64,000 nt of DNA from Haloferula luteola (GCF_014201715.1 NZ_JACHFD010000010.1:62001-126000); one strand, 5' to 3'. Shown: positions 1 to 64,000, numbered from the stretch's first letter. Notes: generated by a model from the sequence alone, not told the origin. Numbers and translations: made by a program.

Positions 1-1
1 A

Positions 2-409
2 CCTTCTCCAAGCGGATCACCCACCCCTCTCAGCACCAAACAAGTCCTCTTCGGCTTCACCGGACGCATCTCACGTCGCACTTTCTGGACGGGATCGTTG
101 GCCATCGGGCTCGGTTTCATCGTCTTCGCCGGGATTTTGTCGGCCGCTACTGGCGGCAGCATCGATCCAGAAACAGGCAACCCCACGGGAATGAGCTCCG
201 TGGCCGCTCTCATCATCGGCCTTCTCTACATCCCGATGACCTGGATCTCGTTGGCTCTTCAAATCAAGCGCTGGCATGATCGCGGCAAGCCGGGTTGGTG
301 GTGCCTGATCAACTTCATCCCGATCATTGGCGGACTTTGGTCATTCATTGAGGTCGGCTGCCTCCGCGGCACAGTCGGACCCAACGAATACGGAGAAGAC
401 CCAATCTGA
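2..409 (+). CDS. DUF805 inner-membrane protein, 5' end outside window
   Basis: The reading frame is open to the left window edge, so the start is missing. A TTG at 98 could be taken as a start, but the upstream codons already encode the usual opening of this family (FGFTGRISRRTFW, about 50-88), so it is not the real one. Two hydrophobic segments follow (roughly 98-145 and 190-245), then the RWHDRGKPGWW motif typical of DUF805 proteins and a last hydrophobic stretch. DUF805 proteins are small membrane proteins of unknown biochemical role. The gene converges on engB with only nine bases between the stops. The Ser/Pro-rich start of the visible part suggests a soluble N-terminal extension of unknown length. 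Confidence 0.85.
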   Translation, partial: PSPSGSPTPLSTKQVLFGFTGRISRRTFWTGSLAIGLGFIVFAGILSAATGGSIDPETGNPTGMSSVAALIIGLLYIPMTWISLALQIKRWHDRGKPGWWCLINFIPIIGGLWSFIEVGCLRGTVGPNEYGEDPI

Positions 410-418
410 GCGCGACCA

Positions 419-1009
419 TCACCGCAGGGCGAGGTCGATGAATTCCAGGATTTCACCCCGCCCTGCCTGAGTCTTCGTAGAACTCAAGAAGGTACGAGGT
501 TCACCGTCGCAAACTTCACGCAACTCGGAGACAAAAGCGGCCATATTCTCCTTCACCTTCCCCGCTTTCGATTTGTCCGTCTTGGTGAAAACCAGCACAA
601 ACGGAATCCCATTTTCTGCGAGCCAACCACAGAAATTCAGGTCGATCTTCTGCGGGCTGTGCCGGGAATCGATCAACACAAAGACGCAGCGCAACTGCTC
701 GCGTCCCGCCAGGTAACCCGAAACGGCTTCACGAAAGCCCTCACGCAATGCCTGAGGAGTCTTCGAATACCCATACCCCGGCATGTCCACCAATGCCCAC
801 TTCCTGTTGATTCTAAAAAAGTTGACCAATTGAGTGGCCCCTGGCCGCGCGGAAACTCGAGCCAGGTCTTTTTTCATCACCAACAAATTCAAGAGCGAGG
901 ACTTGCCCACATTCGAACGCCCGATGAAGGCGAATTCCGGCAGGTTCCAGGCAGGCGAATCTTCGATCCCTGCGGCACTTGTTTCGAACTCGGCGGAAAT
1001 GATCTTCAT
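419..1009 (-). CDS. engB: EngB/YsxC ribosome-biogenesis GTPase
   Basis: Small TRAFAC-class GTPase needed for late assembly of the large ribosomal subunit. Visible motifs are G1 GRSNVGKSS near residue 30, the switch-I region with PGATQ, G3 DMPGYG, G4 TKTDK and a G5-like SSTK. Length (196 residues) is normal for the family. I start it at the ATG giving MKIISAEF. A TTG four codons upstream would add only MRPT and is not needed. It is convergent with the DUF805 gene and has no operon partner here. Identification is secure because the G motifs appear in EngB order and spacing. Confidence 0.95.
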   Translation of the reverse strand: MKIISAEFETSAAGIEDSPAWNLPEFAFIGRSNVGKSSLLNLLVMKKDLARVSARPGATQLVNFFRINRKWALVDMPGYGYSKTPQALREGFREAVSGYLAGREQLRCVFVLIDSRHSPQKIDLNFCGWLAENGIPFVLVFTKTDKSKAGKVKENMAAFVSELREVCDGEPRTFLSSTKTQAGRGEILEFIDLALR

Positions 1010-1021
1010 GGTCGGACGCAA

Positions 1022-1335
1022 AGCGTGGCAGGCGACGCCAACCGGGTCCAGCGCAAGAGAAATCCGATCGTCTTCTCGGAAAAATCACGCAGTTCATTCG
1101 ATGACGAAACCTTTTGCCAAGCGGGCCGGTCGCGGTATTCTCCGCCCGACTGCTGTGTTCGTCCGCTTACGGCAACGTGCCCGGACCGACTCGAATCAAT
1201 ACGGGGCATTTCATTGGATCCGCCACAAAGACACGCCTTGTTAGGAAGTCTGCGAATGGACCAATCGCCCCACCTACGGAGACACTGGAACGTGGCTCAC
1301 AATGCCGGGGACGGCACAGCGGTCTTTTTTCCCTT
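1022..1335. other. intergenic stretch without a convincing gene
   Basis: About 310 bases lie between the start of engB and the stop of the CPxC protein. The only in-frame candidate is a 47-codon ORF on the plus strand (ATG at 1101, TAG ending at 1244), basic and Arg-rich, with no motif I recognise and no ribosome binding site. I do not call it a gene. No terminator-like hairpin with a U tract is visible. Confidence 0.4.
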
Positions 1336-1509
1336 TCACGAGTCGCCCAACGACTTCGCCCAGGCCTCGCCATCGTGGACCACGATCACCATGGGCCGAC
1401 AGCACACCTCGCAGTCGTAGTCCATCTCCACGGCACCACCTCCCGCTTCCGGGAGAGCGATCTCGAACCACTCAAAACAGGTGGGGCATTGAACTGAAAC
1501 GAGTTCCAT
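1336..1509 (-). CDS. CPxCG-type small zinc-ribbon protein
   Basis: A 57-residue protein, short enough to be missed by length filters. It starts MELVSVQCPTCFEWFEI and carries a second pair in DYDCEVCCRPM, so the cysteine pattern is CPxC, about 28 residues, then CEVCC. This is the pattern of the CPXCG motif-containing cysteine-rich family, whose members bind zinc and have no known function. Usual members read CPYCGE; here the glycine position is phenylalanine (CPTCFE). The C-terminal part (VIVVHDGEAWAKSLGDS) is also family-like. Start is the only ATG in frame before the first Cys. Translated by hand from the minus strand and free of stops until TGA at 1336-1338. Confidence 0.8.
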   Translation of the reverse strand: MELVSVQCPTCFEWFEIALPEAGGGAVEMDYDCEVCCRPMVIVVHDGEAWAKSLGDS

Positions 1510-1642
1510 GATCAAAAAACTGGAATTTTGGGATTCTCCGGGGCGTGATGATTTGACCCCGGGCCGAAATCCATGTTAGATGGAATCAGCGAAAAGGGAA
1601 GACGCGCTTTCCCCGCCTCACATCGACCCCACCCCATTCAAG

Positions 1643-2071
1643 ATGAAACTCACTCAAGCTCTCATCATGGCCAGCCTGCCATGGATCTTCGCCGCTTGCT
1701 CAGAATCCGACCAAGCTGAAATGAAGGAAAAGATGTCTGGCGCCGCCGACTCCGTGAAGGAGGCCGCCGAAACGGTCGGCGAGCAAGTCAAGGACGGCAC
1801 GGAGGCCGCCATGGAGAAACTGGAAGAAGCCGCGGATGAGGCCAAATCCGCTGGAGACGAGGCGATCGAGAGAGCTCAGGACGCTGCCGCCCAGGTCAAA
1901 GACCTCACGGAAAATGCCGGAGACCGCGCCAGCGAAATGGCATCGGAAGCCGCCGATGCGGCCGCCCAAGCCGCCTCCGAGGCCAAAGAAGCCACCACGG
2001 ACGCCCTCCAGCAAGCCAAAGAGACCCTTGAAGAATTGAAGGAACCGGAACCGGAAGGCACTCCAGAGTGA
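1643..2071 (+). CDS. Ala/Glu-rich amphipathic-helix lipoprotein
   Basis: Starts at MKLTQALIMASL, followed by a short hydrophobic stretch and a lipobox (IFAAC, Cys about residue 19), so the mature protein should be acylated. The upstream ATG at 1580 would put 21 polar residues before the signal peptide and is rejected. The remaining about 120 residues are almost only A, E, D, K and Q in heptad or 11-residue-like repeats (VKEAAETVGEQVKDG, EEAADEAKSAGDEA, DRASEMASEAADAAAQ), ending in a Pro/Glu tail. This composition predicts one long amphipathic or coiled-coil helix, as in LEA-like or apolipoprotein-like stress and envelope proteins. No enzymatic motif. Function unknown; a periplasmic spacer or membrane-surface role is a guess. 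Confidence 0.75.
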   Translation: MKLTQALIMASLPWIFAACSESDQAEMKEKMSGAADSVKEAAETVGEQVKDGTEAAMEKLEEAADEAKSAGDEAIERAQDAAAQVKDLTENAGDRASEMASEAADAAAQAASEAKEATTDALQQAKETLEELKEPEPEGTPE

Positions 2072-2224
2072 TTCGGCTCCGAATCCTCTCCTCCCCACCT
2101 CGGCCCGGCATCCCCGGGCCGATAGAATCTCCCAGCCGCCTCCTTTGAAAGATTTGGGGCGCATACCGACCGTTTCGCCGCTTGCATTCCCATATTCCGC
2201 GGCAAAGCATCCGGTGTGCTCACG

Positions 2225-3232
2225 ATGAACCTCCGCGTCCTCGGACTCTCCCTTGCCCTGCTATCCCCTCTGACGGCTCAGTCTCCCGAGGGAGGTGGCA
2301 TGGTGGAAGTCAACCGTATCGCTGCCACCGTCAATTCTCGCCTCATCACCGCCAAAGATGTCGGCATGATGATGGGCCCGGAGGTGGGCCGCCTGATGGC
2401 CGAGTTCCCTCGCCGTGGTCCGGAATTCGAGCGCCAACTCAAAGAGGTTCGCGATCAGGTGCTCAAAGAACTCATCGACCGGGAGTTGATCATGAGCGAA
2501 TTCCGGAAGCGCGAGCAAAAGGGCGCCAACTTGCCCGACCGCGTCGTCGATCAGGAAATTCAACGGCAGGTCCGTGAGCTCTATAGCGGTGACATGCAAA
2601 AACTCCGCGATGAACTCGCCAAGGGACGCATGAGCATGTCGTCGTACCGTGAACTCACTCGCGAAAAGCTCATCGTGCAGGCCATGCGCCAAGAGAAGTT
2701 CAAGGATGCGGCACCGCCCATGCCTTCGGAGATCGATGCAGAGTACCGCATGGCAAAGGATAACCTGCGCGATACCTCGAAGGACATCATCGACTACCGG
2801 AAAATCTTCATCCCCCGCATCGATGCCAACAATCCCTTGGCCACTCCCGACACCCAGCTGGCCCAAGCAGAAAGTCTCGCCGAGAAGCTGAAGGAAGGTG
2901 CCGACTTTGCCGAGCTCGCCAAAGAAAGCTCCGCCGATGCCTTTGCCAGCGAAGGCGGCCTTCAAACCCATGTCCCTCGACCCGATCTCTCTCCGGAGTT
3001 TGCAGCCATCCTCTTCGATGCCGAAGAAGGCAAGGTGATCGGCCCTCTTGAAGACCCCGCTGGATTCACCATCGCCAAAGTGGAGCGTATCCAAAAAGGC
3101 CCCGCACCTCCCCTCTCCGAAGTCAAAGAACTGATCGACCAACGGGTTCGCGCCAAGAAAACCTCGGAACGCTACGACAAGTGGATCGAGGAACTTCGCA
3201 GCCGCGCCATGATCGACATCAAGCTCAAGTGA
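2225..3232 (+). CDS. SurA-like periplasmic peptidyl-prolyl isomerase
   Basis: Signal peptide (MNLRVLGLSLALLSPLTAQS), then a SurA N-terminal-type helical chaperone region (VEVNRIAATVNSRLITAKDV to about residue 170). One parvulin (rotamase) domain follows at about 185-300, recognised from RKIFIP, the LAEKLKEGADFAELAKESS segment, the EGGLQTHV turn and the GPLEDPAGFTIAKVE end. SurA of enterics has two parvulin repeats; this protein has one. The predicted role is folding of outer-membrane and periplasmic proteins. A GTG nine bases upstream is a possible alternative start. pdxA follows after seven bases; surA-pdxA adjacency is also known in enterobacteria. Confidence 0.85.
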   Translation: MNLRVLGLSLALLSPLTAQSPEGGGMVEVNRIAATVNSRLITAKDVGMMMGPEVGRLMAEFPRRGPEFERQLKEVRDQVLKELIDRELIMSEFRKREQKGANLPDRVVDQEIQRQVRELYSGDMQKLRDELAKGRMSMSSYRELTREKLIVQAMRQEKFKDAAPPMPSEIDAEYRMAKDNLRDTSKDIIDYRKIFIPRIDANNPLATPDTQLAQAESLAEKLKEGADFAELAKESSADAFASEGGLQTHVPRPDLSPEFAAILFDAEEGKVIGPLEDPAGFTIAKVERIQKGPAPPLSEVKELIDQRVRAKKTSERYDKWIEELRSRAMIDIKLK

Positions 3233-3239
3233 CCTCGCC

Positions 3240-4112
3240 ATGGCGAAGCGGAAGATCCTGATCACCCTTGGTGACCCTGCCGGCATCGGGCCGGAGGTGA
3301 TTCAAGCGGCTCTCGCCGCCCCCGGACTCCCGCCAGAATTTGACTACGAAATCGTCGGGGATCCGTCTGCAGGAGTCCTTGGAAAACCCGACGAACGTTC
3401 GGCTCTCGCCAGCCTAAACGCACTCGAAGAGGCCGCCACACGTTGGATCTCAGATCCAGGCATCGCCGCTGTCGTCACCGGTCCCGTCGCCAAATCCCAG
3501 CTCGAAAGAGTCGGATTTCGCCACCCCGGTCAAACCGAGTTCTTTGCCGAAAAAGCCGGAGTCAGAGACTTTGCGATGTGTCTGACTGGGGATCATCTCA
3601 CCGTTGGCCTCGCCACCATCCATATCCCCTATCAGGAAGTCGCCCGCTCCTTGAGCACCGACGAAATCGTCCGCATTGGCCTCTTGCTGGCGGGTTTCGC
3701 CCGCCAAAAACTGCGCCGAGAGCCCGTCATTGCGGTGGCTGGCCTCAATCCTCACGCCGGAGAATCCGGCAAGTTTGGCCGCGAAGAAATTGAACTCATC
3801 GCGCCGGCAATCGCTGAGCTCTCCGCGATCGATGACGCGACCTTCGTCGGCCCTTGCGTTCCCGACGCGGTCTTCCGGGATGCGGCACAAGGCCGTTTTG
3901 ATGCCGTGCTCGCCATGTATCACGACCAGGGATTGATTCCTCTGAAACTGATCGATTTCGACACGGCGGTGAACGTCACCCTCGGTCTGCCCAAACCTCG
4001 GACCAGTCCCGACCATGGCACCGCATTCGATATCGCTGGCAAAGGCCTCGCGTCTCCTTCCTCGATGATCGCCGCCATCCACACGGCAGCTCGATTGGCG
4101 GGCCCACCATGA
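3240..4112 (+). CDS. pdxA: 4-hydroxythreonine-4-phosphate dehydrogenase
   Basis: NAD-dependent dehydrogenase of the deoxyxylulose-5-phosphate-dependent pyridoxal phosphate pathway. Diagnostic segments are the opening TLGDPAGIGPEV, the metal- and substrate-binding region HPGQTEFFAE, GLNPHAGE, and the C-terminal block MYHDQGLIPLKL followed by PRTSPDHGTAFDIAGKG. At 290 residues it is somewhat shorter than the usual about 330, mostly through short loops in the first half. It is cotranscribed with the SurA-like gene upstream and overlaps the MBL gene downstream by four bases (ATGA). Confidence 0.95.
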   Translation: MAKRKILITLGDPAGIGPEVIQAALAAPGLPPEFDYEIVGDPSAGVLGKPDERSALASLNALEEAATRWISDPGIAAVVTGPVAKSQLERVGFRHPGQTEFFAEKAGVRDFAMCLTGDHLTVGLATIHIPYQEVARSLSTDEIVRIGLLLAGFARQKLRREPVIAVAGLNPHAGESGKFGREEIELIAPAIAELSAIDDATFVGPCVPDAVFRDAAQGRFDAVLAMYHDQGLIPLKLIDFDTAVNVTLGLPKPRTSPDHGTAFDIAGKGLASPSSMIAAIHTAARLAGPP

Positions 4113-4900
4113 CCCTCTACGACACACTCGCGGATGTCGTGCGGAAGGCCATTCTCGGCCAGAACCTCGAACCCGCAGGCATCGCCGATGCTCTCGGCAT
4201 GAAGCTCGCAGATTTTCGCGTTCGCTTGGACGCAGGAGCCCTCCCTCCTGAGCTCTTGGCAGAAGCTCTCGGCCTCTCCCTACCCGGCTTGGAAGCCGTT
4301 GCCACCACGGATCGGCCATTCCCCCCATTGGAACTCTGGATCGAACGTCTCGAACTCCCCTTCGAAGACGAAACGGTCAACGCGTGGTGGATGGAATCCT
4401 CCGAAGGCAGCTTACTGATCGATTCTGGGCTCACCGCTGCGGACCTCCATGCCGCATTGGCGGGTCGCCTCCCGGACTGCCTTCTCATCACTCACGCGCA
4501 TCGGGATCATATCGGCGGCTTATCCGCACTGGGCCCGAACATCCGTCGCATCCTTCCCGGGGATGCGATTTCCGGCCCATATTCCATCGCCGGCTTCGAA
4601 ATAGCTCCCTTTGACCTCGCGGGACACCATCCTCAGGCTGTGGGCTACGAAATCCGGCGGACCTCCGCTCCAAACTCCGTCGCCCTGGCTGTCGGCGATG
4701 CGGTCTTCGCCAGCTCGATGGGCGGATGCCCCAGCCCCGAGGCTTTCCAATCCGCCTGCTCGACTCTCGCGGCAGCCTGGCAAGGCCGCCCCGCAGACAC
4801 CTGGGTATTGCCCGGCCATGGCGCCGCCACCACCGTGGGCCTCGAACGAACTTACAATCCCTTCGTGCCTTGCTGGGATCGCAAGGGCCTCACTCTTTGA
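4109..4900 (+). CDS. metallo-beta-lactamase-fold hydrolase with helical N-terminus
   Basis: Residues 1 to about 70 form a helical region that looks like a small HTH-type domain (GIADALGMKLADFRVRLDAG, then LAEALGLSLPGLEAVA). The rest is an MBL-fold hydrolase with the zinc motif THAHRDHIGG near residue 128 and the late histidine of LPGHGAAT near 235. The middle metal ligand is less clear, with candidates around DLAGHHPQAVGY. It overlaps pdxA by four bases and converges with the next gene, sharing eleven bases at the 3' ends. Substrate cannot be read from the sequence. Confidence 0.75.
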   Translation: MTLYDTLADVVRKAILGQNLEPAGIADALGMKLADFRVRLDAGALPPELLAEALGLSLPGLEAVATTDRPFPPLELWIERLELPFEDETVNAWWMESSEGSLLIDSGLTAADLHAALAGRLPDCLLITHAHRDHIGGLSALGPNIRRILPGDAISGPYSIAGFEIAPFDLAGHHPQAVGYEIRRTSAPNSVALAVGDAVFASSMGGCPSPEAFQSACSTLAAAWQGRPADTWVLPGHGAATTVGLERTYNPFVPCWDRKGLTL

Positions 4901-6155
4901 TGCGCACTGCCGTTCCGCAGAAAATGCAATGGAACCAGCAGAACAAGATGATTTGGATGGCCGTTGGAATCATATGACCCAATCCCGGAACGTGGTGGGC
5001 CTTCACATGCTTGAGGCAGTGACGCGGCACAAAGAGCCGTTGCCCACAAACCCGACATTTCACTCGGATCGCAACCGTCAGATAGAGGAGTCCGAGAACC
5101 GGAAGAATCAAGGGGAACACCAAAAGCCATTGGGGAACCCACGCCATCGCTTCTGAGTTCTGCGAAGAGATCATCAGCAGCACGGCCGAGATCAGAGCCA
5201 ACGGAATATCCGTCACCAAAAGAAGCACGATCACCGAGCCCATCCACACCAAGATTGGTCGATCGTGGAGCACGCCACGGATGAATCGGCGGCTGTCACG
5301 CTTCTTGCCTTTATTGGTCGACTCCCGAGCGGTCGTGAGCAGCTTGACCCGCTCATCCACCTGCCCACGAGGCAATGGCTGAGCAACTTCCGACTCATCA
5401 GCCTCCTCCATCGAGCGCACCCGGCTCACGTCGATTCCACGCTTTTCGGGAGGAGCATCCGCGGTTCTTCGAGAACTCCGTGGCGAGGCCGCCGCACGCG
5501 GTTTGGCAGGTTCCGACCGATACGAGCGAGCCGCGGTGGCTCGTATTTCAAGATCGCCCGCAGCCCGATTCAAAACTGGAGCCACCGCAATGGCCGATGG
5601 CGCGATGCCTTGCTGAGCCAACTGCGCAACTGGCAAGGGAATCGCCAAGGGAGAACGTTCGATCATCTCACGAACCTCCTCCACCGCTTCATGATTCACC
5701 CACTGAGGTTCCGAAGGCTTCGTGACCTCCTCCTCAACCACCAATGAGCTCTCCTCGAGCTCATTCATCACCCCCGCCTCTTCCTTCTCCGCTTCTGCAG
5801 CAGATACCCCCTCCTCCGACTTTTCTTCCGAAGAAATCTCCGGTTCGGAAAGCTCAGCCTTTCCCTTGGGGGCAGAGGTTTTGACCTTCTTCGTGTCGGC
5901 CTTCGGCTCGGCGCCAGAAGCCTTGCGGGAACCGGAGCCTTTACCCTTGGTATTTGCTTTGCGGATCCACGACTCCACCTTCCGTTGGGAAGGCAGAGTT
6001 TCGACGATATCAAGCACCTCATTCGCCTTCTCCAGCTCCTCAAGCAGAGTCCCCGCATCCACCTTCTGCAAATGCGCGGTCTCCAGATAGCCAGCGGCTT
6101 CCAGCAATTCGATTTCTTCTTCCGCGATTCCGGTCAGGGTCTTCAGCGAGGGCAT
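4890..6155 (-). CDS. helical-domain / membrane / zinc-ribbon protein of unknown function
   Basis: A 421-residue protein in three parts. Residues 1 to about 70 form a helical module (LTGIAEEEIELLEAAGY, then two more helices to WIRKANTK) resembling the helix-hairpin-helix repeats of DUF4332-like domains. Residues 70-280 are low complexity, rich in Lys, Glu, Ser and Ala, and probably disordered. The C-terminal 130 residues carry two strong membrane segments (around VIVLLLVTDIPLALIS and LLVFPLILPVLGLLYLTV). A split zinc site follows: CRVCG, two histidines in HCLKHVKAHH, a third hydrophobic stretch, then CIFCG. The gene starts 46 bases after the valS stop and is probably cotranscribed with valS. 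No function is assigned. Confidence 0.7.
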   Translation of the reverse strand: MPSLKTLTGIAEEEIELLEAAGYLETAHLQKVDAGTLLEELEKANEVLDIVETLPSQRKVESWIRKANTKGKGSGSRKASGAEPKADTKKVKTSAPKGKAELSEPEISSEEKSEEGVSAAEAEKEEAGVMNELEESSLVVEEEVTKPSEPQWVNHEAVEEVREMIERSPLAIPLPVAQLAQQGIAPSAIAVAPVLNRAAGDLEIRATAARSYRSEPAKPRAAASPRSSRRTADAPPEKRGIDVSRVRSMEEADESEVAQPLPRGQVDERVKLLTTARESTNKGKKRDSRRFIRGVLHDRPILVWMGSVIVLLLVTDIPLALISAVLLMISSQNSEAMAWVPQWLLVFPLILPVLGLLYLTVAIRVKCRVCGQRLFVPRHCLKHVKAHHVPGLGHMIPTAIQIILFCWFHCIFCGTAVRIKE

Positions 6156-6201
6156 TCGGCAGTGGATTACGAGATGAGCATGAGAGTTCGGAGACCAGGA
6201 A

Positions 6202-8883
6202 TCAACCCAAGGCCTCCAGCATTTCCTGAAGCTGACCTAGCTTCGTCTTCCATTCATCGAGCCGCGATTTCTCCTGCTCAACGACTTCCGCCGGCGCACG
6301 TTCCACAAAGCTGGCATTTCCCAGCTTGCTTTCTGACTTTGCCACCTCTTTGCGAATCTTCTCCATCTCTTTCCCGAGACGATCTTTCTCCGCTTCCACA
6401 TCAATCAGACCTTCCAGCGGCATGTAGAACTCTCCCAAGCCCGTCAAACTGGCCGGTGTTCCCTTCGGAGCTTCGTAGGTGGCATCAAGATCGATCTTCT
6501 CTGCTCCCACCAACAGCGCCAAAGTATCCGTTTCGTCCGGCAACCACGCTGGCGCTCCTTTGACGACAAATCGCACATCCCGACGCGTGGCCACGTGATA
6601 TTCGGCCTTCAGGTTGCGCAATCGGCCGGCCGCGTCATACACGGCAGAGGCCTTCGCCTGCATCGCGTCACGCACCTCACGTCGTGGAACCAGCGGCTCA
6701 GCGGGCAATTCCTTCTGCATCAGGAATTCACCCTCCGCCACATAACCCATCTTCAAGGACAGCTCCTCCGTGATGTGCGGCATGTAAGGATGCAACAACT
6801 GAAGATACTTCGCCATCACCGCATCAAAAACCCCAAGAGTGGCATCGCGGGCGGCAGGAGTCGCCGACTCTCGCAAGTCCGCCTTCACCGCCTCGAGGAA
6901 CTTGTCGCAAAACTCGTTCCAAAGAAATTCGTAAAGAAGGTGTGCCACTTCGCCAAAACGATACTCCGCGTAAGCAGCCTGCAAATTCTCCGCCAAATCA
7001 TCCACCTTCGCCATGATGTCGACATGGTGCGGCCGCACCACGGTCTCCGAGGAGATCACCTTCAACTCCGTGCCCGCCATTTGCCGGAACCGGCAAGCGT
7101 TGTAGATCTTGTTGGCAAAGTTTCGGCCCTCCTCGATCTGCACTTCGTCGAATCGAATATCACTGCCAACCGGAGCGATCCGAATCAGGCCGAATCGCAG
7201 GGCATCGGCGCCATAGCGATCCATCAGGTCGATCGGATCCGGTGAGTTGCCGAGAGATTTGCTCATCTTCCGGCCCTTGAGGTCACGGATGATCGAAGTG
7301 AAATACACGTTCTTGAATGGCAGCTCCCCTGCAAAGCGGTAGCCCGCCATGATCATCCGAGCGACCCAGAAGAAAATGATGTCCGGACCGGTCACCAAAT
7401 CACGGGTCGGATAAAATTTCTTCAACAATGTGGACTCCTCACCCACCCCTGCCATGGTCGCAAAGGGCCACAGCCAAGAGCTGAACCACGTGTCCATGAC
7501 ATCTTCGTCTCGCACCCACTCAGACTCATCGGCAGGCGGTTCGACACCCACGTGGATGTCACCTTGATCCAAATCGTCCATGCCCAGAGCCTCGGCGTCT
7601 TTGAGCGCTTCGAGCTTGTCTTTCCGATACCATACCGGGATCTGATGCCCCCACCAGAGCTGACGGCTGATGCACCAATCCTGCAGGTTCTCCATCCAGT
7701 GAGCATAGGTCTTTTGCCAACGCTCGGGTCGGAAAGCAATGTCACCATCGGCCACCGCGGCCGCGGCCTCATCCACGCACGGATAGCGCAGGAACCATTG
7801 CATCGAAATCCGCGGCTCGATCGGCACATTGGCCCGCTCCGAAAACCCAACGTGGTTTTCGTATTCCTCCTCCTTCAGCAACAAACCGCGCTCCTCAAGC
7901 ATCGCCACCGCCTTTTTCCGGGCAGCAAACCGATCGAGACCGTCCAGCTCAGGACATTCCGGGCAACAAATCCGACCATCCGCATGCAAGACATCGATGA
8001 TCGCCAAGCCATGTCGCAGCCCGATTTCAAAGTCCGCCTTGTCGTGTGCCGGGGTGATCTTGAGGGCACCTGTGCCGAATTCGATATCGACATGGTCATC
8101 GGCAATCACCGGGATCTCCGCGGCCGGGAAGGGCCGCCGAACTTTCCGGCCAATGTACGAAGCATACCGTGGATCCTTCGGATTCACCGCCACCGCCACG
8201 TCTCCCATCAAGGTCTCAGGACGAGTGGTCGCAATTTGCAGAAACTCCCCCGGGGCGTCGGCGAGCTCATACTTCATGGTGAACAACTTCGACCGCTGAG
8301 GCGTCATGATCACCTCTTCATCCGAGAGCGCCGTCAAAGAAACCGGGCACCAGTTCACCATGCGCTTGCCTCGATAAATCAGTCCTTCTTTGAACAAATC
8401 GACGAAGACCTGACTCACCCAGCGAGTGTAATCCTCGTCCATCGTGAAACGCTCACGAGACCAATCGCAGGAGCACCCTAAGCGCTTGAGCTGCTTGATG
8501 ATGATCCCGCCATGCTTGTCTTTCCATTCCCAAACTCGCTGCAGGAACGCCTCCCGGCCCATTTCTCGGCGTTTCAGATTCTCCTTCTCCCGCAACTCGC
8601 GCTCAACCTTGGCTTGGGTCGCGATGCCGGCGTGGTCCGTCCCAGGCAACCACAGCACCTCATGCCCGGTCTGACGAGCCCGACGAGCCAAAATATCTTG
8701 AAGGGAGTTGTTGAGAACGTGGCCGAGGTGAAGAATCCCTGTCACATTCGGGGGAGGAATCACGATCGAGTAGGCGGGCTTGTCCGAAGAAGGATCTGCT
8801 TCAAAGCATTTCCCCTTCAACCAGGCATCATACCACATGGCCTCAACCGCTTGAGGCTCGTACGCTTTGGGCAGGTCCGACAT
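6202..8883 (-). CDS. valS: valyl-tRNA synthetase
   Basis: Class I aminoacyl-tRNA synthetase charging tRNA-Val. The HIGH-type signature appears as PPNVTGILHLGH near residue 45 and the KMSKS loop as GRKMSKSLGN near 525. The CP1 editing region (TTRPETLMGDVAVAV), the WCISRQLWWG block, the DTWFSSWLWPF segment and the C-terminal coiled-coil arm (DVEAEKDRLGKEMEKIRKE) are all present. Length (893 residues) is normal. No strong Shine-Dalgarno sequence precedes the ATG. The gene is downstream of rho on the same strand but separated from it by a clear terminator hairpin. Confidence 0.97.
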   Translation of the reverse strand: MSDLPKAYEPQAVEAMWYDAWLKGKCFEADPSSDKPAYSIVIPPPNVTGILHLGHVLNNSLQDILARRARQTGHEVLWLPGTDHAGIATQAKVERELREKENLKRREMGREAFLQRVWEWKDKHGGIIIKQLKRLGCSCDWSRERFTMDEDYTRWVSQVFVDLFKEGLIYRGKRMVNWCPVSLTALSDEEVIMTPQRSKLFTMKYELADAPGEFLQIATTRPETLMGDVAVAVNPKDPRYASYIGRKVRRPFPAAEIPVIADDHVDIEFGTGALKITPAHDKADFEIGLRHGLAIIDVLHADGRICCPECPELDGLDRFAARKKAVAMLEERGLLLKEEEYENHVGFSERANVPIEPRISMQWFLRYPCVDEAAAAVADGDIAFRPERWQKTYAHWMENLQDWCISRQLWWGHQIPVWYRKDKLEALKDAEALGMDDLDQGDIHVGVEPPADESEWVRDEDVMDTWFSSWLWPFATMAGVGEESTLLKKFYPTRDLVTGPDIIFFWVARMIMAGYRFAGELPFKNVYFTSIIRDLKGRKMSKSLGNSPDPIDLMDRYGADALRFGLIRIAPVGSDIRFDEVQIEEGRNFANKIYNACRFRQMAGTELKVISSETVVRPHHVDIMAKVDDLAENLQAAYAEYRFGEVAHLLYEFLWNEFCDKFLEAVKADLRESATPAARDATLGVFDAVMAKYLQLLHPYMPHITEELSLKMGYVAEGEFLMQKELPAEPLVPRREVRDAMQAKASAVYDAAGRLRNLKAEYHVATRRDVRFVVKGAPAWLPDETDTLALLVGAEKIDLDATYEAPKGTPASLTGLGEFYMPLEGLIDVEAEKDRLGKEMEKIRKEVAKSESKLGNASFVERAPAEVVEQEKSRLDEWKTKLGQLQEMLEALG

Positions 8884-9134
8884 TGCGGCGGAGGGATGCC
8901 AAACCCCCCGGATTTTGTAAAGAAACCCGAACGCCTGAAGTCACCTTTGTGCGACATTCGTCTCGCGCCAAAACGCGAGATCCGGCCGGAATCGCGAGGA
9001 AAAAACCCAAAAAACCTCGTGTCCCGGCCGGACCAATCGTTTGAGGCACCAGCTTTTAGGAATGGCACCGCTGGTGAGGCGAACCGCAGCCCGCCTTCCT
9101 CATCATAAACGTCACCGGGAGCCGGGTTTTTCAG

Positions 9135-9162
9135 AAAAAAGCCGGGATTTGAAATCCCGGCT
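9135..9162 (-). terminator. intrinsic terminator after rho
   Basis: On the minus strand a perfect 11-bp stem (AGCCGGGATTT / AAATCCCGGCT, arms 9140-9150 and 9152-9162) is followed directly by a run of six T. It lies just beyond the rho stop codon and separates the yebC-rho unit from valS. Confidence 0.85.
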
Positions 9163-9176
9163 TCCTTAACCAAACT

Positions 9177-11021
9177 TCATCCTTTGATTTCCAGCAACAT
9201 CTGCGGATTGTTCGGGAATTTCTTTAAGAAAAACAACAGCCGCTCCATCGCCTCCATGGGTCGGTGGCCGGAAAGCCCCCGCCGAATCATGTGAATCTTG
9301 TGGAGGGTGTGCTCCGGCAGAATCAATTCTTCCCGTCGAGTTCCGGATTTGAAGATGTCCACCGCCGGGTAAATGTAGTTCTCGGCAATCTTCCGATCGA
9401 GCACCAACTCCATGTTTCCGGTGCCCTTGAACTCCTGAAAAATCGCCTCATCTGCGCGGCTGTTAGTCTGCACCAGCGCGGTGGCTAGGATGGTCAAGGA
9501 TCCCGCTTCTCGCGTGTTACGCGCTGCCGCAAACAATCGACGAGGGGTTTCCAAGGCTCCCACCGTGATCCCTCCCGTGCCGATGCCACGCTTCTTGCCC
9601 CCGTTCATCCCGCCATTGTAAGCGCGGGCCAAACGGGTGATGGAATCCATCAACAGGAAAACATGCTTCCCCTGTTCCACCAATCGCTTGGCGCGCTCGA
9701 TGCACAGCTCAGCGATCCGAGTGTGATTGCGCGGATGTTCATCGTTCGAACTGGCATAAATCTCTGCCCCAGGAAGGCAGCGCCGGAACTCAGTGACTTC
9801 TTCAGGACGCTCATCTACCAGCAGCACGATGAGGTGAAGAGTCTCTTCGTGAAGCTCACGAATGGCTTCCGCAATGTGCAGGAGCAGAGTCGTTTTCCCG
9901 GAACGCGGAGGGGATACGATCAAGCCTCGCTGACCTCTTCCCACGGGCGACATCAGATCCACCACCCGGGTCGTGAAACGATTGCCCTCGGTCTCAAAGG
10001 AGATCCGCTTGTTCGGATTCACCGCCTTGAGTTCTTCAAACGCTGGCCATTTCTTCGCCTTGGAAGGCTCGTCCCCATTGATCTCCAAAATCTCTACCAG
10101 CTGCGGCCCTCGGGAGCCTTCCTGATAGAGGCCGTGAATCCATTGACCGAGGCGCAGGCCGTGTGCCCGAATCAACTCGGGAGACACGAAAATATCATCC
10201 TTCGCTTGCTCGAACTTCTTCGAAGGCACCCGCAGGAAACCAAATCCTTTGGGAGCCAACTCCAACAATCCGTTGGCTTCCAACTTAGGACCTTCCAGCG
10301 CAGGCGTCCTCCTCTCGTTCGGAACAGGTGCATGGGAAGAACCATTTCCTCCCTCGTCAGGCCCTTCGCCCTCACCTTCCCGCCCCCGCTTCCTGCGCCG
10401 CCGGCGACGACGCTTGCGGCGTTCTCCCCTGGGATCATCGGGCCCGCCCGCATCATCCCGAGACTCATGTTCACGAGGATCTCGAGGAATCCGCCCCCCC
10501 CCTGGAACGCGTCCAAACCGGTTCCCGCGTCCCGAACCCTCCGAATCGTCCCGCTCCCCACCGAATCGATCGGATGAGGACCGCTGATCTCCACGATTCC
10601 CACGGTCTTCGGCAACGGCCACAGAAGACTCACGGGCTCCTGAGGGCGCGGAAGCCTCGGTCGACCTTACCTTCGCAGGAGCCACTGGCTTGCTTTCGGC
10701 CACTGGCGCAGGGGCAGATGCGGGCGCCACAGGCGGAGCCGACGCAGCGGAACCCGTCGAAGTTGGCGCCGTCGATTCAAAGTCGAGACGCCCTTGGGCC
10801 TCGTCTCCTGAGCGACGTTGTGCCGACTTCTTTGCCGCGGTCTTCTTGGCGGTCGCCTTCTTGGCCGTCGTCTTTTTCGCAGCCGTTTTCTTGGTGGCGA
10901 CCTTTTTCACAGCCTTCTTGGCCGCGGTCTTCACCGCCTTTTTGGCGGCCTTCTTGGCCTTCGGCTTGGGAGTCGACTCCGTCGCTTCGGCGGTCGAGGA
11001 TTTCGGGATTTCGTCGCTCAT
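9177..11021 (-). CDS. rho: transcription termination factor Rho with long basic extension
   Basis: The C-terminal about 365 residues are a standard Rho: the RNA-binding cold-shock-like domain (LAPKGFGFLRVPS), then the RecA-type ATPase with Walker A PPRSGKTTLLLH, Walker B VLLVDERPEEV, the Q-loop region and the R-loop GGKKRGIGTGGI. In front lies an extension of about 250 residues. Residues 20-70 are a histone-H1-like Lys/Ala/Thr array (AAKK, TAAKK repeats), then Pro/Ala/Ser-rich, then Gly/Arg/Asp-rich with a nearly pure Arg/Lys run. Long Rho insertions of this kind occur in several phyla. I start at MSDEIPKSS; an in-frame upstream codon would add only seven residues. yebC ends 17 bases upstream. 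Confidence 0.96.
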   Translation of the reverse strand: MSDEIPKSSTAEATESTPKPKAKKAAKKAVKTAAKKAVKKVATKKTAAKKTTAKKATAKKTAAKKSAQRRSGDEAQGRLDFESTAPTSTGSAASAPPVAPASAPAPVAESKPVAPAKVRSTEASAPSGARESSVAVAEDRGNRGDQRSSSDRFGGERDDSEGSGRGNRFGRVPGGGRIPRDPREHESRDDAGGPDDPRGERRKRRRRRRRKRGREGEGEGPDEGGNGSSHAPVPNERRTPALEGPKLEANGLLELAPKGFGFLRVPSKKFEQAKDDIFVSPELIRAHGLRLGQWIHGLYQEGSRGPQLVEILEINGDEPSKAKKWPAFEELKAVNPNKRISFETEGNRFTTRVVDLMSPVGRGQRGLIVSPPRSGKTTLLLHIAEAIRELHEETLHLIVLLVDERPEEVTEFRRCLPGAEIYASSNDEHPRNHTRIAELCIERAKRLVEQGKHVFLLMDSITRLARAYNGGMNGGKKRGIGTGGITVGALETPRRLFAAARNTREAGSLTILATALVQTNSRADEAIFQEFKGTGNMELVLDRKIAENYIYPAVDIFKSGTRREELILPEHTLHKIHMIRRGLSGHRPMEAMERLLFFLKKFPNNPQMLLEIKG

Positions 11022-11038
11022 CGCTGGTGTCAGGAAAA

Positions 11039-11791
11039 TCAAGAATCGAGGTCCTCAAGCACCTCGTCGGAAAATTCAAAGTTCGTGAAGACGTTCAGAG
11101 TGTCTCCGCATTCGTCCAGTTGGTCGTAAAGCTTCACCAACTGCCGCGCTTGGTCAGCATCGACCACCATCGTGACATTCTGGGGAAGCGAGACGAGCTT
11201 CTCAGATTTCAAAAGCAGCCCCTCGGCACGGAGCTTCTCCGCAACCGCAAACAATTCGGTGGGAGAGGTATGCACCACCCACTCGTCGCTCTCCTCTTCC
11301 AAGGCGTCACCTCCTGCCTCGATCACCATGACCATCAGGTCATCCTCACCCAAGCCCGGTGCCTCCAAGCGGATTTCTCCCTTGCGGTCGAACTGATAGG
11401 AAACGCTGCCCGGGGTGGCCACACTGCCTCCTGCCTTCGAGAAGATCGAACGAATGTCCGCCGCCGTGCGATTGAGATTGTCCGTCGCAGCTTCCACGAT
11501 GAATGCCGCACCGCCAGGACCATAACCCTCGTAGCTCACCTCTTGGATGGCGTCCCCACCCAACTCTCCCGTGCCTTTGCGAATGGCACGTTCGATGTTG
11601 TCCTTGGGCATCGATACCGCTTTGGCTCCGTCGATCGCTGCACGCAATCGGGCATTCATGGTCGGATCACCGCCGCCATCGCGAGCCGCAATGGCGATTT
11701 CGTGGGCACACTTGCTGAACACCTTGCCGCGAATGACATCCACACGCGCTTTGATGTGTTTGACCTTGGACCACTTGTTGTGACCTGCCAT
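11039..11791 (-). CDS. yebC: YebC/PmpR family DNA-binding protein
   Basis: Begins with the family hallmark MAGHNKWSKVKH and continues with DPTMNARLRAAI, MPKDNIERAI, YEGYGPGG, NRTAADIRSIFSKAGG and the C-terminal VPLP-like segment (LVSLPQNVTM). Length (250 residues) is typical. YebC-type proteins bind DNA or act on translating ribosomes; both roles have been described for the family and the sequence does not decide between them. The track to an upstream in-frame start adds 20 residues not found in the family. It forms a probable two-gene unit with rho. Confidence 0.93.
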   Translation of the reverse strand: MAGHNKWSKVKHIKARVDVIRGKVFSKCAHEIAIAARDGGGDPTMNARLRAAIDGAKAVSMPKDNIERAIRKGTGELGGDAIQEVSYEGYGPGGAAFIVEAATDNLNRTAADIRSIFSKAGGSVATPGSVSYQFDRKGEIRLEAPGLGEDDLMVMVIEAGGDALEEESDEWVVHTSPTELFAVAEKLRAEGLLLKSEKLVSLPQNVTMVVDADQARQLVKLYDQLDECGDTLNVFTNFEFSDEVLEDLDS

Positions 11792-12152
11792 TGAGAAGAT
11801 AAAGGAATAGAAGAGGGACAAATCCGTCCGGCAGAGACCGCCCGGATGCATTCCGGCTCACGGTAGCGTGCCACGGATCGGTAGGGATGGGCCGGTTTGC
11901 GAATGACTCCAGCAGACGGGTTCGTCACCGGAGGCTTGGGGCTTTCATTCCCGGATGACCTGAAAAATCCCAGGTCGATCACCACGCGAACGGCGGTAGG
12001 TTGTCGCCCCTTTGTTGGTTTGGCAAAGCAAAAGTTTTCGAGCAGAAAGTCCCCCTTTGGAACCCAATCATCGACGAAGCCTCCACCGTCCATCGCATTT
12101 CTTCATTTCTGCATTTACCCTCGCCTCCTCCTCGTCCTAGACCCCGCCCGCG
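11792..12152. other. divergent intergenic region, no gene seen
   Basis: About 360 bases separate the yebC start from the start of the acidic protein on the other strand, so promoters for both should lie here. I found no convincing -35/-10 pair, no stable hairpin and no coding frame with recognisable content. The stretch at about 12000-12050 is locally more AT-rich than its surroundings. Confidence 0.35.
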
Positions 12153-12557
12153 ATGCGCATGCAAGACTCAATCGAATGGCCAGACGAAGTAGAGATTCTC
12201 ATCGATCGTCTCGAAAGTGAATCCTCCGAGCGCAAGCTCAGCCGCGAAGAGCGGGCACTCATGGATATCTACGAGACCGTCCCCATCCTCGAAAGCGAAG
12301 ACTGCCTCCACGGATTCTGGCAAAGTGGGGTGAATCACCAACGGGTGATCAAATCCTTCGACCTCGTCGGTGCCACCGGCATCGTCGACCCCCTCAACGC
12401 CAGCCGCTGGTGCGAGACCCGCAGCGAAGATCGCAACGACTACAGCGAAACAGAGGAAGAGTATCTCGCCAGCATCGAAGAAGAACTCCCCGCTGCCATC
12501 GAAGAACTCCTCGACCTCGTGATGGACTTCATTGAAGAAGAAGAATGGGGCGACTGA
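12153..12557 (+). CDS. acidic DMP19/DUF4375-like protein
   Basis: A 134-residue, strongly acidic protein with a Glu-rich tail (DFIEEEEWGD). The middle segment (LMDIYETVPILESEDCLHG, GFWQSGVNHQRVIKSF, LVGATGIVDPLNAS) has the shape of DUF4375/DMP19-type domains: helix, a glycine- and aromatic-rich turn, then an IGA-like motif. The match is by eye and weak. MRMQD is used as the start; an internal ATG two codons later is equally possible. It converges on the next gene. No function is assigned. Confidence 0.55.
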   Translation: MRMQDSIEWPDEVEILIDRLESESSERKLSREERALMDIYETVPILESEDCLHGFWQSGVNHQRVIKSFDLVGATGIVDPLNASRWCETRSEDRNDYSETEEEYLASIEEELPAAIEELLDLVMDFIEEEEWGD

Positions 12558-12634
12558 TCCATGCCAAGGCCGCGAAGCACCCTCTCTCCCCTCAGAGAAG
12601 ATCGCACGCATCCCGTCCATGATGCCCCTAAGGA

Positions 12635-12958
12635 TCAAGCGCTCAGACCATCGCTTTCCGATTCTTTTTTAGAAATCTGCAGTTCCTTCAGGAGAAGAAA
12701 GTCCAACTCGGGCTCCATCGGTGTCACGCATTCCGATCTTCCAAACTTCACCATCTGCGCGCCCTCTTCTGTCGTCCCAATCGCGAGATAGATCTCCGGC
12801 ACTTGGGGAAGCCCCCGATATCGGACGGCCACAACTTTCCCAAAAAAACGACCATCTCCCCCATCACTGGTCATCATTTCCATCGAGTCCGTTACGAGCC
12901 CCTCAAACCGGGAACGCACCGCTTCATCGATGTATGCCTGAATTTCATCCGTCGTCAT
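12635..12958 (-). CDS. small conserved-looking protein of unknown function
   Basis: A 107-residue soluble protein without signal peptide or membrane segment. The N-terminus (MTTDEIQAYIDEAVRSRFEGL) is helical and the middle (FFGKVVAVRYRGLPQVPEIYLAIGTTEEG) is beta-rich, which suggests a small alpha/beta fold. No motif I recognise. The codon pattern is consistent with its neighbours and the frame is free of alternatives, so I regard it as a real gene. It is convergent with the acidic protein upstream in the window. Confidence 0.55.
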   Translation of the reverse strand: MTTDEIQAYIDEAVRSRFEGLVTDSMEMMTSDGGDGRFFGKVVAVRYRGLPQVPEIYLAIGTTEEGAQMVKFGRSECVTPMEPELDFLLLKELQISKKESESDGLSA

Positions 12959-13216
12959 CTCCCCCCACCCTCCTGCAGGGACCCCGCCATGGCGAGTGCG
13001 GATTCATCCGGCTAAATTTGATTTTAGAACTTCCACATCGCTCGTTGGGCTTATTTTAAAAATAACTCAAAACTCGGCGGACTATCCATCACGACATAAC
13101 AAATCCATGCCATACCCCCCCCGCTCGGATGAGCCGGTTTTCAGCTCCTCCGACCCCTGGCACCTCGGAGCACGATTCCCCGCCACGAAGTCTTGGGCGA
13201 ACCACCGATTCCCCCC

Positions 13217-14182
13217 TCAGACAATCCCCACGGCCTTGCGCACTCGATCGAGCGTCACCGAAGCCGTGGAGCGGGCTTTCTCTGCTCCCTGCGAAAGAAC
13301 CTGGTCAATGTAGCCCGGGTCGGCTTCGAGTTCGGCGCGGCGCGCGCGCATCGGGGCAAAGTAGTCCCAATAGGCTTCTGCCAAGCGCTTCTTGAAGTCG
13401 CCATAGCCAACGCCTCCACTCTCATGCTGGGACAACATCTCTTCGTAGGAGGCATCGTCGGCAAATAGCCGGAAGAGAGGCAAAACCAAGGAATCATCGA
13501 TCGCCTTGGGCTCCTCCACAGGCGTCGAATCCGTCTTGATCTTCATGATGAGCTTCTTCGAGGGCTTTTCTTCCCCAAACAATGGCAAGGTGTTGCCATA
13601 GCTTTTGCTCATCTTTTGCCCGTCCAGCCCCGGCACCACAGCAACGCTTTCGCGAATGATCGGTTCCGGCACTACCAGAGTGTCCTCCCCGTAGGCTTCG
13701 TTGATTTTCCCGGCGAGGTCGCGGGTCACTTCGAGGTGCTGCTTCTGGTCTTTTCCAACGGGAACCTGATTGGCGTCGTAGAGGAGAATGTCCGCAGCCA
13801 TCAGCACCGGATAGGCAAACAGACCGTGATTCGGCGTGAAGCCCTTGGCGGTCTTGTCTTTATAGGAGTGGCACTTTTCGAGCAAGCTGACCGGGCAAAC
13901 GGTCGATAAAATCCACGCCAATTCGTTGACCTCCGGAACGTCGGACTGACGGAAAAAGACGGAGCGCGAGGGATCGAGCCCACATGCGAGGAAGTCCACC
14001 GCCAATTCACGCGTGTAAGCTCGCAGATCATCCGGATTCCGGACCGTCGTCATCGCGTGGTAGTTGGCGATGAAATAAAAGGCATCCCCTTGTTCCTGGA
14101 GCTTCACGGCAGGCTCCATCGCGCCGAAAAAGTTGCCGACGTGAAGTTTTCCGCTGGGTTGCAGACCGGTCAGGATGCGCAT
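13217..14182 (-). CDS. trpS: tryptophanyl-tRNA synthetase
   Basis: Class I synthetase charging tRNA-Trp. It opens MRILTGLQPSGKLHVGN, where the GKLHVGN part is the HIGH-type signature; the KMSKS loop is LDGQKMSKSYGN near residue 190. Other family blocks are YHAMTT, the VEWIL-type segment (NELAWILSTV), LYDANQVPVGKDQ and the C-terminal AYWDYFAPMRARR helix. At 322 residues it has normal length. The chosen start aligns with the family; an ATG four codons upstream (MVRR) is possible. It is divergent from the peroxiredoxin-like gene. Confidence 0.95.
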   Translation of the reverse strand: MRILTGLQPSGKLHVGNFFGAMEPAVKLQEQGDAFYFIANYHAMTTVRNPDDLRAYTRELAVDFLACGLDPSRSVFFRQSDVPEVNELAWILSTVCPVSLLEKCHSYKDKTAKGFTPNHGLFAYPVLMAADILLYDANQVPVGKDQKQHLEVTRDLAGKINEAYGEDTLVVPEPIIRESVAVVPGLDGQKMSKSYGNTLPLFGEEKPSKKLIMKIKTDSTPVEEPKAIDDSLVLPLFRLFADDASYEEMLSQHESGGVGYGDFKKRLAEAYWDYFAPMRARRAELEADPGYIDQVLSQGAEKARSTASVTLDRVRKAVGIV

Positions 14183-14272
14183 GCGGCGGACCATGAGAAC
14201 TCGCGCCCCGCCGGTCAAGAACCTGCAACACAGAGCAGCTTGCGTCGTCCCCGAATCCGCCTAGGCTCCGCC

Positions 14273-15250
14273 ATGCCGTTCTCCTGCCCTCAAGGCCGCT
14301 GTAGTATCCCTCGATGGATGAGGGTGGTTCTCGTGGTCGCAGGTCTCAGCTACATGGTTTTCGGCCTATGGGTGAATGTCCATCCCTCCGGCTTCTTTCG
14401 ACTGGTTCGCAAAGATCCACTCGAATCGACCATCATGTGGCAGACCATTGGTCTCGCAGCCGCAGCCTTCGGTTTCGGATTTCTCATCGCCTCCCGTGCC
14501 CCCTTCCAACATTGGGCACTGGTTCTGGTTGGGTTTTTGAAATCGTCTCTGGTGCTGATTTTATCGATCGCCTCATGGTTGGGTGGGACCCTCAATGCCA
14601 CGGGATTTCTGCTGATCGCCGGAGATGATCTCCTCTGCTGGATTCCACTGGCCTGCATCCTTTGGACCCTCCTCGAATCCCATCTGGGTCGCCCCGCCCA
14701 AGGCGATGGCATGAGCCTCCTGGACGCCACCGCCCACTACCGACTTTCCACAGGCGAATCGCTGCGGGACGCCGCTGAGAAAGAAACAGTCTGCCTGGTT
14801 TTCCTGCGCCATTTCGGTTGCACCTTCACTCGCAAGATCTTGCGCGAACTCGAGACCCTAAAGGACGAAACCGAGCGTCATCAGGCGCGCCTCGTCCTCG
14901 TCCACATGCTGGTTCCGGGAGGAGAAGAGAACTATCTTCCCACGCGCAGTGGGATTGCCCGCATTGCCGATCCCCGATGTGAACTCTACCGCGCATTTGG
15001 ATTGGGGAAGGGAGGATTCTGGGAGCTTTTCGGTCCGCCCGTTTGGATTCCTCTTCTCGTCGCCTTGGTGCGTGGCTGTGGAATGGGCCATTTGGCTGGC
15101 GACGGCCTTCAATTGCCAGGCGCCTTCCTTTATCACCGGGATCAAATCCTCTCAGCACAGCGAGCACGCACCCAAGCCGACCTTCCCGACCTGCCCCGGC
15201 TTTTCGAAGGGTTGCCAAGCCCCGAGGCGGCTGAAAAGCTCGCTTCATGA
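14273..15250 (+). CDS. membrane-anchored peroxiredoxin-like (AhpC/TSA_2) protein
   Basis: Residues 15-135 carry four hydrophobic segments (around VVLVVAGLSYMVFG, GLAAAAFGFGFLIA, LVGFLKSSLVLILSIA and LLCWIPLACILWTLL), so the N-terminus is a small membrane module. Residues 150-325 are a thioredoxin-fold domain of the Prx-like2/SelL type, seen in VFLRHFGCTFT, the PLLV-type helix and the end motif GDGLQLPGAFLYH. Family members usually have CxxC at the active site; here it reads CTFT (Cys183, Thr186), so only the first cysteine remains. A second possible start is MRVVLVV at residue 16. It overlaps the SDR gene by four bases, which suggests a joint redox role. Substrate unknown. Confidence 0.7.
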   Translation: MPFSCPQGRCSIPRWMRVVLVVAGLSYMVFGLWVNVHPSGFFRLVRKDPLESTIMWQTIGLAAAAFGFGFLIASRAPFQHWALVLVGFLKSSLVLILSIASWLGGTLNATGFLLIAGDDLLCWIPLACILWTLLESHLGRPAQGDGMSLLDATAHYRLSTGESLRDAAEKETVCLVFLRHFGCTFTRKILRELETLKDETERHQARLVLVHMLVPGGEENYLPTRSGIARIADPRCELYRAFGLGKGGFWELFGPPVWIPLLVALVRGCGMGHLAGDGLQLPGAFLYHRDQILSAQRARTQADLPDLPRLFEGLPSPEAAEKLAS

Positions 15251-15954
15251 CCAGCCGCCTCGCCGATAGAACGATCGTCGTCACCGGTGCCTCCAGCGGC
15301 ATTGGCCGCGCGTTGGCCGAGGAACTTCTCGCCCGCGGTGCGGAGGTCGTCGGACTTTCGCGCAGCCCCGGTCGCCTTCCCGATGGCGTTCGCCCACTGG
15401 CTGTCGACCTGACCCACCGCGAGGAAATCACCGCCGCCTTCTCCAAACTCGAGATCTTCGATGCTCTCGTCAACTGCGCTGGCGTGGCCTATCAATCGAA
15501 GATCCTCGATGGCAATCCGGCCGATTGGGAAGAGATGTGGCGCGTCAATGTGATGGGCTTGGCCCTGTGCAGCCAATTGGCACTGAGACATTTCCCAAAA
15601 TCCGGCGGACGCATCGTCAATGTCTCCTCGCTTAGCGGGCATCGCGTTCCTCCCGGCGGAGGTTTCTATGCTCCGACAAAGTTTGCCGTTCGAGCCATTA
15701 CCGACTCTCTTCGCCTCGAAATCAAGGCCGCTGGACTCCCCGTCCAGGTAGGCAGCGTGTCTCCCGGATTTGTCGACACTCCTCTCTTGGATGACTACTT
15801 TCGCGGTCGTGAGGAGACCTTGCGCCAAACGCGGGCTTCCATGCACATGCTGCAGCCAGGAGATGTGGCCGCCAGCATCTTGCACCTGCTTGAGACTCCG
15901 CCGCATGTGGAAATCGGTGACATCACCCTGCGCAGTTCCGACCAGCGGGTTTGA
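15247..15954 (+). CDS. short-chain dehydrogenase/reductase
   Basis: Classical SDR of 235 residues. The Rossmann cofactor motif is VTGASSGIGRALAE, the structural NAG-like motif is NCAGVA, the catalytic serine lies in VNVSSLSGH, and the YxxxK pair is in FYAPTKFAV. The PG motif after it (SVSPGFVDTPLL) is also present. The arginine after the second strand (LSRSPGRL) points to NADP preference, a family rule of thumb. The start codon overlaps the stop of the peroxiredoxin-like gene. The substrate cannot be read from the sequence. Confidence 0.88.
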   Translation: MTSRLADRTIVVTGASSGIGRALAEELLARGAEVVGLSRSPGRLPDGVRPLAVDLTHREEITAAFSKLEIFDALVNCAGVAYQSKILDGNPADWEEMWRVNVMGLALCSQLALRHFPKSGGRIVNVSSLSGHRVPPGGGFYAPTKFAVRAITDSLRLEIKAAGLPVQVGSVSPGFVDTPLLDDYFRGREETLRQTRASMHMLQPGDVAASILHLLETPPHVEIGDITLRSSDQRV

Positions 15955-16008
15955 ACCGCGATTCCGCTTGGCATTTCCGCCGCCAACCTCCGCAATCCGC
16001 CCCAACGC

Positions 16009-16767
16009 ATGGCCGACCGCGTCAACATCATCTGCATGAAGTGGGGCACCCGCTACCCCGCCCATTACGTCAACGTGCTCTACCGCTCGATTGAGCGGAA
16101 CCTCTCGCGCCCGTTCCGTTTCATTTGCCTCACCAACCATCCTGCCGACCTGCTTCCCGAGGTCGAGATCTTCCCGTTTCCCCCCAATCCCGGACTCGTC
16201 TCCTCCGGATGGCCGAGCGTTTTCCTCAAGCTCGTAATGACTCAGGATGGCTTCTGTGGATTGCAGGGCCCGACGTTGTTTCTCGACCTCGATCTCGTGA
16301 TCCTCGATTCCATCGACGATTTCTTCGACTACATGCCGGGGAAAAACTGCATCATCCACAACTGGTGGGAGCGCCGCAAACAACTCTTCGGGAAGCGCCC
16401 AGAGATTGGAAACTCCTCGATCTTCCGATTCGAAGCCGGCAAATCGCAGTACATCTACGACACCTTCATGGCAGAAATCGAGCGTGCTGAGAACCGCTCC
16501 ATTTTCGTCACCGAGCAGCACTTCCTCACCTATGCGATGAAGGAGCGATACTGGTGGCCGGAAACATGGGTCCGCAGCTTCAAATTCAACGTCCGCCCCC
16601 CCTTCCCGCTGAACTTGGTCGTTCCTCCGCGAAAGCCCAAAGGAGCCAAGATCCTCGTTTTCCACGGTCAACCCGATCCGGACGACGCGATCACCGGCTA
16701 CGCTGGGAAAAAAATCCATCACCGCGTTCTTCCCGCCCCGTGGGTCGCGGAAGATTGGAAACTCTGA
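16009..16767 (+). CDS. glycosyltransferase-like protein (GT-A fold, DxD)
   Basis: 252 residues with no signal peptide. It opens with VNIICMKWGTRYPAHYVNVLY, a first strand and helix as in GT8-type sugar-nucleotide enzymes. The metal-binding DLDLVI (near residue 93) acts as the DxD motif. A segment NSSIFRFEAG, a late EQHFLTYAM helix and a histidine in VFHGQPDPDD complete the outline of a retaining glycosyltransferase or a related capsule-type transferase. Close homologues are often annotated only as hypothetical. It lies between the SDR and plsY, 24 bases before plsY, and may share their transcript. Confidence 0.65.
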   Translation: MADRVNIICMKWGTRYPAHYVNVLYRSIERNLSRPFRFICLTNHPADLLPEVEIFPFPPNPGLVSSGWPSVFLKLVMTQDGFCGLQGPTLFLDLDLVILDSIDDFFDYMPGKNCIIHNWWERRKQLFGKRPEIGNSSIFRFEAGKSQYIYDTFMAEIERAENRSIFVTEQHFLTYAMKERYWWPETWVRSFKFNVRPPFPLNLVVPPRKPKGAKILVFHGQPDPDDAITGYAGKKIHHRVLPAPWVAEDWKL

Positions 16768-16791
16768 AACCTCCGTCTCTCCCCAATCTCC

Positions 16792-17499
16792 ATGCAACTC
16801 TGGCTCTGCCCCCTTTTCGCCTTCCTGCTGGGCTCGGTGCCCTTCGGATTGATCATTGCCAAACTCAAAGGCATCGACATCCGCGCCCATGGCTCCGGAA
16901 ACATCGGCGCCACCAACGTTCTCCGTGTGGTCGGCAAAAAATATGGCATCACCTGCCTGATCCTTGATGCCCTCAAAGGCTACCTCCCGGTCGCCGTGGC
17001 GATCACTTTGATCCGCTACGAAGGTCAGGAAAACCCCATGGAGATCGACTCCCTCACCGCCTGGGGAACCGTCCTCCCGGCCGGGCAACAGTGGCTCGCC
17101 CAACTTCTGCAAGTGCTCTGCGGTCTCGCCGCCATTCTCGGACACAACTACTCGCCTTGGGTCGGTTTCAAAGGCGGCAAAGGCATTGCCACCTCCGCAG
17201 GCGTCCTCATCGCCTTGGCCCCCGCCGCGGTCGTCATCCTTCTCCTGGTCTGGCTGATCCTATTTTTCACCACCCGCTATGTCTCGCTGGCTTCCATCGG
17301 AGCCGCCGCAGTCCTGCCTCCTTTGATCCTCTTCGGGTCATGGTTTCACGGGAAACTGGCCGCGGGAACCTGGAACAAACCCCTTCTGGTCTTCTCCATC
17401 GTCATCGCCGCCCTCGCGATCTGGAAACACCGCAGCAATCTCCAGCGCCTGCGCGATGGCACCGAGCACCGCTTCTCCAGGAAATCCAAAAATGCCTGA
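16792..17499 (+). CDS. plsY: glycerol-3-phosphate acyltransferase PlsY
   Basis: Polytopic membrane enzyme that acylates glycerol-3-phosphate from acyl-phosphate, the first step of phospholipid synthesis. Family motifs are GSVPFGLIIAK near the start, SGNIGATNVLR for phosphate binding, and FKGGKGIATSAGV in the middle. Five to six membrane segments are visible. Length (235) is normal. The last codons overlap the start of gpsA, whose product makes its substrate, so the two are clearly an operon. Confidence 0.96.
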   Translation: MQLWLCPLFAFLLGSVPFGLIIAKLKGIDIRAHGSGNIGATNVLRVVGKKYGITCLILDALKGYLPVAVAITLIRYEGQENPMEIDSLTAWGTVLPAGQQWLAQLLQVLCGLAAILGHNYSPWVGFKGGKGIATSAGVLIALAPAAVVILLLVWLILFFTTRYVSLASIGAAAVLPPLILFGSWFHGKLAAGTWNKPLLVFSIVIAALAIWKHRSNLQRLRDGTEHRFSRKSKNA

Positions 17500-18502
17500 C
17501 TTGATGTTTTCCTCCGCCGCCATTTTGGGGACGGGCTCTTTCGGCACCGCCCTCGCTCATCTCATCGGTCAAAAGCTGCATGAAGTGGTGCTCGTCGGCC
17601 GCGACGCCGCAGTCGTCGAGGCCATCAATCAAACCCATCACAATCCCCGCTACCTCGCCGGCGCCAGCCTGCCACCGAGCGTGGTCGCCACCACCGAATT
17701 GCAAGATGCCGTTCGTCATCCCTTGATTGTCTTTGGAGTCCCCACCTCGGCCACTCGACAAGTCGCCCATTCGCTCGCCCAACATGGCCTGCCCGAGACC
17801 ACCGTCCTTCTCTCCTGCGCCAAGGGCATCGAACGCGGCACCGGTGACCGCATGAGCGTCATTCTTCGAGAAGAGTGCCCGGCCAACCCCATTGCGGTCC
17901 TCTCCGGCCCCAACCACGCTGAAGAAATCTCCCAAGACCTCGCCACCTGTGCCGTGATCGGTTGCCGGGACGAACAACTCGCCACCCTGCTTCAGCAACT
18001 CTTCACCGCTCCACATTTCCGCAGCTATACCAGCGATGACCTCGCCGGCATCGAACTCGGCGGCGCCATCAAAAACGTCTACGCCATCGCTGCCGGAATC
18101 ACTCTCGGCCTCGGCTTGGGTGACAATGCCATCGCCGCCCTCGTCACTCGCGCCCTCGCTGAGATGACTCGCCTCGGCACCCACCTCGGAGGACGCATCG
18201 AGACCTTCGCCGGCCTTTCTGGAGTGGGCGATCTCATTGCCACCTGCTTCTCAGAACACTCCCGAAACCACCGCGTCGGTAAGGCCCTCGGCGAAGGTCA
18301 GTCACTCGACGATGCCGTCAATAGCCTTGGCATGGTCGCAGAAGGCGTCCCCAACACTCTTTCCATCTACGAAGCCGCCCGTACCGCTGGCGTGCGAACC
18401 CCCATCATCGACGCCGTCCACGCAATCCTTTACAAGGACATGCCCGCCGCCAAGGCACTCAGCGAACTCCTCAATCGCGACCCTCGACCAGAAACCGACT
18501 GA
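17492..18502 (+). CDS. gpsA: NAD(P)-dependent glycerol-3-phosphate dehydrogenase
   Basis: Reduces dihydroxyacetone phosphate to glycerol-3-phosphate. The Rossmann motif is ILGTGSFGTALAHL, followed by SCAKGIE, SGPNHAEE, and the substrate-binding block ELGGAIKNVYAIAAGI with the catalytic lysine. The C-terminal part contains FAGLSGVGDLIATC and the SRNHRVGKALGEG helix. I start at MPDLMFSS, which overlaps plsY by eight bases and has AGGA about seven bases upstream, one of the few good Shine-Dalgarno sites here. Starts further upstream inside plsY are less likely. Confidence 0.96.
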   Translation: MPDLMFSSAAILGTGSFGTALAHLIGQKLHEVVLVGRDAAVVEAINQTHHNPRYLAGASLPPSVVATTELQDAVRHPLIVFGVPTSATRQVAHSLAQHGLPETTVLLSCAKGIERGTGDRMSVILREECPANPIAVLSGPNHAEEISQDLATCAVIGCRDEQLATLLQQLFTAPHFRSYTSDDLAGIELGGAIKNVYAIAAGITLGLGLGDNAIAALVTRALAEMTRLGTHLGGRIETFAGLSGVGDLIATCFSEHSRNHRVGKALGEGQSLDDAVNSLGMVAEGVPNTLSIYEAARTAGVRTPIIDAVHAILYKDMPAAKALSELLNRDPRPETD

Positions 18503-18604
18503 TCCGGCTGCCGCGGGCCCGCCGATTGCTATCAGGCCCAAGATTTCACCTGCTCTTCACCCTCTCTTTCTTCTCGCATCCCATTCCGACCGTCGCTCTT
18601 CCCC

Positions 18605-19234
18605 ATGTCTGAAGACCTCGCTCCCACCGCCCCTGAAACTCGTCCAGGACTCATCCGCCGCCTCTATGCCTGGACCATTTCCTGGGCTGATCGCCCCGGC
18701 GGCTCTTGGGCCCTCTTCGCGATCGCATTCGCAGAATCATCCTTTTTCCCAATTCCTCCCGACGTTCTCCTCCTGGCTCTGTGCTTCGGGGCTCGAAAAA
18801 AATGGGCTCGCTATGCCCTGATCTGCACGGCGGGTTCCGTCGTGGGAGGGATCGCCGGATGGTTGATCGGCTGGGGCCTGCGGGAAAGCGTCGCTCTGCC
18901 ACTCCTCAACGCCTTCGATTCCAGTGGCGCCGTCCGCTCTCAAATCGAAGGATGGTATGAAGCATACGGGTTTTGGGGCATCCTCATCGCCGCCATCACG
19001 CCCATCCCCTATAAGGTTTTTACCGTGTTCTCAGGGATGATGACCTACAATCTCCCCATGCTCATCCTCGCCTCGATTCTCGGCCGAGGATTCCGATTTT
19101 TTGTCGTCGCAGGGATCATTCGTCTCTTTGGCCCCAAAGTCCGGCCGTTTATCGAGAAACACCTCGAATGGTGCTTCCTCGCTTTTGGCGTCCTCGTCGT
19201 CGTTGGCATCGTGGCCCTCAAGTTCTTCCACTGA
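18605..19234 (+). CDS. DedA/VTT family membrane protein
   Basis: 209 residues with several hydrophobic segments and the typical features of the SNARE-associated/VTT domain: FAIAFAESSFFPIPPDVLL near residue 40, a glycine-rich second repeat (SVVGGIAGWLIGWGL), and TPIPYKVFTVFSGM with the conserved proline and lysine. This closely resembles the YqaA subgroup. DedA proteins move undecaprenyl phosphate or other phospholipids across the membrane. It stands alone on the plus strand about 100 bases after gpsA. Confidence 0.85.
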   Translation: MSEDLAPTAPETRPGLIRRLYAWTISWADRPGGSWALFAIAFAESSFFPIPPDVLLLALCFGARKKWARYALICTAGSVVGGIAGWLIGWGLRESVALPLLNAFDSSGAVRSQIEGWYEAYGFWGILIAAITPIPYKVFTVFSGMMTYNLPMLILASILGRGFRFFVVAGIIRLFGPKVRPFIEKHLEWCFLAFGVLVVVGIVALKFFH

Positions 19235-19255
19235 GGGCCCCCAGCCCATCTGAAC

Positions 19256-19936
19256 TTATCGGCTGCCACCCGGCTTGGGCTTCTCAAATGTCAGATTGCT
19301 CCGGGATGTCGCCCGGTCTCCGTTCATCGTCGCGACTTCCATCTTCTTTAAGGTCCACTTTCCACCGGGAATCTTCATCACGTCGCTGACTTGGAAGCGC
19401 TTGATGCGTTTGCCTTTGCGGTCAAAGCCCTCCACCTTCATGAAGGCTCCATACTCCTTGTCCACCCACACGTAAACCAAGCCATAGGCCCCCTTGTTCC
19501 CCGGATTGTTCACCCGAATCTTCCAGCAATCCCGGGTGCTGACCCGCTCAGAGCCCTCAAGACTCGGATTCGGCCAGTACAAAAATCGGAAAGACAGGTC
19601 CTCATACGTCAAATCGCTGCTGGCGATCGGCTGCTGCAGTTTGGAATCCGCAAACCGAAGCGTCTTCCCATTCACGATTTCAAACAAATCATACTGCTCA
19701 TCCCCCAGTCGCATGTGAAAACGCTGCGCTCCATTCTCCAACGCGAACTGGATATCCTTCTCCCGGAGAAACAACGAAACATCCGTGTCCTTCTTCTTCC
19801 CGTCGATTTCCCCCCTGAGATCCGCGTTCTGGAGCGTCGCACCAATCCTGACTCGCTCCATGATCTGCTCCGCAGACTGTGAAAATGCCGGTGCCACCAA
19901 TGCAGCAACGGCCAAAATCGGAAAAATCTTCTTCAT
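19256..19936 (-). CDS. LolA-like outer-membrane lipoprotein-sorting protein
   Basis: A 226-residue secreted protein: signal peptide MKKIFPILAVAALVAPAFSQ, then a beta-rich domain with the organisation of the LolA/LolB-like fold (VSLFLREKDIQFAL, FRFLYWPNPSLEG, CWKIRV, YGLVYVWVDKEYGAFMKVEGFD, GKWTLKKMEVATMNGDRAT). This shape is found in proteins annotated as outer-membrane lipoprotein-sorting protein in Verrucomicrobia and Planctomycetes. A run of G lies just before the ATG. Longer in-frame starts upstream are rejected because they bury the signal peptide. It lies directly downstream of the PqiC-like gene of the MCE cluster on the same strand. Confidence 0.72.
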   Translation of the reverse strand: MKKIFPILAVAALVAPAFSQSAEQIMERVRIGATLQNADLRGEIDGKKKDTDVSLFLREKDIQFALENGAQRFHMRLGDEQYDLFEIVNGKTLRFADSKLQQPIASSDLTYEDLSFRFLYWPNPSLEGSERVSTRDCWKIRVNNPGNKGAYGLVYVWVDKEYGAFMKVEGFDRKGKRIKRFQVSDVMKIPGGKWTLKKMEVATMNGDRATSRSNLTFEKPKPGGSR

Positions 19937-20001
19937 GCCCCCAAGCATCCCGCAAAATCCCGGCCGCGCAAGCGATCTCCCTGTCGGCCAGTCCCCCGCA
20001 C

Positions 20002-20598
20002 CTAGCGAAGCAAGTCCCGGGCAATCCGAAGGTTGAGGCGATCCAGACACCGGTTCATCGCAGCGACCGTCGCCTCCGCATGATCCGCAGCCCCCTGAAC
20101 CTCCGCCACCTGCTCTGTGTAATCAAAAGATCGATTGCTCACCGCACCTTCTTCTCCCATCTGCCGGATGGCATAAATCCCCTCCAATCGGACCGCCCCG
20201 TCACTGCCTCGCTCAAACTGGGTCAATTCCACGTCAAGGGTCGCTCGCGCCCCCCCACTGCGCGCCAACTCACTGTCCAGCGCCACAATTTGCGAAGTAC
20301 CTAACAAGCGACGCAAACTTGCAGCCATGTTTCGCGCGATCTCCTTGTCGAGCGACTCACCCCACAATTTTCGATCGAAAACTTCCAGGGCATTCGCATC
20401 GGTTCGATAAACCAGCTCTTCCCGATCGAGGTATCCAGGAATCCTCACAGAGCGGATGTGCGCACGCAGCTCAGGGCGATGCCCAACCGGATTCGAAGCC
20501 GTTACCTGAAAGGCATAGTAGTTCCGGTCGTCTTTCGATTTGAACATCAGTGCGCACGATGGCAGTGCAGCGAAGCAGAGAATCAACAGGCGTTTCAT
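20002..20598 (-). CDS. PqiC-like outer-membrane lipoprotein of an MCE system
   Basis: About 198 residues. Signal peptide with lipobox LPSC (MKRLLILCFAALPSC), then a beta-alpha domain of the ABC-type transport auxiliary (PqiC/DUF330) type: YYAFQVTAS, VRIPGYLDREELVYR, NALEVFDRKLWGESLD, IARNMAASLRRLLG and the VELTQFERGSDG strand. PqiC-type lipoproteins connect MCE protein tubes to the outer membrane. I start at MKRLL; ten codons upstream there is another ATG whose product would lack a proper signal peptide. It follows the MlaD-like gene and closes the transporter operon. Confidence 0.82.
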   Translation of the reverse strand: MKRLLILCFAALPSCALMFKSKDDRNYYAFQVTASNPVGHRPELRAHIRSVRIPGYLDREELVYRTDANALEVFDRKLWGESLDKEIARNMAASLRRLLGTSQIVALDSELARSGGARATLDVELTQFERGSDGAVRLEGIYAIRQMGEEGAVSNRSFDYTEQVAEVQGAADHAEATVAAMNRCLDRLNLRIARDLLR

Positions 20599-20624
20599 GG
20601 CGATAACATGGGGATGCGAAAACC

Positions 20625-21626
20625 TCACTCGCGACCAGAGAGTATCGATTCCGGATGGCGTTTGAGAAAATCGGCCAATTCCGTCCAGGCATCGGCCGTT
20701 CGCCTGAACTCCTTGAGCACATCATTGATCCGGGTCACCGCCACTCCGTCATTCGAAGTGAAGTCCTCAAGATTCTCCGCCACTCCGTCAATTCGGGCCA
20801 TGCTCTCGTTCGCCTTCTCCAAAGTCTCCCGGAACTCGCCCGCAATGGGATCCAACTCGCGATCCAGAGTCGCCGACGCGCTCTTCAAACTCGCCATCGC
20901 TTCCTTCAAATCGTTCACCGCGGTTTTCAGCTCTGGGTTGCCCACCACCTTATGAAGATCCTCCGTCACCTCGAGAAGCCCTCGGTTGATTCCTTCTACA
21001 TCCAAGGCATCCACCTTGCCCTCCGTCGTTTTCACCAACGACCCGATCTCGTCAAACAACTCACTGAAATTGATGTTACCAATCTTGTCCAAACTCTGGG
21101 AAATCGTCTCCAACAGCTTGTCAATCGTCGCTGGCACCGTGGGAATCTGAACCAGATCGGGCCGCAGCGACGGCTCATACTGAAAGCCCTTCTCTCCGGG
21201 TAGGAAATCGAGCTCCACAAACAAAGCCCCCGTCACGAAGCTCTCCTGATTCAGGCGCCCACGCAATCCACGGGCCACCAACCGTTCCTGATCCTCTCTC
21301 TCCTCGAAGTCGAAAGCATCCTCATGGTCAGGATTGATCCGGCGGACCCTCTTTTCGTCGATCGCGATCACCACCGGAACGATCTTCTGATTCGTCCGCG
21401 GGTCGATCTGAATGGAAATGTCCTCCACCTCACCGAGCGATACCCCCCCAATTCTCACATCGGACCCCACTGCCAGTCCATTGGCGTCCCCTTGAAAATA
21501 CAAAATGAAATGTTGCTCCTCACGGAACCACTTGCCGCTCCCCACTGCAATCAGCGCCAAGGCGGCAATCACGATGGCTCCAGTGACGAACATCCCAATA
21601 GCGGTGGGGTTAACTTTGTGACTCAT
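20625..21626 (-). CDS. MCE (MlaD-like) substrate-binding protein
   Basis: One N-terminal membrane helix (IGMFVTGAIVIAALALIAVG), then an MCE domain (FRGDANGL-type start, YFQGDANGLAVGSDVRIGGV, SIQIDPRTNQ). A long helical C-terminus follows with low-complexity coiled-coil segments (LLETISQSLDKIGNI, ELFDEIGSLV and further). MCE proteins form hexameric rings or tubes that carry phospholipids across the periplasm. The start is the ATG giving MSHKVNPTA. A TTG four codons earlier is inside the end of the ATPase gene and is not needed. The ATPase gene ends eight bases upstream. Confidence 0.9.
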   Translation of the reverse strand: MSHKVNPTAIGMFVTGAIVIAALALIAVGSGKWFREEQHFILYFQGDANGLAVGSDVRIGGVSLGEVEDISIQIDPRTNQKIVPVVIAIDEKRVRRINPDHEDAFDFEEREDQERLVARGLRGRLNQESFVTGALFVELDFLPGEKGFQYEPSLRPDLVQIPTVPATIDKLLETISQSLDKIGNINFSELFDEIGSLVKTTEGKVDALDVEGINRGLLEVTEDLHKVVGNPELKTAVNDLKEAMASLKSASATLDRELDPIAGEFRETLEKANESMARIDGVAENLEDFTSNDGVAVTRINDVLKEFRRTADAWTELADFLKRHPESILSGRE

Positions 21627-21634
21627 GGCAAAAT

Positions 21635-22414
21635 TCAAGAAGAGCAGGGAACGGGGCCGTCGCCTCGATTGAGAAATTCACGCACTTGCGGCAAATCCGA
21701 TCGCTCCTTGAGCTCACGTGGATCTCCGATCACCGCCTGCGTCTTGGTCGTGACATCGAGAAAAATCGCCCGCTTCGCGATGCTCAACAAACTGGCCAAC
21801 TCATGCGTTACCAGCACCACTGTCCGGTCCATACTTTCGCTGATTTGCACAATCAGTTCGTCCAACCTCCGCGAGGTGATCGGATCCAGCCCAGCCGAAG
21901 GCTCATCGAAAAAAAGCACTTCAGGATCCAGGGCCATCGCCCGTGCAAATGCGGCCCGCTTCTTCATGCCTCCGCTGATATCCGCAGGATAATACGACTC
22001 GAATCCCGACAACCCTACCAACGCGAGCTTGTAGCGAACCAACTCCGCAATCTCAGACGCCCGCAGATCCGTATACTCCTCCAATGGCATCGCCACATTC
22101 TCAGCCAAGGTCAGTGCGCTCCAAAGTGCCCCTGACTGATAGAGCACCCCAAAACCGCGCATGATTTGCGCCCTCCGGTCCTGGGGAGCCCGCGTAAAGC
22201 TCTCCCCGTGATAGAGAACCTCACCGCGAGCCGGTTCATTCAACCCGATCAAATGCCGTAACAAGGTGCTCTTCCCACACCCCGATCCCCCCATGATCGC
22301 GAAAATCTCGCCCTTCTCGATCGAGAAATTGAGATCCTTCATGATGACCTTGGAGCCATAGGCCATGGTCAGATTCCTCACCTCGATCTGGGGAGCTTCT
22401 TCGATCATCTCCAT
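21635..22414 (-). CDS. MCE transporter ATPase (MlaF-like)
   Basis: ABC ATPase of about 259 residues: Walker A MGGSGCGKSTLL, Q-loop VLYQSGALWSALT, a signature segment DISGGMKKRAAFARAM, Walker B EVLFFDEPSAGLDP, and the H-loop VTHEL. The degenerate signature (SGGMKKR instead of SGGQ) and the SGALWSALT Q-loop are characteristic of MlaF-like ATPases. It starts one base after the permease stop codon and runs into the MCE gene. The product energises phospholipid transport. Confidence 0.92.
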   Translation of the reverse strand: MEMIEEAPQIEVRNLTMAYGSKVIMKDLNFSIEKGEIFAIMGGSGCGKSTLLRHLIGLNEPARGEVLYHGESFTRAPQDRRAQIMRGFGVLYQSGALWSALTLAENVAMPLEEYTDLRASEIAELVRYKLALVGLSGFESYYPADISGGMKKRAAFARAMALDPEVLFFDEPSAGLDPITSRRLDELIVQISESMDRTVVLVTHELASLLSIAKRAIFLDVTTKTQAVIGDPRELKERSDLPQVREFLNRGDGPVPCSS

Positions 22415-22415
22415 A

Positions 22416-23576
22416 TCAGATATCCAATACAGTGAACAAAACGGCGAACAGGGAGTCGATGACAATGATCGCCGTGATGGACGTCACCACCGCACGAGTC
22501 GTCGCCATTCCCACTGCCGTCGAGCTATTGCCGCATTGCATCCCTCGCAAACATCCGGCTCCCGCAATCACAATCCCAAAGGCCACACTCTTGATCACTC
22601 CCAGCGACATCTGCGTCAGATCGAGCCGCGCCACCGTCTGATGGTAGTAGACGAGAGCCGGAATACCCGACAACCACGAAACCAACAATCCTCCCACAAT
22701 GCCCACAATGTTCGAATAAATCGTCAACAAGGGCAGCATCAAAATCAGCGCGAGCATCCGCGGCAACACTAAGAAATCAAAAGGCTTGAAGCCGAACGTC
22801 ACCAAAGCGTCCACCTCCTGATTGACCTTCATCGATCCAATCTGCGCAGCAAAAGCCGCTCCCGTTCGCCCGCTCATGATGATCGCCGTCATCACGCAAC
22901 CCATCTCCCGGACCATCGCGATCGCCACCAAATCCGCCACATAAATCGAGGCCCCGAACGCATCCAACTGCGCCTTGCCCACAAATGCGAAAATCATCCC
23001 GATCAGCACACTGATCAGCGAAACGATGGGCAGCGCCTCCGAACCACAACCCTGAACCGTCGTCCAAAGATCCTGCTTCCGGAAAATGGCTCGCCCACGC
23101 AAGAGACGCCCAACAGACAACACCGCCTCCCCGACAAAATGCATCACATCGAGGAATGCATCATACTTCTCGATCGTCGCTTCCCCGACCCGCGAAAAGA
23201 AGTCTCTCTCCCTTTCCCGCTCCGCCCTCGATTTGTCCTCAGGAACGCAAAGAGCCAATTGGAGCAACCGACTGACTCCCTCCTGACTCCGCGCACGATA
23301 GTCCACCTCCAAACCTCTTTCCCGTGCCTTTCGAACCACGGCGAAAAGAAGCGAAACCAACGACGCGTCGTAAGCGGAAACCCCTTGAGTATCGAGCTCC
23401 AGTCGAGCACCCGCAGCCAGCCCCGCCAGTCCCCCAAACACCTCCTCTGAATCCGGTCGCGCCTGCTGCAAAGTCCAAGGGCCCGAAATACACAACAACC
23501 GCCCTTCCTCGGTGTCGGTCCACTTCAAGCTGACAGGCGATTCCTTCACACTTCTCGAGGGGCAGTCATGGGCCAT
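22416..23576 (-). CDS. MCE transporter permease (MlaE-like) with STAS-like N-terminus
   Basis: About 386 residues. The C-terminal about 250 residues are a MlaE permease: LPIVSLISVLIGMIFAFVGKAQL, the REMGCVMTAIIMSGRTGAAFAAQIGS block, FKPFDFLVLPRMLALILMLPLL and the CLRGMQC-like end. In front of it, residues 15-115 look like a STAS/anti-sigma-factor-antagonist-type domain (LLCISGPWTLQQA, LELDTQGVSAYDASLVSLL, AVVRKARERGLEVDY). MlaB-type STAS partners are usually separate proteins; the fusion also occurs in other phyla. It is the first gene of the four-gene MCE operon. Confidence 0.9.
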   Translation of the reverse strand: MAHDCPSRSVKESPVSLKWTDTEEGRLLCISGPWTLQQARPDSEEVFGGLAGLAAGARLELDTQGVSAYDASLVSLLFAVVRKARERGLEVDYRARSQEGVSRLLQLALCVPEDKSRAERERERDFFSRVGEATIEKYDAFLDVMHFVGEAVLSVGRLLRGRAIFRKQDLWTTVQGCGSEALPIVSLISVLIGMIFAFVGKAQLDAFGASIYVADLVAIAMVREMGCVMTAIIMSGRTGAAFAAQIGSMKVNQEVDALVTFGFKPFDFLVLPRMLALILMLPLLTIYSNIVGIVGGLLVSWLSGIPALVYYHQTVARLDLTQMSLGVIKSVAFGIVIAGAGCLRGMQCGNSSTAVGMATTRAVVTSITAIIVIDSLFAVLFTVLDI

Positions 23577-23728
23577 GCAGGATTCCCAGAATCTCCGCAC
23601 CCCTCATTGCTAGAAGAAGCCCACCAAAGAAACAAGCGGGATTCCACCCCAAGCTATCCGGACCCCTCCCCAGCAAAATCTCAGATCTCGATGCCATCTT
23701 CAGACATCGGCGAACGAGACCAGACGAC

Positions 23729-26161
23729 CTACTGCATCGCCTCCGGAGGGCACAGCAGAACACTCCAAATGCAATGCGTCGGACCATTTTCGATCCGAAT
23801 CAACATCTTGTTGTAGCCTTTGTGGAAATGCACGCGGCGATAACCTTCTCCGAGGTTCCAAGCCGATTGACCACGGTCCTGCCAGATCAATTGATCATTC
23901 AGCCAGACACTCGCCGCATCGTCACTCGCCACCGCAATCAACATATCGCGATCATTCTCGAACCAAACCTCGGTGTATGCGTAATACGTACTCGCCCCAA
24001 ACACATGAGGAGGCTGGCACCGTACCGAATCACTCTGATAGAACTCCCAACGCAACTCTCTCTGCGGATGATCCGGCTGATCCGAAAATTTTCCATCACG
24101 GTAAACGGCGTCGAAATCGATCTCTTCCTCTGGAGGATGCTTCTCCTCGAAGTCCACATCTCCATGATTCTCCCACGGCCCGACCAAATACCACGTATCC
24201 AGATACAACCACCCACTTCGTAAACTCTTCTCCGTAAAACGTCGGCCGGGCAAAGCCTTGGCCATGATCGCACCCTGATCGAGACGGATCGTCTCTCGCT
24301 TCCCCTGGGAAGCTGCCATGTTTGCACCCTCCCCGCTGAAATCGCCGCGCATCCCCGACGAAGTTCCCCCCACGCCCCCACCTCCAGTCATGTCGACCAC
24401 CACCCCATAGTCATTTTGAGAACGTGCCGCCTCCACTCGCGCAGCACTCCTAGCAAAAGCATTGCCATCGAACTCGCGCGACTGCGTCAAGGATCGTTGC
24501 CCAGACGTCTCCAACAGACCGCGCGCCCGCGAGGCCATATCCTCTACCTCCTGAACTGCCTGATGGAGATGGTCTCGATACGCGCCGAGTTCCCCCACGG
24601 TTTCAGGCAACGGTTCATACCTCTCCAATTCAACGCTCAGGTCGGGACGCTCCGGTACATAAACCTGCGCACCACCACGAGATTCGGCATAACTCTGGTT
24701 CTCCGTCACCGCTTGAGACACCGCACTCACGTCAGCATAAGCCTCGCTCAACTGCTGCTCGATACCGCTCGCCTCCTCGTAAAGCTCCGCAGGAGTCGCG
24801 TTCTCCGACGTCCTCGCTGGGTGCATCTTGTCCGCTACTGAGCTTTCCGTATCATTCATCTCCGCCAAGTCCGTCAAGGACTCCAGTCCCGCGAGACTCT
24901 TATCCATCGCCTCAGCCGCCCGCTTCGATTCATACAGCTCGCCCCTCACATCGTGCAAATCGGGAATCTCCTCCAAGCGTTCGTCCAATCTTGCTTGGAG
25001 CGCCTTCAACTCCTCCCGGAAGCCCTCGGCATTCTCAGGAGAGGGAACCTCTCTCGCAACATGCTCCGCAAGATCCTCCGCCATCTTTCTCGCCGAACCG
25101 TCCATCGTCGTTCCCCCACTGAAGAAACCCGCAGCCAGGTGCCCGTCCGACTGCGTCACGTCCCGGCCATCCACGTAAATCCGCGCCACGCTGGCCATTT
25201 TGTCGATCACCACCGCCACCTCGTGCCAGACTCCGAATCCCAAGGCATCCGGCAACGATCGAGTCTCCTGACCCATCGACTCCTCGTCGCTGGTAGAAAT
25301 CACAATTTGTCCACCCTTCGCCTCTCTCTCCGCCGCTTCCACAAACACCCGAAACCCACTTTGATTCTCACCCGAATGGCTGTTGGCAAACAACACCTGC
25401 GGCCGCTCAACCTTGGCCTCCAAACAAACCATCGCCACCACCGAGAACGCATCCCCCAAATCGATTGGCCAAAACTCCGCGCGAGAATTCACCCCGTTCC
25501 CTAACAAAACCTGTCCCCCTCTTTCGGGACTCTCCACCAATTGGGCATCGCGATCCAGAAACCCTTCGCGCCCCGTCACCCCATCCTTCAAATCCCCGTC
25601 GAACGAGAAACCATGCAGGGGCACCGCCTCGAACGGAGGAGCCAACGCAGCGCCAAACAGCATCACCTCGTCCAACTGACCTTTGGCACTGCGTTCATAA
25701 CCATTTTGGTATCCCCCAACCACAAAGTTGCGCCGACCCATGTTTTCAACGGCACGCCCCACATGCAACTTGAGGACCTCGGCCTCCCGCTTGAAGTCGA
25801 TTTGAGCATGCGCAAGGATGTCCCTCTGCTGGCGCTTCTTCAGTTCCGAAAGTTCACGATGCTGCCGCTCAAGAATCTCATCCCGCAATCGCCGGAGCTC
25901 CTCAACCTCCCGACGAAGCTTCTCCTTCTTCGTCACCTCCACCTCTTTCTTCAACTTCAACGCGGTCTTCTCATCCAGCTTTTGACGTTCCCGTTTCAAC
26001 CGATCGTGCTCCTGCCGCGCCAACTCCCGTTGCCGAACCTCCTCCGTCCGCTCGGCCTCCTTGACCGTATCAAACCGCATCCGCGTCTTCATCCACGGAG
26101 CCAGCAAGCCCAGCAAAATCGCGTGCAGCACAATCGAGAGAATGAACACCTTCTTCATCAT
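23729..26161 (-). CDS. 810-residue membrane-anchored coiled-coil protein with LamG-like and beta-sandwich domains
   Basis: Last gene of the ExbB-ExbD-ExbD operon; its ATG follows the ExbD stop directly. Residues 5-22 form a membrane helix (FILSIVLHAILLGLL). Residues 32-130 are a charged coiled coil. Residues 145-360 contain LamG/ConA-lectin motifs in unusual order (see findings): first GQLDEVMLFGAAL, later GFSFDGDLKDGVTG, SVVAMVCLEA, WHEVAVVIDK and ARIYVDG. A second helical region covers about 375-600, then a Gly-rich link (DMTGGGGVGG). Residues 650-805 form a C-terminal beta-sandwich (WYLVGPWEN, WFENDRDMLIAVASDDAASVW, GYNKMLIRIENG) of the sugar-binding/PA14-like type. No enzymatic motif. It takes the place of TonB or TolA in the operon. 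Confidence 0.72.
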   Translation of the reverse strand: MMKKVFILSIVLHAILLGLLAPWMKTRMRFDTVKEAERTEEVRQRELARQEHDRLKRERQKLDEKTALKLKKEVEVTKKEKLRREVEELRRLRDEILERQHRELSELKKRQQRDILAHAQIDFKREAEVLKLHVGRAVENMGRRNFVVGGYQNGYERSAKGQLDEVMLFGAALAPPFEAVPLHGFSFDGDLKDGVTGREGFLDRDAQLVESPERGGQVLLGNGVNSRAEFWPIDLGDAFSVVAMVCLEAKVERPQVLFANSHSGENQSGFRVFVEAAEREAKGGQIVISTSDEESMGQETRSLPDALGFGVWHEVAVVIDKMASVARIYVDGRDVTQSDGHLAAGFFSGGTTMDGSARKMAEDLAEHVAREVPSPENAEGFREELKALQARLDERLEEIPDLHDVRGELYESKRAAEAMDKSLAGLESLTDLAEMNDTESSVADKMHPARTSENATPAELYEEASGIEQQLSEAYADVSAVSQAVTENQSYAESRGGAQVYVPERPDLSVELERYEPLPETVGELGAYRDHLHQAVQEVEDMASRARGLLETSGQRSLTQSREFDGNAFARSAARVEAARSQNDYGVVVDMTGGGGVGGTSSGMRGDFSGEGANMAASQGKRETIRLDQGAIMAKALPGRRFTEKSLRSGWLYLDTWYLVGPWENHGDVDFEEKHPPEEEIDFDAVYRDGKFSDQPDHPQRELRWEFYQSDSVRCQPPHVFGASTYYAYTEVWFENDRDMLIAVASDDAASVWLNDQLIWQDRGQSAWNLGEGYRRVHFHKGYNKMLIRIENGPTHCIWSVLLCPPEAMQ

Positions 26162-26584
26162 TCAACGGGCGTTATAGCGATCATCGTAGGTGCGAATGCC
26201 TACATTCGAAAGACCTCGAAATTTGCAAGCATCGAGCATCTCCACCACCTTTTCAAAGGGAGTTTCAAAATGCGCATCAAGCCGAATCCGTTGCTCGGGA
26301 TGGGCACTCGCGATGCTCGCCAACTCAGCATGCAAGTGAGTGCGTGACACGGCTTCGCCCTGCCAGAAAACCTCGCCGCTCTCATTGATTCCAATCACAC
26401 ATTGGTCATCGTCCGGCGGCAACTTCACCGCGGATGATGACTCCGGTGGCACGATATCAATGTCCCGATCCTTCTTCTTGTACATCGTCGCTACCAAGAA
26501 GAAGGTCAGCAATAAAAAGACACAGTCGATCAAGGGCCCGATGGTGACATCAGGTTCGGGTTGGCGGCGGGATCGGAGGCGCAT
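26162..26584 (-). CDS. ExbD/TolR family protein (second copy)
   Basis: 140 residues: short cytoplasmic start (MRLRSRRQPEPDV), then TIGPLIDCVFLLLTFFLVATM as the single membrane helix with the conserved Asp of the PLIDxxFLLL motif. A periplasmic alpha/beta domain follows (CVIGINESGEVFWQG, AHPEQRIRLDAHFETPFEKVVEMLDACK). ExbD-type helices sit inside the ExbB pore and couple proton flow to motion of a partner. The gene lies six bases after the first exbD and its stop abuts the start of the 810-residue protein. Confidence 0.9.
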   Translation of the reverse strand: MRLRSRRQPEPDVTIGPLIDCVFLLLTFFLVATMYKKKDRDIDIVPPESSSAVKLPPDDDQCVIGINESGEVFWQGEAVSRTHLHAELASIASAHPEQRIRLDAHFETPFEKVVEMLDACKFRGLSNVGIRTYDDRYNAR

Positions 26585-26590
26585 GAAAAG

Positions 26591-27067
26591 TCAGTCGTTT
26601 CGGGTGGAATCTCCCGTCTGTTGAAACGGAAAATCGCGAATACGGAAACGGATCGAACCAAAGCCCGTTTGCTCAAGGCGATCTTGAGCATCAATAACCT
26701 TTTGAAATGGAGTGCCTCGTTCCACCACCACAGTAACCGGCTTCTCGCTGCCACGCTCGGCCAGCAAATTCTTCAGCCACTCCCCTGGAGCCTCAAGCGG
26801 CTTGAACGTCCGAACACCCGACCAATTCTGGCCCACAGGCGCATACAAAGTGCCACCATCATCCACCCCAATCGGAAACGAATCATCATTCGGTTCAGGA
26901 GTGATGGCCGATGTGTCATCCGACAAAGTCACCGGAATCTGCCGCTCAAATCGCTTGATCATGCTCGTGACCAAGAAAAAGACCAACAGCAGGAAAACAC
27001 AGTCGATCAGAGGAGAGAGCAAGACACCGGTCTCCGCAGGTCGCTTGCGATGAGCGCGAAGATTCAT
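26591..27067 (-). CDS. ExbD/TolR family protein (first copy)
   Basis: 158 residues from MNLRAHRKRP; longer in-frame starts lie inside the exbB gene and are rejected because ATG at 27067 overlaps the exbB stop in an ATGA junction. The membrane helix LSPLIDCVFLLLVFFLVTSMI carries the key Asp. The periplasmic part (FPIGVDDGGTLYAPVG, KPVTVVVERGTPFQKVIDAQ, GFGSIRFRI) has the ExbD fold and a longer loop than the second copy. Two ExbD genes after one ExbB gene are common in Planctomycetes and Verrucomicrobia. Confidence 0.9.
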   Translation of the reverse strand: MNLRAHRKRPAETGVLLSPLIDCVFLLLVFFLVTSMIKRFERQIPVTLSDDTSAITPEPNDDSFPIGVDDGGTLYAPVGQNWSGVRTFKPLEAPGEWLKNLLAERGSEKPVTVVVERGTPFQKVIDAQDRLEQTGFGSIRFRIRDFPFQQTGDSTRND

Positions 27068-27867
27068 TTCCGATTCAGGAACCAATCTTTGAGTAGAGCC
27101 TCCGATTCGACCTCGATCGAACTCGCGATGTGATGCACGCGACGTCGCGACCAATGGTATCCAAGAAGCGCTGGAATCGCCAGAATCAGACCGACCGCCG
27201 TCGTGATCAGGGCCTTCGAAATCGAACCCGCCAACAGCGACGCACCTCCTTCGTCGCCGAATACCTCCACCAACTTGAATGCCTCAATCATCCCAATCAT
27301 CGTCCCCAGCAAACCCAACAAGGGAGCAATCCCCGCAATCACACTCAGTGGATTGCACTTCTCCTCCTGATCCAGCACGGCTCTCGCTCCGATATCCGTC
27401 GCCCCTGACTGCAAAACATCAAAATTCGTGCCACGGAACTCCACCAGATGGCAAATGATCTCCGACGCCGTCGATGGCTGCCTTTTGCAGGCCGCCAGAA
27501 TGTCATCATACCGCCTCTCATGGAACATCGGTCGCACCTCCTTCAACAACGCCGGGGGCATGAATTTCCCCCGCCGCAGCGTGATGAGGCGCTCCAACAG
27601 CACCGCCAACATCCCAATCGAAAGGATCGCCAAAGCCACCATCGTCAATCCCCCCTCGAACATCTCCTCAAGCCAATCCACTTGGACAAGCTGCGACTCC
27701 ATCGGGTTCTCAATCAACAGCGGATCGACCTCCGAAGCCTCGACTTGAGCCGCTGGCGCTGATTCGACCCCCTCTTCGCCGTGGGCGAGACGCGGAGCCC
27801 AAGCGGCAATGAACCACAAAAAGCCGGAGATGGCGGCCAGGGAAATCAGGCGGATTCTAGGAAACAT
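27064..27867 (-). CDS. ExbB/TolQ/MotA family proton channel
   Basis: 267 residues. The N-terminus is a signal-peptide-like segment (MFPRIRLISLAAISGFLWFIAAWAPRL) and a periplasmic stretch rich in Ala, Glu and Pro, then a first core membrane helix (LTMVALAILSIGMLAVLLER). A cytoplasmic domain (FHERRYDDILAACKRQPS) and two pore helices follow (LSVIAGIAPLLGLLGTMIGMIEAF and the segment with SKALITTAVGLILAIPAL). These match the MotA/TolQ/ExbB proton-channel family. First gene of a four-gene minus-strand operon, divergent from a sensor kinase gene. A start eight codons upstream is possible. Confidence 0.92.
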   Translation of the reverse strand: MFPRIRLISLAAISGFLWFIAAWAPRLAHGEEGVESAPAAQVEASEVDPLLIENPMESQLVQVDWLEEMFEGGLTMVALAILSIGMLAVLLERLITLRRGKFMPPALLKEVRPMFHERRYDDILAACKRQPSTASEIICHLVEFRGTNFDVLQSGATDIGARAVLDQEEKCNPLSVIAGIAPLLGLLGTMIGMIEAFKLVEVFGDEGGASLLAGSISKALITTAVGLILAIPALLGYHWSRRRVHHIASSIEVESEALLKDWFLNRK

Positions 27868-27991
27868 AGTGACGGAAGAAACTTGTCCCATCCCACCGTA
27901 ATGCTCCGTGCCTCACAAGATCCTCACCCCTACCTAATCCTACTATTGGAGCCGGGTCCTGCTCTTGCTAAAGCGAGGAACGCTCTCCCCA

Positions 27992-30001
27992 ATGGGTTTT
28001 CGCCACCTAGTTCTGATTCTCTTCCTCCTTCCTCGGCTCGGGTTCGGAGCTCCAGACGTCTTGACCCAGGTGGGTCAAGTCCGCGCCCTCACCCCGGAAA
28101 AAGCCCGAGCTCGAATCCCCGTCGAGATCGAGGGAGTCGTCATCTACTTCGACGCCACTACCGGTCACGCTTTCATCCACGATGAGACGGGCTCCGTGTT
28201 CTTCCGCCCCGGGATAGCCGGAACACCGGGTTCCGTCACGGCCGCCATCGGCGATCATGTCCGCCTCCGGGGTATCACTTGGGCAGGAGAATTTTCCCCA
28301 AGTATCGCTGGCCCCTCCAGCGAGGACGCTCCCGCCCCCGTCGAGCTCATCCCCCTCGGCGCAGGAAAATTGCCCGAGCCTCTCCCCGTTCCCTTCGATC
28401 AACTCAAAACCGGGCGTTGGCACGACCAATGGGTCAGCATCCATGGCACCGTGCGCGAAATCGATGCCGCACCCGGATTAGGACCGCGTCGAATTTCTCT
28501 CCTACTGAGCGGACCCGACGGACGCAGCATCCAAGCTCTCGGAAACAACCTCGACATCGGAAACCCCGTCATGGAGGTGAACCAGGAAATCGAGCTCCGA
28601 GGCATCGTCGCCGGCGGCGGCGATGCCCTAGGACGCCTCCAAGATGCCCATCTCCTCATTGGGGATGCCTCCTGGATCCAAAGCGACTCCGCCTCCACCA
28701 CTGCAGCCTTCGACCAGGCTCCCACCGCACTCTCCGATCTTCGACGTTACCTGCCACCCGAGATCCGCGCCCATCGAATCCGAGTGGATGGCAGCATCTC
28801 CCTCGTCGTGCCCAATCAAGGATTTTTCCTCACCGATGGCCACCTCGGCACCTGGATCGAGACCACCCAACAGCAGTCCTTCCACCTCGGCGATATCGTC
28901 ACTGCGGTGGGCTACGTGTCGGGAAATACCCTCACCGATGGCATCATCAAAGTCCTCGCTCAAGGCCCCCCTCCTGCCCCCCGTGTGACCCAACCGAGCG
29001 AATTGAATGATGCCACTCTCCAAGGCGCGCTTGTCACCCTCGAAGGCACCCTTCGCGATCTCCGCAACCTCTCCACAGGCTCCGATTTTCATATCGAAGA
29101 TCGCAATGGCCACACCATCGCCGCGACCGCCCCCCCACTCTCCGCCCCCCCTGAGTCGGGAGCGCGGATCCTTGTCACAGGAGTCGCCGATCAAGGACAA
29201 CTTCGACTACGGAATTCCCGTGATCTCACCATTCTTTCCGGACCACCATGGCTCACCCCGTCGCGTCAGATCGCCTTGCTGATCGGCGCAGCTTTCGTCG
29301 TCACGGCGATCATCCTTGGGCTCACTTCCCTCAAAATCCAGGTCGCCCGCCAAACCCGCCTGATCCAGGCGCAACTCGTCCACCGCACCCTCGTCGAAGA
29401 ACGACAACGCATGGGTCGCGAACTTCACGATAGCCTTGAGCAGTACCTCGCCGGACTCCACTTGCAACTCGGTGCCCTAAAAGATCGCACTGCCGACTCC
29501 CCCGCATCCGTTCGCGAACTCGCCGCGGGAGCCGTTCGCATGCTCGACCACTGTCGCGAGGAAGCTCGGCGCTCGGTATTTGAACTCAGGACACAAACCT
29601 TCCAACGAGAGGGGCTGGCCGCCGCCCTCGTCCAATTCGTCGAGGAAATCCATCCATCCGCCCCCCCTACCGTCACCGTGGAGATTACAGGCGTAACGCG
29701 CCCCCTCCCTTCCGCCACGGAGTTCAACCTCCTTCGCTGCGCCCAAGAGGCCACCGCCAACGCCCTCAAACATGCCCAAGCGCAATCCATTCAACTTCAT
29801 CTCCACTACCTCCCGGATCGCATTCGCCTCAGCATCCACGACGATGGACAGGGTTTTGACCCTGCTGCTCCCTACGCGTCGCAGCGCCCCCATTTCGGGC
29901 TCCTCCATCTCAAAGAACGTTCAGATCGCATGCATGCCGAACTCGCGGTCGATTCCGCGCCAGGCCTAGGCACCACCGTCACCCTGCACCTGCCCCTATG
30001 A
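27992..30001 (+). CDS. NarL-type sensor histidine kinase with OB-fold-like periplasmic region
   Basis: About 669 residues. Signal-like N-terminus (MGFRHLVLILFLLPRLGFG), then a periplasmic region of about 400 residues. It contains two or three repeats that look like OB-fold strands (IPVEIEGVVIYFDATTG, VTAAIGDHVRLRGITWAG, ALVTLEGTLRDL). A membrane helix sits near residue 430 (IALLIGAAFVVTAIILGL). The cytoplasmic part is HisKA_3 with phosphoacceptor RELHDSLEQ, then HATPase_c with EATANALKHA and DDGQGFDP. It overlaps the response regulator by four bases. The TTG nine codons upstream is rejected because it lies before a cleaner signal peptide. The signal it senses is unknown. Confidence 0.85.
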   Translation: MGFRHLVLILFLLPRLGFGAPDVLTQVGQVRALTPEKARARIPVEIEGVVIYFDATTGHAFIHDETGSVFFRPGIAGTPGSVTAAIGDHVRLRGITWAGEFSPSIAGPSSEDAPAPVELIPLGAGKLPEPLPVPFDQLKTGRWHDQWVSIHGTVREIDAAPGLGPRRISLLLSGPDGRSIQALGNNLDIGNPVMEVNQEIELRGIVAGGGDALGRLQDAHLLIGDASWIQSDSASTTAAFDQAPTALSDLRRYLPPEIRAHRIRVDGSISLVVPNQGFFLTDGHLGTWIETTQQQSFHLGDIVTAVGYVSGNTLTDGIIKVLAQGPPPAPRVTQPSELNDATLQGALVTLEGTLRDLRNLSTGSDFHIEDRNGHTIAATAPPLSAPPESGARILVTGVADQGQLRLRNSRDLTILSGPPWLTPSRQIALLIGAAFVVTAIILGLTSLKIQVARQTRLIQAQLVHRTLVEERQRMGRELHDSLEQYLAGLHLQLGALKDRTADSPASVRELAAGAVRMLDHCREEARRSVFELRTQTFQREGLAAALVQFVEEIHPSAPPTVTVEITGVTRPLPSATEFNLLRCAQEATANALKHAQAQSIQLHLHYLPDRIRLSIHDDGQGFDPAAPYASQRPHFGLLHLKERSDRMHAELAVDSAPGLGTTVTLHLPL

Positions 30002-30621
30002 AGCCCCCCCTTCGCATTCTCATCGTGGACGACCATTTTTTCGTTCGCGCGGGACTCAAAAGCAGCCTGGAGAGCGAGCCCGACCTCACCATCTGTGGCG
30101 AAGCCGCCAACGCCGCCGAAGCCCTCTTGGCTCACAGCACTCTGCGGCCCGATCTCATCCTCCTCGACCTTCGACTCCCAGATCGTGACGGCCTCGACCT
30201 CCTGGAACATCTCAAAAATCGTGATCCCTCCACCCAAGTGATCGTCTTCTCCGTCGACGAAACAGAAACCGACATCGCTCGTGCGCTTGAAGCGGGCGCT
30301 GCGGGATACCTCCCCAAATCATCCCCCCGCAGTCAACTCCTCGCAGGGATTCGCGCTGTCGCAGAAGGGGGAACTTCCTTTCCCCCCACCATTGCAGCAA
30401 AATTCCGCGAACACCGCTCCCGCACTCCGCTCAGCCCCAGAGAACGCGAAATTCTTCATCTCATCGTCGATGGCCAACCGAACAAACTCATCGCAGCTGC
30501 CCTAGGAATCTCGGAAAACACCGTCAAACTCCACGTCTCAAACCTCCTCGCAAAAACGGACGCTCCCGATCGCACAAGCATCGTCAAACTCGCCATCCAA
30601 CGCGGCTGGGTCCGTCCCTAA
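29998..30621 (+). CDS. NarL/FixJ-family response regulator
   Basis: 207 residues. Receiver domain with acidic pocket VDDHFF, phosphorylated Asp in ILLDLRLPDRDG and lysine in YLPKSSP. C-terminal LuxR-type HTH: LSPREREILHLI, PNKLIAAALGISENTVKLHVSNLL. Cognate partner of the preceding kinase by overlap (ATGA) and class (NarL kinase plus LuxR regulator). A fragment of an IS5-type element begins immediately after its TAA, so the native downstream context is lost. Its target genes are not shown by the sequence; the divergent ExbB operon is the obvious candidate. Confidence 0.93.
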   Translation: MKPPLRILIVDDHFFVRAGLKSSLESEPDLTICGEAANAAEALLAHSTLRPDLILLDLRLPDRDGLDLLEHLKNRDPSTQVIVFSVDETETDIARALEAGAAGYLPKSSPRSQLLAGIRAVAEGGTSFPPTIAAKFREHRSRTPLSPREREILHLIVDGQPNKLIAAALGISENTVKLHVSNLLAKTDAPDRTSIVKLAIQRGWVRP

Positions 30622-30857
30622 GAGGCTGTCTGAAGAATCGTCACCGCGCGGATTTCAAGCTGTACTAGTTTTGTTAGGTATCGAAGAAACTCGGGATGCG
30701 CGAGTATCCGAGCAGCTTGACCGATTCTGAGTGGGAAATCTTCCGCCCGCTTTTTCCTGGTTGCCCGATGGGATTGCGGGGTCGTCCGCGGGAGCACTCG
30801 CGGCGCAGCATCCTCAACGGCATCTTCTACATCTTTCGGACCGGCGGCGCGTGGCGC
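30622..30857 (+). mobile_element. IS5-family insertion sequence fragment, left end and transposase N-terminus
   Basis: It begins with GAGGCTGTCTGAA directly after the response-regulator stop, which looks like the inverted repeat of an IS5-type element. From ATG at 30696 the frame gives MREYPSSLTDSEWEIF, RGRPREHSRRSILNGIFYIF and RTGGAWR, the standard N-terminal domain of IS5-group (DUF4096) transposases. After R54 (30857) the homology stops. The rest of the transposase, including the DDE residues, and the right terminal repeat are missing. It is therefore a dead fragment. Confidence 0.8.
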
Positions 30858-30992
30858 ATTGACCTTCACCGGATGAATCGCTTCATCCGGTGCGATCTGG
30901 CTGACGGTCTTGACCAGCTTGAGGACCTCAAGGCTCACCCGCACCTTGAACTCGGCGCTTTGCGTTCCTCTCTTTCGTTTCTCGGTTTTGCG
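30855..30992 (-). pseudogene. IS3-family OrfA N-terminal fragment
   Basis: On the minus strand the frame reads TEKRKRGTQSAEFKV, RVSLEVLKLVKTVSQIA and PDEAIHPVKVNA. This is the HTH_Tnp_1 pattern of IS3-type OrfA proteins: basic start, S-x-EFK-x-x-V-x-LEA-x-K, then a V-HP-x-x-V-x-x-W helix. There is no clear start codon, and homology ends exactly where the IS5 fragment ends (about 30857), before the expected tryptophan. The two fragments point towards each other. Its nature is inferred from motif pattern; a protein search would settle it. Confidence 0.7.
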
Positions 30993-31075
30993 GGTTGGCT
31001 GACGCCGCCAGAACCCTACCCCAATATACGGACTTCTCTGGCTCCGACTGCGGGGTCCTCTTCACTCATTTCGGT

Positions 31076-31426
31076 TCACCCCAGTTTCTGGATGATCGAC
31101 GAGCCCGCCAGAACCAAGGTACCCAAAAGGTACCAGCCCATCATTCCTCCTACCGCGATCCCCGTTGCGACTGTCCATCTCTTCGAAAACCAGATCGCTT
31201 GGTGCCGCTCGAGCCAGATCGTCAGAACGACCCAGCCCAGAGGAATCAGAATGAGCAAGAATCCCCAGTTTCGCACAAATGCCAGCCGCAGGGGAAGTTC
31301 CGTAAACTCATCAGGATACCCCCTCACTTTCAAAATCGCGCCAGTCGAGAGGCACCCACCCACAATCAAGGGCGCATGGAGGCTACCAAGAATCCCCTGA
31401 ATTCGGTATTCGGCGGAAAAGTTCAT
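31076..31426 (-). CDS. small membrane protein of unknown function
   Basis: 116 residues from MNFSAEYRIQGILG. An N-terminal segment IQGILGSLHAPLIVGGCLST, then two strong membrane helices (FLLILIPLGWVVLTIWL and ATGIAVGGMMGWYLLGTLVL) separated by a basic loop (ERHQAIWFSKRW). No family recognised. The upstream in-frame extension to 31696 lacks hydrophobic or motif content and is not counted. The gene lies between the insertion-sequence fragments and tRNA-Pro, so it may belong to an acquired stretch. I see no ribosome binding site. Confidence 0.5.
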   Translation of the reverse strand: MNFSAEYRIQGILGSLHAPLIVGGCLSTGAILKVRGYPDEFTELPLRLAFVRNWGFLLILIPLGWVVLTIWLERHQAIWFSKRWTVATGIAVGGMMGWYLLGTLVLAGSSIIQKLG

Positions 31427-31743
31427 GACGATGGATTTCTTAGACTCGTCATCAGGAATGACTGCTCGCTGGGTACCCGGTCGAGTCCCCCCAGGCTTCC
31501 ATGAGACGGACCTGCATCCTAAAGCCCAATCGCCCTTGTGAAGAGCACCGATATCCATTTCGACCCACGAATTTTGAGCCATCCCCTCCCCTTGAGCGAT
31601 CGTTGCCAAGAAGATGGGGAGATTCCTCTCACCCTCAATCGCGATCTTCCTCTCTTGTCGCAGGAGGTCCAAGGCGCCACGCCCCATCACCCCCAAACCG
31701 TGAACACGCGCGAAACGAACGATCCTTCCTCACGGGAAACAAG
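31427..31743. other. region between small membrane gene and the hairpin after tRNA-Pro
   Basis: About 320 bases. The minus frame stays open here but its content (Arg, Gly and Asp without pattern) does not look coding, and no other frame is convincing. No repeat or insertion-sequence end was found by eye. Confidence 0.35.
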
Positions 31744-31775
31744 AACGGCTTGCAGCGAAAACACTGCAAGCCGTT
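31744..31775 (-). terminator. hairpin downstream of tRNA-Pro
   Basis: Perfect 12-bp stem (AACGGCTTGCAG / CTGCAAGCCGTT) with an 8-base loop. On the minus strand it follows the tRNA 3' end after nine bases and is trailed by CTTGTTTCCC, a poor U tract. It probably terminates or processes the tRNA transcript. Confidence 0.65.
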
Positions 31776-31784
31776 GAAAATGGG

Positions 31785-31861
31785 TGGTCGGGGCGGCCAG
31801 ATTCGAACTGACGACATCCTGCTCCCAAAGCAGGCACTCTACCAGGCTGAGTTACGCCCCG
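31785..31861 (-). tRNA. tRNA-Pro(TGG)
   Basis: On the minus strand the 77 bases fold as a cloverleaf. The acceptor stem is CGGGGCG pairing with CGCCCCG, followed by discriminator A and an encoded CCA. The D arm begins AACTCAGCCTGGTAGAG, the anticodon arm is CCTGC-TTTGGGA-GCAGG with anticodon TGG, and the T loop is GTTCGAATC. The encoded CCA is visible at 31785-31787. TGG anticodon plus the acceptor ending identify proline. Confidence 0.95.
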
Positions 31862-32069
31862 GAACGGGCGGGAAATTCGACAGTTCCCCGTCCCTTGGCA
31901 AGCGGGAAAGTCGACGAAAAGCACACTTCTTTGCAAAGGGCTTCAGAATTGAAGTGATTTCAGCCCCAGAATTCGCCAAGATTCTGCTTGGCAAGAAGGC
32001 GCCTACCGTACAAGTTCCGCGCCCGCCCGCAGTCTGCGGACCCGATTTTCTTACTACACATTCATCATC

Positions 32070-32321
32070 ATGGCCGTCGCTCTCCGCCTCAACCGCCAAG
32101 GAACCAAGGACCGTCCTTACTACAAGATCGTCGCCGTCGACAGCCGCAAGCGTCGCGATGGCCGCTTCATTGAGCAAGTGGGCACCTATGACCCGATGAA
32201 GGAAGGTGCTAACTACACGATCGACCTGGAAAAGGCCGACAAGTGGATCAGCAATGGCGCCAAGCCGTCCGAGACGGTTTCCAGCATCATCCGTAAGGCC
32301 CGCACGGCCGCCCAAGCCTAA
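32070..32321 (+). CDS. rpsP: 30S ribosomal protein S16
   Basis: 83 residues, normal length. [21 protein letters not shown], then [21 protein letters not shown] and the basic C-terminus ([15 protein letters not shown]) match S16. It is followed by a strong terminator and then prfA. In many bacteria rpsP is followed by rimM and trmD; these are absent here, so the classical operon is broken up. Confidence 0.97.
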
Positions 32322-32346
32322 GCGCTTCGGAAAATCGGGATTTTTC

Positions 32347-32385
32347 ACGACCGCGCGCCTCACCGGGCACGCGGTCGTTGTTTTT
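32347..32385 (+). terminator. intrinsic terminator after rpsP
   Basis: A 9-bp stem ACGACCGCG / CGCGGTCGT with a 14-base loop, followed by TGTTTTT. It lies 25 bases after the rpsP stop on the plus strand and 75 bases before prfA. Confidence 0.8.
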
Positions 32386-32460
32386 GTGGGCATGGGCTCA
32401 CGGGAGCCTACAGAATTCCTCTTGGCTCTGTCCGCGCATGCCTGCCACCTTTCGCCGTCC

Positions 32461-33531
32461 ATGGAGTTCGCCACCCTGATCGCTCAACGCCGCCGTCGAT
32501 TCGCGGAAATCAACGAAATCATGGGAGATCCCGAATTGTTTTCGGATTCCCGTCGGGCTGGCGAGATCATGCGAGAGCATCGTCGCCTCAAAGAGACGCT
32601 TGAGATCTGGGAAGAACTCGAAAAGGGTCGCACCGAGCGCTCCGAAAACGAGGAGCTTGCCCGCGGCGAAGATCCTGAACTGGCCGAGCTGGCATCCCTC
32701 GAACTCCAACGGTTGGAATCCGAATTGCCGGACCTGGAAGAGAAACTCCAGTACGCCCTCTTGCCGGCAGATCCGAACGAAGATCGCGACGCGATCATTG
32801 AAATCCGCGCTGGGGCTGGCGGCGATGAAGCTTCTCTGTTCGCCGCTGAATTGATGAGGCTCTACCAGCGCCACGCGGAAAACCGAGGGTGGAAATCCGA
32901 GCATCTGGGATCGTCCCCGTCCGAAGTGGGCGGCTTCAAGGAGGTGGTGCTGAGGGTCACCGGAGATGAAGTATTTCGCTTTCTGAAATACGAAAGTGGC
33001 GTCCATCGGGTTCAGCGAGTACCTGCGACCGAGACCCAAGGGCGCATCCATACCTCGACGGTGACGGTCGCCGTACTCCCGGAAGCCGAAGAGGTCGACG
33101 TCCAACTCAAACCGGACGAACTGCGTATCGAAGTCTGCCGGGCCGGCGGCGCCGGTGGCCAGCACGTCAATCGGACCGAATCCGCGGTGCAGGTATTTCA
33201 CCTCCCCACCGGGATCATGGTGCGCTGTGAAGACGGGCGCTCTCAGGGCCAGAACAAGGAACGTGCCCTGCAAATCTTACGCTCTCGGCTTTATGAGATG
33301 AAGGTCCGCGAAGAGCAGGAAAAGTATTCGGCCCATCGCCGCACCCTGATTGGATCCGGGGACCGTTCGGAGAAGATTCGGACCTACAATTTCCCACAAA
33401 GTCGGGTCACCGACCACCGGATCGGCTACACCTCCCACAATCTCGACGCGATCATGAACGGTGCGCTAGAGGAACTGACCGGTGGCCTGCAACGTGCGGA
33501 AATGGCGGAGCGACTCGCCGGTTTGCAGTGA
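32461..33531 (+). CDS. prfA: peptide chain release factor 1
   Basis: Recognises UAA and UAG. The GGQ peptidyl-hydrolysis motif is in CRAGGAGGQHVNRTESAV. The codon-recognition tripeptide is PAT in VQRVPATETQGRIHTS, which marks RF1 rather than RF2. The C-terminus (IRTYNFPQSRVTDHRI) is also RF1-like. Length 357, normal. I start at MEFATLIAQRRRRF; an in-frame extension into rpsP is unlikely. Its stop lies one base before that of the small secreted protein on the other strand. Confidence 0.95.
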   Translation: MEFATLIAQRRRRFAEINEIMGDPELFSDSRRAGEIMREHRRLKETLEIWEELEKGRTERSENEELARGEDPELAELASLELQRLESELPDLEEKLQYALLPADPNEDRDAIIEIRAGAGGDEASLFAAELMRLYQRHAENRGWKSEHLGSSPSEVGGFKEVVLRVTGDEVFRFLKYESGVHRVQRVPATETQGRIHTSTVTVAVLPEAEEVDVQLKPDELRIEVCRAGGAGGQHVNRTESAVQVFHLPTGIMVRCEDGRSQGQNKERALQILRSRLYEMKVREEQEKYSAHRRTLIGSGDRSEKIRTYNFPQSRVTDHRIGYTSHNLDAIMNGALEELTGGLQRAEMAERLAGLQ

Positions 33532-33532
33532 G

Positions 33533-33916
33533 TCACTTGATAAAGATTTCTCCCTTTAGTTGGCTGACCACGCGCATTTGATCGCCGCCCCGGCTGGGCA
33601 CCGCCTCCTGCAAAAACCAGCCATATTCCGCCGTCCAGCTGAAGTCATACCATCCCGCTCTTCGAACCACTCCTCCGCTCTCGTTGACAGGTCGGATCAC
33701 CGTCACTCGCCGGACGTGGTTTTCCTGAAATTGGTCACACTGCCTCACCCCTTCGACGATCGAGACCACATGGATGGGGTCTGCTCGCACTTCGTCATTG
33801 AGCGCGATCAAACGAATCGCCTCCGGTTCGCTCAATTCCTGAGTCGGTTCAGCAGCCCATGCCCAGTGACTTCCCGCCAACAATGCGGCCGACATTATCG
33901 AAATCGACGATTTCAT
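33533..33916 (-). CDS. small secreted protein of unknown function
   Basis: 127 residues. Signal peptide MKSSISIMSAALLAGSHWAWAAEP with a plausible cleavage after AWA. The mature part (LSEPEAIRLIALNDEVRADPI, VVRRAGWYDFSWTAEYGWFLQEA, VVSQLKGEIFIK) is a mixed alpha/beta domain with two aromatic-rich strands and no cysteines apart from one in VRQCDQF. Family not recognised. Convergent with prfA. Confidence 0.55.
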   Translation of the reverse strand: MKSSISIMSAALLAGSHWAWAAEPTQELSEPEAIRLIALNDEVRADPIHVVSIVEGVRQCDQFQENHVRRVTVIRPVNESGGVVRRAGWYDFSWTAEYGWFLQEAVPSRGGDQMRVVSQLKGEIFIK

Positions 33917-33974
33917 CCTTCCTAAAAAGCCGCAGCGGGCCGTTTTATTCAGTCGAATTCAGTTGAGTTTTGTC

Positions 33975-34808
33975 ATGTCGCCCGCGCTTCGATCTGCCCT
34001 GAGCTCATCTCTCGGGACTTTGCCTTCGGGCGCATGGCGATCGGTCGCCGGCGGCCACAGCCACGTGACTTATCTTTGGGGACCTTGGTTCCTCAAGATC
34101 AGCCCGCTCCCCCACCACTCCGCATTGGCAGCCGAAGTCACTGGTTTGCAATCCATCGCTGAAACTTCAACTCTCCGGGTGCCGGCGGTCCTCGGTTGCG
34201 GAATCGCCGACGATCTGGCTTGGCTGGCATTGGAAGCATTGGACCTCCACCTCCATGGGGACGAAAGAGCCTTGGGAGAGCGCCTAGCCGCATTGCATCA
34301 AACGACCGGTCGTTGCTATGGAGACCATCCCGACAATTTTATTGGGTCCACTCCTCAGCGAAACCTGAACACCGAGATTTGGGCCGACTTTTTTCGGGAT
34401 CAACGGCTGCTTCCTCTGATCGAGCAACTAAGGGCTCGAGGCCACGGACTCCCGGAAGCGGATCCGTATCTCGACCGATTGCCGGATCGATTGCCGCCCC
34501 GCCCCCCTGCCTCGCGTCTCCATGGCGACCTCTGGAGTGGCAATAAGGCGTTCATGGCGGATGGATCCCCCGTCGTTTTCGATCCCGCCGTTTACCATGG
34601 GGATCCTGAGTGCGACATCGCCATGACCCGGCTCTTTGGGGGATTTGGCCCTTCATTCTATCAAGCTTATCGCCATCATCATCCGGCTCCGGCAGAGGTT
34701 TCCCTCATCCATGATACCTACCATCTCTACCACCTTCTCAATCACGCTCTCCTTTTCGGTGGCAACTACCTTCATCAGGCGCGCGATCACCTGCGCCGCG
34801 GGTCTTAG
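33975..34808 (+). CDS. fructosamine-kinase-like protein
   Basis: 277 residues of the APH-like kinase fold. Motifs follow the FN3K family: SVAGGHSHVTYLWG for the nucleotide loop, WFLKISP for the catalytic lysine strand, YGDHPDNFIGSTPQRN, and the catalytic loop SRLHGDLWSGNK. The metal site (VVFDPAVYHGDPECDIAMTRLFGG) is also family-typical. FN3K-type enzymes phosphorylate sugar adducts on proteins so that they are removed. The start is the ATG giving MSPALRS; an upstream TTG is rejected. Its last 50 bases overlap the next gene in another frame. Confidence 0.87.
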   Translation: MSPALRSALSSSLGTLPSGAWRSVAGGHSHVTYLWGPWFLKISPLPHHSALAAEVTGLQSIAETSTLRVPAVLGCGIADDLAWLALEALDLHLHGDERALGERLAALHQTTGRCYGDHPDNFIGSTPQRNLNTEIWADFFRDQRLLPLIEQLRARGHGLPEADPYLDRLPDRLPPRPPASRLHGDLWSGNKAFMADGSPVVFDPAVYHGDPECDIAMTRLFGGFGPSFYQAYRHHHPAPAEVSLIHDTYHLYHLLNHALLFGGNYLHQARDHLRRGS

Positions 34809-35496
34809 CCTGGCATCCTGCGCACCCGACCCGCTGGCCATCCCGGGTCCCGCCGCCACGGTCACCCGCACGGAGGCGCTGCGCACGGCATCGATCTACC
34901 GGCATCTTTCCTGGCTGCCTGAGGAACGCCACCAGCTCCACGGCCCCGATGTGGCCGGAATCACGGTCCACACACCTGACCTGGGTCTCGCCGACTACGG
35001 GATGGACCACGGATGGTGGAAACCGGGGGTTTCGGCAACGGGCATGCCCTACCAATGGGGAGGCTTCGACACGCCGCGCCAGTTTCTCTCCTCCCTCCAA
35101 CGAGGCGAGGCCGCCGGAGACATTTCCACACCCGCGAAGCGAAATCTCGGCGACGCCGGTACCAGCAGGCAGGCCTGCGGCATCGACTGCTCCGGATTCG
35201 TGTCCCGTTGCTGGCGATTGGACCGTTCCGTCTCCACCCGCGAACTTCCCCATATCTGCCAACAGCTGAAGGCCTGGGAACACCTGCGACCCGGAGATAT
35301 CCTCCTTAATGATCGACACGTCGTCCTCTTTGCAGGCTGGGATCGGGAGGGCTCTCATATTTTGGCTTACGAAGCCGGCCCGTTTCCCGTCTGGCGAGTC
35401 AACGCGGCCTCAATTCCCGTGTCGAAGCTCCGCCGCGAAGGCTATGCTCCTTGGCGCTACTTGGGGATGAAAGACACCGCGACTTCCAAGCATTGA
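34759..35496 (+). CDS. NlpC/P60-type cysteine peptidase lipoprotein
   Basis: I place the start at GTG 34759, inside the kinase gene, because it gives [20 protein letters not shown], a textbook lipoprotein signal with lipobox LASC. An ATG at 34711 is possible but gives a poor signal. The mature domain has [11 protein letters not shown], the active-site cysteine in [10 protein letters not shown] and the histidine in [11 protein letters not shown], as in NlpC/P60 peptidases acting on peptidoglycan peptides. The second histidine-like position is less clear (LAYEAG). About 245 residues. The 50-base overlap implies translational coupling with the kinase gene. Confidence 0.7.
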
Positions 35497-35546
35497 CCCT
35501 GGAGGGATGCCAAGATTCCCCCCTTGCCTCCTTGGCACCCTCGGCC

Positions 35547-36347
35547 ATGCTCCACGCCATGCAAACCGCTGCGTTTCTGAAGGACATGTTTGGGCTCCAG
35601 GGAAAGGTCGCCGTCGTCATTGGCGGCACTGGGGAACTTTGCGGCGTGATGGCCGAGGGCCTCGCCAAGGCCGGCTGTGAAGTCGTGCTGGTCGGCCGCA
35701 TCCGTGAAAAGGCCGAGAAAAAGCTCGCCCATATCGAGGAGGCCGGTGGCAAAGGTTATTTCATGCCGGTCGATGTCACCTCCACGGCCTCGATGCAGGA
35801 GTTGATTCAAAAAGTGGTCGAACGCTCCGGCCAAGTCGACATCCTTATCAACGGCGCGGGGATCAACTCCCCCACCCCTTTCCTTGAAATCACCGATGAG
35901 GAATTCCACCGGATTGTGGACACCAACCTCACCGCGGTGTTCCGGGCCTGTCAGGCATTCGGGAAGTATTTCATCGATCAAGGCATCCCCGCATCGATCA
36001 TCAACCTCGGCTCCATGTCCGGCATCGTGCCACTCAGCCGAGTTTTCACCTATTCCGCGACCAAGGCCGCGGTCCACAATCTTTCGAAAAACCTCGCCCG
36101 CGAGTGGGCTGAGCACTCCATTCGGGTCAATACGATCGTTCCGGGCTTCTTCCCTGCTGAGCAAAATCGCAAGGTGCTGGATGAAGGCCGCGTCCTCGAT
36201 ATCCTTCGCCAAACGCCCATGAGCCGCTTTGGTTCACCGGACGATCTCATCGGTGCCACGCTGCTGTTAGCTTCGGATCGCGCCGGTGCCTTCATCACCG
36301 GCTCAGAGATCGTCGTCGACGGTGGCTTCAATGCCATGAAGATCTGA
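35547..36347 (+). CDS. SDR oxidoreductase, fructuronate-reductase-like
   Basis: About 266 residues. Rossmann motif [17 protein letters not shown] (GG instead of classical GASxG), ingress NGAGIN, serine in INLGSMSGI, YxxxK in TYSATKAAV, and PGF in [14 protein letters not shown]. This architecture matches SDRs annotated as D-mannonate oxidoreductases in sugar-acid pathways, but the assignment is by resemblance. Two starts are possible, MLHAMQ at 35547 and MQTAAF at 35559. No neighbouring gene of the hexuronate pathway is seen. Confidence 0.75.
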
Positions 36348-36541
36348 CCCCACCCCCTGGCGGCCGCATGGCGGACCCCGTCTCGTTGAGGAGGATTCCC
36401 CCCTCGCAAGGCGGGCTGCTCGCTTGCACCGATGTCGAATCGTGGGAAATTGATTTCCCCGTGCGGCTTGCACCCCGCCGACCGCGGGTGTAAAGACGCC
36501 GCCCCGGCCGCCTCCACCACGGCAACCAACCCGGCTTTCTC

Positions 36542-39500
36542 ATGATCAAGTGGCTCCTTCAGAAAATCGTTGGCTCGAAAAACCAACGCGAGATCAAGCG
36601 CATCCGCCCCACGGTCGAACGCAGCAAGGAAATCGAGGAAGCGCTCCAGAAGGAGCCGGAGGAAAAACTCCGGGAGCTGACCGACAAATGGCGCACTCAT
36701 CTTTCTCGGTATCATGAGCTGAAAGCGCCCGCCAAACCCCAGCTCGAACGGGGTGACCGCGAACTTCTGGAAACTGCTGCCGCCGCGATGGAAGCACGCT
36801 TGGCATCGCTCCGCGAAGAATTTCCCACCCTACCGGGAACGGTTGAAGCTTCTGTCGAATCCATTGAAGCGGCCAAGGCGGCGTTCCGAGAAATCGAACC
36901 TCAGTTCGTCAAATCTCGCGCCCGTTTCCTCAATCAGATCCTTCCCGAAGCCTACGCAGTGGTCAAAAACGCCGCCCGGCGCATGAGCGGCATGACGATC
37001 TCCGTCTGCGACACTCCGCTGACGTGGGAGATGGTGCACTTCGACGTTCAGCTCGTCGGTGGCATCGCCCTCCACCGCGGCATGATTGCTGAAATGCAGA
37101 CTGGTGAAGGCAAGACACTCGTCGCCACCCTGCCCGTCTTCCTCAACGCCCTCACCGGCCTCGGCGTTCACGTCATCACCGTCAATGACTACCTCGCCCG
37201 CCGGGACTCCGATTGGATGGGCTCCCTGTTCAAATTCCTCGGTCTCACCGTAGGATGCATCCAAAACCAAATGGCTCCTTGGGAGCGCCGCGAGATGTAC
37301 GCTTGTGACATCACTTACGGCACCAACGCCGAGTTTGGTTTCGACTACTTGCGGGACAATGGCATGGCCGGCTCCAAGGACGATCAGGTGCAACGGGGCC
37401 ATTACTTTGCGATCATCGACGAGGTCGACTCCATCCTCATCGACGAAGCTCGGACTCCCCTCATCATCTCCGGGCCATCCACCGTTTCGAGCCATCAGTT
37501 CGACCGCTACAAGCCGCTCGTCGATCAGTTGGTAAAGCGCCAAACCGCGCTGTGCAATGAGCTGGTCAACGAATCGAAAGACCTCCTTGAGTCCGACCAG
37601 GACGCCGCCGGACGCAACCTTTTCAAAGTCAAACTCGGTCAGCCTCGCAACCGCCAACTCATGCGGATGATGCAGGAGCCCGACGTGCGGCGCCTGCTCG
37701 AAAAGACCGAACTCTCCTTCTATCAAGACGCCCAAAAGAAGGAGCTCTTTGCCATCAAGGAAGAACTCTACTTCACCATCGATGAGAAGGCGAACGACGC
37801 TGACCTGATGGAAATGGGTCGTGAGTTTCTTTCTCCCGGCGATCCAGATGCCTTTGTTTTGCCTGATCTCGGCACCTTGCTCGCCGATATCGACGCGGAT
37901 CCAGAGCTCACCGATGAAGAGCGCGTGGAGCGCAAAGAGCAGGCGCAAGCTCGCATGGATCAGCAGGCCGAGAAGATGCACAACATCTCTCAGCTTCTCA
38001 AAGCCTACTGCGTTTTCGAGAAGGACGTCCAATACGTCGTCGAAGAAGGCAAAGTCGTCATCGTCGATGAAAATACCGGCCGGAAAATGCCCGGTCGTCG
38101 ATGGTCCGATGGACTTCACCAAGCGGTCGAAGCCAAGGAAGGTGTGGTCATCGAAAAGGAGACCCAGACCTACGCCACCATCACCATTCAGAACTACTTC
38201 CGCCTTTACGAAAAGCTGGCGGGCATGACAGGCACCGCTGAAACCGAAGCTGCCGAGTTTTCGGACATCTACAAACTCGACGTCCTTCCCATCCCCACCA
38301 ACCGTCCCAACCAACGGAAGGATCTCAACGACCAAGTCTTCAAGACGCGCCGCGAAAAATACAACGCGGTCATCAAGAAGATCGAGGAAGCCCACCAAAA
38401 AGGCCAACCAGTTCTCGTCGGCACCGCTTCCGTGGATGCCTCTGAAACCGTTTCGCGGATGCTCAAGCGGGTCAAAATCCCCCATGAGGTCCTCAACGCC
38501 AAAAACCACGCCCGCGAGGCCGATATCGTCGCCGCCGCCGGCCAACATGGCGCCGTCACCATCTCGACCAACATGGCCGGCCGCGGCACCGACATCAAAC
38601 TCGGTGTCGGCGTAGCCGAACTGGGCGGCCTCTTCGTGATCGCCACTGAGCGCTACGAATCCCGCCGCGTCGATCGCCAGTTGCGCGGACGTTGCGCCCG
38701 TCAGGGCGACCCCGGTCTTAGCCAGTTCTACATCTCCTTCGAAGATGACCTGATGCGGAACTTCGCCGCAGCCGATCGCATGACCAACATGATGGAGCGA
38801 TTCGGCATGGAAGAAGGCGAAGCCCTCGAACACGCATGGTTGAACAAGTCGGTCGAAACCGCGCAGAAACGAGTCGAGCAACGCAACTACACCTGGCGAA
38901 AACGCATTCTCGAATTCGACGATGTGATGAACCAACAGCGCGAAGTCGTTTACGGCTACCGCAATGAGGTGCTCACCACGGAAAATCCGGGAGACTTGGT
39001 GACCGAAATCATCGAAAAGACCATCCCTGCCAAAGTCGAAGACTACCTGAGCGAACGCGACGACGAGTCTCCTGACTACAACGAGCTGCTTCATTGGGTC
39101 AACGGCACACTCCCGATTCGGATCACACCTCAGGATCTCGACATCGAGAACGCCACCGCGGAGTCGATCTCCGACATGATCGTCGGCAAGGTGAAGGAGC
39201 TTTACTCGGCCCGTGTGAAGAATCTCCCGCCCGAGATTGTCGAAAACGAAGAGCGTCGGATGATCATGGCCGCCATCGACAAACAATGGCAGGCCCACCT
39301 CTACAACATGGACGCTTTGCGCGAAGGTATTTCCTTCCGCGCTCAGGGCCAAAAGGATCCTCTCATCGAATACAAGAATGAGGCCTACAAGCTCTTCGTC
39401 GATCTCATGGGCAACATCGACCAAGAGGCTCTCAATAACCTCTTCCGCTCCGCTCACCGCATTGAGGAGTTCCTGCGCCAGCACTTCGCTGCCATGCAGG

Positions 39501-39715
39501 AACGCCAGACGGCACCAAGCCCGCCCGTGGCAGGACCCGCTTCCACAGGAAATTCAGGAAACCTCGTCGCAGACGCTTCCGCCGGCAGTGGAGAGCTGAA
39601 ACTCAACCTGCCGAAGCGCCGACCCAGCTTCAATATCGATACCGTCGGTCGCAATGCCGATTGCCCCTGTGGCTCTGGGCTGAAGTATAAACAATGCTGC
39701 GGCAAAGAGGCGTAA
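36542..39715 (+). CDS. secA: preprotein translocase ATPase SecA
   Basis: 1057 residues. DEAD-type motor with Walker A MQTGEGKTL near residue 185, DEVDSILIDEARTPL near 293, the second motor lobe motif NMAGRGTDI, and the RQLRGRCARQGDPG block. The C-terminal zinc-binding tail (NADCPCGSGLKYKQCC) that interacts with SecB or the ribosome is intact. It is longer than the about 900 residues of E. coli; the extra length is mainly an acidic, helical insert around residues 335-470 in the first half (QARMDQQAEKMHN region), as in Bacteroidetes-type SecA. Expected at the inner membrane with SecYEG. No secB nearby. Confidence 0.97.
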   Translation: MIKWLLQKIVGSKNQREIKRIRPTVERSKEIEEALQKEPEEKLRELTDKWRTHLSRYHELKAPAKPQLERGDRELLETAAAAMEARLASLREEFPTLPGTVEASVESIEAAKAAFREIEPQFVKSRARFLNQILPEAYAVVKNAARRMSGMTISVCDTPLTWEMVHFDVQLVGGIALHRGMIAEMQTGEGKTLVATLPVFLNALTGLGVHVITVNDYLARRDSDWMGSLFKFLGLTVGCIQNQMAPWERREMYACDITYGTNAEFGFDYLRDNGMAGSKDDQVQRGHYFAIIDEVDSILIDEARTPLIISGPSTVSSHQFDRYKPLVDQLVKRQTALCNELVNESKDLLESDQDAAGRNLFKVKLGQPRNRQLMRMMQEPDVRRLLEKTELSFYQDAQKKELFAIKEELYFTIDEKANDADLMEMGREFLSPGDPDAFVLPDLGTLLADIDADPELTDEERVERKEQAQARMDQQAEKMHNISQLLKAYCVFEKDVQYVVEEGKVVIVDENTGRKMPGRRWSDGLHQAVEAKEGVVIEKETQTYATITIQNYFRLYEKLAGMTGTAETEAAEFSDIYKLDVLPIPTNRPNQRKDLNDQVFKTRREKYNAVIKKIEEAHQKGQPVLVGTASVDASETVSRMLKRVKIPHEVLNAKNHAREADIVAAAGQHGAVTISTNMAGRGTDIKLGVGVAELGGLFVIATERYESRRVDRQLRGRCARQGDPGLSQFYISFEDDLMRNFAAADRMTNMMERFGMEEGEALEHAWLNKSVETAQKRVEQRNYTWRKRILEFDDVMNQQREVVYGYRNEVLTTENPGDLVTEIIEKTIPAKVEDYLSERDDESPDYNELLHWVNGTLPIRITPQDLDIENATAESISDMIVGKVKELYSARVKNLPPEIVENEERRMIMAAIDKQWQAHLYNMDALREGISFRAQGQKDPLIEYKNEAYKLFVDLMGNIDQEALNNLFRSAHRIEEFLRQHFAAMQERQTAPSPPVAGPASTGNSGNLVADASAGSGELKLNLPKRRPSFNIDTVGRNADCPCGSGLKYKQCCGKEA

Positions 39716-39728
39716 ATGGGAGTTTTCT

Positions 39729-39762
39729 GGGCCTTCTGGACGGTTTTTTCACCAGAAGGCCC
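39729..39762 (+). terminator. hairpin after secA
   Basis: An 11-bp stem GGGCCTTCTGG / CCAGAAGGCCC with a 12-base loop containing TTTTTT lies 13 bases after the secA stop. There is no U tract after the second arm, so termination may need Rho or be partial. Confidence 0.6.
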
Positions 39763-39781
39763 CACTCTCACAACTCCTCAC

Positions 39782-39809
39782 TTGACATCATTCCCGGCGT
39801 GGATAGCCT
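39782..39809 (+). promoter_or_regulatory. possible promoter of rpsU
   Basis: TTGACA (39782-39787) is followed after 16 bases by TAGCCT, a poor -10. It lies 34-61 bases upstream of rpsU and after the secA hairpin. An AAAGGA at 39825-39830 may serve as ribosome binding site, 12 bases from the ATG. Confidence 0.35.
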
Positions 39810-39842
39810 CCGCGCCCCGACTCGAAAGGACGACTGATACAC

Positions 39843-40100
39843 ATGACCGAACAACAATTGCGTGGCGTAATCGTTAAAAAAGGCGAACCCGTTGACCGGG
39901 CACTCAAGCGCCTCAAGACCAAGCTCGACACCGAGGGCATCCTCGAGGAAATGCGCCGCCGTCGGGCATTCGAGTCCCCGACCCAGCGCAAGCTTCGCAA
40001 GCAACGCACCGCTCCTAAGCGTCACAAGGTCCGTTGGAAGTACGTGAGCCCCTCTCAGGAGGCCAAGGCCGAAGAGGCCGCTGCCAAGACCAGCGCATAA
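39843..40100 (+). CDS. rpsU: 30S ribosomal protein S21
   Basis: 85 residues. MTEQQLRGVIVKKGEPVDRAL, then KLKTKLDTEGILEEMRRRRAFE and a basic region (RKLRKQRTAPKRHKVRWK). The tail (PSQEAKAEEAAAKTSA) is Ala/Glu-rich. Member of the small subunit near the anti-Shine-Dalgarno end of 16S rRNA. Flanked by its own promoter-like element and a strong terminator, so it is probably monocistronic. Confidence 0.95.
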   Translation: MTEQQLRGVIVKKGEPVDRALKRLKTKLDTEGILEEMRRRRAFESPTQRKLRKQRTAPKRHKVRWKYVSPSQEAKAEEAAAKTSA

Positions 40101-40127
40101 ATCTTTTCCCAGTCCTTTCTTCGAATC

Positions 40128-40157
40128 AGGCGGTCACCTCACGGTGCCCGCCTTTTT
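40128..40157 (+). terminator. intrinsic terminator after rpsU
   Basis: AGGCGG-T-CACC, loop TCAC, GGTG-C-CCGCCT, then TTTT. The arms pair over 11 positions with one mismatch. It starts 28 bases after the rpsU stop. Confidence 0.85.
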
Positions 40158-40232
40158 CGTCGCCTGCCAGGAGACTCACCACTCCCCCTCCCATCCTCCA
40201 GGTGGCGCCTTCCCCTTTTCGATCTCTCCCCC

Positions 40233-40274
40233 AAAAAAAACGGCCGGCTCCCCGCATTCCACGGAGACCGGCCG
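40233..40274 (-). terminator. intrinsic terminator after the ThuA gene
   Basis: On the minus strand a stem built of CGGCCGG-CTCC type arms (40241-40251 and 40263-40274, one unpaired base) is followed by eight T. It lies about 20 bases beyond the ThuA-gene stop and ends the three-gene sugar cluster. Confidence 0.85.
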
Positions 40275-40294
40275 AGCGATGAAAACTCGCTGCG

Positions 40295-41161
40295 TTATTT
40301 CACCTCCGCCTCCAGATCACCAAGTGCCCACTGGATGCCGGCCAGGTAATGCTTCAAAATCTTCGGATTCCAATACATGTCGTGATTGTGCCCGAGTGAG
40401 CAATAGAACACGCGGCCTTCCCCCCAGTGGCGAGCCCAGGCGACGCCGTAGTCGTTGTCCTGCCGATTCATGCCTCCCACCGGATCGCTCTTTGAAGGAT
40501 CGAGGCGCAGCAGCATCGTGACTTCCGACGAATCATAGGGATTCTTGAACTGGTAGATCTCTTCTTGGAATTCCATCGGTTCACCCCCGAACATCTCGGC
40601 CAGAGGATGGCCCTCTGCACCGGCCTCAACATCGATGTGTACCTTCTTGTCGGCAGTCCATGGATGGCCATCGAAATAGCCGTTCATCATCTCCCCATAT
40701 TCGGCCCACTGATAGAAAGTATCGGTGGCGGCATGGATGCCGATGAAGCCCTTTCCCCCCTTCACAAAAGCCATGAGGCTGTCCTGCAGGGCCTTCTCGT
40801 CAGAAGCTCCATCGAACGCATTCTGGGTCGTACTGAGAAACAGAATGGCATCGAAAGCATCAATCTTCCCCGGCTCAAACAGGGCCAGGTCATCGCTGAT
40901 CACCGCCTCAAACGCTCCGGTCTTCTTGCCGAGTTCAGCGAGAGCCAGCTTTCCGGTAGCAATCGATTCGTGCCGGAACCCGGCAGTTCTCGAGAACACG
41001 AGGACTTTCCGCGGCTTCGCTGGCTTGGCCAAAGCCTCCGCGGGAAGGGCTTTCGCGATCTTTTCCTGAGCACCTGCTGGAGGAACCTCTTTTGGAGGCG
41101 CGGCGGCCAACAAAAGAGCCGCCCCACAGACTCCGATCGACAACATCATCGCAGGTTTCAT
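40295..41161 (-). CDS. ThuA-domain secreted protein
   Basis: 288 residues from MKPAMMLSIGVCGA. Signal peptide, then a Pro/Ala linker and a ThuA-type class-I-glutamine-amidotransferase-like fold. Typical segments: VLVFSRTAGFRHESI, FLSTTQNAFDG, GKGFIGIHAATDTFY, WTADKKVHIDVEAG, HWGEGRVFYCSLGHN. ThuA-like proteins are linked to sugar catabolism together with Gfo/Idh enzymes; the reaction is not fixed. The upstream Gfo/Idh stop lies five bases before the start. A TTG start adding MKL would overlap the preceding stop codon and is not favoured. Confidence 0.85.
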   Translation of the reverse strand: MKPAMMLSIGVCGAALLLAAAPPKEVPPAGAQEKIAKALPAEALAKPAKPRKVLVFSRTAGFRHESIATGKLALAELGKKTGAFEAVISDDLALFEPGKIDAFDAILFLSTTQNAFDGASDEKALQDSLMAFVKGGKGFIGIHAATDTFYQWAEYGEMMNGYFDGHPWTADKKVHIDVEAGAEGHPLAEMFGGEPMEFQEEIYQFKNPYDSSEVTMLLRLDPSKSDPVGGMNRQDNDYGVAWARHWGEGRVFYCSLGHNHDMYWNPKILKHYLAGIQWALGDLEAEVK

Positions 41162-41166
41162 GAGTT

Positions 41167-42333
41167 TCAAAGATCGAGTTTCGTCCAGGCAGCATTCGCC
41201 TTCGAAGAGGCGACCACCGCTTCGATGAAGGCCATTCCACGCACTCCGTCAGCAATTTGAGGATAGTCCATCGAAACAGGATCTGGATCGATCCCGTCGA
41301 CCACGGCCCGAATGTGGTTGGCGAAGTTTTTGTAGAGATTGGCAAATGCTTCCAGATAGCCCTCCGGATGGCCCGGCGGGGTGCGAGTGGCGGCCGCGGC
41401 ATGGGGGGAGAGATAGCCTGCTCCCCGACGATAGACTTCTGCTGGCTTGTCGCTCCACTTCACCAGCAGCGTGTTGGGGGCATTCTGGTGCCATTCCAGG
41501 CCGCCTTTCTCACCCCACACGCGAATGTTCAGGTTGTTCTCTTCGCCAACGCTGATTTGCGAGCAATGGAGCACTCCTTTGGCTCCGCCTTCGAAGCGCA
41601 GCAGCACGTTGCCGTCGTCATCCAACAATCGACCGTCCACATACGTGGTGATGTCCGCCGCCAGCTCTGCAATCGCCAAACCGGAAATGAACTCGGCGAG
41701 GTTTTCTGCGTGGCTCCCGATGTCCCCAAACGCGCCCGCAGCACCGGACTTCTTCGGATCTGAGCGCCAAGCCGCTTGTTTCTGGCCCGTGTCCTCCAAT
41801 TTGGTGGCCAGCCATCCCTGAGGATACTCGACCACGACTTTGCGAATCGTGCCCAGCGCTCCTGCGGAAATCATATCGCGGGCCTGTTTCACCATGGGGT
41901 AGCCGGTATAATTGTGGGTCAGGCCGTAGAGGAGGCCCGTTTTCTCCACGATTTGCGCCAAGGCTTTGGCTTCCGCCAAATCCAGCGTAGCCGGCTTGTC
42001 GGACATGACATGAAACCCCGCTTCCAGTGCGGCCTTAGCCGCCGGGAAATGAACGTGGTTCGGAGTCACGATGGAGACGAACTCCATGCGCTCGTCGGCC
42101 GGCAAAGCGGCCTCCTTCTCCATCATTTCCTGGTAGGTCGCGTAGCAACGCTCTGGCTTCAGAAACAATTCAGCACCTGAATCGAGTGAACGCTGAGGAT
42201 CCGACGAAAACGCCCCACACACCAGCTCCAGCTGTCCATCCATGGCCGCGGCCATGCGGTGCACCGCTCCGATAAAGGCCCCTTGGCCCCCTCCCACCAT
42301 GCCGTAACGAATCTTTCTTTTGAATGCGCTCAT
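41167..42333 (-). CDS. Gfo/Idh/MocA-family oxidoreductase
   Basis: 388 residues from MSAFKRKIRYGMVGGGQGAFI. NAD(P)-binding Rossmann fold with GGGQGAFIG, then the EKP-type substrate motif as SDKPATLDLAEA, and the typical C-terminal beta-sheet domain (GDIGSHAENLAEFISGL, the histidine in GSHAEN being a likely ligand). No signal peptide. Homologues oxidise sugar hydroxyls to keto groups. Middle gene of a three-gene unit with the epimerase and ThuA proteins, starting ten bases after the epimerase stop. Confidence 0.9.
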   Translation of the reverse strand: MSAFKRKIRYGMVGGGQGAFIGAVHRMAAAMDGQLELVCGAFSSDPQRSLDSGAELFLKPERCYATYQEMMEKEAALPADERMEFVSIVTPNHVHFPAAKAALEAGFHVMSDKPATLDLAEAKALAQIVEKTGLLYGLTHNYTGYPMVKQARDMISAGALGTIRKVVVEYPQGWLATKLEDTGQKQAAWRSDPKKSGAAGAFGDIGSHAENLAEFISGLAIAELAADITTYVDGRLLDDDGNVLLRFEGGAKGVLHCSQISVGEENNLNIRVWGEKGGLEWHQNAPNTLLVKWSDKPAEVYRRGAGYLSPHAAAATRTPPGHPEGYLEAFANLYKNFANHIRAVVDGIDPDPVSMDYPQIADGVRGMAFIEAVVASSKANAAWTKLDL

Positions 42334-42343
42334 TTTTGAAAAC

Positions 42344-43396
42344 TCACTGATTCTTGCGATCAAAGGCGGCATCGAAGGCGGCCTGATTCACAGGGAAATC
42401 AAGATCCTTCACATATGCACAGCTCTCCGTTGCACCGTGGAATCGATCCATCCGCCCGTCTTCCCACTCAATCGAGAGCGGGCCCGTGTAGCCGATGTCA
42501 TTGAGCGAAACGATCACCTCCTCGAAATGCACGTCTCCTCGACCCACGCTGCGGAAATCCCAATACCGGCGGGCATCACAGAAATCAGTGTGGCCTCCAA
42601 ACACACCGACATCACCATTTCCGTGCCCCCACCAAGCATCCTTCATATGGGCGTGGTGAATGCGATCTGCGAAGTGCCGAATGAACTTCACGTAGTCGAC
42701 ACCCTGGTATCCGAGGTGACTAGGGTCGTAGTTGAATCCAAATCGAGGATGACCCTTCACCGCTTCCACCGCCCGCTCCGCACTCGCGATGTCAAAAGCA
42801 ATTTCGGTCGGGTGCACTTCCAGTGCGAAATAGACGTCTTCCTTCTCGAACGCATCCAGAATGGGGAGAAAGCGCTTCGCAAAATCGTCGTAGCCCGCCT
42901 GGAGATAGGCTTGGCTGGTCGGCGGAAAGGCATACAACGCGTGCCAAATCGACGAACCGGTAAAGCCATTGACCACCGCTTTGCCGGACCCCGGCGTCCG
43001 ACCCGCCATCCATTCCTTGCCGGCGTCGAGAAACTTCCGGCAGGCTCTGGCGCTGTCGATCATCTCTTGTGCAGCGCGCTGTCGCACCCCTTCGGGCTCC
43101 CCATCGCCCCACACGTGGGAGGGCAGGATCGATTCATGGCGGGCATCAATTGGATCGCAAATCGCCTGTCCCACCAAATGCGCGGAGATCGAATAACAAC
43201 CGAGGTCGTGCTTTTTCAGCAACTCCCAGCGCTGGGGAATGTAGTCGGGATCCTGAAGAGCGGCCTGAACGTCAAAATGATCGCCCCAGCAGGCGAGTTC
43301 GACGCCATCGAAGCCCATGGCTTTGACTTTCGGGAACAATTCTTCCGCGGGCAGGTCCGCCCACTGGCCAGTGAAAAGAGTAACGGGTCGAGGCAT
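42344..43396 (-). CDS. TIM-barrel sugar isomerase/epimerase (AP endonuclease 2 fold)
   Basis: 350 residues. The fold shows the expected metal and acid residues: [33 protein letters not shown] with the first glutamate, [23 protein letters not shown] and the last glutamate in LSIEWEDG. This is the xylose-isomerase-like set of divalent metal ligands. First gene of the cluster, so it probably acts together with the Gfo/Idh oxidoreductase. The substrate is unknown. Confidence 0.88.
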
Positions 43397-43491
43397 GTTG
43401 GATGAATAGAATGCGTGAAGCTAGGGGCCATCCTTTCAAACCGGACAGCCTAAAATGCCTCATTCTGCCACCCACTCGATCACGCAGCGCT

Positions 43492-44217
43492 TCAGAACCC
43501 GATCCACTCGGAAACTCGAACCAATCCTCGCGTCGCCGAGCTCAGGAAAATCCTCTCAGCCGCCCCCACCTCGCGCCGCGTCAATACCCTCTCCTCTGCC
43601 CGTCCGGACTCGAGAAGCCCCCTTCGAAACGTTCCCGGCAGGCAACCGGAAGTGAGCGGGGGTGTTTGAAGCTGCCCTTGGATCTCCAGGTAGACATTGG
43701 TCGTCGCTCCTTCACACAACTCCCCTCGCGTATTGAAAAAAATCAATTCGTCGACCCCTCCTCGTCTCGCCTCATCGAGCGCGAGCAAATTTTCTGCGTA
43801 GCTCAGGCACTTCACCCCCCTCAGCGGCGAGGATTCATTGCGAGCCCAAGATGCCGTTGCCACCCTCAAGGTGAGCGGCACATCCGCACACGGAGCCACG
43901 GTCACATAGGTTCGTTCCCCCCGGCCCCGCAGCCTGTTCAGGCTGCCTGCCCCCGCCGTTCGCGCCACCCGCACCCGCCAACGCCCCCTGTGCCCAGCCA
44001 ATCGCACTTCGATGGCGTCGATCACCTCGCTCCAGTCGGGAACAGCGAGATCCAGCACCCGACATCCCTCTAAAAGCCGCTCACCATGCCAATGGGCGCT
44101 CACGATGGACCCATCCACGGCAAGCATCGTTTCAAACACCCCCAAACCATGCGTCCCTCCCCGGTCTCCCGGCGTCGGTTCGCCTTCGAGGATCCAAGTC
44201 GCGGCACCCTCTTCCAT
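43492..44217 (-). CDS. class IV aminotransferase, aminodeoxychorismate-lyase-like
   Basis: 241 residues, PLP-dependent fold type IV. Markers are GLGVFETMLAVDG near residue 25, the lysine in GVKCLSYAENLLALDEAR (the predicted PLP lysine is in GVK), FFNTRGELCEGATTNVY, and the late SGCLPGTFRRGLLE loop. The shape fits PabC more than IlvE or D-amino acid transaminases, but a branched-chain role cannot be excluded. It starts four bases after the argA stop. No folate gene is nearby. Confidence 0.72.
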   Translation of the reverse strand: MEEGAATWILEGEPTPGDRGGTHGLGVFETMLAVDGSIVSAHWHGERLLEGCRVLDLAVPDWSEVIDAIEVRLAGHRGRWRVRVARTAGAGSLNRLRGRGERTYVTVAPCADVPLTLRVATASWARNESSPLRGVKCLSYAENLLALDEARRGGVDELIFFNTRGELCEGATTNVYLEIQGQLQTPPLTSGCLPGTFRRGLLESGRAEERVLTRREVGAAERIFLSSATRGLVRVSEWIGF

Positions 44218-44221
44218 GACC

Positions 44222-45301
44222 CTAGAGCGATTTCACAAATACGCGCGAATCCCGGCCACTGGCTTCCAGCTGAGCCCTCCGAGTCGCCGGGAGCACGTCT
44301 TTCTCGGCCGGAGAATAGCCCATTCGGTGCTCAAAGAATTCTGCGGCACGATTGGTCAGGGCATACACCTGTGGCACCCCCCGCTGGACTGCCAATGCTT
44401 CGGCATGCAGGACCAAATCCGCGCCATAGCCTCGGCCTTCGTGGGACAGCTTGACGTACAAGCACGCCACCTCGGCGAGGTGCTCAGCAGGGTATTCGTG
44501 CAGCGCCACACAGCCCACCACGTTGTCGTCGACCGTCATCACGCGGTAGTCGTCGAGTTTGAGGGCAATGTCCTCGTAATTGCGAGGCACGAGTTTCGTC
44601 CGCCGCACTGAGCGGCCAATCATTCCAAGCAGCTCCGGGATGTCCTCCTCCCGCAAGGGCCGAATCTCTTGGTAAGAGTCCGCGTGGATCATGGTCCCCA
44701 CGCCCTCGTTGGAAAACAATTCGTCGACCAGCACCCCTTGACGCCGGCCGTTGAGCACGTGAACCCGCGGCACGCCCTTGTCGCAGGCCTTTGCCGCTGC
44801 GCGCAATAGGGCACCACCGGTCACGTTTTCCTGACCTGCGAGTTCCACCGCATCCGCCGCTCGAACAGCCGGCACTGGCACTCCATCGATCAAAATCGCC
44901 TGCTCCAGCAACGCGATCAACTTCACCGCGCCGATTCCAAGCGTGAAATCCACGACCTTGTCGTCCAAGGGGTCCTGCGAAGAGGCGTCGACAATCACCG
45001 TCTGTCCGCGCCCAAGAATGGCTCTGGCTTCCTCCACCGCACCGGACTCTCCCAATTTCTTGGGGCATCGCGCCGCCATGATTTCGCACTCCAGCGTCCA
45101 ATCATAAAGATCCGTCACGTCGCCGCCAAGGACCCCCAACACCAGCTTCACGCCCACATCTTCCAACGCCGCCAAATCGAGAAGGGTCTCCGCGACCGCA
45201 GGCTCAGGCAACAAGCCCGCCTCAATCAGTACAACAAAGATCCGACCGCGGAATTGCGGCACATACTGAAGCACAGCTCTGACGTCACTTTGCACCGCCA
45301 C
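44222..45301 (-). CDS. argA: amino-acid N-acetyltransferase (ArgA-like)
   Basis: 359 residues. An N-terminal domain with the amino-acid-kinase fold (MAVQSDVRAVLQYVPQFRGR, LGIGAVKLIALLEQAILIDG) is followed by a GNAT domain (EIRPLREEDIPELLGM, VGCVALHEYPAEHLAEVACLYVK, HEGRGYGADLVLHAE). This two-domain layout is that of N-acetylglutamate synthase ArgA. The kinase half seems degenerate: the phosphate-binding KxGG of kinases is VLIEAG here, as expected for the inactive, regulatory half. First step of arginine synthesis. Followed closely by the class IV aminotransferase gene. Confidence 0.82.
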   Translation of the reverse strand: MAVQSDVRAVLQYVPQFRGRIFVVLIEAGLLPEPAVAETLLDLAALEDVGVKLVLGVLGGDVTDLYDWTLECEIMAARCPKKLGESGAVEEARAILGRGQTVIVDASSQDPLDDKVVDFTLGIGAVKLIALLEQAILIDGVPVPAVRAADAVELAGQENVTGGALLRAAAKACDKGVPRVHVLNGRRQGVLVDELFSNEGVGTMIHADSYQEIRPLREEDIPELLGMIGRSVRRTKLVPRNYEDIALKLDDYRVMTVDDNVVGCVALHEYPAEHLAEVACLYVKLSHEGRGYGADLVLHAEALAVQRGVPQVYALTNRAAEFFEHRMGYSPAEKDVLPATRRAQLEASGRDSRVFVKSL

Positions 45302-45366
45302 GCGCGCTTCCTAGCAATGCCCTTCCGACCGCGCAAGCGCTTGAAAGGGCATCGGGCCAGAGGATT

Positions 45367-46776
45367 TCAAAACTCCACAGTTTCTCCCAGCACCGCAACG
45401 TCGACCGCCCCTTCGTGCTCCTTTCTCAAGGCATCGCACAACGCCAACGAATGATCCGGCTCACCGTGAACCAGCCACACCTTCGATTTGGCACCCCCCG
45501 TCGCGTGAAAGTAATCCAGCAACTCCGAATGATCAGCGTGGCCTGAAAAAGAATCCACCACCTCGACCGCGGCTCGCACCTCATGCCGGTCCCCGAAGAT
45601 GTTTACCTCCTTGCGGCCATCACGAATGAAACGACCCAAAGTGTGTTCGGCGCAATAACCCACGAAGAACACCGTATTTCGCGGATCACCAATGCCATTT
45701 TTCAGGTGATGACGAATGCGCCCTGCCTCGCACATGCCCGACGCTGCGATGATGATGCATGGGCCGTGCACATCATTGAGCTTCTTCGATTGCGCCACCG
45801 CCCGCACGAGTTGAAGCCCCTCAAAAATGAAGGGATCCACCCCGTCTTCAAAGAGAAACTCATACACCTCTTGATTGAAGCACTCAGGGTGCAGCCGGAA
45901 AATCTCGGTCGCTCCCACCGCCAGCGGACTGTCGACAAACACCGGCACCCGCTGCAGGCGACCACTGTGAAACAGCCGGTTCAGCACATACAGCATCTGT
46001 TGGGTCCGCTCGACCGCAAAGGCAGGAATCATCACCTTACCCCCGCGCTTCAGAGCCCGCTCCAACACCTCCGCCACGGCTTCGTCCGCCCCCGTGGGAG
46101 GCAACTCGTGCTCCCGACCACCGTAGGTCGATTCCATCAGGAGAAAATCCACATCCGGCACCGCCACTGGGTTGTTGAGGATTTCGTTTTCTCCCCGGCC
46201 GATGTCCCCGGAGAACAGAAACCGCTTTCGCTTCCCGCTGTCTTCCTTGTCGATGACTTCCAGAAGGACCTGTCCCGCTCCCAGAATGTGCCCCGCATCA
46301 AAAAAGGTGAGCGTCACTCCATCCGCAATCAGCATGGGACGCTCATAGCCCACCGTCACGAATTGCCGCAGGCAGCGCTCCGCATCCTCTTTGCGATAAA
46401 GAGCCTCCACCGGAGGCAAACGGTCCTTCGCTCGCTGTTTGTTGAGCCATTCGACGTCTTGCTCCTGAATATGAGCACTATCCGCCAACATGATCGCGCA
46501 GAGATCGCGGGTGGCGAATGTCGCAAAAATATTCCCGTTGAACCCTTTGCGGACCAGATTCGGAAGATTCCCACTATGGTCGATATGAGCATGCGACAGC
46601 ACCACCATATCGACCTCAGCAGGATCGAAGTGGGGGAAACAGCAGTTCACCTCGTAGGCGTCCTGTCTCCGACCTTGGTAAAGACCGCAGTCGAGCAGGA
46701 TCTTCTTCCCGTTGACTTCCAGCAAGTGCTGGGAACCCGTCGTGGTGCCGGCTGCGCCGCAAAACTTCAACTTCAT
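45367..46776 (-). CDS. RNA-processing type metallo-beta-lactamase (beta-CASP, RMMBL)
   Basis: 469 residues. It begins with the family opening MKLKFCGAAGTTTGSQHLLE and has the metal motif LSHAHIDHSGNLP, the aspartate strand LLMESTYGGREHE, the beta-CASP region VERTQQMLYVLNRL, and the RMMBL end with FSGHADHSELLDY and VHGEPDHSLAL. Such proteins process or degrade RNA, as in the archaeal CPSF-like or bacterial homologues. The longer in-frame upstream part is ignored because it precedes the conserved opening. Stands alone. Confidence 0.9.
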   Translation of the reverse strand: MKLKFCGAAGTTTGSQHLLEVNGKKILLDCGLYQGRRQDAYEVNCCFPHFDPAEVDMVVLSHAHIDHSGNLPNLVRKGFNGNIFATFATRDLCAIMLADSAHIQEQDVEWLNKQRAKDRLPPVEALYRKEDAERCLRQFVTVGYERPMLIADGVTLTFFDAGHILGAGQVLLEVIDKEDSGKRKRFLFSGDIGRGENEILNNPVAVPDVDFLLMESTYGGREHELPPTGADEAVAEVLERALKRGGKVMIPAFAVERTQQMLYVLNRLFHSGRLQRVPVFVDSPLAVGATEIFRLHPECFNQEVYEFLFEDGVDPFIFEGLQLVRAVAQSKKLNDVHGPCIIIAASGMCEAGRIRHHLKNGIGDPRNTVFFVGYCAEHTLGRFIRDGRKEVNIFGDRHEVRAAVEVVDSFSGHADHSELLDYFHATGGAKSKVWLVHGEPDHSLALCDALRKEHEGAVDVAVLGETVEF

Positions 46777-46847
46777 CACTAACAGCCTCACCCGGGATTC
46801 CGTTCCTGCAAAGGAAGATGCTGTCATGCTTCCGCGGAATCTCAAGA

Positions 46848-47564
46848 TCATCCACCTCCGTCGAGCAATGACCACCGGTGGACCCCCACCGGGAGATCGA
46901 ACCAAGCGGTTGGATCGCTCTTCCCATCACTGACGACGACCTTTGCCCGATCCGGTTCCGCCTGAATCCACTGGCCCTCACCGAGATACACCATCACATG
47001 CACTCCCCCCTCCGTCACGGCCAGGTCTCCAGGTTCAAGTTTCTCATCGGTCAGAGTGGAAACCGTCCCGTGAACACCCGTGCTTCGCGTCCATCCCCGG
47101 TATCCCTCAGAAAGCGCCTTTGCGCTGCTATCGAACCACCACATTTCCAGGAGAGCCCTGAGCGCGGTGCCATTTCCCCTTCGGAACACCTCTTCTGCCA
47201 ACGCATCTCGAAGCGCCCGCCTGGGTAGTCCGGAACAATCGATCCCCTGACGTCCTTCTCCGCCCCAAAAATACGGCGTCCCCCGGTAATGGACGAGCCT
47301 CTCAAGATAGCCTTTCCGCAACTTCGTGGGCTCGATTGCCCGCTGCGGCAATAGAAGACCGACCCACAAAACCAACGCGCCACTGCCCACGAGACTCCAC
47401 CTCCACACCCGCTTCCGCCACACCAAAGCCAACAGCAAAAGCAGCGCTGAGCTACCGCAAAGAACCCAGCCCAGACGCAGCCATCCGCTAGAAACCGGGT
47501 GACGAAGGATCATCCCCATCGCCACCCAACAGACCACCATCAACCCCGCTAGCCTTTTGAACAT
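46848..47564 (-). CDS. membrane-anchored NlpC/P60-like protein
   Basis: 238 residues from MFKRLAG. Two or three membrane helices in the first 85 residues (VVCWVAMGMIL, LLLLLALVWRKR, WSLVGSGALVLWVGLLL), then a cysteine-peptidase-like domain: YRGTPYFWGGEGRQGIDCSG with the presumed catalytic cysteine, and GVHVMVYLGEG with the presumed histidine. This matches the NlpC/P60 pattern seen also in the lipoprotein at 34759-35496. The domain would face the periplasm. Located between parC and the beta-CASP gene. Confidence 0.72.
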   Translation of the reverse strand: MFKRLAGLMVVCWVAMGMILRHPVSSGWLRLGWVLCGSSALLLLLALVWRKRVWRWSLVGSGALVLWVGLLLPQRAIEPTKLRKGYLERLVHYRGTPYFWGGEGRQGIDCSGLPRRALRDALAEEVFRRGNGTALRALLEMWWFDSSAKALSEGYRGWTRSTGVHGTVSTLTDEKLEPGDLAVTEGGVHVMVYLGEGQWIQAEPDRAKVVVSDGKSDPTAWFDLPVGVHRWSLLDGGG

Positions 47565-47627
47565 GAGAACCAAACAAGCACCGCCTCGACACCACGGAAA
47601 GCGCTTTTCTGGTCCTCATCGCTCCCA

Positions 47628-49607
47628 TCAGGCCCCCATCTCCGGATCATAGTCCTTGGGTGCCCGGACCACCCGATCCGCATTCAATTTGGTCACAATA
47701 TTTCCCCGGCTTCCCCGGCTCTTGATCCCAATCTCACCAAAATTGAACGGTCGCGACACATTGCGCAGGCGTAAGGCGGGCTTGAGATGCACGATCAACA
47801 ACTGGTCGTTGCTTTCCTCTTCCGACTTGTGGACGGCGAAATAAAATACCCGGCTGCCCTTCTTGCCTCCCGTGAGATCGTATTCCTTGTCGCGAGTGAT
47901 TCCTCCCACCCGGAAGCGCTTCGCCATCAGCGGACCATCGCGTCCATCCCGGTAAATCAACGAGTAGATCAAATCCTCGTCCTTGCGGAAAATCGACACG
48001 CGCAGCGGCCGAGCGCCGACAAAGAACTTCTCCGCCACCTTCTGCACTTTCATTCCGCCCTCACCGGTGAAGACGATCACATCATCCAGCGTGGAGCATT
48101 TCTCCAATGGCTTCTCTTTCTTCAAGCCATACCCGGCGAATCCGTTCTTCTCATCGAGGTACAACGTCTCCGTCGCCAGAATCACTTGAGTCCGATCCAC
48201 CCGCTCGAACGAAGAAATCTCCGTCTTGCGCACCCGCTCCTTGCCATGCTTTTTACGAATCTCTTCGAACCAGCGAATGGTGAATTTCGTCAAATTGCGC
48301 AGGTACTTCTCGGTCTCGTCGATCGACTGCTCCAACGCTCGGATTTCCTCGTCCGCTTTGAATGAGTCGAACTTGGAGATTCTTTTGATTTTGATCTCGG
48401 TGAGGCGAACAATGTCGTCTTCGGTCACCTCCCGTTTCAGCAGTTTCTTAAACGGCTTCAAGCCGTCATCGATCGCCTGAATCACCGCCTCCCACGTCTC
48501 GCACTCTTCGATATCGCGGTAGATCCGGTTCTCGATGAAGATCTTCTCCAGAGAGCTAAAGTGCCACTTCTCATTGAGCTCCCCGAGCTTGATTTCCAGC
48601 TCAAGCCCCAGCAATTCCCGTGTCCGTTGGGCATTGCGCCGGAGGATTTCAGACACCCCCATGAACTGCGGCTTACCATCGACAATGACGCAGGCATTCG
48701 GTGAAATACTGAGCTCACAGTCCGTGAAGGCAAACAGGGCGTCGCGAGTCATTTCCGCATCCACACCGCTCGGCAGGTGCACCAGAATGTCGGCAAACTC
48801 GGCCGTATTGTCCTCGATCTTCGAAATCTTGAGCTTGCCCTTGTCCGCAGCGCTGACGATCGAGTCCATCAGGGCACCCGTCGTTGTTCCAAAAGGAATC
48901 TCTACCACTCTCAGGAGATTTTTCTTTTCCAGCTCGATCCGCGCACGAACTCGCACCTTCCCGCCACGCAGACCGTCTCGATAGTCGCTGGCATCCATGA
49001 TCCCTCCTGTCGGGAAATCCGGAACCAACACAAATTCCTCGTTTCTCAGGGCGGCGATGCAGCCGTCGATCACTTCATTAAAATTGTGCGGTAGCATCTT
49101 GCACGCGAGACCGACCGCGATGCCCTCGACGCCCTGAACCAGCAAGACAGGAAACTTCGAGGGCAGAGTGATCGGCTCCTTATTGCGACCGTCGTAACTC
49201 GGAGTCCAAGAAGTCGTCTTGGGATTGAAAATCACATCCAACGCGAACTTCGTCAGCCGTGCCTCGATGTATCGAGGTGCCGCGGCCCCGTCCCCTGTCA
49301 GCGTGTTTCCCCAGTTCCCCTGGGTATCGATCAGCAAATCTTTCTGCCCGAGGTTCACCGTCGCGTCGCCAATCGCAGCGTCGCCGTGGGGGTGGTACTT
49401 CATCGTGTTGCCGATGACATTGGCCACCTTATTGTAGCGGCCGTCGTCTAATTCCCTCATCGAGTGAAGAATCCGGCGCTGGACGGGTTTAAACCCATCC
49501 AGAAGATGCGGAACCGCCCGCTCAAGAATCACGTACGATGCGTAATCCAAAAAATAGTCCGAATACATCTCGCCCAGGGAGGCGTGCTGATCGGGGTCGT
49601 GACTCAT
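47628..49607 (-). CDS. type IIA topoisomerase subunit A (ParC/GyrA-like)
   Basis: 659 residues. The breakage-reunion domain is seen in DYASYVILERAVPHLLDG, KPVQRRILHSM, YHPHGDAAIGDATVNL, and AAPRYIEARLTKFAL, where the tyrosine is the catalytic one. The C-terminal part is short and lacks a full set of the usual GyrA beta-pinwheel repeats, which favours ParC (topoisomerase IV) over GyrA. The matching ParE/GyrB gene is not next to it. Subunit identity should be read with this limit. Confidence 0.88.
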   Translation of the reverse strand: MSHDPDQHASLGEMYSDYFLDYASYVILERAVPHLLDGFKPVQRRILHSMRELDDGRYNKVANVIGNTMKYHPHGDAAIGDATVNLGQKDLLIDTQGNWGNTLTGDGAAAPRYIEARLTKFALDVIFNPKTTSWTPSYDGRNKEPITLPSKFPVLLVQGVEGIAVGLACKMLPHNFNEVIDGCIAALRNEEFVLVPDFPTGGIMDASDYRDGLRGGKVRVRARIELEKKNLLRVVEIPFGTTTGALMDSIVSAADKGKLKISKIEDNTAEFADILVHLPSGVDAEMTRDALFAFTDCELSISPNACVIVDGKPQFMGVSEILRRNAQRTRELLGLELEIKLGELNEKWHFSSLEKIFIENRIYRDIEECETWEAVIQAIDDGLKPFKKLLKREVTEDDIVRLTEIKIKRISKFDSFKADEEIRALEQSIDETEKYLRNLTKFTIRWFEEIRKKHGKERVRKTEISSFERVDRTQVILATETLYLDEKNGFAGYGLKKEKPLEKCSTLDDVIVFTGEGGMKVQKVAEKFFVGARPLRVSIFRKDEDLIYSLIYRDGRDGPLMAKRFRVGGITRDKEYDLTGGKKGSRVFYFAVHKSEEESNDQLLIVHLKPALRLRNVSRPFNFGEIGIKSRGSRGNIVTKLNADRVVRAPKDYDPEMGA

Positions 49608-49702
49608 GGAGCAGATCGTTAAGCGTTCTTAAGCACCCGGCAAGGGGGAATTGGGAGACGGGCTTGTCCTCCCAAGCCCCATGCCCTAGGGGATGGGCGC
49701 GG

Positions 49703-52060
49703 ATGATGGGGTGGGCAAAGCGAGGCATGCAAGCGGGGCTTGGGCTCACCGCCGTCTTTGGCGAGGTGACCGCGTCCCCCGTGACCACCTGGCCAGAGGC
49801 ACCTGCAGATGCGCGGCCGTGGCTCGAACTCACCCTTTCCGACTCTGGAAGCGAAGACTCCGGGCCCGATGGAGATGCGCTCGCCCGCGACGGTTGGGGC
49901 GGCCTGGTTTTCCCCGCCATGGGAAGCGATGCTTCCGCTTGGCAGCAGCAAGCACGCGCCGCCGCGGCCGAGGCACAGCGAGGAGGATTGGGATTCGATC
50001 TCCGCCTCAACGCCTTACCCCGACCCGCCACCGCACTTGACGAATTGCGTTCCGAGGTCCTCGAACCCTTTTCGGACAGGATTCAGGGCGGCCAGGAGGT
50101 TTCCCTTTCCCTCCCCGATCGCACTTTTGAAACCCTGGGCGCCTGGCCCCATCAAGGAGCGCCGATGGATCTGACCCCGTACCTTGGAGAAGACGGCACC
50201 CTTGCCTGGCCCGCGCCCGTCGGCGATTGGCGAGTTTTCGGACTCGGCACTCGGAAGGCAGGAGAAGAACTGGATCCCTTTTCCGCTTACGCCATGACTC
50301 TGTGGCTAGATTTTCAGGAAAAGCCCCTTGAAGCCGAGGGCCTATTGCCGCCTCGGGCCAAGGTTTTCGAACGCACCGCCGCGACCGAAGGAAGCTGGAG
50401 CCCGGCCCTCCTCGACGCATTCCAGAAGCTTCGTGGCTACGACCTGCGCGAGCAACTTCCCGCTCTGTTTGGCCAAGGAGACCCGGGAAACTCCCTGCGT
50501 GTCGTCAGTGACTACCGCGAAACCCTCGGCGAAATGCACCTTGATGCTCTGGATGCCTGGCGGCTCCGAACCCAGGAAGAAGGAGCCCTGAGTCGATCCG
50601 TGCTCCGCGGCAATCCAGGAAACCCCATCGACCTCCAAGCGATCGCTGATATTCCAGGAGTTCTCGATCCGGCGGATCCTCCGTTCGCCGCATCCGCCGC
50701 CCACTTTGCCCTCAAACCCCTCATCACAGGAGTGGTCGTGGGGGGGCTCACTTCATCCCCCAACGAAATCCGGCGCCGCTGCGAAGCCCTGTGGCTCCGA
50801 GGTGCCAACCAACTTGAATTCCCTCCTATCGACCCCGCGCTTCACCTGGGAATTCCCGCGCTCACCGACTGGGTCACCCGGATTCAGACCATCCTCCAAT
50901 CAGGAGCGCCAGATCCGGATTTGCTTCTCTACTACCCATATCACGATTTCCTCGCCACTCGGGGCGGACTCCCCCATGACCCCGACGAACGTCTCCTCTG
51001 GATGGCTTCCAGCGGATTCGGCCATGCCATGCAGGCTTTGGATGAAGCCGGGATCTCCTACGACATTGTCAGTGATCGCCTTTTGGCCAGCGCCACCGCT
51101 TCCGAATCCGGGATCATTCTCGGAGGGCTGCTCTACCAAGCCATCATGCTTCCGGAAGTGGAACGCCTGCCCGAAACCACCGCCATCCTACTCCGCGATC
51201 TCTCCCGCCGTGGCGGGAAAATCGGCATCCTCGGGGACTGGCCAACAGATGTGCCCGGGTATCCAGCACCCGACATCCGGCGGGGAACTCTCGTCCAAGC
51301 ACTTGAGGATATTCACCGCAGTGAGGAAGACGACGACCCCGTAAGACTCGCTGAAAAACTCGGAATTCGCGGGGAATCCTTCGCCGCCGCAGGGCTTCGA
51401 GGCATCCGCCGCCACCATGCAGACGGTCACCACTATTGGCTGCTGAATCCCACCGACAAGGTCGTCGATACCGAAGTGGAACTCTCCCGGCCCGCCTCGG
51501 CACTGGTCCTTCTCGACCCCGCCATTCCTGATCGCGCCGGCACCGTCGCCACCGAATCCACTGAATACGGCCGGATACGCTTTCCTCTCCGGCTTGAGCC
51601 TCACGAGTCCCGCCTCATCCGGACTTTCCGGCAGCCCTTGGAATCCCCTCCTCGGTGGCCTCAACGGCTACCCGGAATCGATCTGAGGGGCCTCTGGACC
51701 CTGACGTTTCAGGACGGAGGTCAGCTCGAATTGCCGCTTCTCGGCTCCTGGCGAACTTTGGCCGATCCCCAATGGGCCCTCACTACGGACCCGGTGCGCT
51801 ACCACCTCGATTTTGAATTGCCCGACGGCGCGGATCGGTGGTTGCTGGATTTCGGAAAAGTCTCCCAGACGGGCAGCGTGAAGATCGACGGAGAGCCCAT
51901 CGGGACCCTCTTTGGAAACCCTGCAGCGCTGGCCCTCCCCGTGCTCGCCGCAGGCAGTCATCACCTCGAAGTCGTGGTTTCCGCGACGTCTCAATCGTCA
52001 GAAGCAGGCCTCCTCGGTCCGGTGCGCGCCGTCCCCCTTACGGCCAGCTCAGAAGAATGA
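49703..52060 (+). CDS. GH106-like glycoside hydrolase with C-terminal sugar-binding domain
   Basis: 785 residues from MMGWAKRGMQAGLGLTAVFG, a weak signal peptide; the longer in-frame part lies over parC and is ignored. The middle resembles GH106-type rhamnosidases: WSPALLDAFQKLRGYDL, VSDYRETLGEMHLD, GNPGNPIDLQAIADIPG, and the C-terminal beta-sandwich (LDFELPDGADRWLLDFG, GSVKIDGEPIGTL). GH106 enzymes usually have an acidic DIPE-like motif where this protein reads DIPG, so activity is uncertain. It is also shorter than many members. The GDSL gene follows after 39 bases. Confidence 0.55.
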   Translation: MMGWAKRGMQAGLGLTAVFGEVTASPVTTWPEAPADARPWLELTLSDSGSEDSGPDGDALARDGWGGLVFPAMGSDASAWQQQARAAAAEAQRGGLGFDLRLNALPRPATALDELRSEVLEPFSDRIQGGQEVSLSLPDRTFETLGAWPHQGAPMDLTPYLGEDGTLAWPAPVGDWRVFGLGTRKAGEELDPFSAYAMTLWLDFQEKPLEAEGLLPPRAKVFERTAATEGSWSPALLDAFQKLRGYDLREQLPALFGQGDPGNSLRVVSDYRETLGEMHLDALDAWRLRTQEEGALSRSVLRGNPGNPIDLQAIADIPGVLDPADPPFAASAAHFALKPLITGVVVGGLTSSPNEIRRRCEALWLRGANQLEFPPIDPALHLGIPALTDWVTRIQTILQSGAPDPDLLLYYPYHDFLATRGGLPHDPDERLLWMASSGFGHAMQALDEAGISYDIVSDRLLASATASESGIILGGLLYQAIMLPEVERLPETTAILLRDLSRRGGKIGILGDWPTDVPGYPAPDIRRGTLVQALEDIHRSEEDDDPVRLAEKLGIRGESFAAAGLRGIRRHHADGHHYWLLNPTDKVVDTEVELSRPASALVLLDPAIPDRAGTVATESTEYGRIRFPLRLEPHESRLIRTFRQPLESPPRWPQRLPGIDLRGLWTLTFQDGGQLELPLLGSWRTLADPQWALTTDPVRYHLDFELPDGADRWLLDFGKVSQTGSVKIDGEPIGTLFGNPAALALPVLAAGSHHLEVVVSATSQSSEAGLLGPVRAVPLTASSEE

Positions 52061-52099
52061 TCAAGGAAACCCCTTTCCCCAGAGGCATCCGGCGCTAGG

Positions 52100-53560
52100 G
52101 TGCCCATCGTGACCCGCTCGATTCTCTCTGCCGCCCTTTGGGCGACTCTCGCCCCTACCTGCCCGGCCGCCGAACAAATCGTCACCCTCGGCGACTCTCT
52201 CACCTTTGACTACGAGGCCGAGTTTGGATTCAGCATCACCATTTTCAATCCCAGCACCTTCCAGTTTGAGACCTACGGCGATGGTTTCAGCTCCACGGTA
52301 AAAAACTGGATCGAAATCCTCGGCGATGCCAACTATCGCAAGGACCACTTCGACAACGGCAGTCGGAAAACCTACACCGTTCCTCTTTCCGGTCAGACGC
52401 TCCTCTTCCGCCACGCCTACAACTGGGCCATCCCGGGAGCCACCGCAGAACAAATCCGCGATTTTGTCCTCGGGAGCCGCACTTTCACCGAAATCCTTGC
52501 CGACGACTCCAGCTCTGACTTTTCGCTCGGCGATGCGCTCACTTTAGCGGGCATCGATGACAGCGATTTCGCCGTCTCTGACCTGCGCGAACAGATTCAA
52601 ACCGTCGCCGATCGATTGACCTATTTCGTCGGAGGAAACGATCTCCGCAGAGTTTACGGCGGGGTCTACAACGACACTTTGAGCACTGCGGAAATCGAAA
52701 CTTTCGTCAGTGGATTTGTCGCCGATTCCACCGAGGTCATCGATCAGGTTCTCGAGTGGAATCCCGATCTTCCTATCGTCATCGTGGCCGCACCCCATAT
52801 CGGAATCACCCCGGAAATTCGGGGAAAATATCCAAATGACTCGGTAAAGACCGCACGCATCACCACCATGCTGGAGGATCTCAATGGACGGATGAAAGCG
52901 CTCGCGGAAACCCGAGGAATCGGCTTCGCCGATATCTTTCACCCAACGCTTCGCTACCTTGATGCCGCCACGCCGCTAACTATCCATGGCATCCCCATTG
53001 CCAACGCAGGCACCACGACTGGCGACCTCAACGATCTCTGGCTCAACGGTGAGTTCAGCGCCAACTTTCACCCAAACACCAGCGCTCAAGCGGTGATCGC
53101 CAACTTGATTCTCCAGGCATTCAACCGCACCTACGGCAGCGAAATTCCACCACTCACCGCGACCGAAATGCTGGGGGGATTGCTTCAACAAACGAGCGGC
53201 CAAATCGACATGAGCTTCGCCAGCTGGATGGGTGGCTTCGGCATCGCCGGTGCGGCGGAGGATGACGACTCGGACGGCGATGGCATCCCTGCCGCCGTCG
53301 AATTCGGGCTTGGGCTCGACCCGACCTATCCAGACGCGGATGAAATCACCACCCAGTGGGGAGACTCCTCCTTCACCTTACGCTACCCGCTGCGCCTGCC
53401 CGACACCCTGCAGGTCACCGTCGATCCCGCCAACTCCGACGACCTCCGTACCTTTGCTCCCGTGACTCCACGGCCGACTGTGGGTGCCAGTGGCTATGCC
53501 ACCGCCACGACCACCGGTTCCCAGGGGTTTCTGCGCCTCGAAGCCACGCTCGCGCCGTAG
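52100..53560 (+). CDS. secreted SGNH/GDSL hydrolase with calcium-binding repeat
   Basis: 486 residues, start GTG at 52100, with another GTG three codons downstream. Signal peptide, then SGNH block I VTLGDSLTFDYE, block III YFVGGNDLRR, and block V histidine in ANFHPNTSAQA. Esterase-like activity is expected. Near residue 390 it contains AAEDDDSDGDGIPAAVEF, a thrombospondin-type-3 or EF-hand-like calcium site, then a beta-rich C-terminal domain ending in FLRLEATLAP. Such tails are common in surface proteins of Verrucomicrobia. It probably works with the preceding glycosidase. Ends one base from modC in convergent orientation. Confidence 0.8.
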   Translation: MPIVTRSILSAALWATLAPTCPAAEQIVTLGDSLTFDYEAEFGFSITIFNPSTFQFETYGDGFSSTVKNWIEILGDANYRKDHFDNGSRKTYTVPLSGQTLLFRHAYNWAIPGATAEQIRDFVLGSRTFTEILADDSSSDFSLGDALTLAGIDDSDFAVSDLREQIQTVADRLTYFVGGNDLRRVYGGVYNDTLSTAEIETFVSGFVADSTEVIDQVLEWNPDLPIVIVAAPHIGITPEIRGKYPNDSVKTARITTMLEDLNGRMKALAETRGIGFADIFHPTLRYLDAATPLTIHGIPIANAGTTTGDLNDLWLNGEFSANFHPNTSAQAVIANLILQAFNRTYGSEIPPLTATEMLGGLLQQTSGQIDMSFASWMGGFGIAGAAEDDDSDGDGIPAAVEFGLGLDPTYPDADEITTQWGDSSFTLRYPLRLPDTLQVTVDPANSDDLRTFAPVTPRPTVGASGYATATTTGSQGFLRLEATLAP

Positions 53561-53561
53561 T

Positions 53562-54653
53562 TCACAGCGGAATCACATGCACCCGCTGCGCCTTCACAGC
53601 AGCCACCATTTCCCGCCCCACCGTGACACCCAGCACCTCAACCGACGCCGCGGTTAGCAAAGCTACCAGGGGGAATCCAACATCCAATTCCACACGCATC
53701 GCTACCCCTTCCTGACGCAAGCCAACCACTCGCCCCCACCATTGATTCCTGAGGCTGGAATGATCGAGCAACACCTCCCCCAAGCTCACGTCTCCTCCCC
53801 TGACACACACCCAAACTTCTCCCCCTTTCACAAGGCCCGGAACCTCGGAGGCCACCACACAAACTCCCCGGCAATCCACTTCTGCGACCCCATTTTCGCA
53901 AGACAACACACGGCCTCGGGCCAGCGTTTCCACTTCCAACAATTGAGCAGTTTCCGCGGATTCGGGACGGCAAAAAACCTCCTCCATCTCCCCTTGTTCA
54001 ACGAGGCGCCCACGACTCATCACCGCCATCCGATCACCGAGTGCCAGCGCATCCTGGCGATCGTGCGTCACCATCAAGACAGGAACCTCGGCTTCCCGGA
54101 GCCACGGTCTCAATTCACTCCTTAGTCGTTCCCGAGTGGGCCGATCCAATCCCGACCACGGCTCATCCAGCAGCACCAAAGCGGGATCCGATGCCAAGGC
54201 ACGCGCCAACGCCACCCGCTGTTGCTGCCCACCCGACAGCTCTGAAGGTCGGCGGTTCTCCATGCCTCCCAGGCCCATTCTTTCCAGCCAATCCGCTACC
54301 CGCGACTTCACGGCAGCTTTCGATCCACCACGCATGCCGTAGCTCACATTCTGTGCAACGCTGAGATGGGGAAACAGCAGCCCATCCTGAGAGACCCACC
54401 CCACACGACGACGGGAGGCGGGAACGTCGATCCGTTTCTCCGTATCGAACCACCATTCCTCGCCCACGCTCAGTCGACCATCGTCGGGCTTCTCCAATCC
54501 TGCCAATACGCGAATCAAGGTGCTTTTCCCGGCGCCGGATTCTCCGAACAAAATCGTCACTCCTCGTCCTTCAGGAATCAGGAAATCATCCACTTGAATG
54601 ATGGCTCCCGTCGGAAATCGTCGCGAAAAACTCAACTGCAGAGCCCCGATCAT
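53562..54653 (-). CDS. modC: molybdate ABC transporter ATP-binding protein
   Basis: 363 residues. Walker A FGESGAGKSTLIRVL, Q-loop SQDGLLFPHLSV, signature SELSGGQQQRVALARAL, Walker B ALVLLDEPWSGLD, H-loop VTHDRQ. The C-terminal about 120 residues form a MOP-like molybdate-binding region (ASSAASVEVLGVT-like strands). Overlaps modB by four bases. Energises molybdate uptake. Confidence 0.93.
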   Translation of the reverse strand: MIGALQLSFSRRFPTGAIIQVDDFLIPEGRGVTILFGESGAGKSTLIRVLAGLEKPDDGRLSVGEEWWFDTEKRIDVPASRRRVGWVSQDGLLFPHLSVAQNVSYGMRGGSKAAVKSRVADWLERMGLGGMENRRPSELSGGQQQRVALARALASDPALVLLDEPWSGLDRPTRERLRSELRPWLREAEVPVLMVTHDRQDALALGDRMAVMSRGRLVEQGEMEEVFCRPESAETAQLLEVETLARGRVLSCENGVAEVDCRGVCVVASEVPGLVKGGEVWVCVRGGDVSLGEVLLDHSSLRNQWWGRVVGLRQEGVAMRVELDVGFPLVALLTAASVEVLGVTVGREMVAAVKAQRVHVIPL

Positions 54654-55318
54654 CCAGACCTCCTTCGCACCAAAATCTCACTCAAGCCCACCGCCAGAAA
54701 ACTCACGACCACGGCCACGGCCGCCAGATGCCAGGCCTTCTCGTCCTGCCCCAGCTGCACCGCATGATAGATCGCGACTGGGAGCGTAGTCGTTTCGCCC
54801 GGAATATTGCCCGCCACCATCACCGTCGCCCCAAATTCGCCCAATGCTCGGGCAAATGCCAGCAAGGCCCCTGCCATCACCCCGCGAGCCGCCATCGGCA
54901 GGGTCACCGTGAAAAAAACTCTCCACTCTCCCGCACCCAAAGTGCGCGCCTGCTGCTCCAAACGAGGATCGACCGCCTCCAGCGCCGCCCGCGCAGTCCG
55001 CACGAACAGAGGCGATGACATGGTCGCTAAAGCCAGAACCACGGCTTTCCAAGTGAAGACCACCTCCAGTCCCCACTGCTCCTCAAGCCATGCGCCCAGG
55101 ACCCCTCGACGACTGAACGCCTTCAGCAGCAGCAATCCCGTCACCACCGGCGGCAGCACCAGAGGCAACGAAACCAAGGTTTCGACCACCATCTTGCCCC
55201 GCCAATTCCGACGCGCCAACCACCAAGCAAGTACGACGCCCGGCGGAATCAGGCATAGGGTTGCCATCAACGCCATGCTGGCGGTGAAGACGACCAATTG
55301 CCACTCGTCGGAACTCAT
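54650..55318 (-). CDS. modB: molybdate ABC transporter permease
   Basis: 222 residues with five membrane helices. LIPPGVVLAWWLARRNW near the start, LVSLPLVLPPVVTGLLLL, and the coupling loop with EQQARTLGAGEWRVFFTVTLP, then GALLAFARALGEFGATVMVAGN, which is typical of ModB/CysT-type permeases. Starts in an ATGA overlap with modA. Confidence 0.95.
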   Translation of the reverse strand: MSSDEWQLVVFTASMALMATLCLIPPGVVLAWWLARRNWRGKMVVETLVSLPLVLPPVVTGLLLLKAFSRRGVLGAWLEEQWGLEVVFTWKAVVLALATMSSPLFVRTARAALEAVDPRLEQQARTLGAGEWRVFFTVTLPMAARGVMAGALLAFARALGEFGATVMVAGNIPGETTTLPVAIYHAVQLGQDEKAWHLAAVAVVVSFLAVGLSEILVRRRSG

Positions 55319-56064
55319 CGACCCAGCACCCTGAAGCCGTATTTCTCAAACACCTCAGTCGCAGCTTCTTGCCGCAACCACGCCAAAAAGCGCTTGGCTG
55401 CCGGAGCGCGACGCGTTCCCGAAACCACCGCAGCGGGATACACGATCGGCGGGCCTTCTTCGGCGGGGATCTCCCAGGCCACCTTCACGCCATCCGTGGA
55501 AGCCGCGTCGGTTTTGTACACGATTCCCGCCTGAGCATGCCCTGACTCTACAAATGCCAGCGCCGCACGCACATTCTCTGCCGGGACTACCTTCGACTCC
55601 ACCTCTGCCCAACACCCTATTTTTTTCAGGTATGCCTTGGCGTAGACCCCTGCCGGCACGGCATCGGGATGCCCCAAGGCCAGCCGTCGGACGGAGGAAC
55701 CACCAAGGTCATGAATCGACTTCAACACCGGACCCTCCGGCGGAGTGATCACCACCAAAGTATTCCCCAACACATCTTTCCGGGTCTGGGGATCGACGCA
55801 GTGTTTCTCTTCCAAGCGGTCCATCTGCAAGCGGTCTGCGGAAACAAACACATCCGCGGGAGCCCCTGCTTCGATCTGACGTGCCAGAGTATTCGATCCT
55901 GCGAAGTTGAAGCGGACGGTTTCCCCCGTTGCCTTCCCGTAATCTTTGCCCAACTCGCTCATGGCATCGCTCAGACTTGCCGCGGCGAAAACCATCACTT
56001 CCTCCGCCATCAACTTTCCCGCTGCCAAAAGACTGAAAATCAGAAGCATCCAAGGTGATTTCAT
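55315..56064 (-). CDS. modA: molybdate-binding periplasmic protein
   Basis: 249 residues. Signal peptide MKSPWMLLIFSLLAAGKLM, then VMVFAAASLSDAMSELGKDY, RFNFAGSNTLARQIEAGAPADVF with the oxyanion-binding serine and the SADRLQMDRLEEK helix, VPAGVYAKAYLKK, and VESGHAQAGIVYKTDA. These are the ModA ligand loops. I start at MKSPWM; the upstream in-frame part has no signal-peptide logic. The 250 bases upstream show no clear ModE operator or riboswitch. Confidence 0.95.
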   Translation of the reverse strand: MKSPWMLLIFSLLAAGKLMAEEVMVFAAASLSDAMSELGKDYGKATGETVRFNFAGSNTLARQIEAGAPADVFVSADRLQMDRLEEKHCVDPQTRKDVLGNTLVVITPPEGPVLKSIHDLGGSSVRRLALGHPDAVPAGVYAKAYLKKIGCWAEVESKVVPAENVRAALAFVESGHAQAGIVYKTDAASTDGVKVAWEIPAEEGPPIVYPAAVVSGTRRAPAAKRFLAWLRQEAATEVFEKYGFRVLGR

Positions 56065-56311
56065 ATCCAACAAAATAGCATTCCAGTCTCTGCGATGACG
56101 ATCGCCCAAGCGACATCGACAAAACGGCATCAGGGCGGTCCGCCACCCCTTCCCTGCTAACCCAAACGGTGCCATTTCTCTTCCTGCTCGACCAGCCGCA
56201 TTCCTTTTTTCGGCGCAGTCCTGCGCACCACTCCATGACAGCTGCCAGCAAAATTGTCACCTCGTAGAGCTTGGCGCACCCCCACCCTCCGGTCCTCGCT
56301 TCGCTCTCGCC

Positions 56312-57796
56312 ATGAAGCTTTCGCTCACCTCCGCTTCCTTGTTCGTTTCTGTCACCTGCGGCCTTCAAGCCGATCCCCCTCCGGTCTCCAGCGGGGATGT
56401 CAGCAGTCACACCGCCGTGGTTTGGAGCCGCAGCGTCGGCGCCGACCGCATGCTTGTGGAGACCGACACAGACCCCGACTTCTCCCATCCCATCCGCCAT
56501 CCCGAAGTCTCCACGGGAGCCGATCAAGACTTCACCGCACGTGCCCTGCTGAACGACCTTCCGGCGGGCACGCGCATCCACTACCGAGTCACTTTCCCTG
56601 ACGGCTCCGAGTCCCCTCCAAGCAACACCGGCAGCTTCAAAACGGCCCCCATCGACCATCGCAACGTTCGCTTCGCGTGGTCGGGGGATACGGTCGGTCA
56701 AGGTTGGGGCATCGATCCCGAACGCGGTGGCATGCAAACCTACGAGACCTTGCGTGCCTTCCAGCCTGATTTCTTTATTCACAATGGCGACCTCATCTAC
56801 GCCGACGACCCACTGGAGCCCGAAGTGCCGCTGGCCGACGGCAGTGTATGGAAAAACCGAGTCACCCCGGAAAAGTCGAAAGTAGCCGAGACCCTGGCGG
56901 AATTTCGAGGGGCCTATCGCTACCAGCTTCTCGATCCCCAAGTGCGTCGCTTTCTCGCCGAGGTACCTGTCTTTGCCCAATGGGACGACCATGAAGTGGC
57001 CAACAACTGGTATCCCGGAGAAACCCTTTCCGATCCTCGCTACACCGAGAAGCGAGCTTCGGTCCTCGCTGAGCGCTCCCATCAAGCTTTCATCGAATAC
57101 ACCCCTGTCGCCATCGATTCCCACGAACCACACCGCATCTATCGGGAAATCTCTTACGGCCCCGATCTCGATATCTACATGCTCGATCTTCGTAGCTACC
57201 GCGGCGCCAATACCCTCAACCAACAGGATCAGGCCGGTGCCGACACCGCCATCCTTGGAGGCAACCAACTCGAATGGCTTGCCACTCGATTGGCTACCTC
57301 CCAAGCAACTTGGAAAATCATTGCCTGCGACATGCCCATCGGCCTGATCGTTCCCGATGGCAAAGAACAGGAGGCGATCGCCAACAGCAATGGCCCACCC
57401 CGAGGACGTGAATTGGAGATCGCCGGCCTGCTTTCCCGGCTCAAGCGAGATCAGGTGCGGAATACGGTGTGGTTGACGGCCGACGTCCACTATGCGGCAG
57501 CCCATCACTACGCCCCCGAACGCGCCGTCTTCAAAGACTTCCTGCCCTTCTGGGAATTCGTCAGCGGGCCCCTCCACGCCGGCAACTTCGGACCCAATGA
57601 GCCCGACAACACCTTCGGCATCGAGGTGAAGTTCCAAACTGCCAGCAAGGAAATCCCTGTCGATCAGCCACCCTCCGCGGGCCACCAGTACTTCGGAGGG
57701 CTCGAGTTCGATGCTGACACCCGCGACCTCACCGTGACTCAGCACAACCGCGCCGGGAAAGTCGTCTACCGCCAAACGCTCCATCCGGAAGATTGA
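56312..57796 (+). CDS. PhoD-like alkaline phosphatase
   Basis: 494 residues. Signal peptide MKLSLTSASLFVSVTCGLQA. An N-terminal Ig-like domain (SSHTAVVWSRSVGADRMLVE to FKTAP) is followed by the calcineurin-like core: FAWSGDTVG, FFIHNGDLIYAD, VFAQWDDHEVANNW, ADVHYAAAHHY. The order and spacing follow PhoD, a calcium- and iron-dependent extracellular phosphodiesterase or phosphatase. No Pho box seen. Convergent with ftsH across a palindromic hairpin. Confidence 0.88.
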   Translation: MKLSLTSASLFVSVTCGLQADPPPVSSGDVSSHTAVVWSRSVGADRMLVETDTDPDFSHPIRHPEVSTGADQDFTARALLNDLPAGTRIHYRVTFPDGSESPPSNTGSFKTAPIDHRNVRFAWSGDTVGQGWGIDPERGGMQTYETLRAFQPDFFIHNGDLIYADDPLEPEVPLADGSVWKNRVTPEKSKVAETLAEFRGAYRYQLLDPQVRRFLAEVPVFAQWDDHEVANNWYPGETLSDPRYTEKRASVLAERSHQAFIEYTPVAIDSHEPHRIYREISYGPDLDIYMLDLRSYRGANTLNQQDQAGADTAILGGNQLEWLATRLATSQATWKIIACDMPIGLIVPDGKEQEAIANSNGPPRGRELEIAGLLSRLKRDQVRNTVWLTADVHYAAAHHYAPERAVFKDFLPFWEFVSGPLHAGNFGPNEPDNTFGIEVKFQTASKEIPVDQPPSAGHQYFGGLEFDADTRDLTVTQHNRAGKVVYRQTLHPED

Positions 57797-57912
57797 GCCC
57801 AGGCAATGCTCTCGGATCTCCCAAGAGTTTCGTGAGAACACTCAGCGGTCCTCAGGGACCCATGGCCCGTCCCTGGTTCCTCGATCGGGCTGCGATGAAA
57901 CTGGGGACGCAG

Positions 57913-57942
57913 AAAGGGGTGAGCGCATGCGCTCACCCCTTT
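57913..57942. terminator. perfect 30-bp palindrome between phoD and ftsH
   Basis: AAAGGGGTGAGCGC followed by its exact reverse complement, spanning 30 bases. The stem would end in short A or T tracts on both sides, so it can terminate both convergent transcripts. Confidence 0.75.
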
Positions 57943-57966
57943 GCAGTGAAGACCATCGAAGGCAGA

Positions 57967-60312
<2,346 letters not shown>

Positions 60313-60487
60313 GGTGAATCGAGTGCGGAGCTGTTGGGAGTGGTTTCCTGCTCCGCCTGGGTGGATCTTAGCACGAGGTTCTTGCCTCGGCAAAGGCGAG
60401 GGAGACTAGTCCGGCTCGCTCAAAAGGAAACCCATTTTTCCGCCCCCGTTCTTGCCGGACCCATGGGGATCACCGAGCATCCGCCCA

Positions 60488-63400
60488 ATGCCCGACCGGA
60501 GCGATGATGCCCCAGCCCCTTCGTCCTCATTGCCGAAGCCTCGAAAACGCCGCTTCGGACGCCGCGCCGAGGGCTCGGCCAGCGGGCGGGTGCTCGGCTT
60601 GATGGTCGATGCTTTTGCCGGCTTTGCGACCCTCGACGGCAAGTTGGACCCCGGAGAAGCCGAGCTCATTCTCGACCTTTTGCGCAGCGCATTCCCGGAA
60701 GCCGACCACTCCTGGCTAGCCCGCCGAGTGCGGCGAGCCGTCCGCGAGCCGCGCCCCCTGCCCAACATTGCCGCCGAACTCCGCGAACTTCTCAGCGATC
60801 CCGAGAAGATCGCTGTCGGCCTCCAACTCTATACACTGGTCGATGCCGTCGGTCGGTCGGAACGCAGCCGAGCCGCCTTCGAGATTTTCATGCGTCGCCT
60901 CGGACGACCCGATCAAGGTCGCCAGATCCTCGACGAGATGAACGGCCAAGGAATCCAGGGGCCTGCATCGTTCGAGCGCGTGATCTTCGGCCACGGCTCT
61001 CAGGTGGACGTCCTGCTCCCGGCCGTGTCCGCAGACCACGAATTCCGAGTCTATCGCGTCGCCGACCTGATTCTGGTTCGAAATACCGGCCAAGCCCCGC
61101 TGTGGGTCCGTGGGCGCTCGCTGGAGCCTGGAAACTTCCTCCGCATGCGTCCCCGGCAGCAGTTGGTCGTTCCAGGATGGACACTCACCTGCGAAGACCT
61201 GCTCTTCTTTCTCAACGTCGCCCTCACCGGCAACCCCTCGACCATTTTCCTGGCCTCCACCGACGAAGGCTGGATCAGTGAACGCTCGCGCAGCCGCCAG
61301 AGCACGATCCGAATCCGATTCGGACTGTCGGCCGAAGTCGAGGCCCTCAAAAAATGTTCGGCCGTCGTCGAAGGGATTGGCCCCCTGATTCCCGAAAAGC
61401 CTCTTCAATGCACCCATCACGACCGGATCCATGGCGAACACGGCTTTTCAGCATCGCTCGATATCTTGCGCCGCCGAGCAGCGGAAGCCGGTGGAAGATT
61501 CCGTCTCCATGCCGACCAACGCGACTTTCGGATCTCCAACGACCCTTCGGTGATCGAGCGGGGCGACCTTCTCCTCAGCCCTGGTCTGGCCCCGCGAGTC
61601 GTCCTCCGGGTCCGCTTCGACCCCGAACGCCAGCGCGGCGATGTTTTCGTCCGTGAGTCCTCCGGTCCAGTGCTTGCCGATGGCGTTCCGGTCCGGGCAT
61701 CCGCGGAATTGCGGGAAGGCTCGGTGATCCGGCTCTCCCGGACGCAGGCCCTGCGCTGCCGTTTCCGCGAAGGCATCATCGATGAAGAACGCAATCTCAT
61801 CGAAGTCCTCCGTGTCGAAGATCTGCTTCACCACTTCGTGCGCGATCAACGCGCACTTGATAACCTTTCATTCGAAGTCCGACGCGGCGAAGTGATGTGC
61901 ATCATCGGCCCGTCTGGAAGCGGCAAAAGCACCCTCATGAGCATCTTGGCGGGCCACCGCAAGCCCACTCGCGGCCGGGTGATGCTCAATGAAAGCTCCC
62001 TCTATGAGCACCGCGAGCGGTTGCTGCCGTTCATCGCCCACATGCCCCAAGAGGAGGCCCTGAATCCTCAACTCACGGTGCGCGAGCACCTCCGCCATGC
62101 CACGGCCATTCGCCGCGCTTCCCTGCCGGCGAATGAAATCGAGCGCCGTGCCGACAGCATCCTCGCCGAACTCGGCCTCCAGGGATTGGCACGGCGGCGG
62201 GTCGGGGCCCCCGGAGAAAAAACCCTCAGCGGAGGTGAACGCAGTCGCCTCAACCTCGGCCTCGATCTCGGCAGCGCCGCCGAATTGTTTCTCTTCGACG
62301 AACCGATTTCCGGTCTTTCGTCCAAAGACAGCGAACACGTCGCCGAAACCCTCCGCTCCCTCGCACGAGACAAAATCGTCATCGCTTCCCTTCACCGCCC
62401 GGGGGCGAACGTGCTCCGCCTCTGTGATAAAGTTCTGCTTCTCGATACCGGCGGTCGCCTCGCCTACTTCGGCTCCCCGCGGGAAATGATCCAGTATTTC
62501 CGTCGCGCCTGCGATGAACTGGCCATCCAGCATCCATCGATCGAGGCCCGGATTCCCCTCGGGGCCGATTTCGTCTTCGATGTTCTCGAAACCCCCCTCG
62601 CCCAGATCGGAGGTGGCCAGAATCCCACCGGCGCCCGCCGCTTTCCTCCCACCTTCTGGCAGGAACGCTTTGAAAGTCGGGTCCTGGTCCGCTCGCTCGG
62701 CTCCAAAGGCACCCCACCATCGCGCATCGAATCGCTTCCCGATCTGTCGGGAAAGGGTGTCACCACTTTCCGCCGCGGCCGCAGCACTCTCAGCGCCAAC
62801 CTCCGCGTCTTCCGTACCCAATTCCACCGCGCCATTTGGTCAAAACTGCGAAATCGCGGGACTCTCTACGCCACCCTTATCGAATCGCCGCTTCTCGCCG
62901 CGCTCATCGCCATCACCCTGCGGTCGTCGCCTCAAGGGGCCTACGAATTCTCCACCGCGCTGCACATCCCCGCCTACCTGTTCCTCTCGGCAACGGTGGC
63001 CATGTTCCTGGGACTGACGAACTCAGCCACCGAAATTCTCCGCGATCGACCCATTCTCCGCCGCGAACGCAACACGCGCCGTAGCATGATTCTCTACGTG
63101 TTCGCCAAGTTTGCCGCGCTGTCACTGGTCGCCGCCGTTCAATGTTTCATCTACACCTTCCTTGGACACCATTTGCTCGAGATCCACGGCACCCTCATCG
63201 ACCAATGGCAGTGGATGACGCTGACGGCCTGCACCGGCACCGCCCTGGCCCTCCTCGTTTCCGCTGTCGCCAAAACGGAACGTGGCGCGCTCACCGCCGT
63301 TCCACTGTTGCTGGTGCCTCAGATGCTGCTTGCGGGAGCTCTTGTCCCCTTTCGGGAAATGAACCGAGGCCTGTTCACCGACGCCTCGATCGAGCGAGAA

Positions 63401-63985
63401 CGCGGCGGCATCCCGGTTCCTGCCCGCTACATTCCCCTGCGTTTCGCCTATGAAGGCATGGTCGTGACCCAAGCCACTCGCAACCCCTTTGACCTCGAAC
63501 GCATCCGCATTCAGCGCCGCATCGACACCTTCAAGGAACTCCCCCCACCCCTCGAACCCGGCATTGAAGAGCGCTTCGACATCATGAAGGGCGCCCTTCA
63601 ATCCTTGGTCGGAGCCGATGCCATCAACCCCACCGACGCGATGCGCCGGGCATCCAGCCTGACCGAAATTGCCCGCTCAGGAACCCGCTTGGAACTCGAT
63701 GCCTTCCCCGTCCGTCCCGACCACCCCGGCGCCCGCCCGCTTTCCGACTACTTCGTCAACAAACGGGTCGAATTGATGATTGAGGAAGCTCGCGCCTTCC
63801 GCACCGACTACCGCAACGCGGAAATCGGCCGCGAAACCGACATTTTCCTCTCCGACAAAAAACCGTGGTTTGGACGTCAGGTTTCCACCATTCAGTTCTC
63901 CGCTTTGGTTCTCTTTGTCACCATCAACGCCTCCTGCGGCCTCGCCACCTTGGCCCTGATCATCCAGAATCGGCGAACCTCCTGA
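60488..63985 (+). CDS. TerB-FHA-FHA-ABC transporter fusion (ABCG-like)
   Basis: 1165 residues from MPDRSDDAPAP. Residues 33-140 form a TerB-like helical domain (GRVLGLMVDAFAGFATLDGK). Residues 163-240 and 345-430 look like two degenerate FHA domains (IFGHGSQVDVLLPAVSADHE and ISNDPSVIERGDLLL, later SSGPVLADGVPVRA). The ABC ATPase follows: Walker A IIGPSGSGKST (472-482), signature LSGGERSRL (580-588), Walker B LFLFDEP. From about 770 on there are membrane helices of the ABC2/ABCG type (ESPLLAALIAITL, YLFLSATVAMFLG, LTACTGTALALLVSAV, VSTIQFSALVLFVTIN). Exporter of unknown substrate. Complete at both ends. Confidence 0.85.
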   Translation: MPDRSDDAPAPSSSLPKPRKRRFGRRAEGSASGRVLGLMVDAFAGFATLDGKLDPGEAELILDLLRSAFPEADHSWLARRVRRAVREPRPLPNIAAELRELLSDPEKIAVGLQLYTLVDAVGRSERSRAAFEIFMRRLGRPDQGRQILDEMNGQGIQGPASFERVIFGHGSQVDVLLPAVSADHEFRVYRVADLILVRNTGQAPLWVRGRSLEPGNFLRMRPRQQLVVPGWTLTCEDLLFFLNVALTGNPSTIFLASTDEGWISERSRSRQSTIRIRFGLSAEVEALKKCSAVVEGIGPLIPEKPLQCTHHDRIHGEHGFSASLDILRRRAAEAGGRFRLHADQRDFRISNDPSVIERGDLLLSPGLAPRVVLRVRFDPERQRGDVFVRESSGPVLADGVPVRASAELREGSVIRLSRTQALRCRFREGIIDEERNLIEVLRVEDLLHHFVRDQRALDNLSFEVRRGEVMCIIGPSGSGKSTLMSILAGHRKPTRGRVMLNESSLYEHRERLLPFIAHMPQEEALNPQLTVREHLRHATAIRRASLPANEIERRADSILAELGLQGLARRRVGAPGEKTLSGGERSRLNLGLDLGSAAELFLFDEPISGLSSKDSEHVAETLRSLARDKIVIASLHRPGANVLRLCDKVLLLDTGGRLAYFGSPREMIQYFRRACDELAIQHPSIEARIPLGADFVFDVLETPLAQIGGGQNPTGARRFPPTFWQERFESRVLVRSLGSKGTPPSRIESLPDLSGKGVTTFRRGRSTLSANLRVFRTQFHRAIWSKLRNRGTLYATLIESPLLAALIAITLRSSPQGAYEFSTALHIPAYLFLSATVAMFLGLTNSATEILRDRPILRRERNTRRSMILYVFAKFAALSLVAAVQCFIYTFLGHHLLEIHGTLIDQWQWMTLTACTGTALALLVSAVAKTERGALTAVPLLLVPQMLLAGALVPFREMNRGLFTDASIERERGGIPVPARYIPLRFAYEGMVVTQATRNPFDLERIRIQRRIDTFKELPPPLEPGIEERFDIMKGALQSLVGADAINPTDAMRRASSLTEIARSGTRLELDAFPVRPDHPGARPLSDYFVNKRVELMIEEARAFRTDYRNAEIGRETDIFLSDKKPWFGRQVSTIQFSALVLFVTINASCGLATLALIIQNRRTS

Positions 63986-64000
63986 CCTTTCCCCTCGGTC

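Follow-up and report, generated by a model that had tools for sequence, protein, structure and literature searches.

A Haloferula luteola ExbB-ExbD operon encoding a probable Ton/Tol-type force transducer with a jelly-roll C-terminal domain

The Ton and Tol systems are the textbook routes by which proton energy reaches the outer membrane. What, then, does an ExbBD motor act upon when the gene in the position of tonB or tolA encodes a protein with a different C-terminal domain? Such a locus lies on the minus strand of a 64,000-nucleotide stretch of Haloferula luteola DNA (NZ_JACHFD010000010.1:62001-126000; hereafter the window, from whose first letter all positions are counted), where ExbB, two ExbD proteins and an anchored protein of 810 residues are encoded in one operon. 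The host is a member of the Verrucomicrobiota with a 4.9-Mb genome, and shares its genus group with Haloferula sp. BvORR071. The four genes are as follows.

27064..27867, minus strand: ExbB/TolQ-type proton channel, 267 aa (Pfam MotA_ExbB, E = 3.6e-22; profile alignment to E. coli TolQ and ExbB)
26591..27067, minus strand: ExbD/TolR stator 1 (ExbD1), 158 aa (Pfam ExbD, E = 1.1e-14; transmembrane Asp kept, PLIDCVFLLLVFFLV)
26162..26584, minus strand: ExbD/TolR stator 2 (ExbD2), 140 aa (Pfam ExbD, E = 2.1e-25; transmembrane Asp kept, PLIDCVFLLLTFFLV)
23729..26161, minus strand: putative TonB/TolA-like force transducer, 810 aa, whole gene (Pfam, AlphaFold2, G013 ortholog)

The first-pass annotation of this DNA had described an ExbB-ExbD-ExbD operon ending in an 810-residue anchored protein, and the gene calls and Pfam matches agree with it. 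The whole operon is kept in the congener G013, where the 810-residue protein is 72% identical, and this conservation argues that the operon is not a product of chance. Junctions of 4, 6 and 0 bases had all been read as overlaps; ExbB and ExbD1 do overlap by 4 bases and ExbD2 abuts the last gene with 0 bases between them, but the 6 bases are a gap between ExbD1 and ExbD2. "Giant" is too strong a word for a protein of 810 residues. The window ExbB has a signal-like N-terminus and a short periplasmic extension, and the Thr residues of its second and third transmembrane helices (TM2 and TM3) are present in a position-by-position table.

To define the architecture of the 810-residue protein, AlphaFold2 was run on it together with 22 relatives, and on its C-terminal domain (CT) alone with 44 relatives. 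The following parts were delineated.

26093..26149, minus strand: transducer membrane helix, residues 5-23, with S9-x3-H13-x6-L20 (SHLS motif; the fourth position, Ser in the motif, is Met24)
25757..26092, minus strand: charged helical rod, residues 24-135 (AlphaFold2 helix, pLDDT mostly 75-92)
25094..25756, minus strand: LamG/ConA-like domain, residues ~136-356, apparently circularly permuted, a lineage-only insert (Pfam; match of the rotated sequence)
24524..24787, minus strand: conserved helical module, residues 459-546 (profile match in 73/90 members)
24287..24487, minus strand: Gly-rich flexible linker, residues 559-625 (low pLDDT; sequence)
23732..24256, minus strand: C-terminal jelly-roll domain CT, residues 636-810, the family signature (AlphaFold2 pLDDT 91; PDB fold matches)

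Long helices are predicted for residues 2-59, 64 to about 145 and 356-555, with low confidence over the LamG region, and are followed by a disordered Gly-rich linker up to about residue 625 and then by the β-domain. The predicted helices at 2-145 and 356-555 correspond to a periplasm-spanning arm of the domain II type. Basic residues directly follow the membrane helix, leaving its topology ambiguous by sequence alone. A PDB sequence search with the full-length query returned zero matches. Pfam and AlphaFold2 thus corroborate the membrane helix, the long helical regions, the LamG-type motifs and the C-terminal β-sandwich of the initial description.

Modelled alone, CT is an all-β jelly-roll or β-sandwich (pLDDT 91). 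Among PDB folds, it is best matched by the sugar-binding jelly-rolls found at the N-terminus of GH2 enzymes (Z = 11.6, r.m.s.d. = 2.9 over 135 residues), and Foldseek matches include a β-glucosidase, which we take to carry a PA14 domain, and a structure of Cea1A with GlcNAc. CT thus shares the jelly-roll fold with GH2 sugar-binding and PA14 domains (Z up to 11.6), but the identity is only about 7-17% and the catalytic domain is absent. In Pfam, CT gave no significant match: PA14 reached 11.7 bits against a cut-off of 24 (E = 0.22), and the GH2 profile was not among the matches. The likeness to sugar-binding domains would therefore be one of fold only, and a modelled fold does not prove a carbohydrate-binding function. 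Neither Pfam nor NCBIfam detected a TonB_C or TolA-type domain in the C-terminal region of the window protein, and Pfam found no vWA domain in it or in the scanned family members, the CT model being a jelly-roll. Chains of the TonB_C or vWA type are also missing from the VIA-align list, from which their absence cannot be concluded.

The lectin-like character of the protein, prominent in the first-pass annotation, was found to reside in a part that does not define the family. A Laminin_G_3 domain is indeed present (residues 236-344, E = 1.5e-9, 38.6 bits against a cut-off of 27.6), yet it is a lineage-specific insert. Alignment with the protein of L148, a Phycisphaeraceae genome that holds the closest relative outside the genus, shows an extra block at about residues 136-356 of the window protein, and among 78 member scans (some genomes being in both sets) LamG was matched only in the window and G013 proteins. 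The idea that the system centres on a LamG or lectin domain was rejected, as this domain is missing in L148 and in all scanned members but the G013 ortholog. Within the insert, the C-terminal LamG signature GGYQNGYERSAKGQLDEVMLFGAAL stands ahead of the remainder of the domain. When this signature was moved to the end, the Pfam score rose from 42.4 to 49.2 bits and coverage grew from positions 16-108 to 16-146 of the 151 in the profile, so that the domain appears, from its sequence, to be circularly permuted.

What is constant in the family is the N-terminal membrane helix, the rod, the helical module, the Gly-rich linker and the CT jelly-roll. Several lineages encode the anchor and CT as two separate proteins in one operon. 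The anchor at L136:5138-6382, for example, consists of a transmembrane helix of the SVLLH type and a coiled coil, and the separate CT protein of split systems has a signal-like segment at its N-terminus in addition to the helical module and CT. Such systems indicate that the anchor, the module and CT can be parted from one another, and the signal-like segment suggests that CT is periplasmic. The profile of the module (window residues 459-546) matched fused, split and orphan members alike.

The linkage of CT to the motor genes was followed over two genome collections, which overlap in part, so that their counts are not to be summed; genes were taken as the longest open frames and their start positions are approximate. 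A CT profile search of 387 Verrucomicrobiota genomes gave 44 strong matches (over 100 bits) in 29 genomes, set apart from weaker generic ones. ExbB and ExbD are adjacent to 41 of the 44; of the three unlinked matches, two reach a contig end and the third (G009) is a genuine orphan. Near the weaker, generic relatives from the order (about 21 loci), neither ExbB nor ExbD was found. The second collection yielded 80 CT loci, mostly from Verrucomicrobiota, Planctomycetota, Lentisphaerota and Kiritimatiellota, plus one record each under the labels Nitrospirota, Bacteroidota and KSB1, which may be misplaced. Both motor genes are found at 68 of these loci; of the remaining 12, nine are truncated by a contig end within 2.5 kb upstream. 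The gene orders B-D-D-CT, B-D-CT, B-CT-D, D-CT-B-D and B-D-anchor-CT were all observed, and some genomes hold several copies of the operon. CT therefore marks an ExbBD-linked family.

CT and ExbB distance matrices correlate with r = 0.82 over 87 operons (the best of 1000 shuffles gave 0.07), a correlation that is in part shared ancestry, and paralogous operons within one genome group consistently with the same orthologs by CT and by ExbB. Within the genus, a clear CT relative occurs in only 6 of 18 genomes. Three congeners, Haloferula sp. BvORR071 among them, encode orphan CT proteins with a transmembrane helix and no adjacent ExbBD, and may either draw on a motor that they share with other proteins or be derivatives that work without one. 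Occurrence of the 810-residue protein in genomes devoid of ExbB/ExbD would have spoken against the first-pass reading; since the genomes of all three congeners hold 8 to 14 ExbD genes elsewhere, the orphans do not represent such a case.

A docking site for the motor can be recognized at the other end of the protein. The motif by which TonB and TolA dock on their motors is S-x3-H-x6-L-x3-S, in which the Ser and His residues touch Ser34 and Trp38 of ExbB, or Ser28 and Trp32 of TolQ, in cryo-EM structures, the Leu and last Ser being less conserved in Ton (PMC12215075). The window protein has S9, H13 and L20 exactly spaced, with Met24 in place of the last Ser. S-x3-H-x6-L was found in 21 of 56 scanned family proteins, compared with a similar pattern in 9 of 913 control ORFs; at least one of these nine ORFs is a frameshifted family member. 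On the side of the channel, profile alignment places Ser83 in the first transmembrane helix (TM1) of the window ExbB exactly on TolQ Ser28 and ExbB Ser34. The Pro of TM3 is invariant in an aligned set of 14 ExbB proteins. Conservation does not extend to the Trp of the cryo-EM network. That the last protein sits in the position of TonB or TolA is supported, as are its docking motif and the co-occurrence of the family with ExbBD across phyla; the earlier wording "instead of TonB or TolA" overlooks, however, that its motor end is itself TonB/TolA-like.

The motif is distributed unevenly. After hand correction (for split anchors, one frameshift, and two cases with His in which the Ser is displaced or missing), the single-ExbD systems show a transmembrane His in 42 of 42 and the S-x3-H motif in 40, and the two-ExbD systems show the motif in 7 of 44. 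The window operon belongs to the well-supported two-ExbD clade (43 rows, SH-aLRT 99) and is among the few members there to keep the His. As this residue is missing in most two-ExbD relatives, docking via His would not be universal. Every one of the 49 systems with the His keeps the partner Ser of ExbB, and 24 of the 37 without the His have lost it; the raw Fisher p of 5e-10 was obtained before hand correction and ignores relatedness. The tree implies only about three changes for each trait, a number too small to correct such a test for phylogeny, and we regard the covariation of transducer His and ExbB Ser as suggestive, not proven.

Taken together, we consider it likely that the operon encodes a Ton/Tol-type trans-envelope force transducer, driven by the proton motive force and bearing a C-terminal domain of a different fold. 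By homology, a 5:2 motor is expected, with five ExbB subunits forming the channel and ExbD1 pairing with ExbD2 as its axle. The membrane helix of the 810-residue protein would dock on ExbB TM1 via S9 and H13 in the manner of TonB and TolA, as its motif suggests, and movement of the motor would pass through the helical rod and the helical module to CT. CT would then grip a partner in the outer periplasm, the outer membrane or the wall. Since the genome already holds two TonB_C proteins and nine TonB-dependent receptor matches, we favour a role in which some component of the outer envelope is pulled or gated, rather than uptake of the classical TonB-dependent kind. In this lineage, the LamG domain within the rod may provide a second contact, probably binding glycan or protein.

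The pulled or tethered partner would be encoded outside the operon neighbourhood. A Pfam scan of 115 flanking proteins (124 families) revealed no shared partner, the commonest family, LacI, occurring just five times, and no TonB-dependent receptor recurs next to CT operons. A HEAT-repeat protein lies inside the operon in family f32 only. The Mla operon that follows downstream in the window was rejected as a partner, as it is missing at the G013 ortholog.

Could the operon instead replace Tol-Pal, its arm tethering or constricting the outer membrane? This reading arose because a Pfam search for TolB (TolB_N) came back empty in 4 of 4 genus genomes and positive in three control genomes, and the TolA-like rod and docking, with TolQ as the closest solved relatives of ExbB, are consistent with it. 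TolB might, however, be too divergent for the Pfam model, and the patchy occurrence of the family, in 29 of 387 phylum genomes above 100 bits and a third of the genus genomes, is unfit for an essential division function. We therefore judge a Tol-Pal substitute to be unlikely.

Rather less probable still is a TonB variant whose CT, standing in for the C-terminal domain of TonB, would open TonB-dependent receptors to some special substrate, for instance a polysaccharide. Motor and docking motif would be the same, and receptors are at hand in the genome, but the family is without TonB_C by Pfam, the fold of CT is different and no receptor recurs beside the operons. The operon moreover stands INDEPENDENCE from Ton: the same genome has two TonB_C proteins, which lie near other ExbB/ExbD genes, nine TonB-dependent receptor matches, and in all ten ExbB and eleven ExbD matches. 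These indicate that the CT operon is an additional machine.

We find it more doubtful again that the protein acts as a static scaffold or sensor that binds wall or glycan, is tied to ExbBD by the shared operon alone and perhaps feeds the divergent histidine kinase. The lectin-like folds and the orphan CT proteins without ExbBD would suit such a role, as would the two-component pair that adjoins the operon divergently in the window and in G013 and the different kinases that adjoin two orphan CT genes. The near-invariable linkage to ExbBD, and a docking motif conserved with its partner residue in ExbB, argue against it. That a lectin-like gene came to lie next to ExbBD by chance, a view with nothing but the generic nature of ExbBD in its favour, can be dismissed in view of the linkage at 68 of 80 loci and the 72% conservation in G013.

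Several known systems come close to the force transducer that we favour. With TonB-ExbBD it shares ExbB/ExbD homologues, a single N-terminal transmembrane helix with S-x3-H-x6-L and a periplasmic arm, but it has a helical rod in place of a proline-rich linker, a jelly-roll in place of TonB_C, often two different ExbDs, and no linked receptor. The helical periplasmic domain, the docking motif and the resemblance of ExbB to TolQ recall TolA-TolQR, whereas the operon lacks the TolA C-terminal domain, TolB and Pal. The nearest description, which appears analogous, is that of the vWA force transducers of PVC bacteria, which end in a vWA domain and are accompanied by a TPR gene (Mol Biol Evol 2025, PMC12204202). 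These likewise combine a TonB/TolA-like SHLS transmembrane helix with a tolQ-like gene and two different tolR-like genes, and occur in Planctomycetes and Verrucomicrobia, phyla that also hold the CT family; the CT system differs in its jelly-roll and in the lack of a consistently linked TPR gene. LamG, PA14, lectins and coiled coils are unmentioned in that paper (PMC12204202). A search of the open-licence literature found no description of the CT family, an absence that is no proof of novelty.

Tentatively, and with rather more doubt than for the window operon itself, CT systems may constitute another major class of periplasmic force transducers powered by ExbBD across the PVC phyla, beside TonB/TolA and vWA, in which CT would pull an outer-envelope glycan or glycoprotein and the two-ExbD motors would have re-engineered their docking by losing transducer His and ExbB Ser together. 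In this family, found in phyla whose envelopes are unusual, the Ton/Tol motor and its docking helix are coupled to an end domain unrelated to those of Ton and Tol. Cultured carriers exist in Cerasicoccus and Rhodopirellula, and in Haloferula for the orphan form, and S9 and H13 of the transducer and S83 of ExbB offer defined residues with which to ask what else ExbBD motors pull.

The 810-residue transducer gene ends 129 bases before a lipid transport operon of the Mla type, and at the other end of the window operon a gap of about 98 bases separates ExbB from two-component genes:

19256-23600, same strand as the 810-residue gene: Mla-type operon (STAS-MlaE, ABC ATPase, MlaD, auxiliary lipoprotein, LolA-like protein)
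27965-30621, divergent from ExbB: NarL-type histidine kinase and LuxR-type response regulator

At the orthologous locus of the congener G013, the kinase ortholog is likewise divergent and the Mla-type operon is absent. Two orphan genes in the genus for the C-terminal jelly-roll (CT) domain, which lack adjacent ExbBD genes, are flanked by different propeller-type kinases.

Further CT genes lie at these loci (local coordinates):

L039, 5795-9561: ExbB-ExbD-ExbD-CT, second such operon of the window's genome
L125, 5383-11282, and L127, 5323-10995: one ExbB-ExbD pair, then two CT transducers in tandem
L041, 6922-8838: CT gene with in-frame stop
L119, 2286-5134: CT gene with apparent frameshift
L141, 4397-7015, and L142, 4458-6923: ExbB-CT-ExbD (family f32), directly followed by a HEAT-repeat protein gene

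The L039 operon encodes a 461-residue ExbB and has neither LamG insert nor motor-docking transmembrane His. The two interruptions may reflect either pseudogenes or sequencing errors. The f32 HEAT-repeat protein, with its lipobox-like N-terminus, is a candidate partner.
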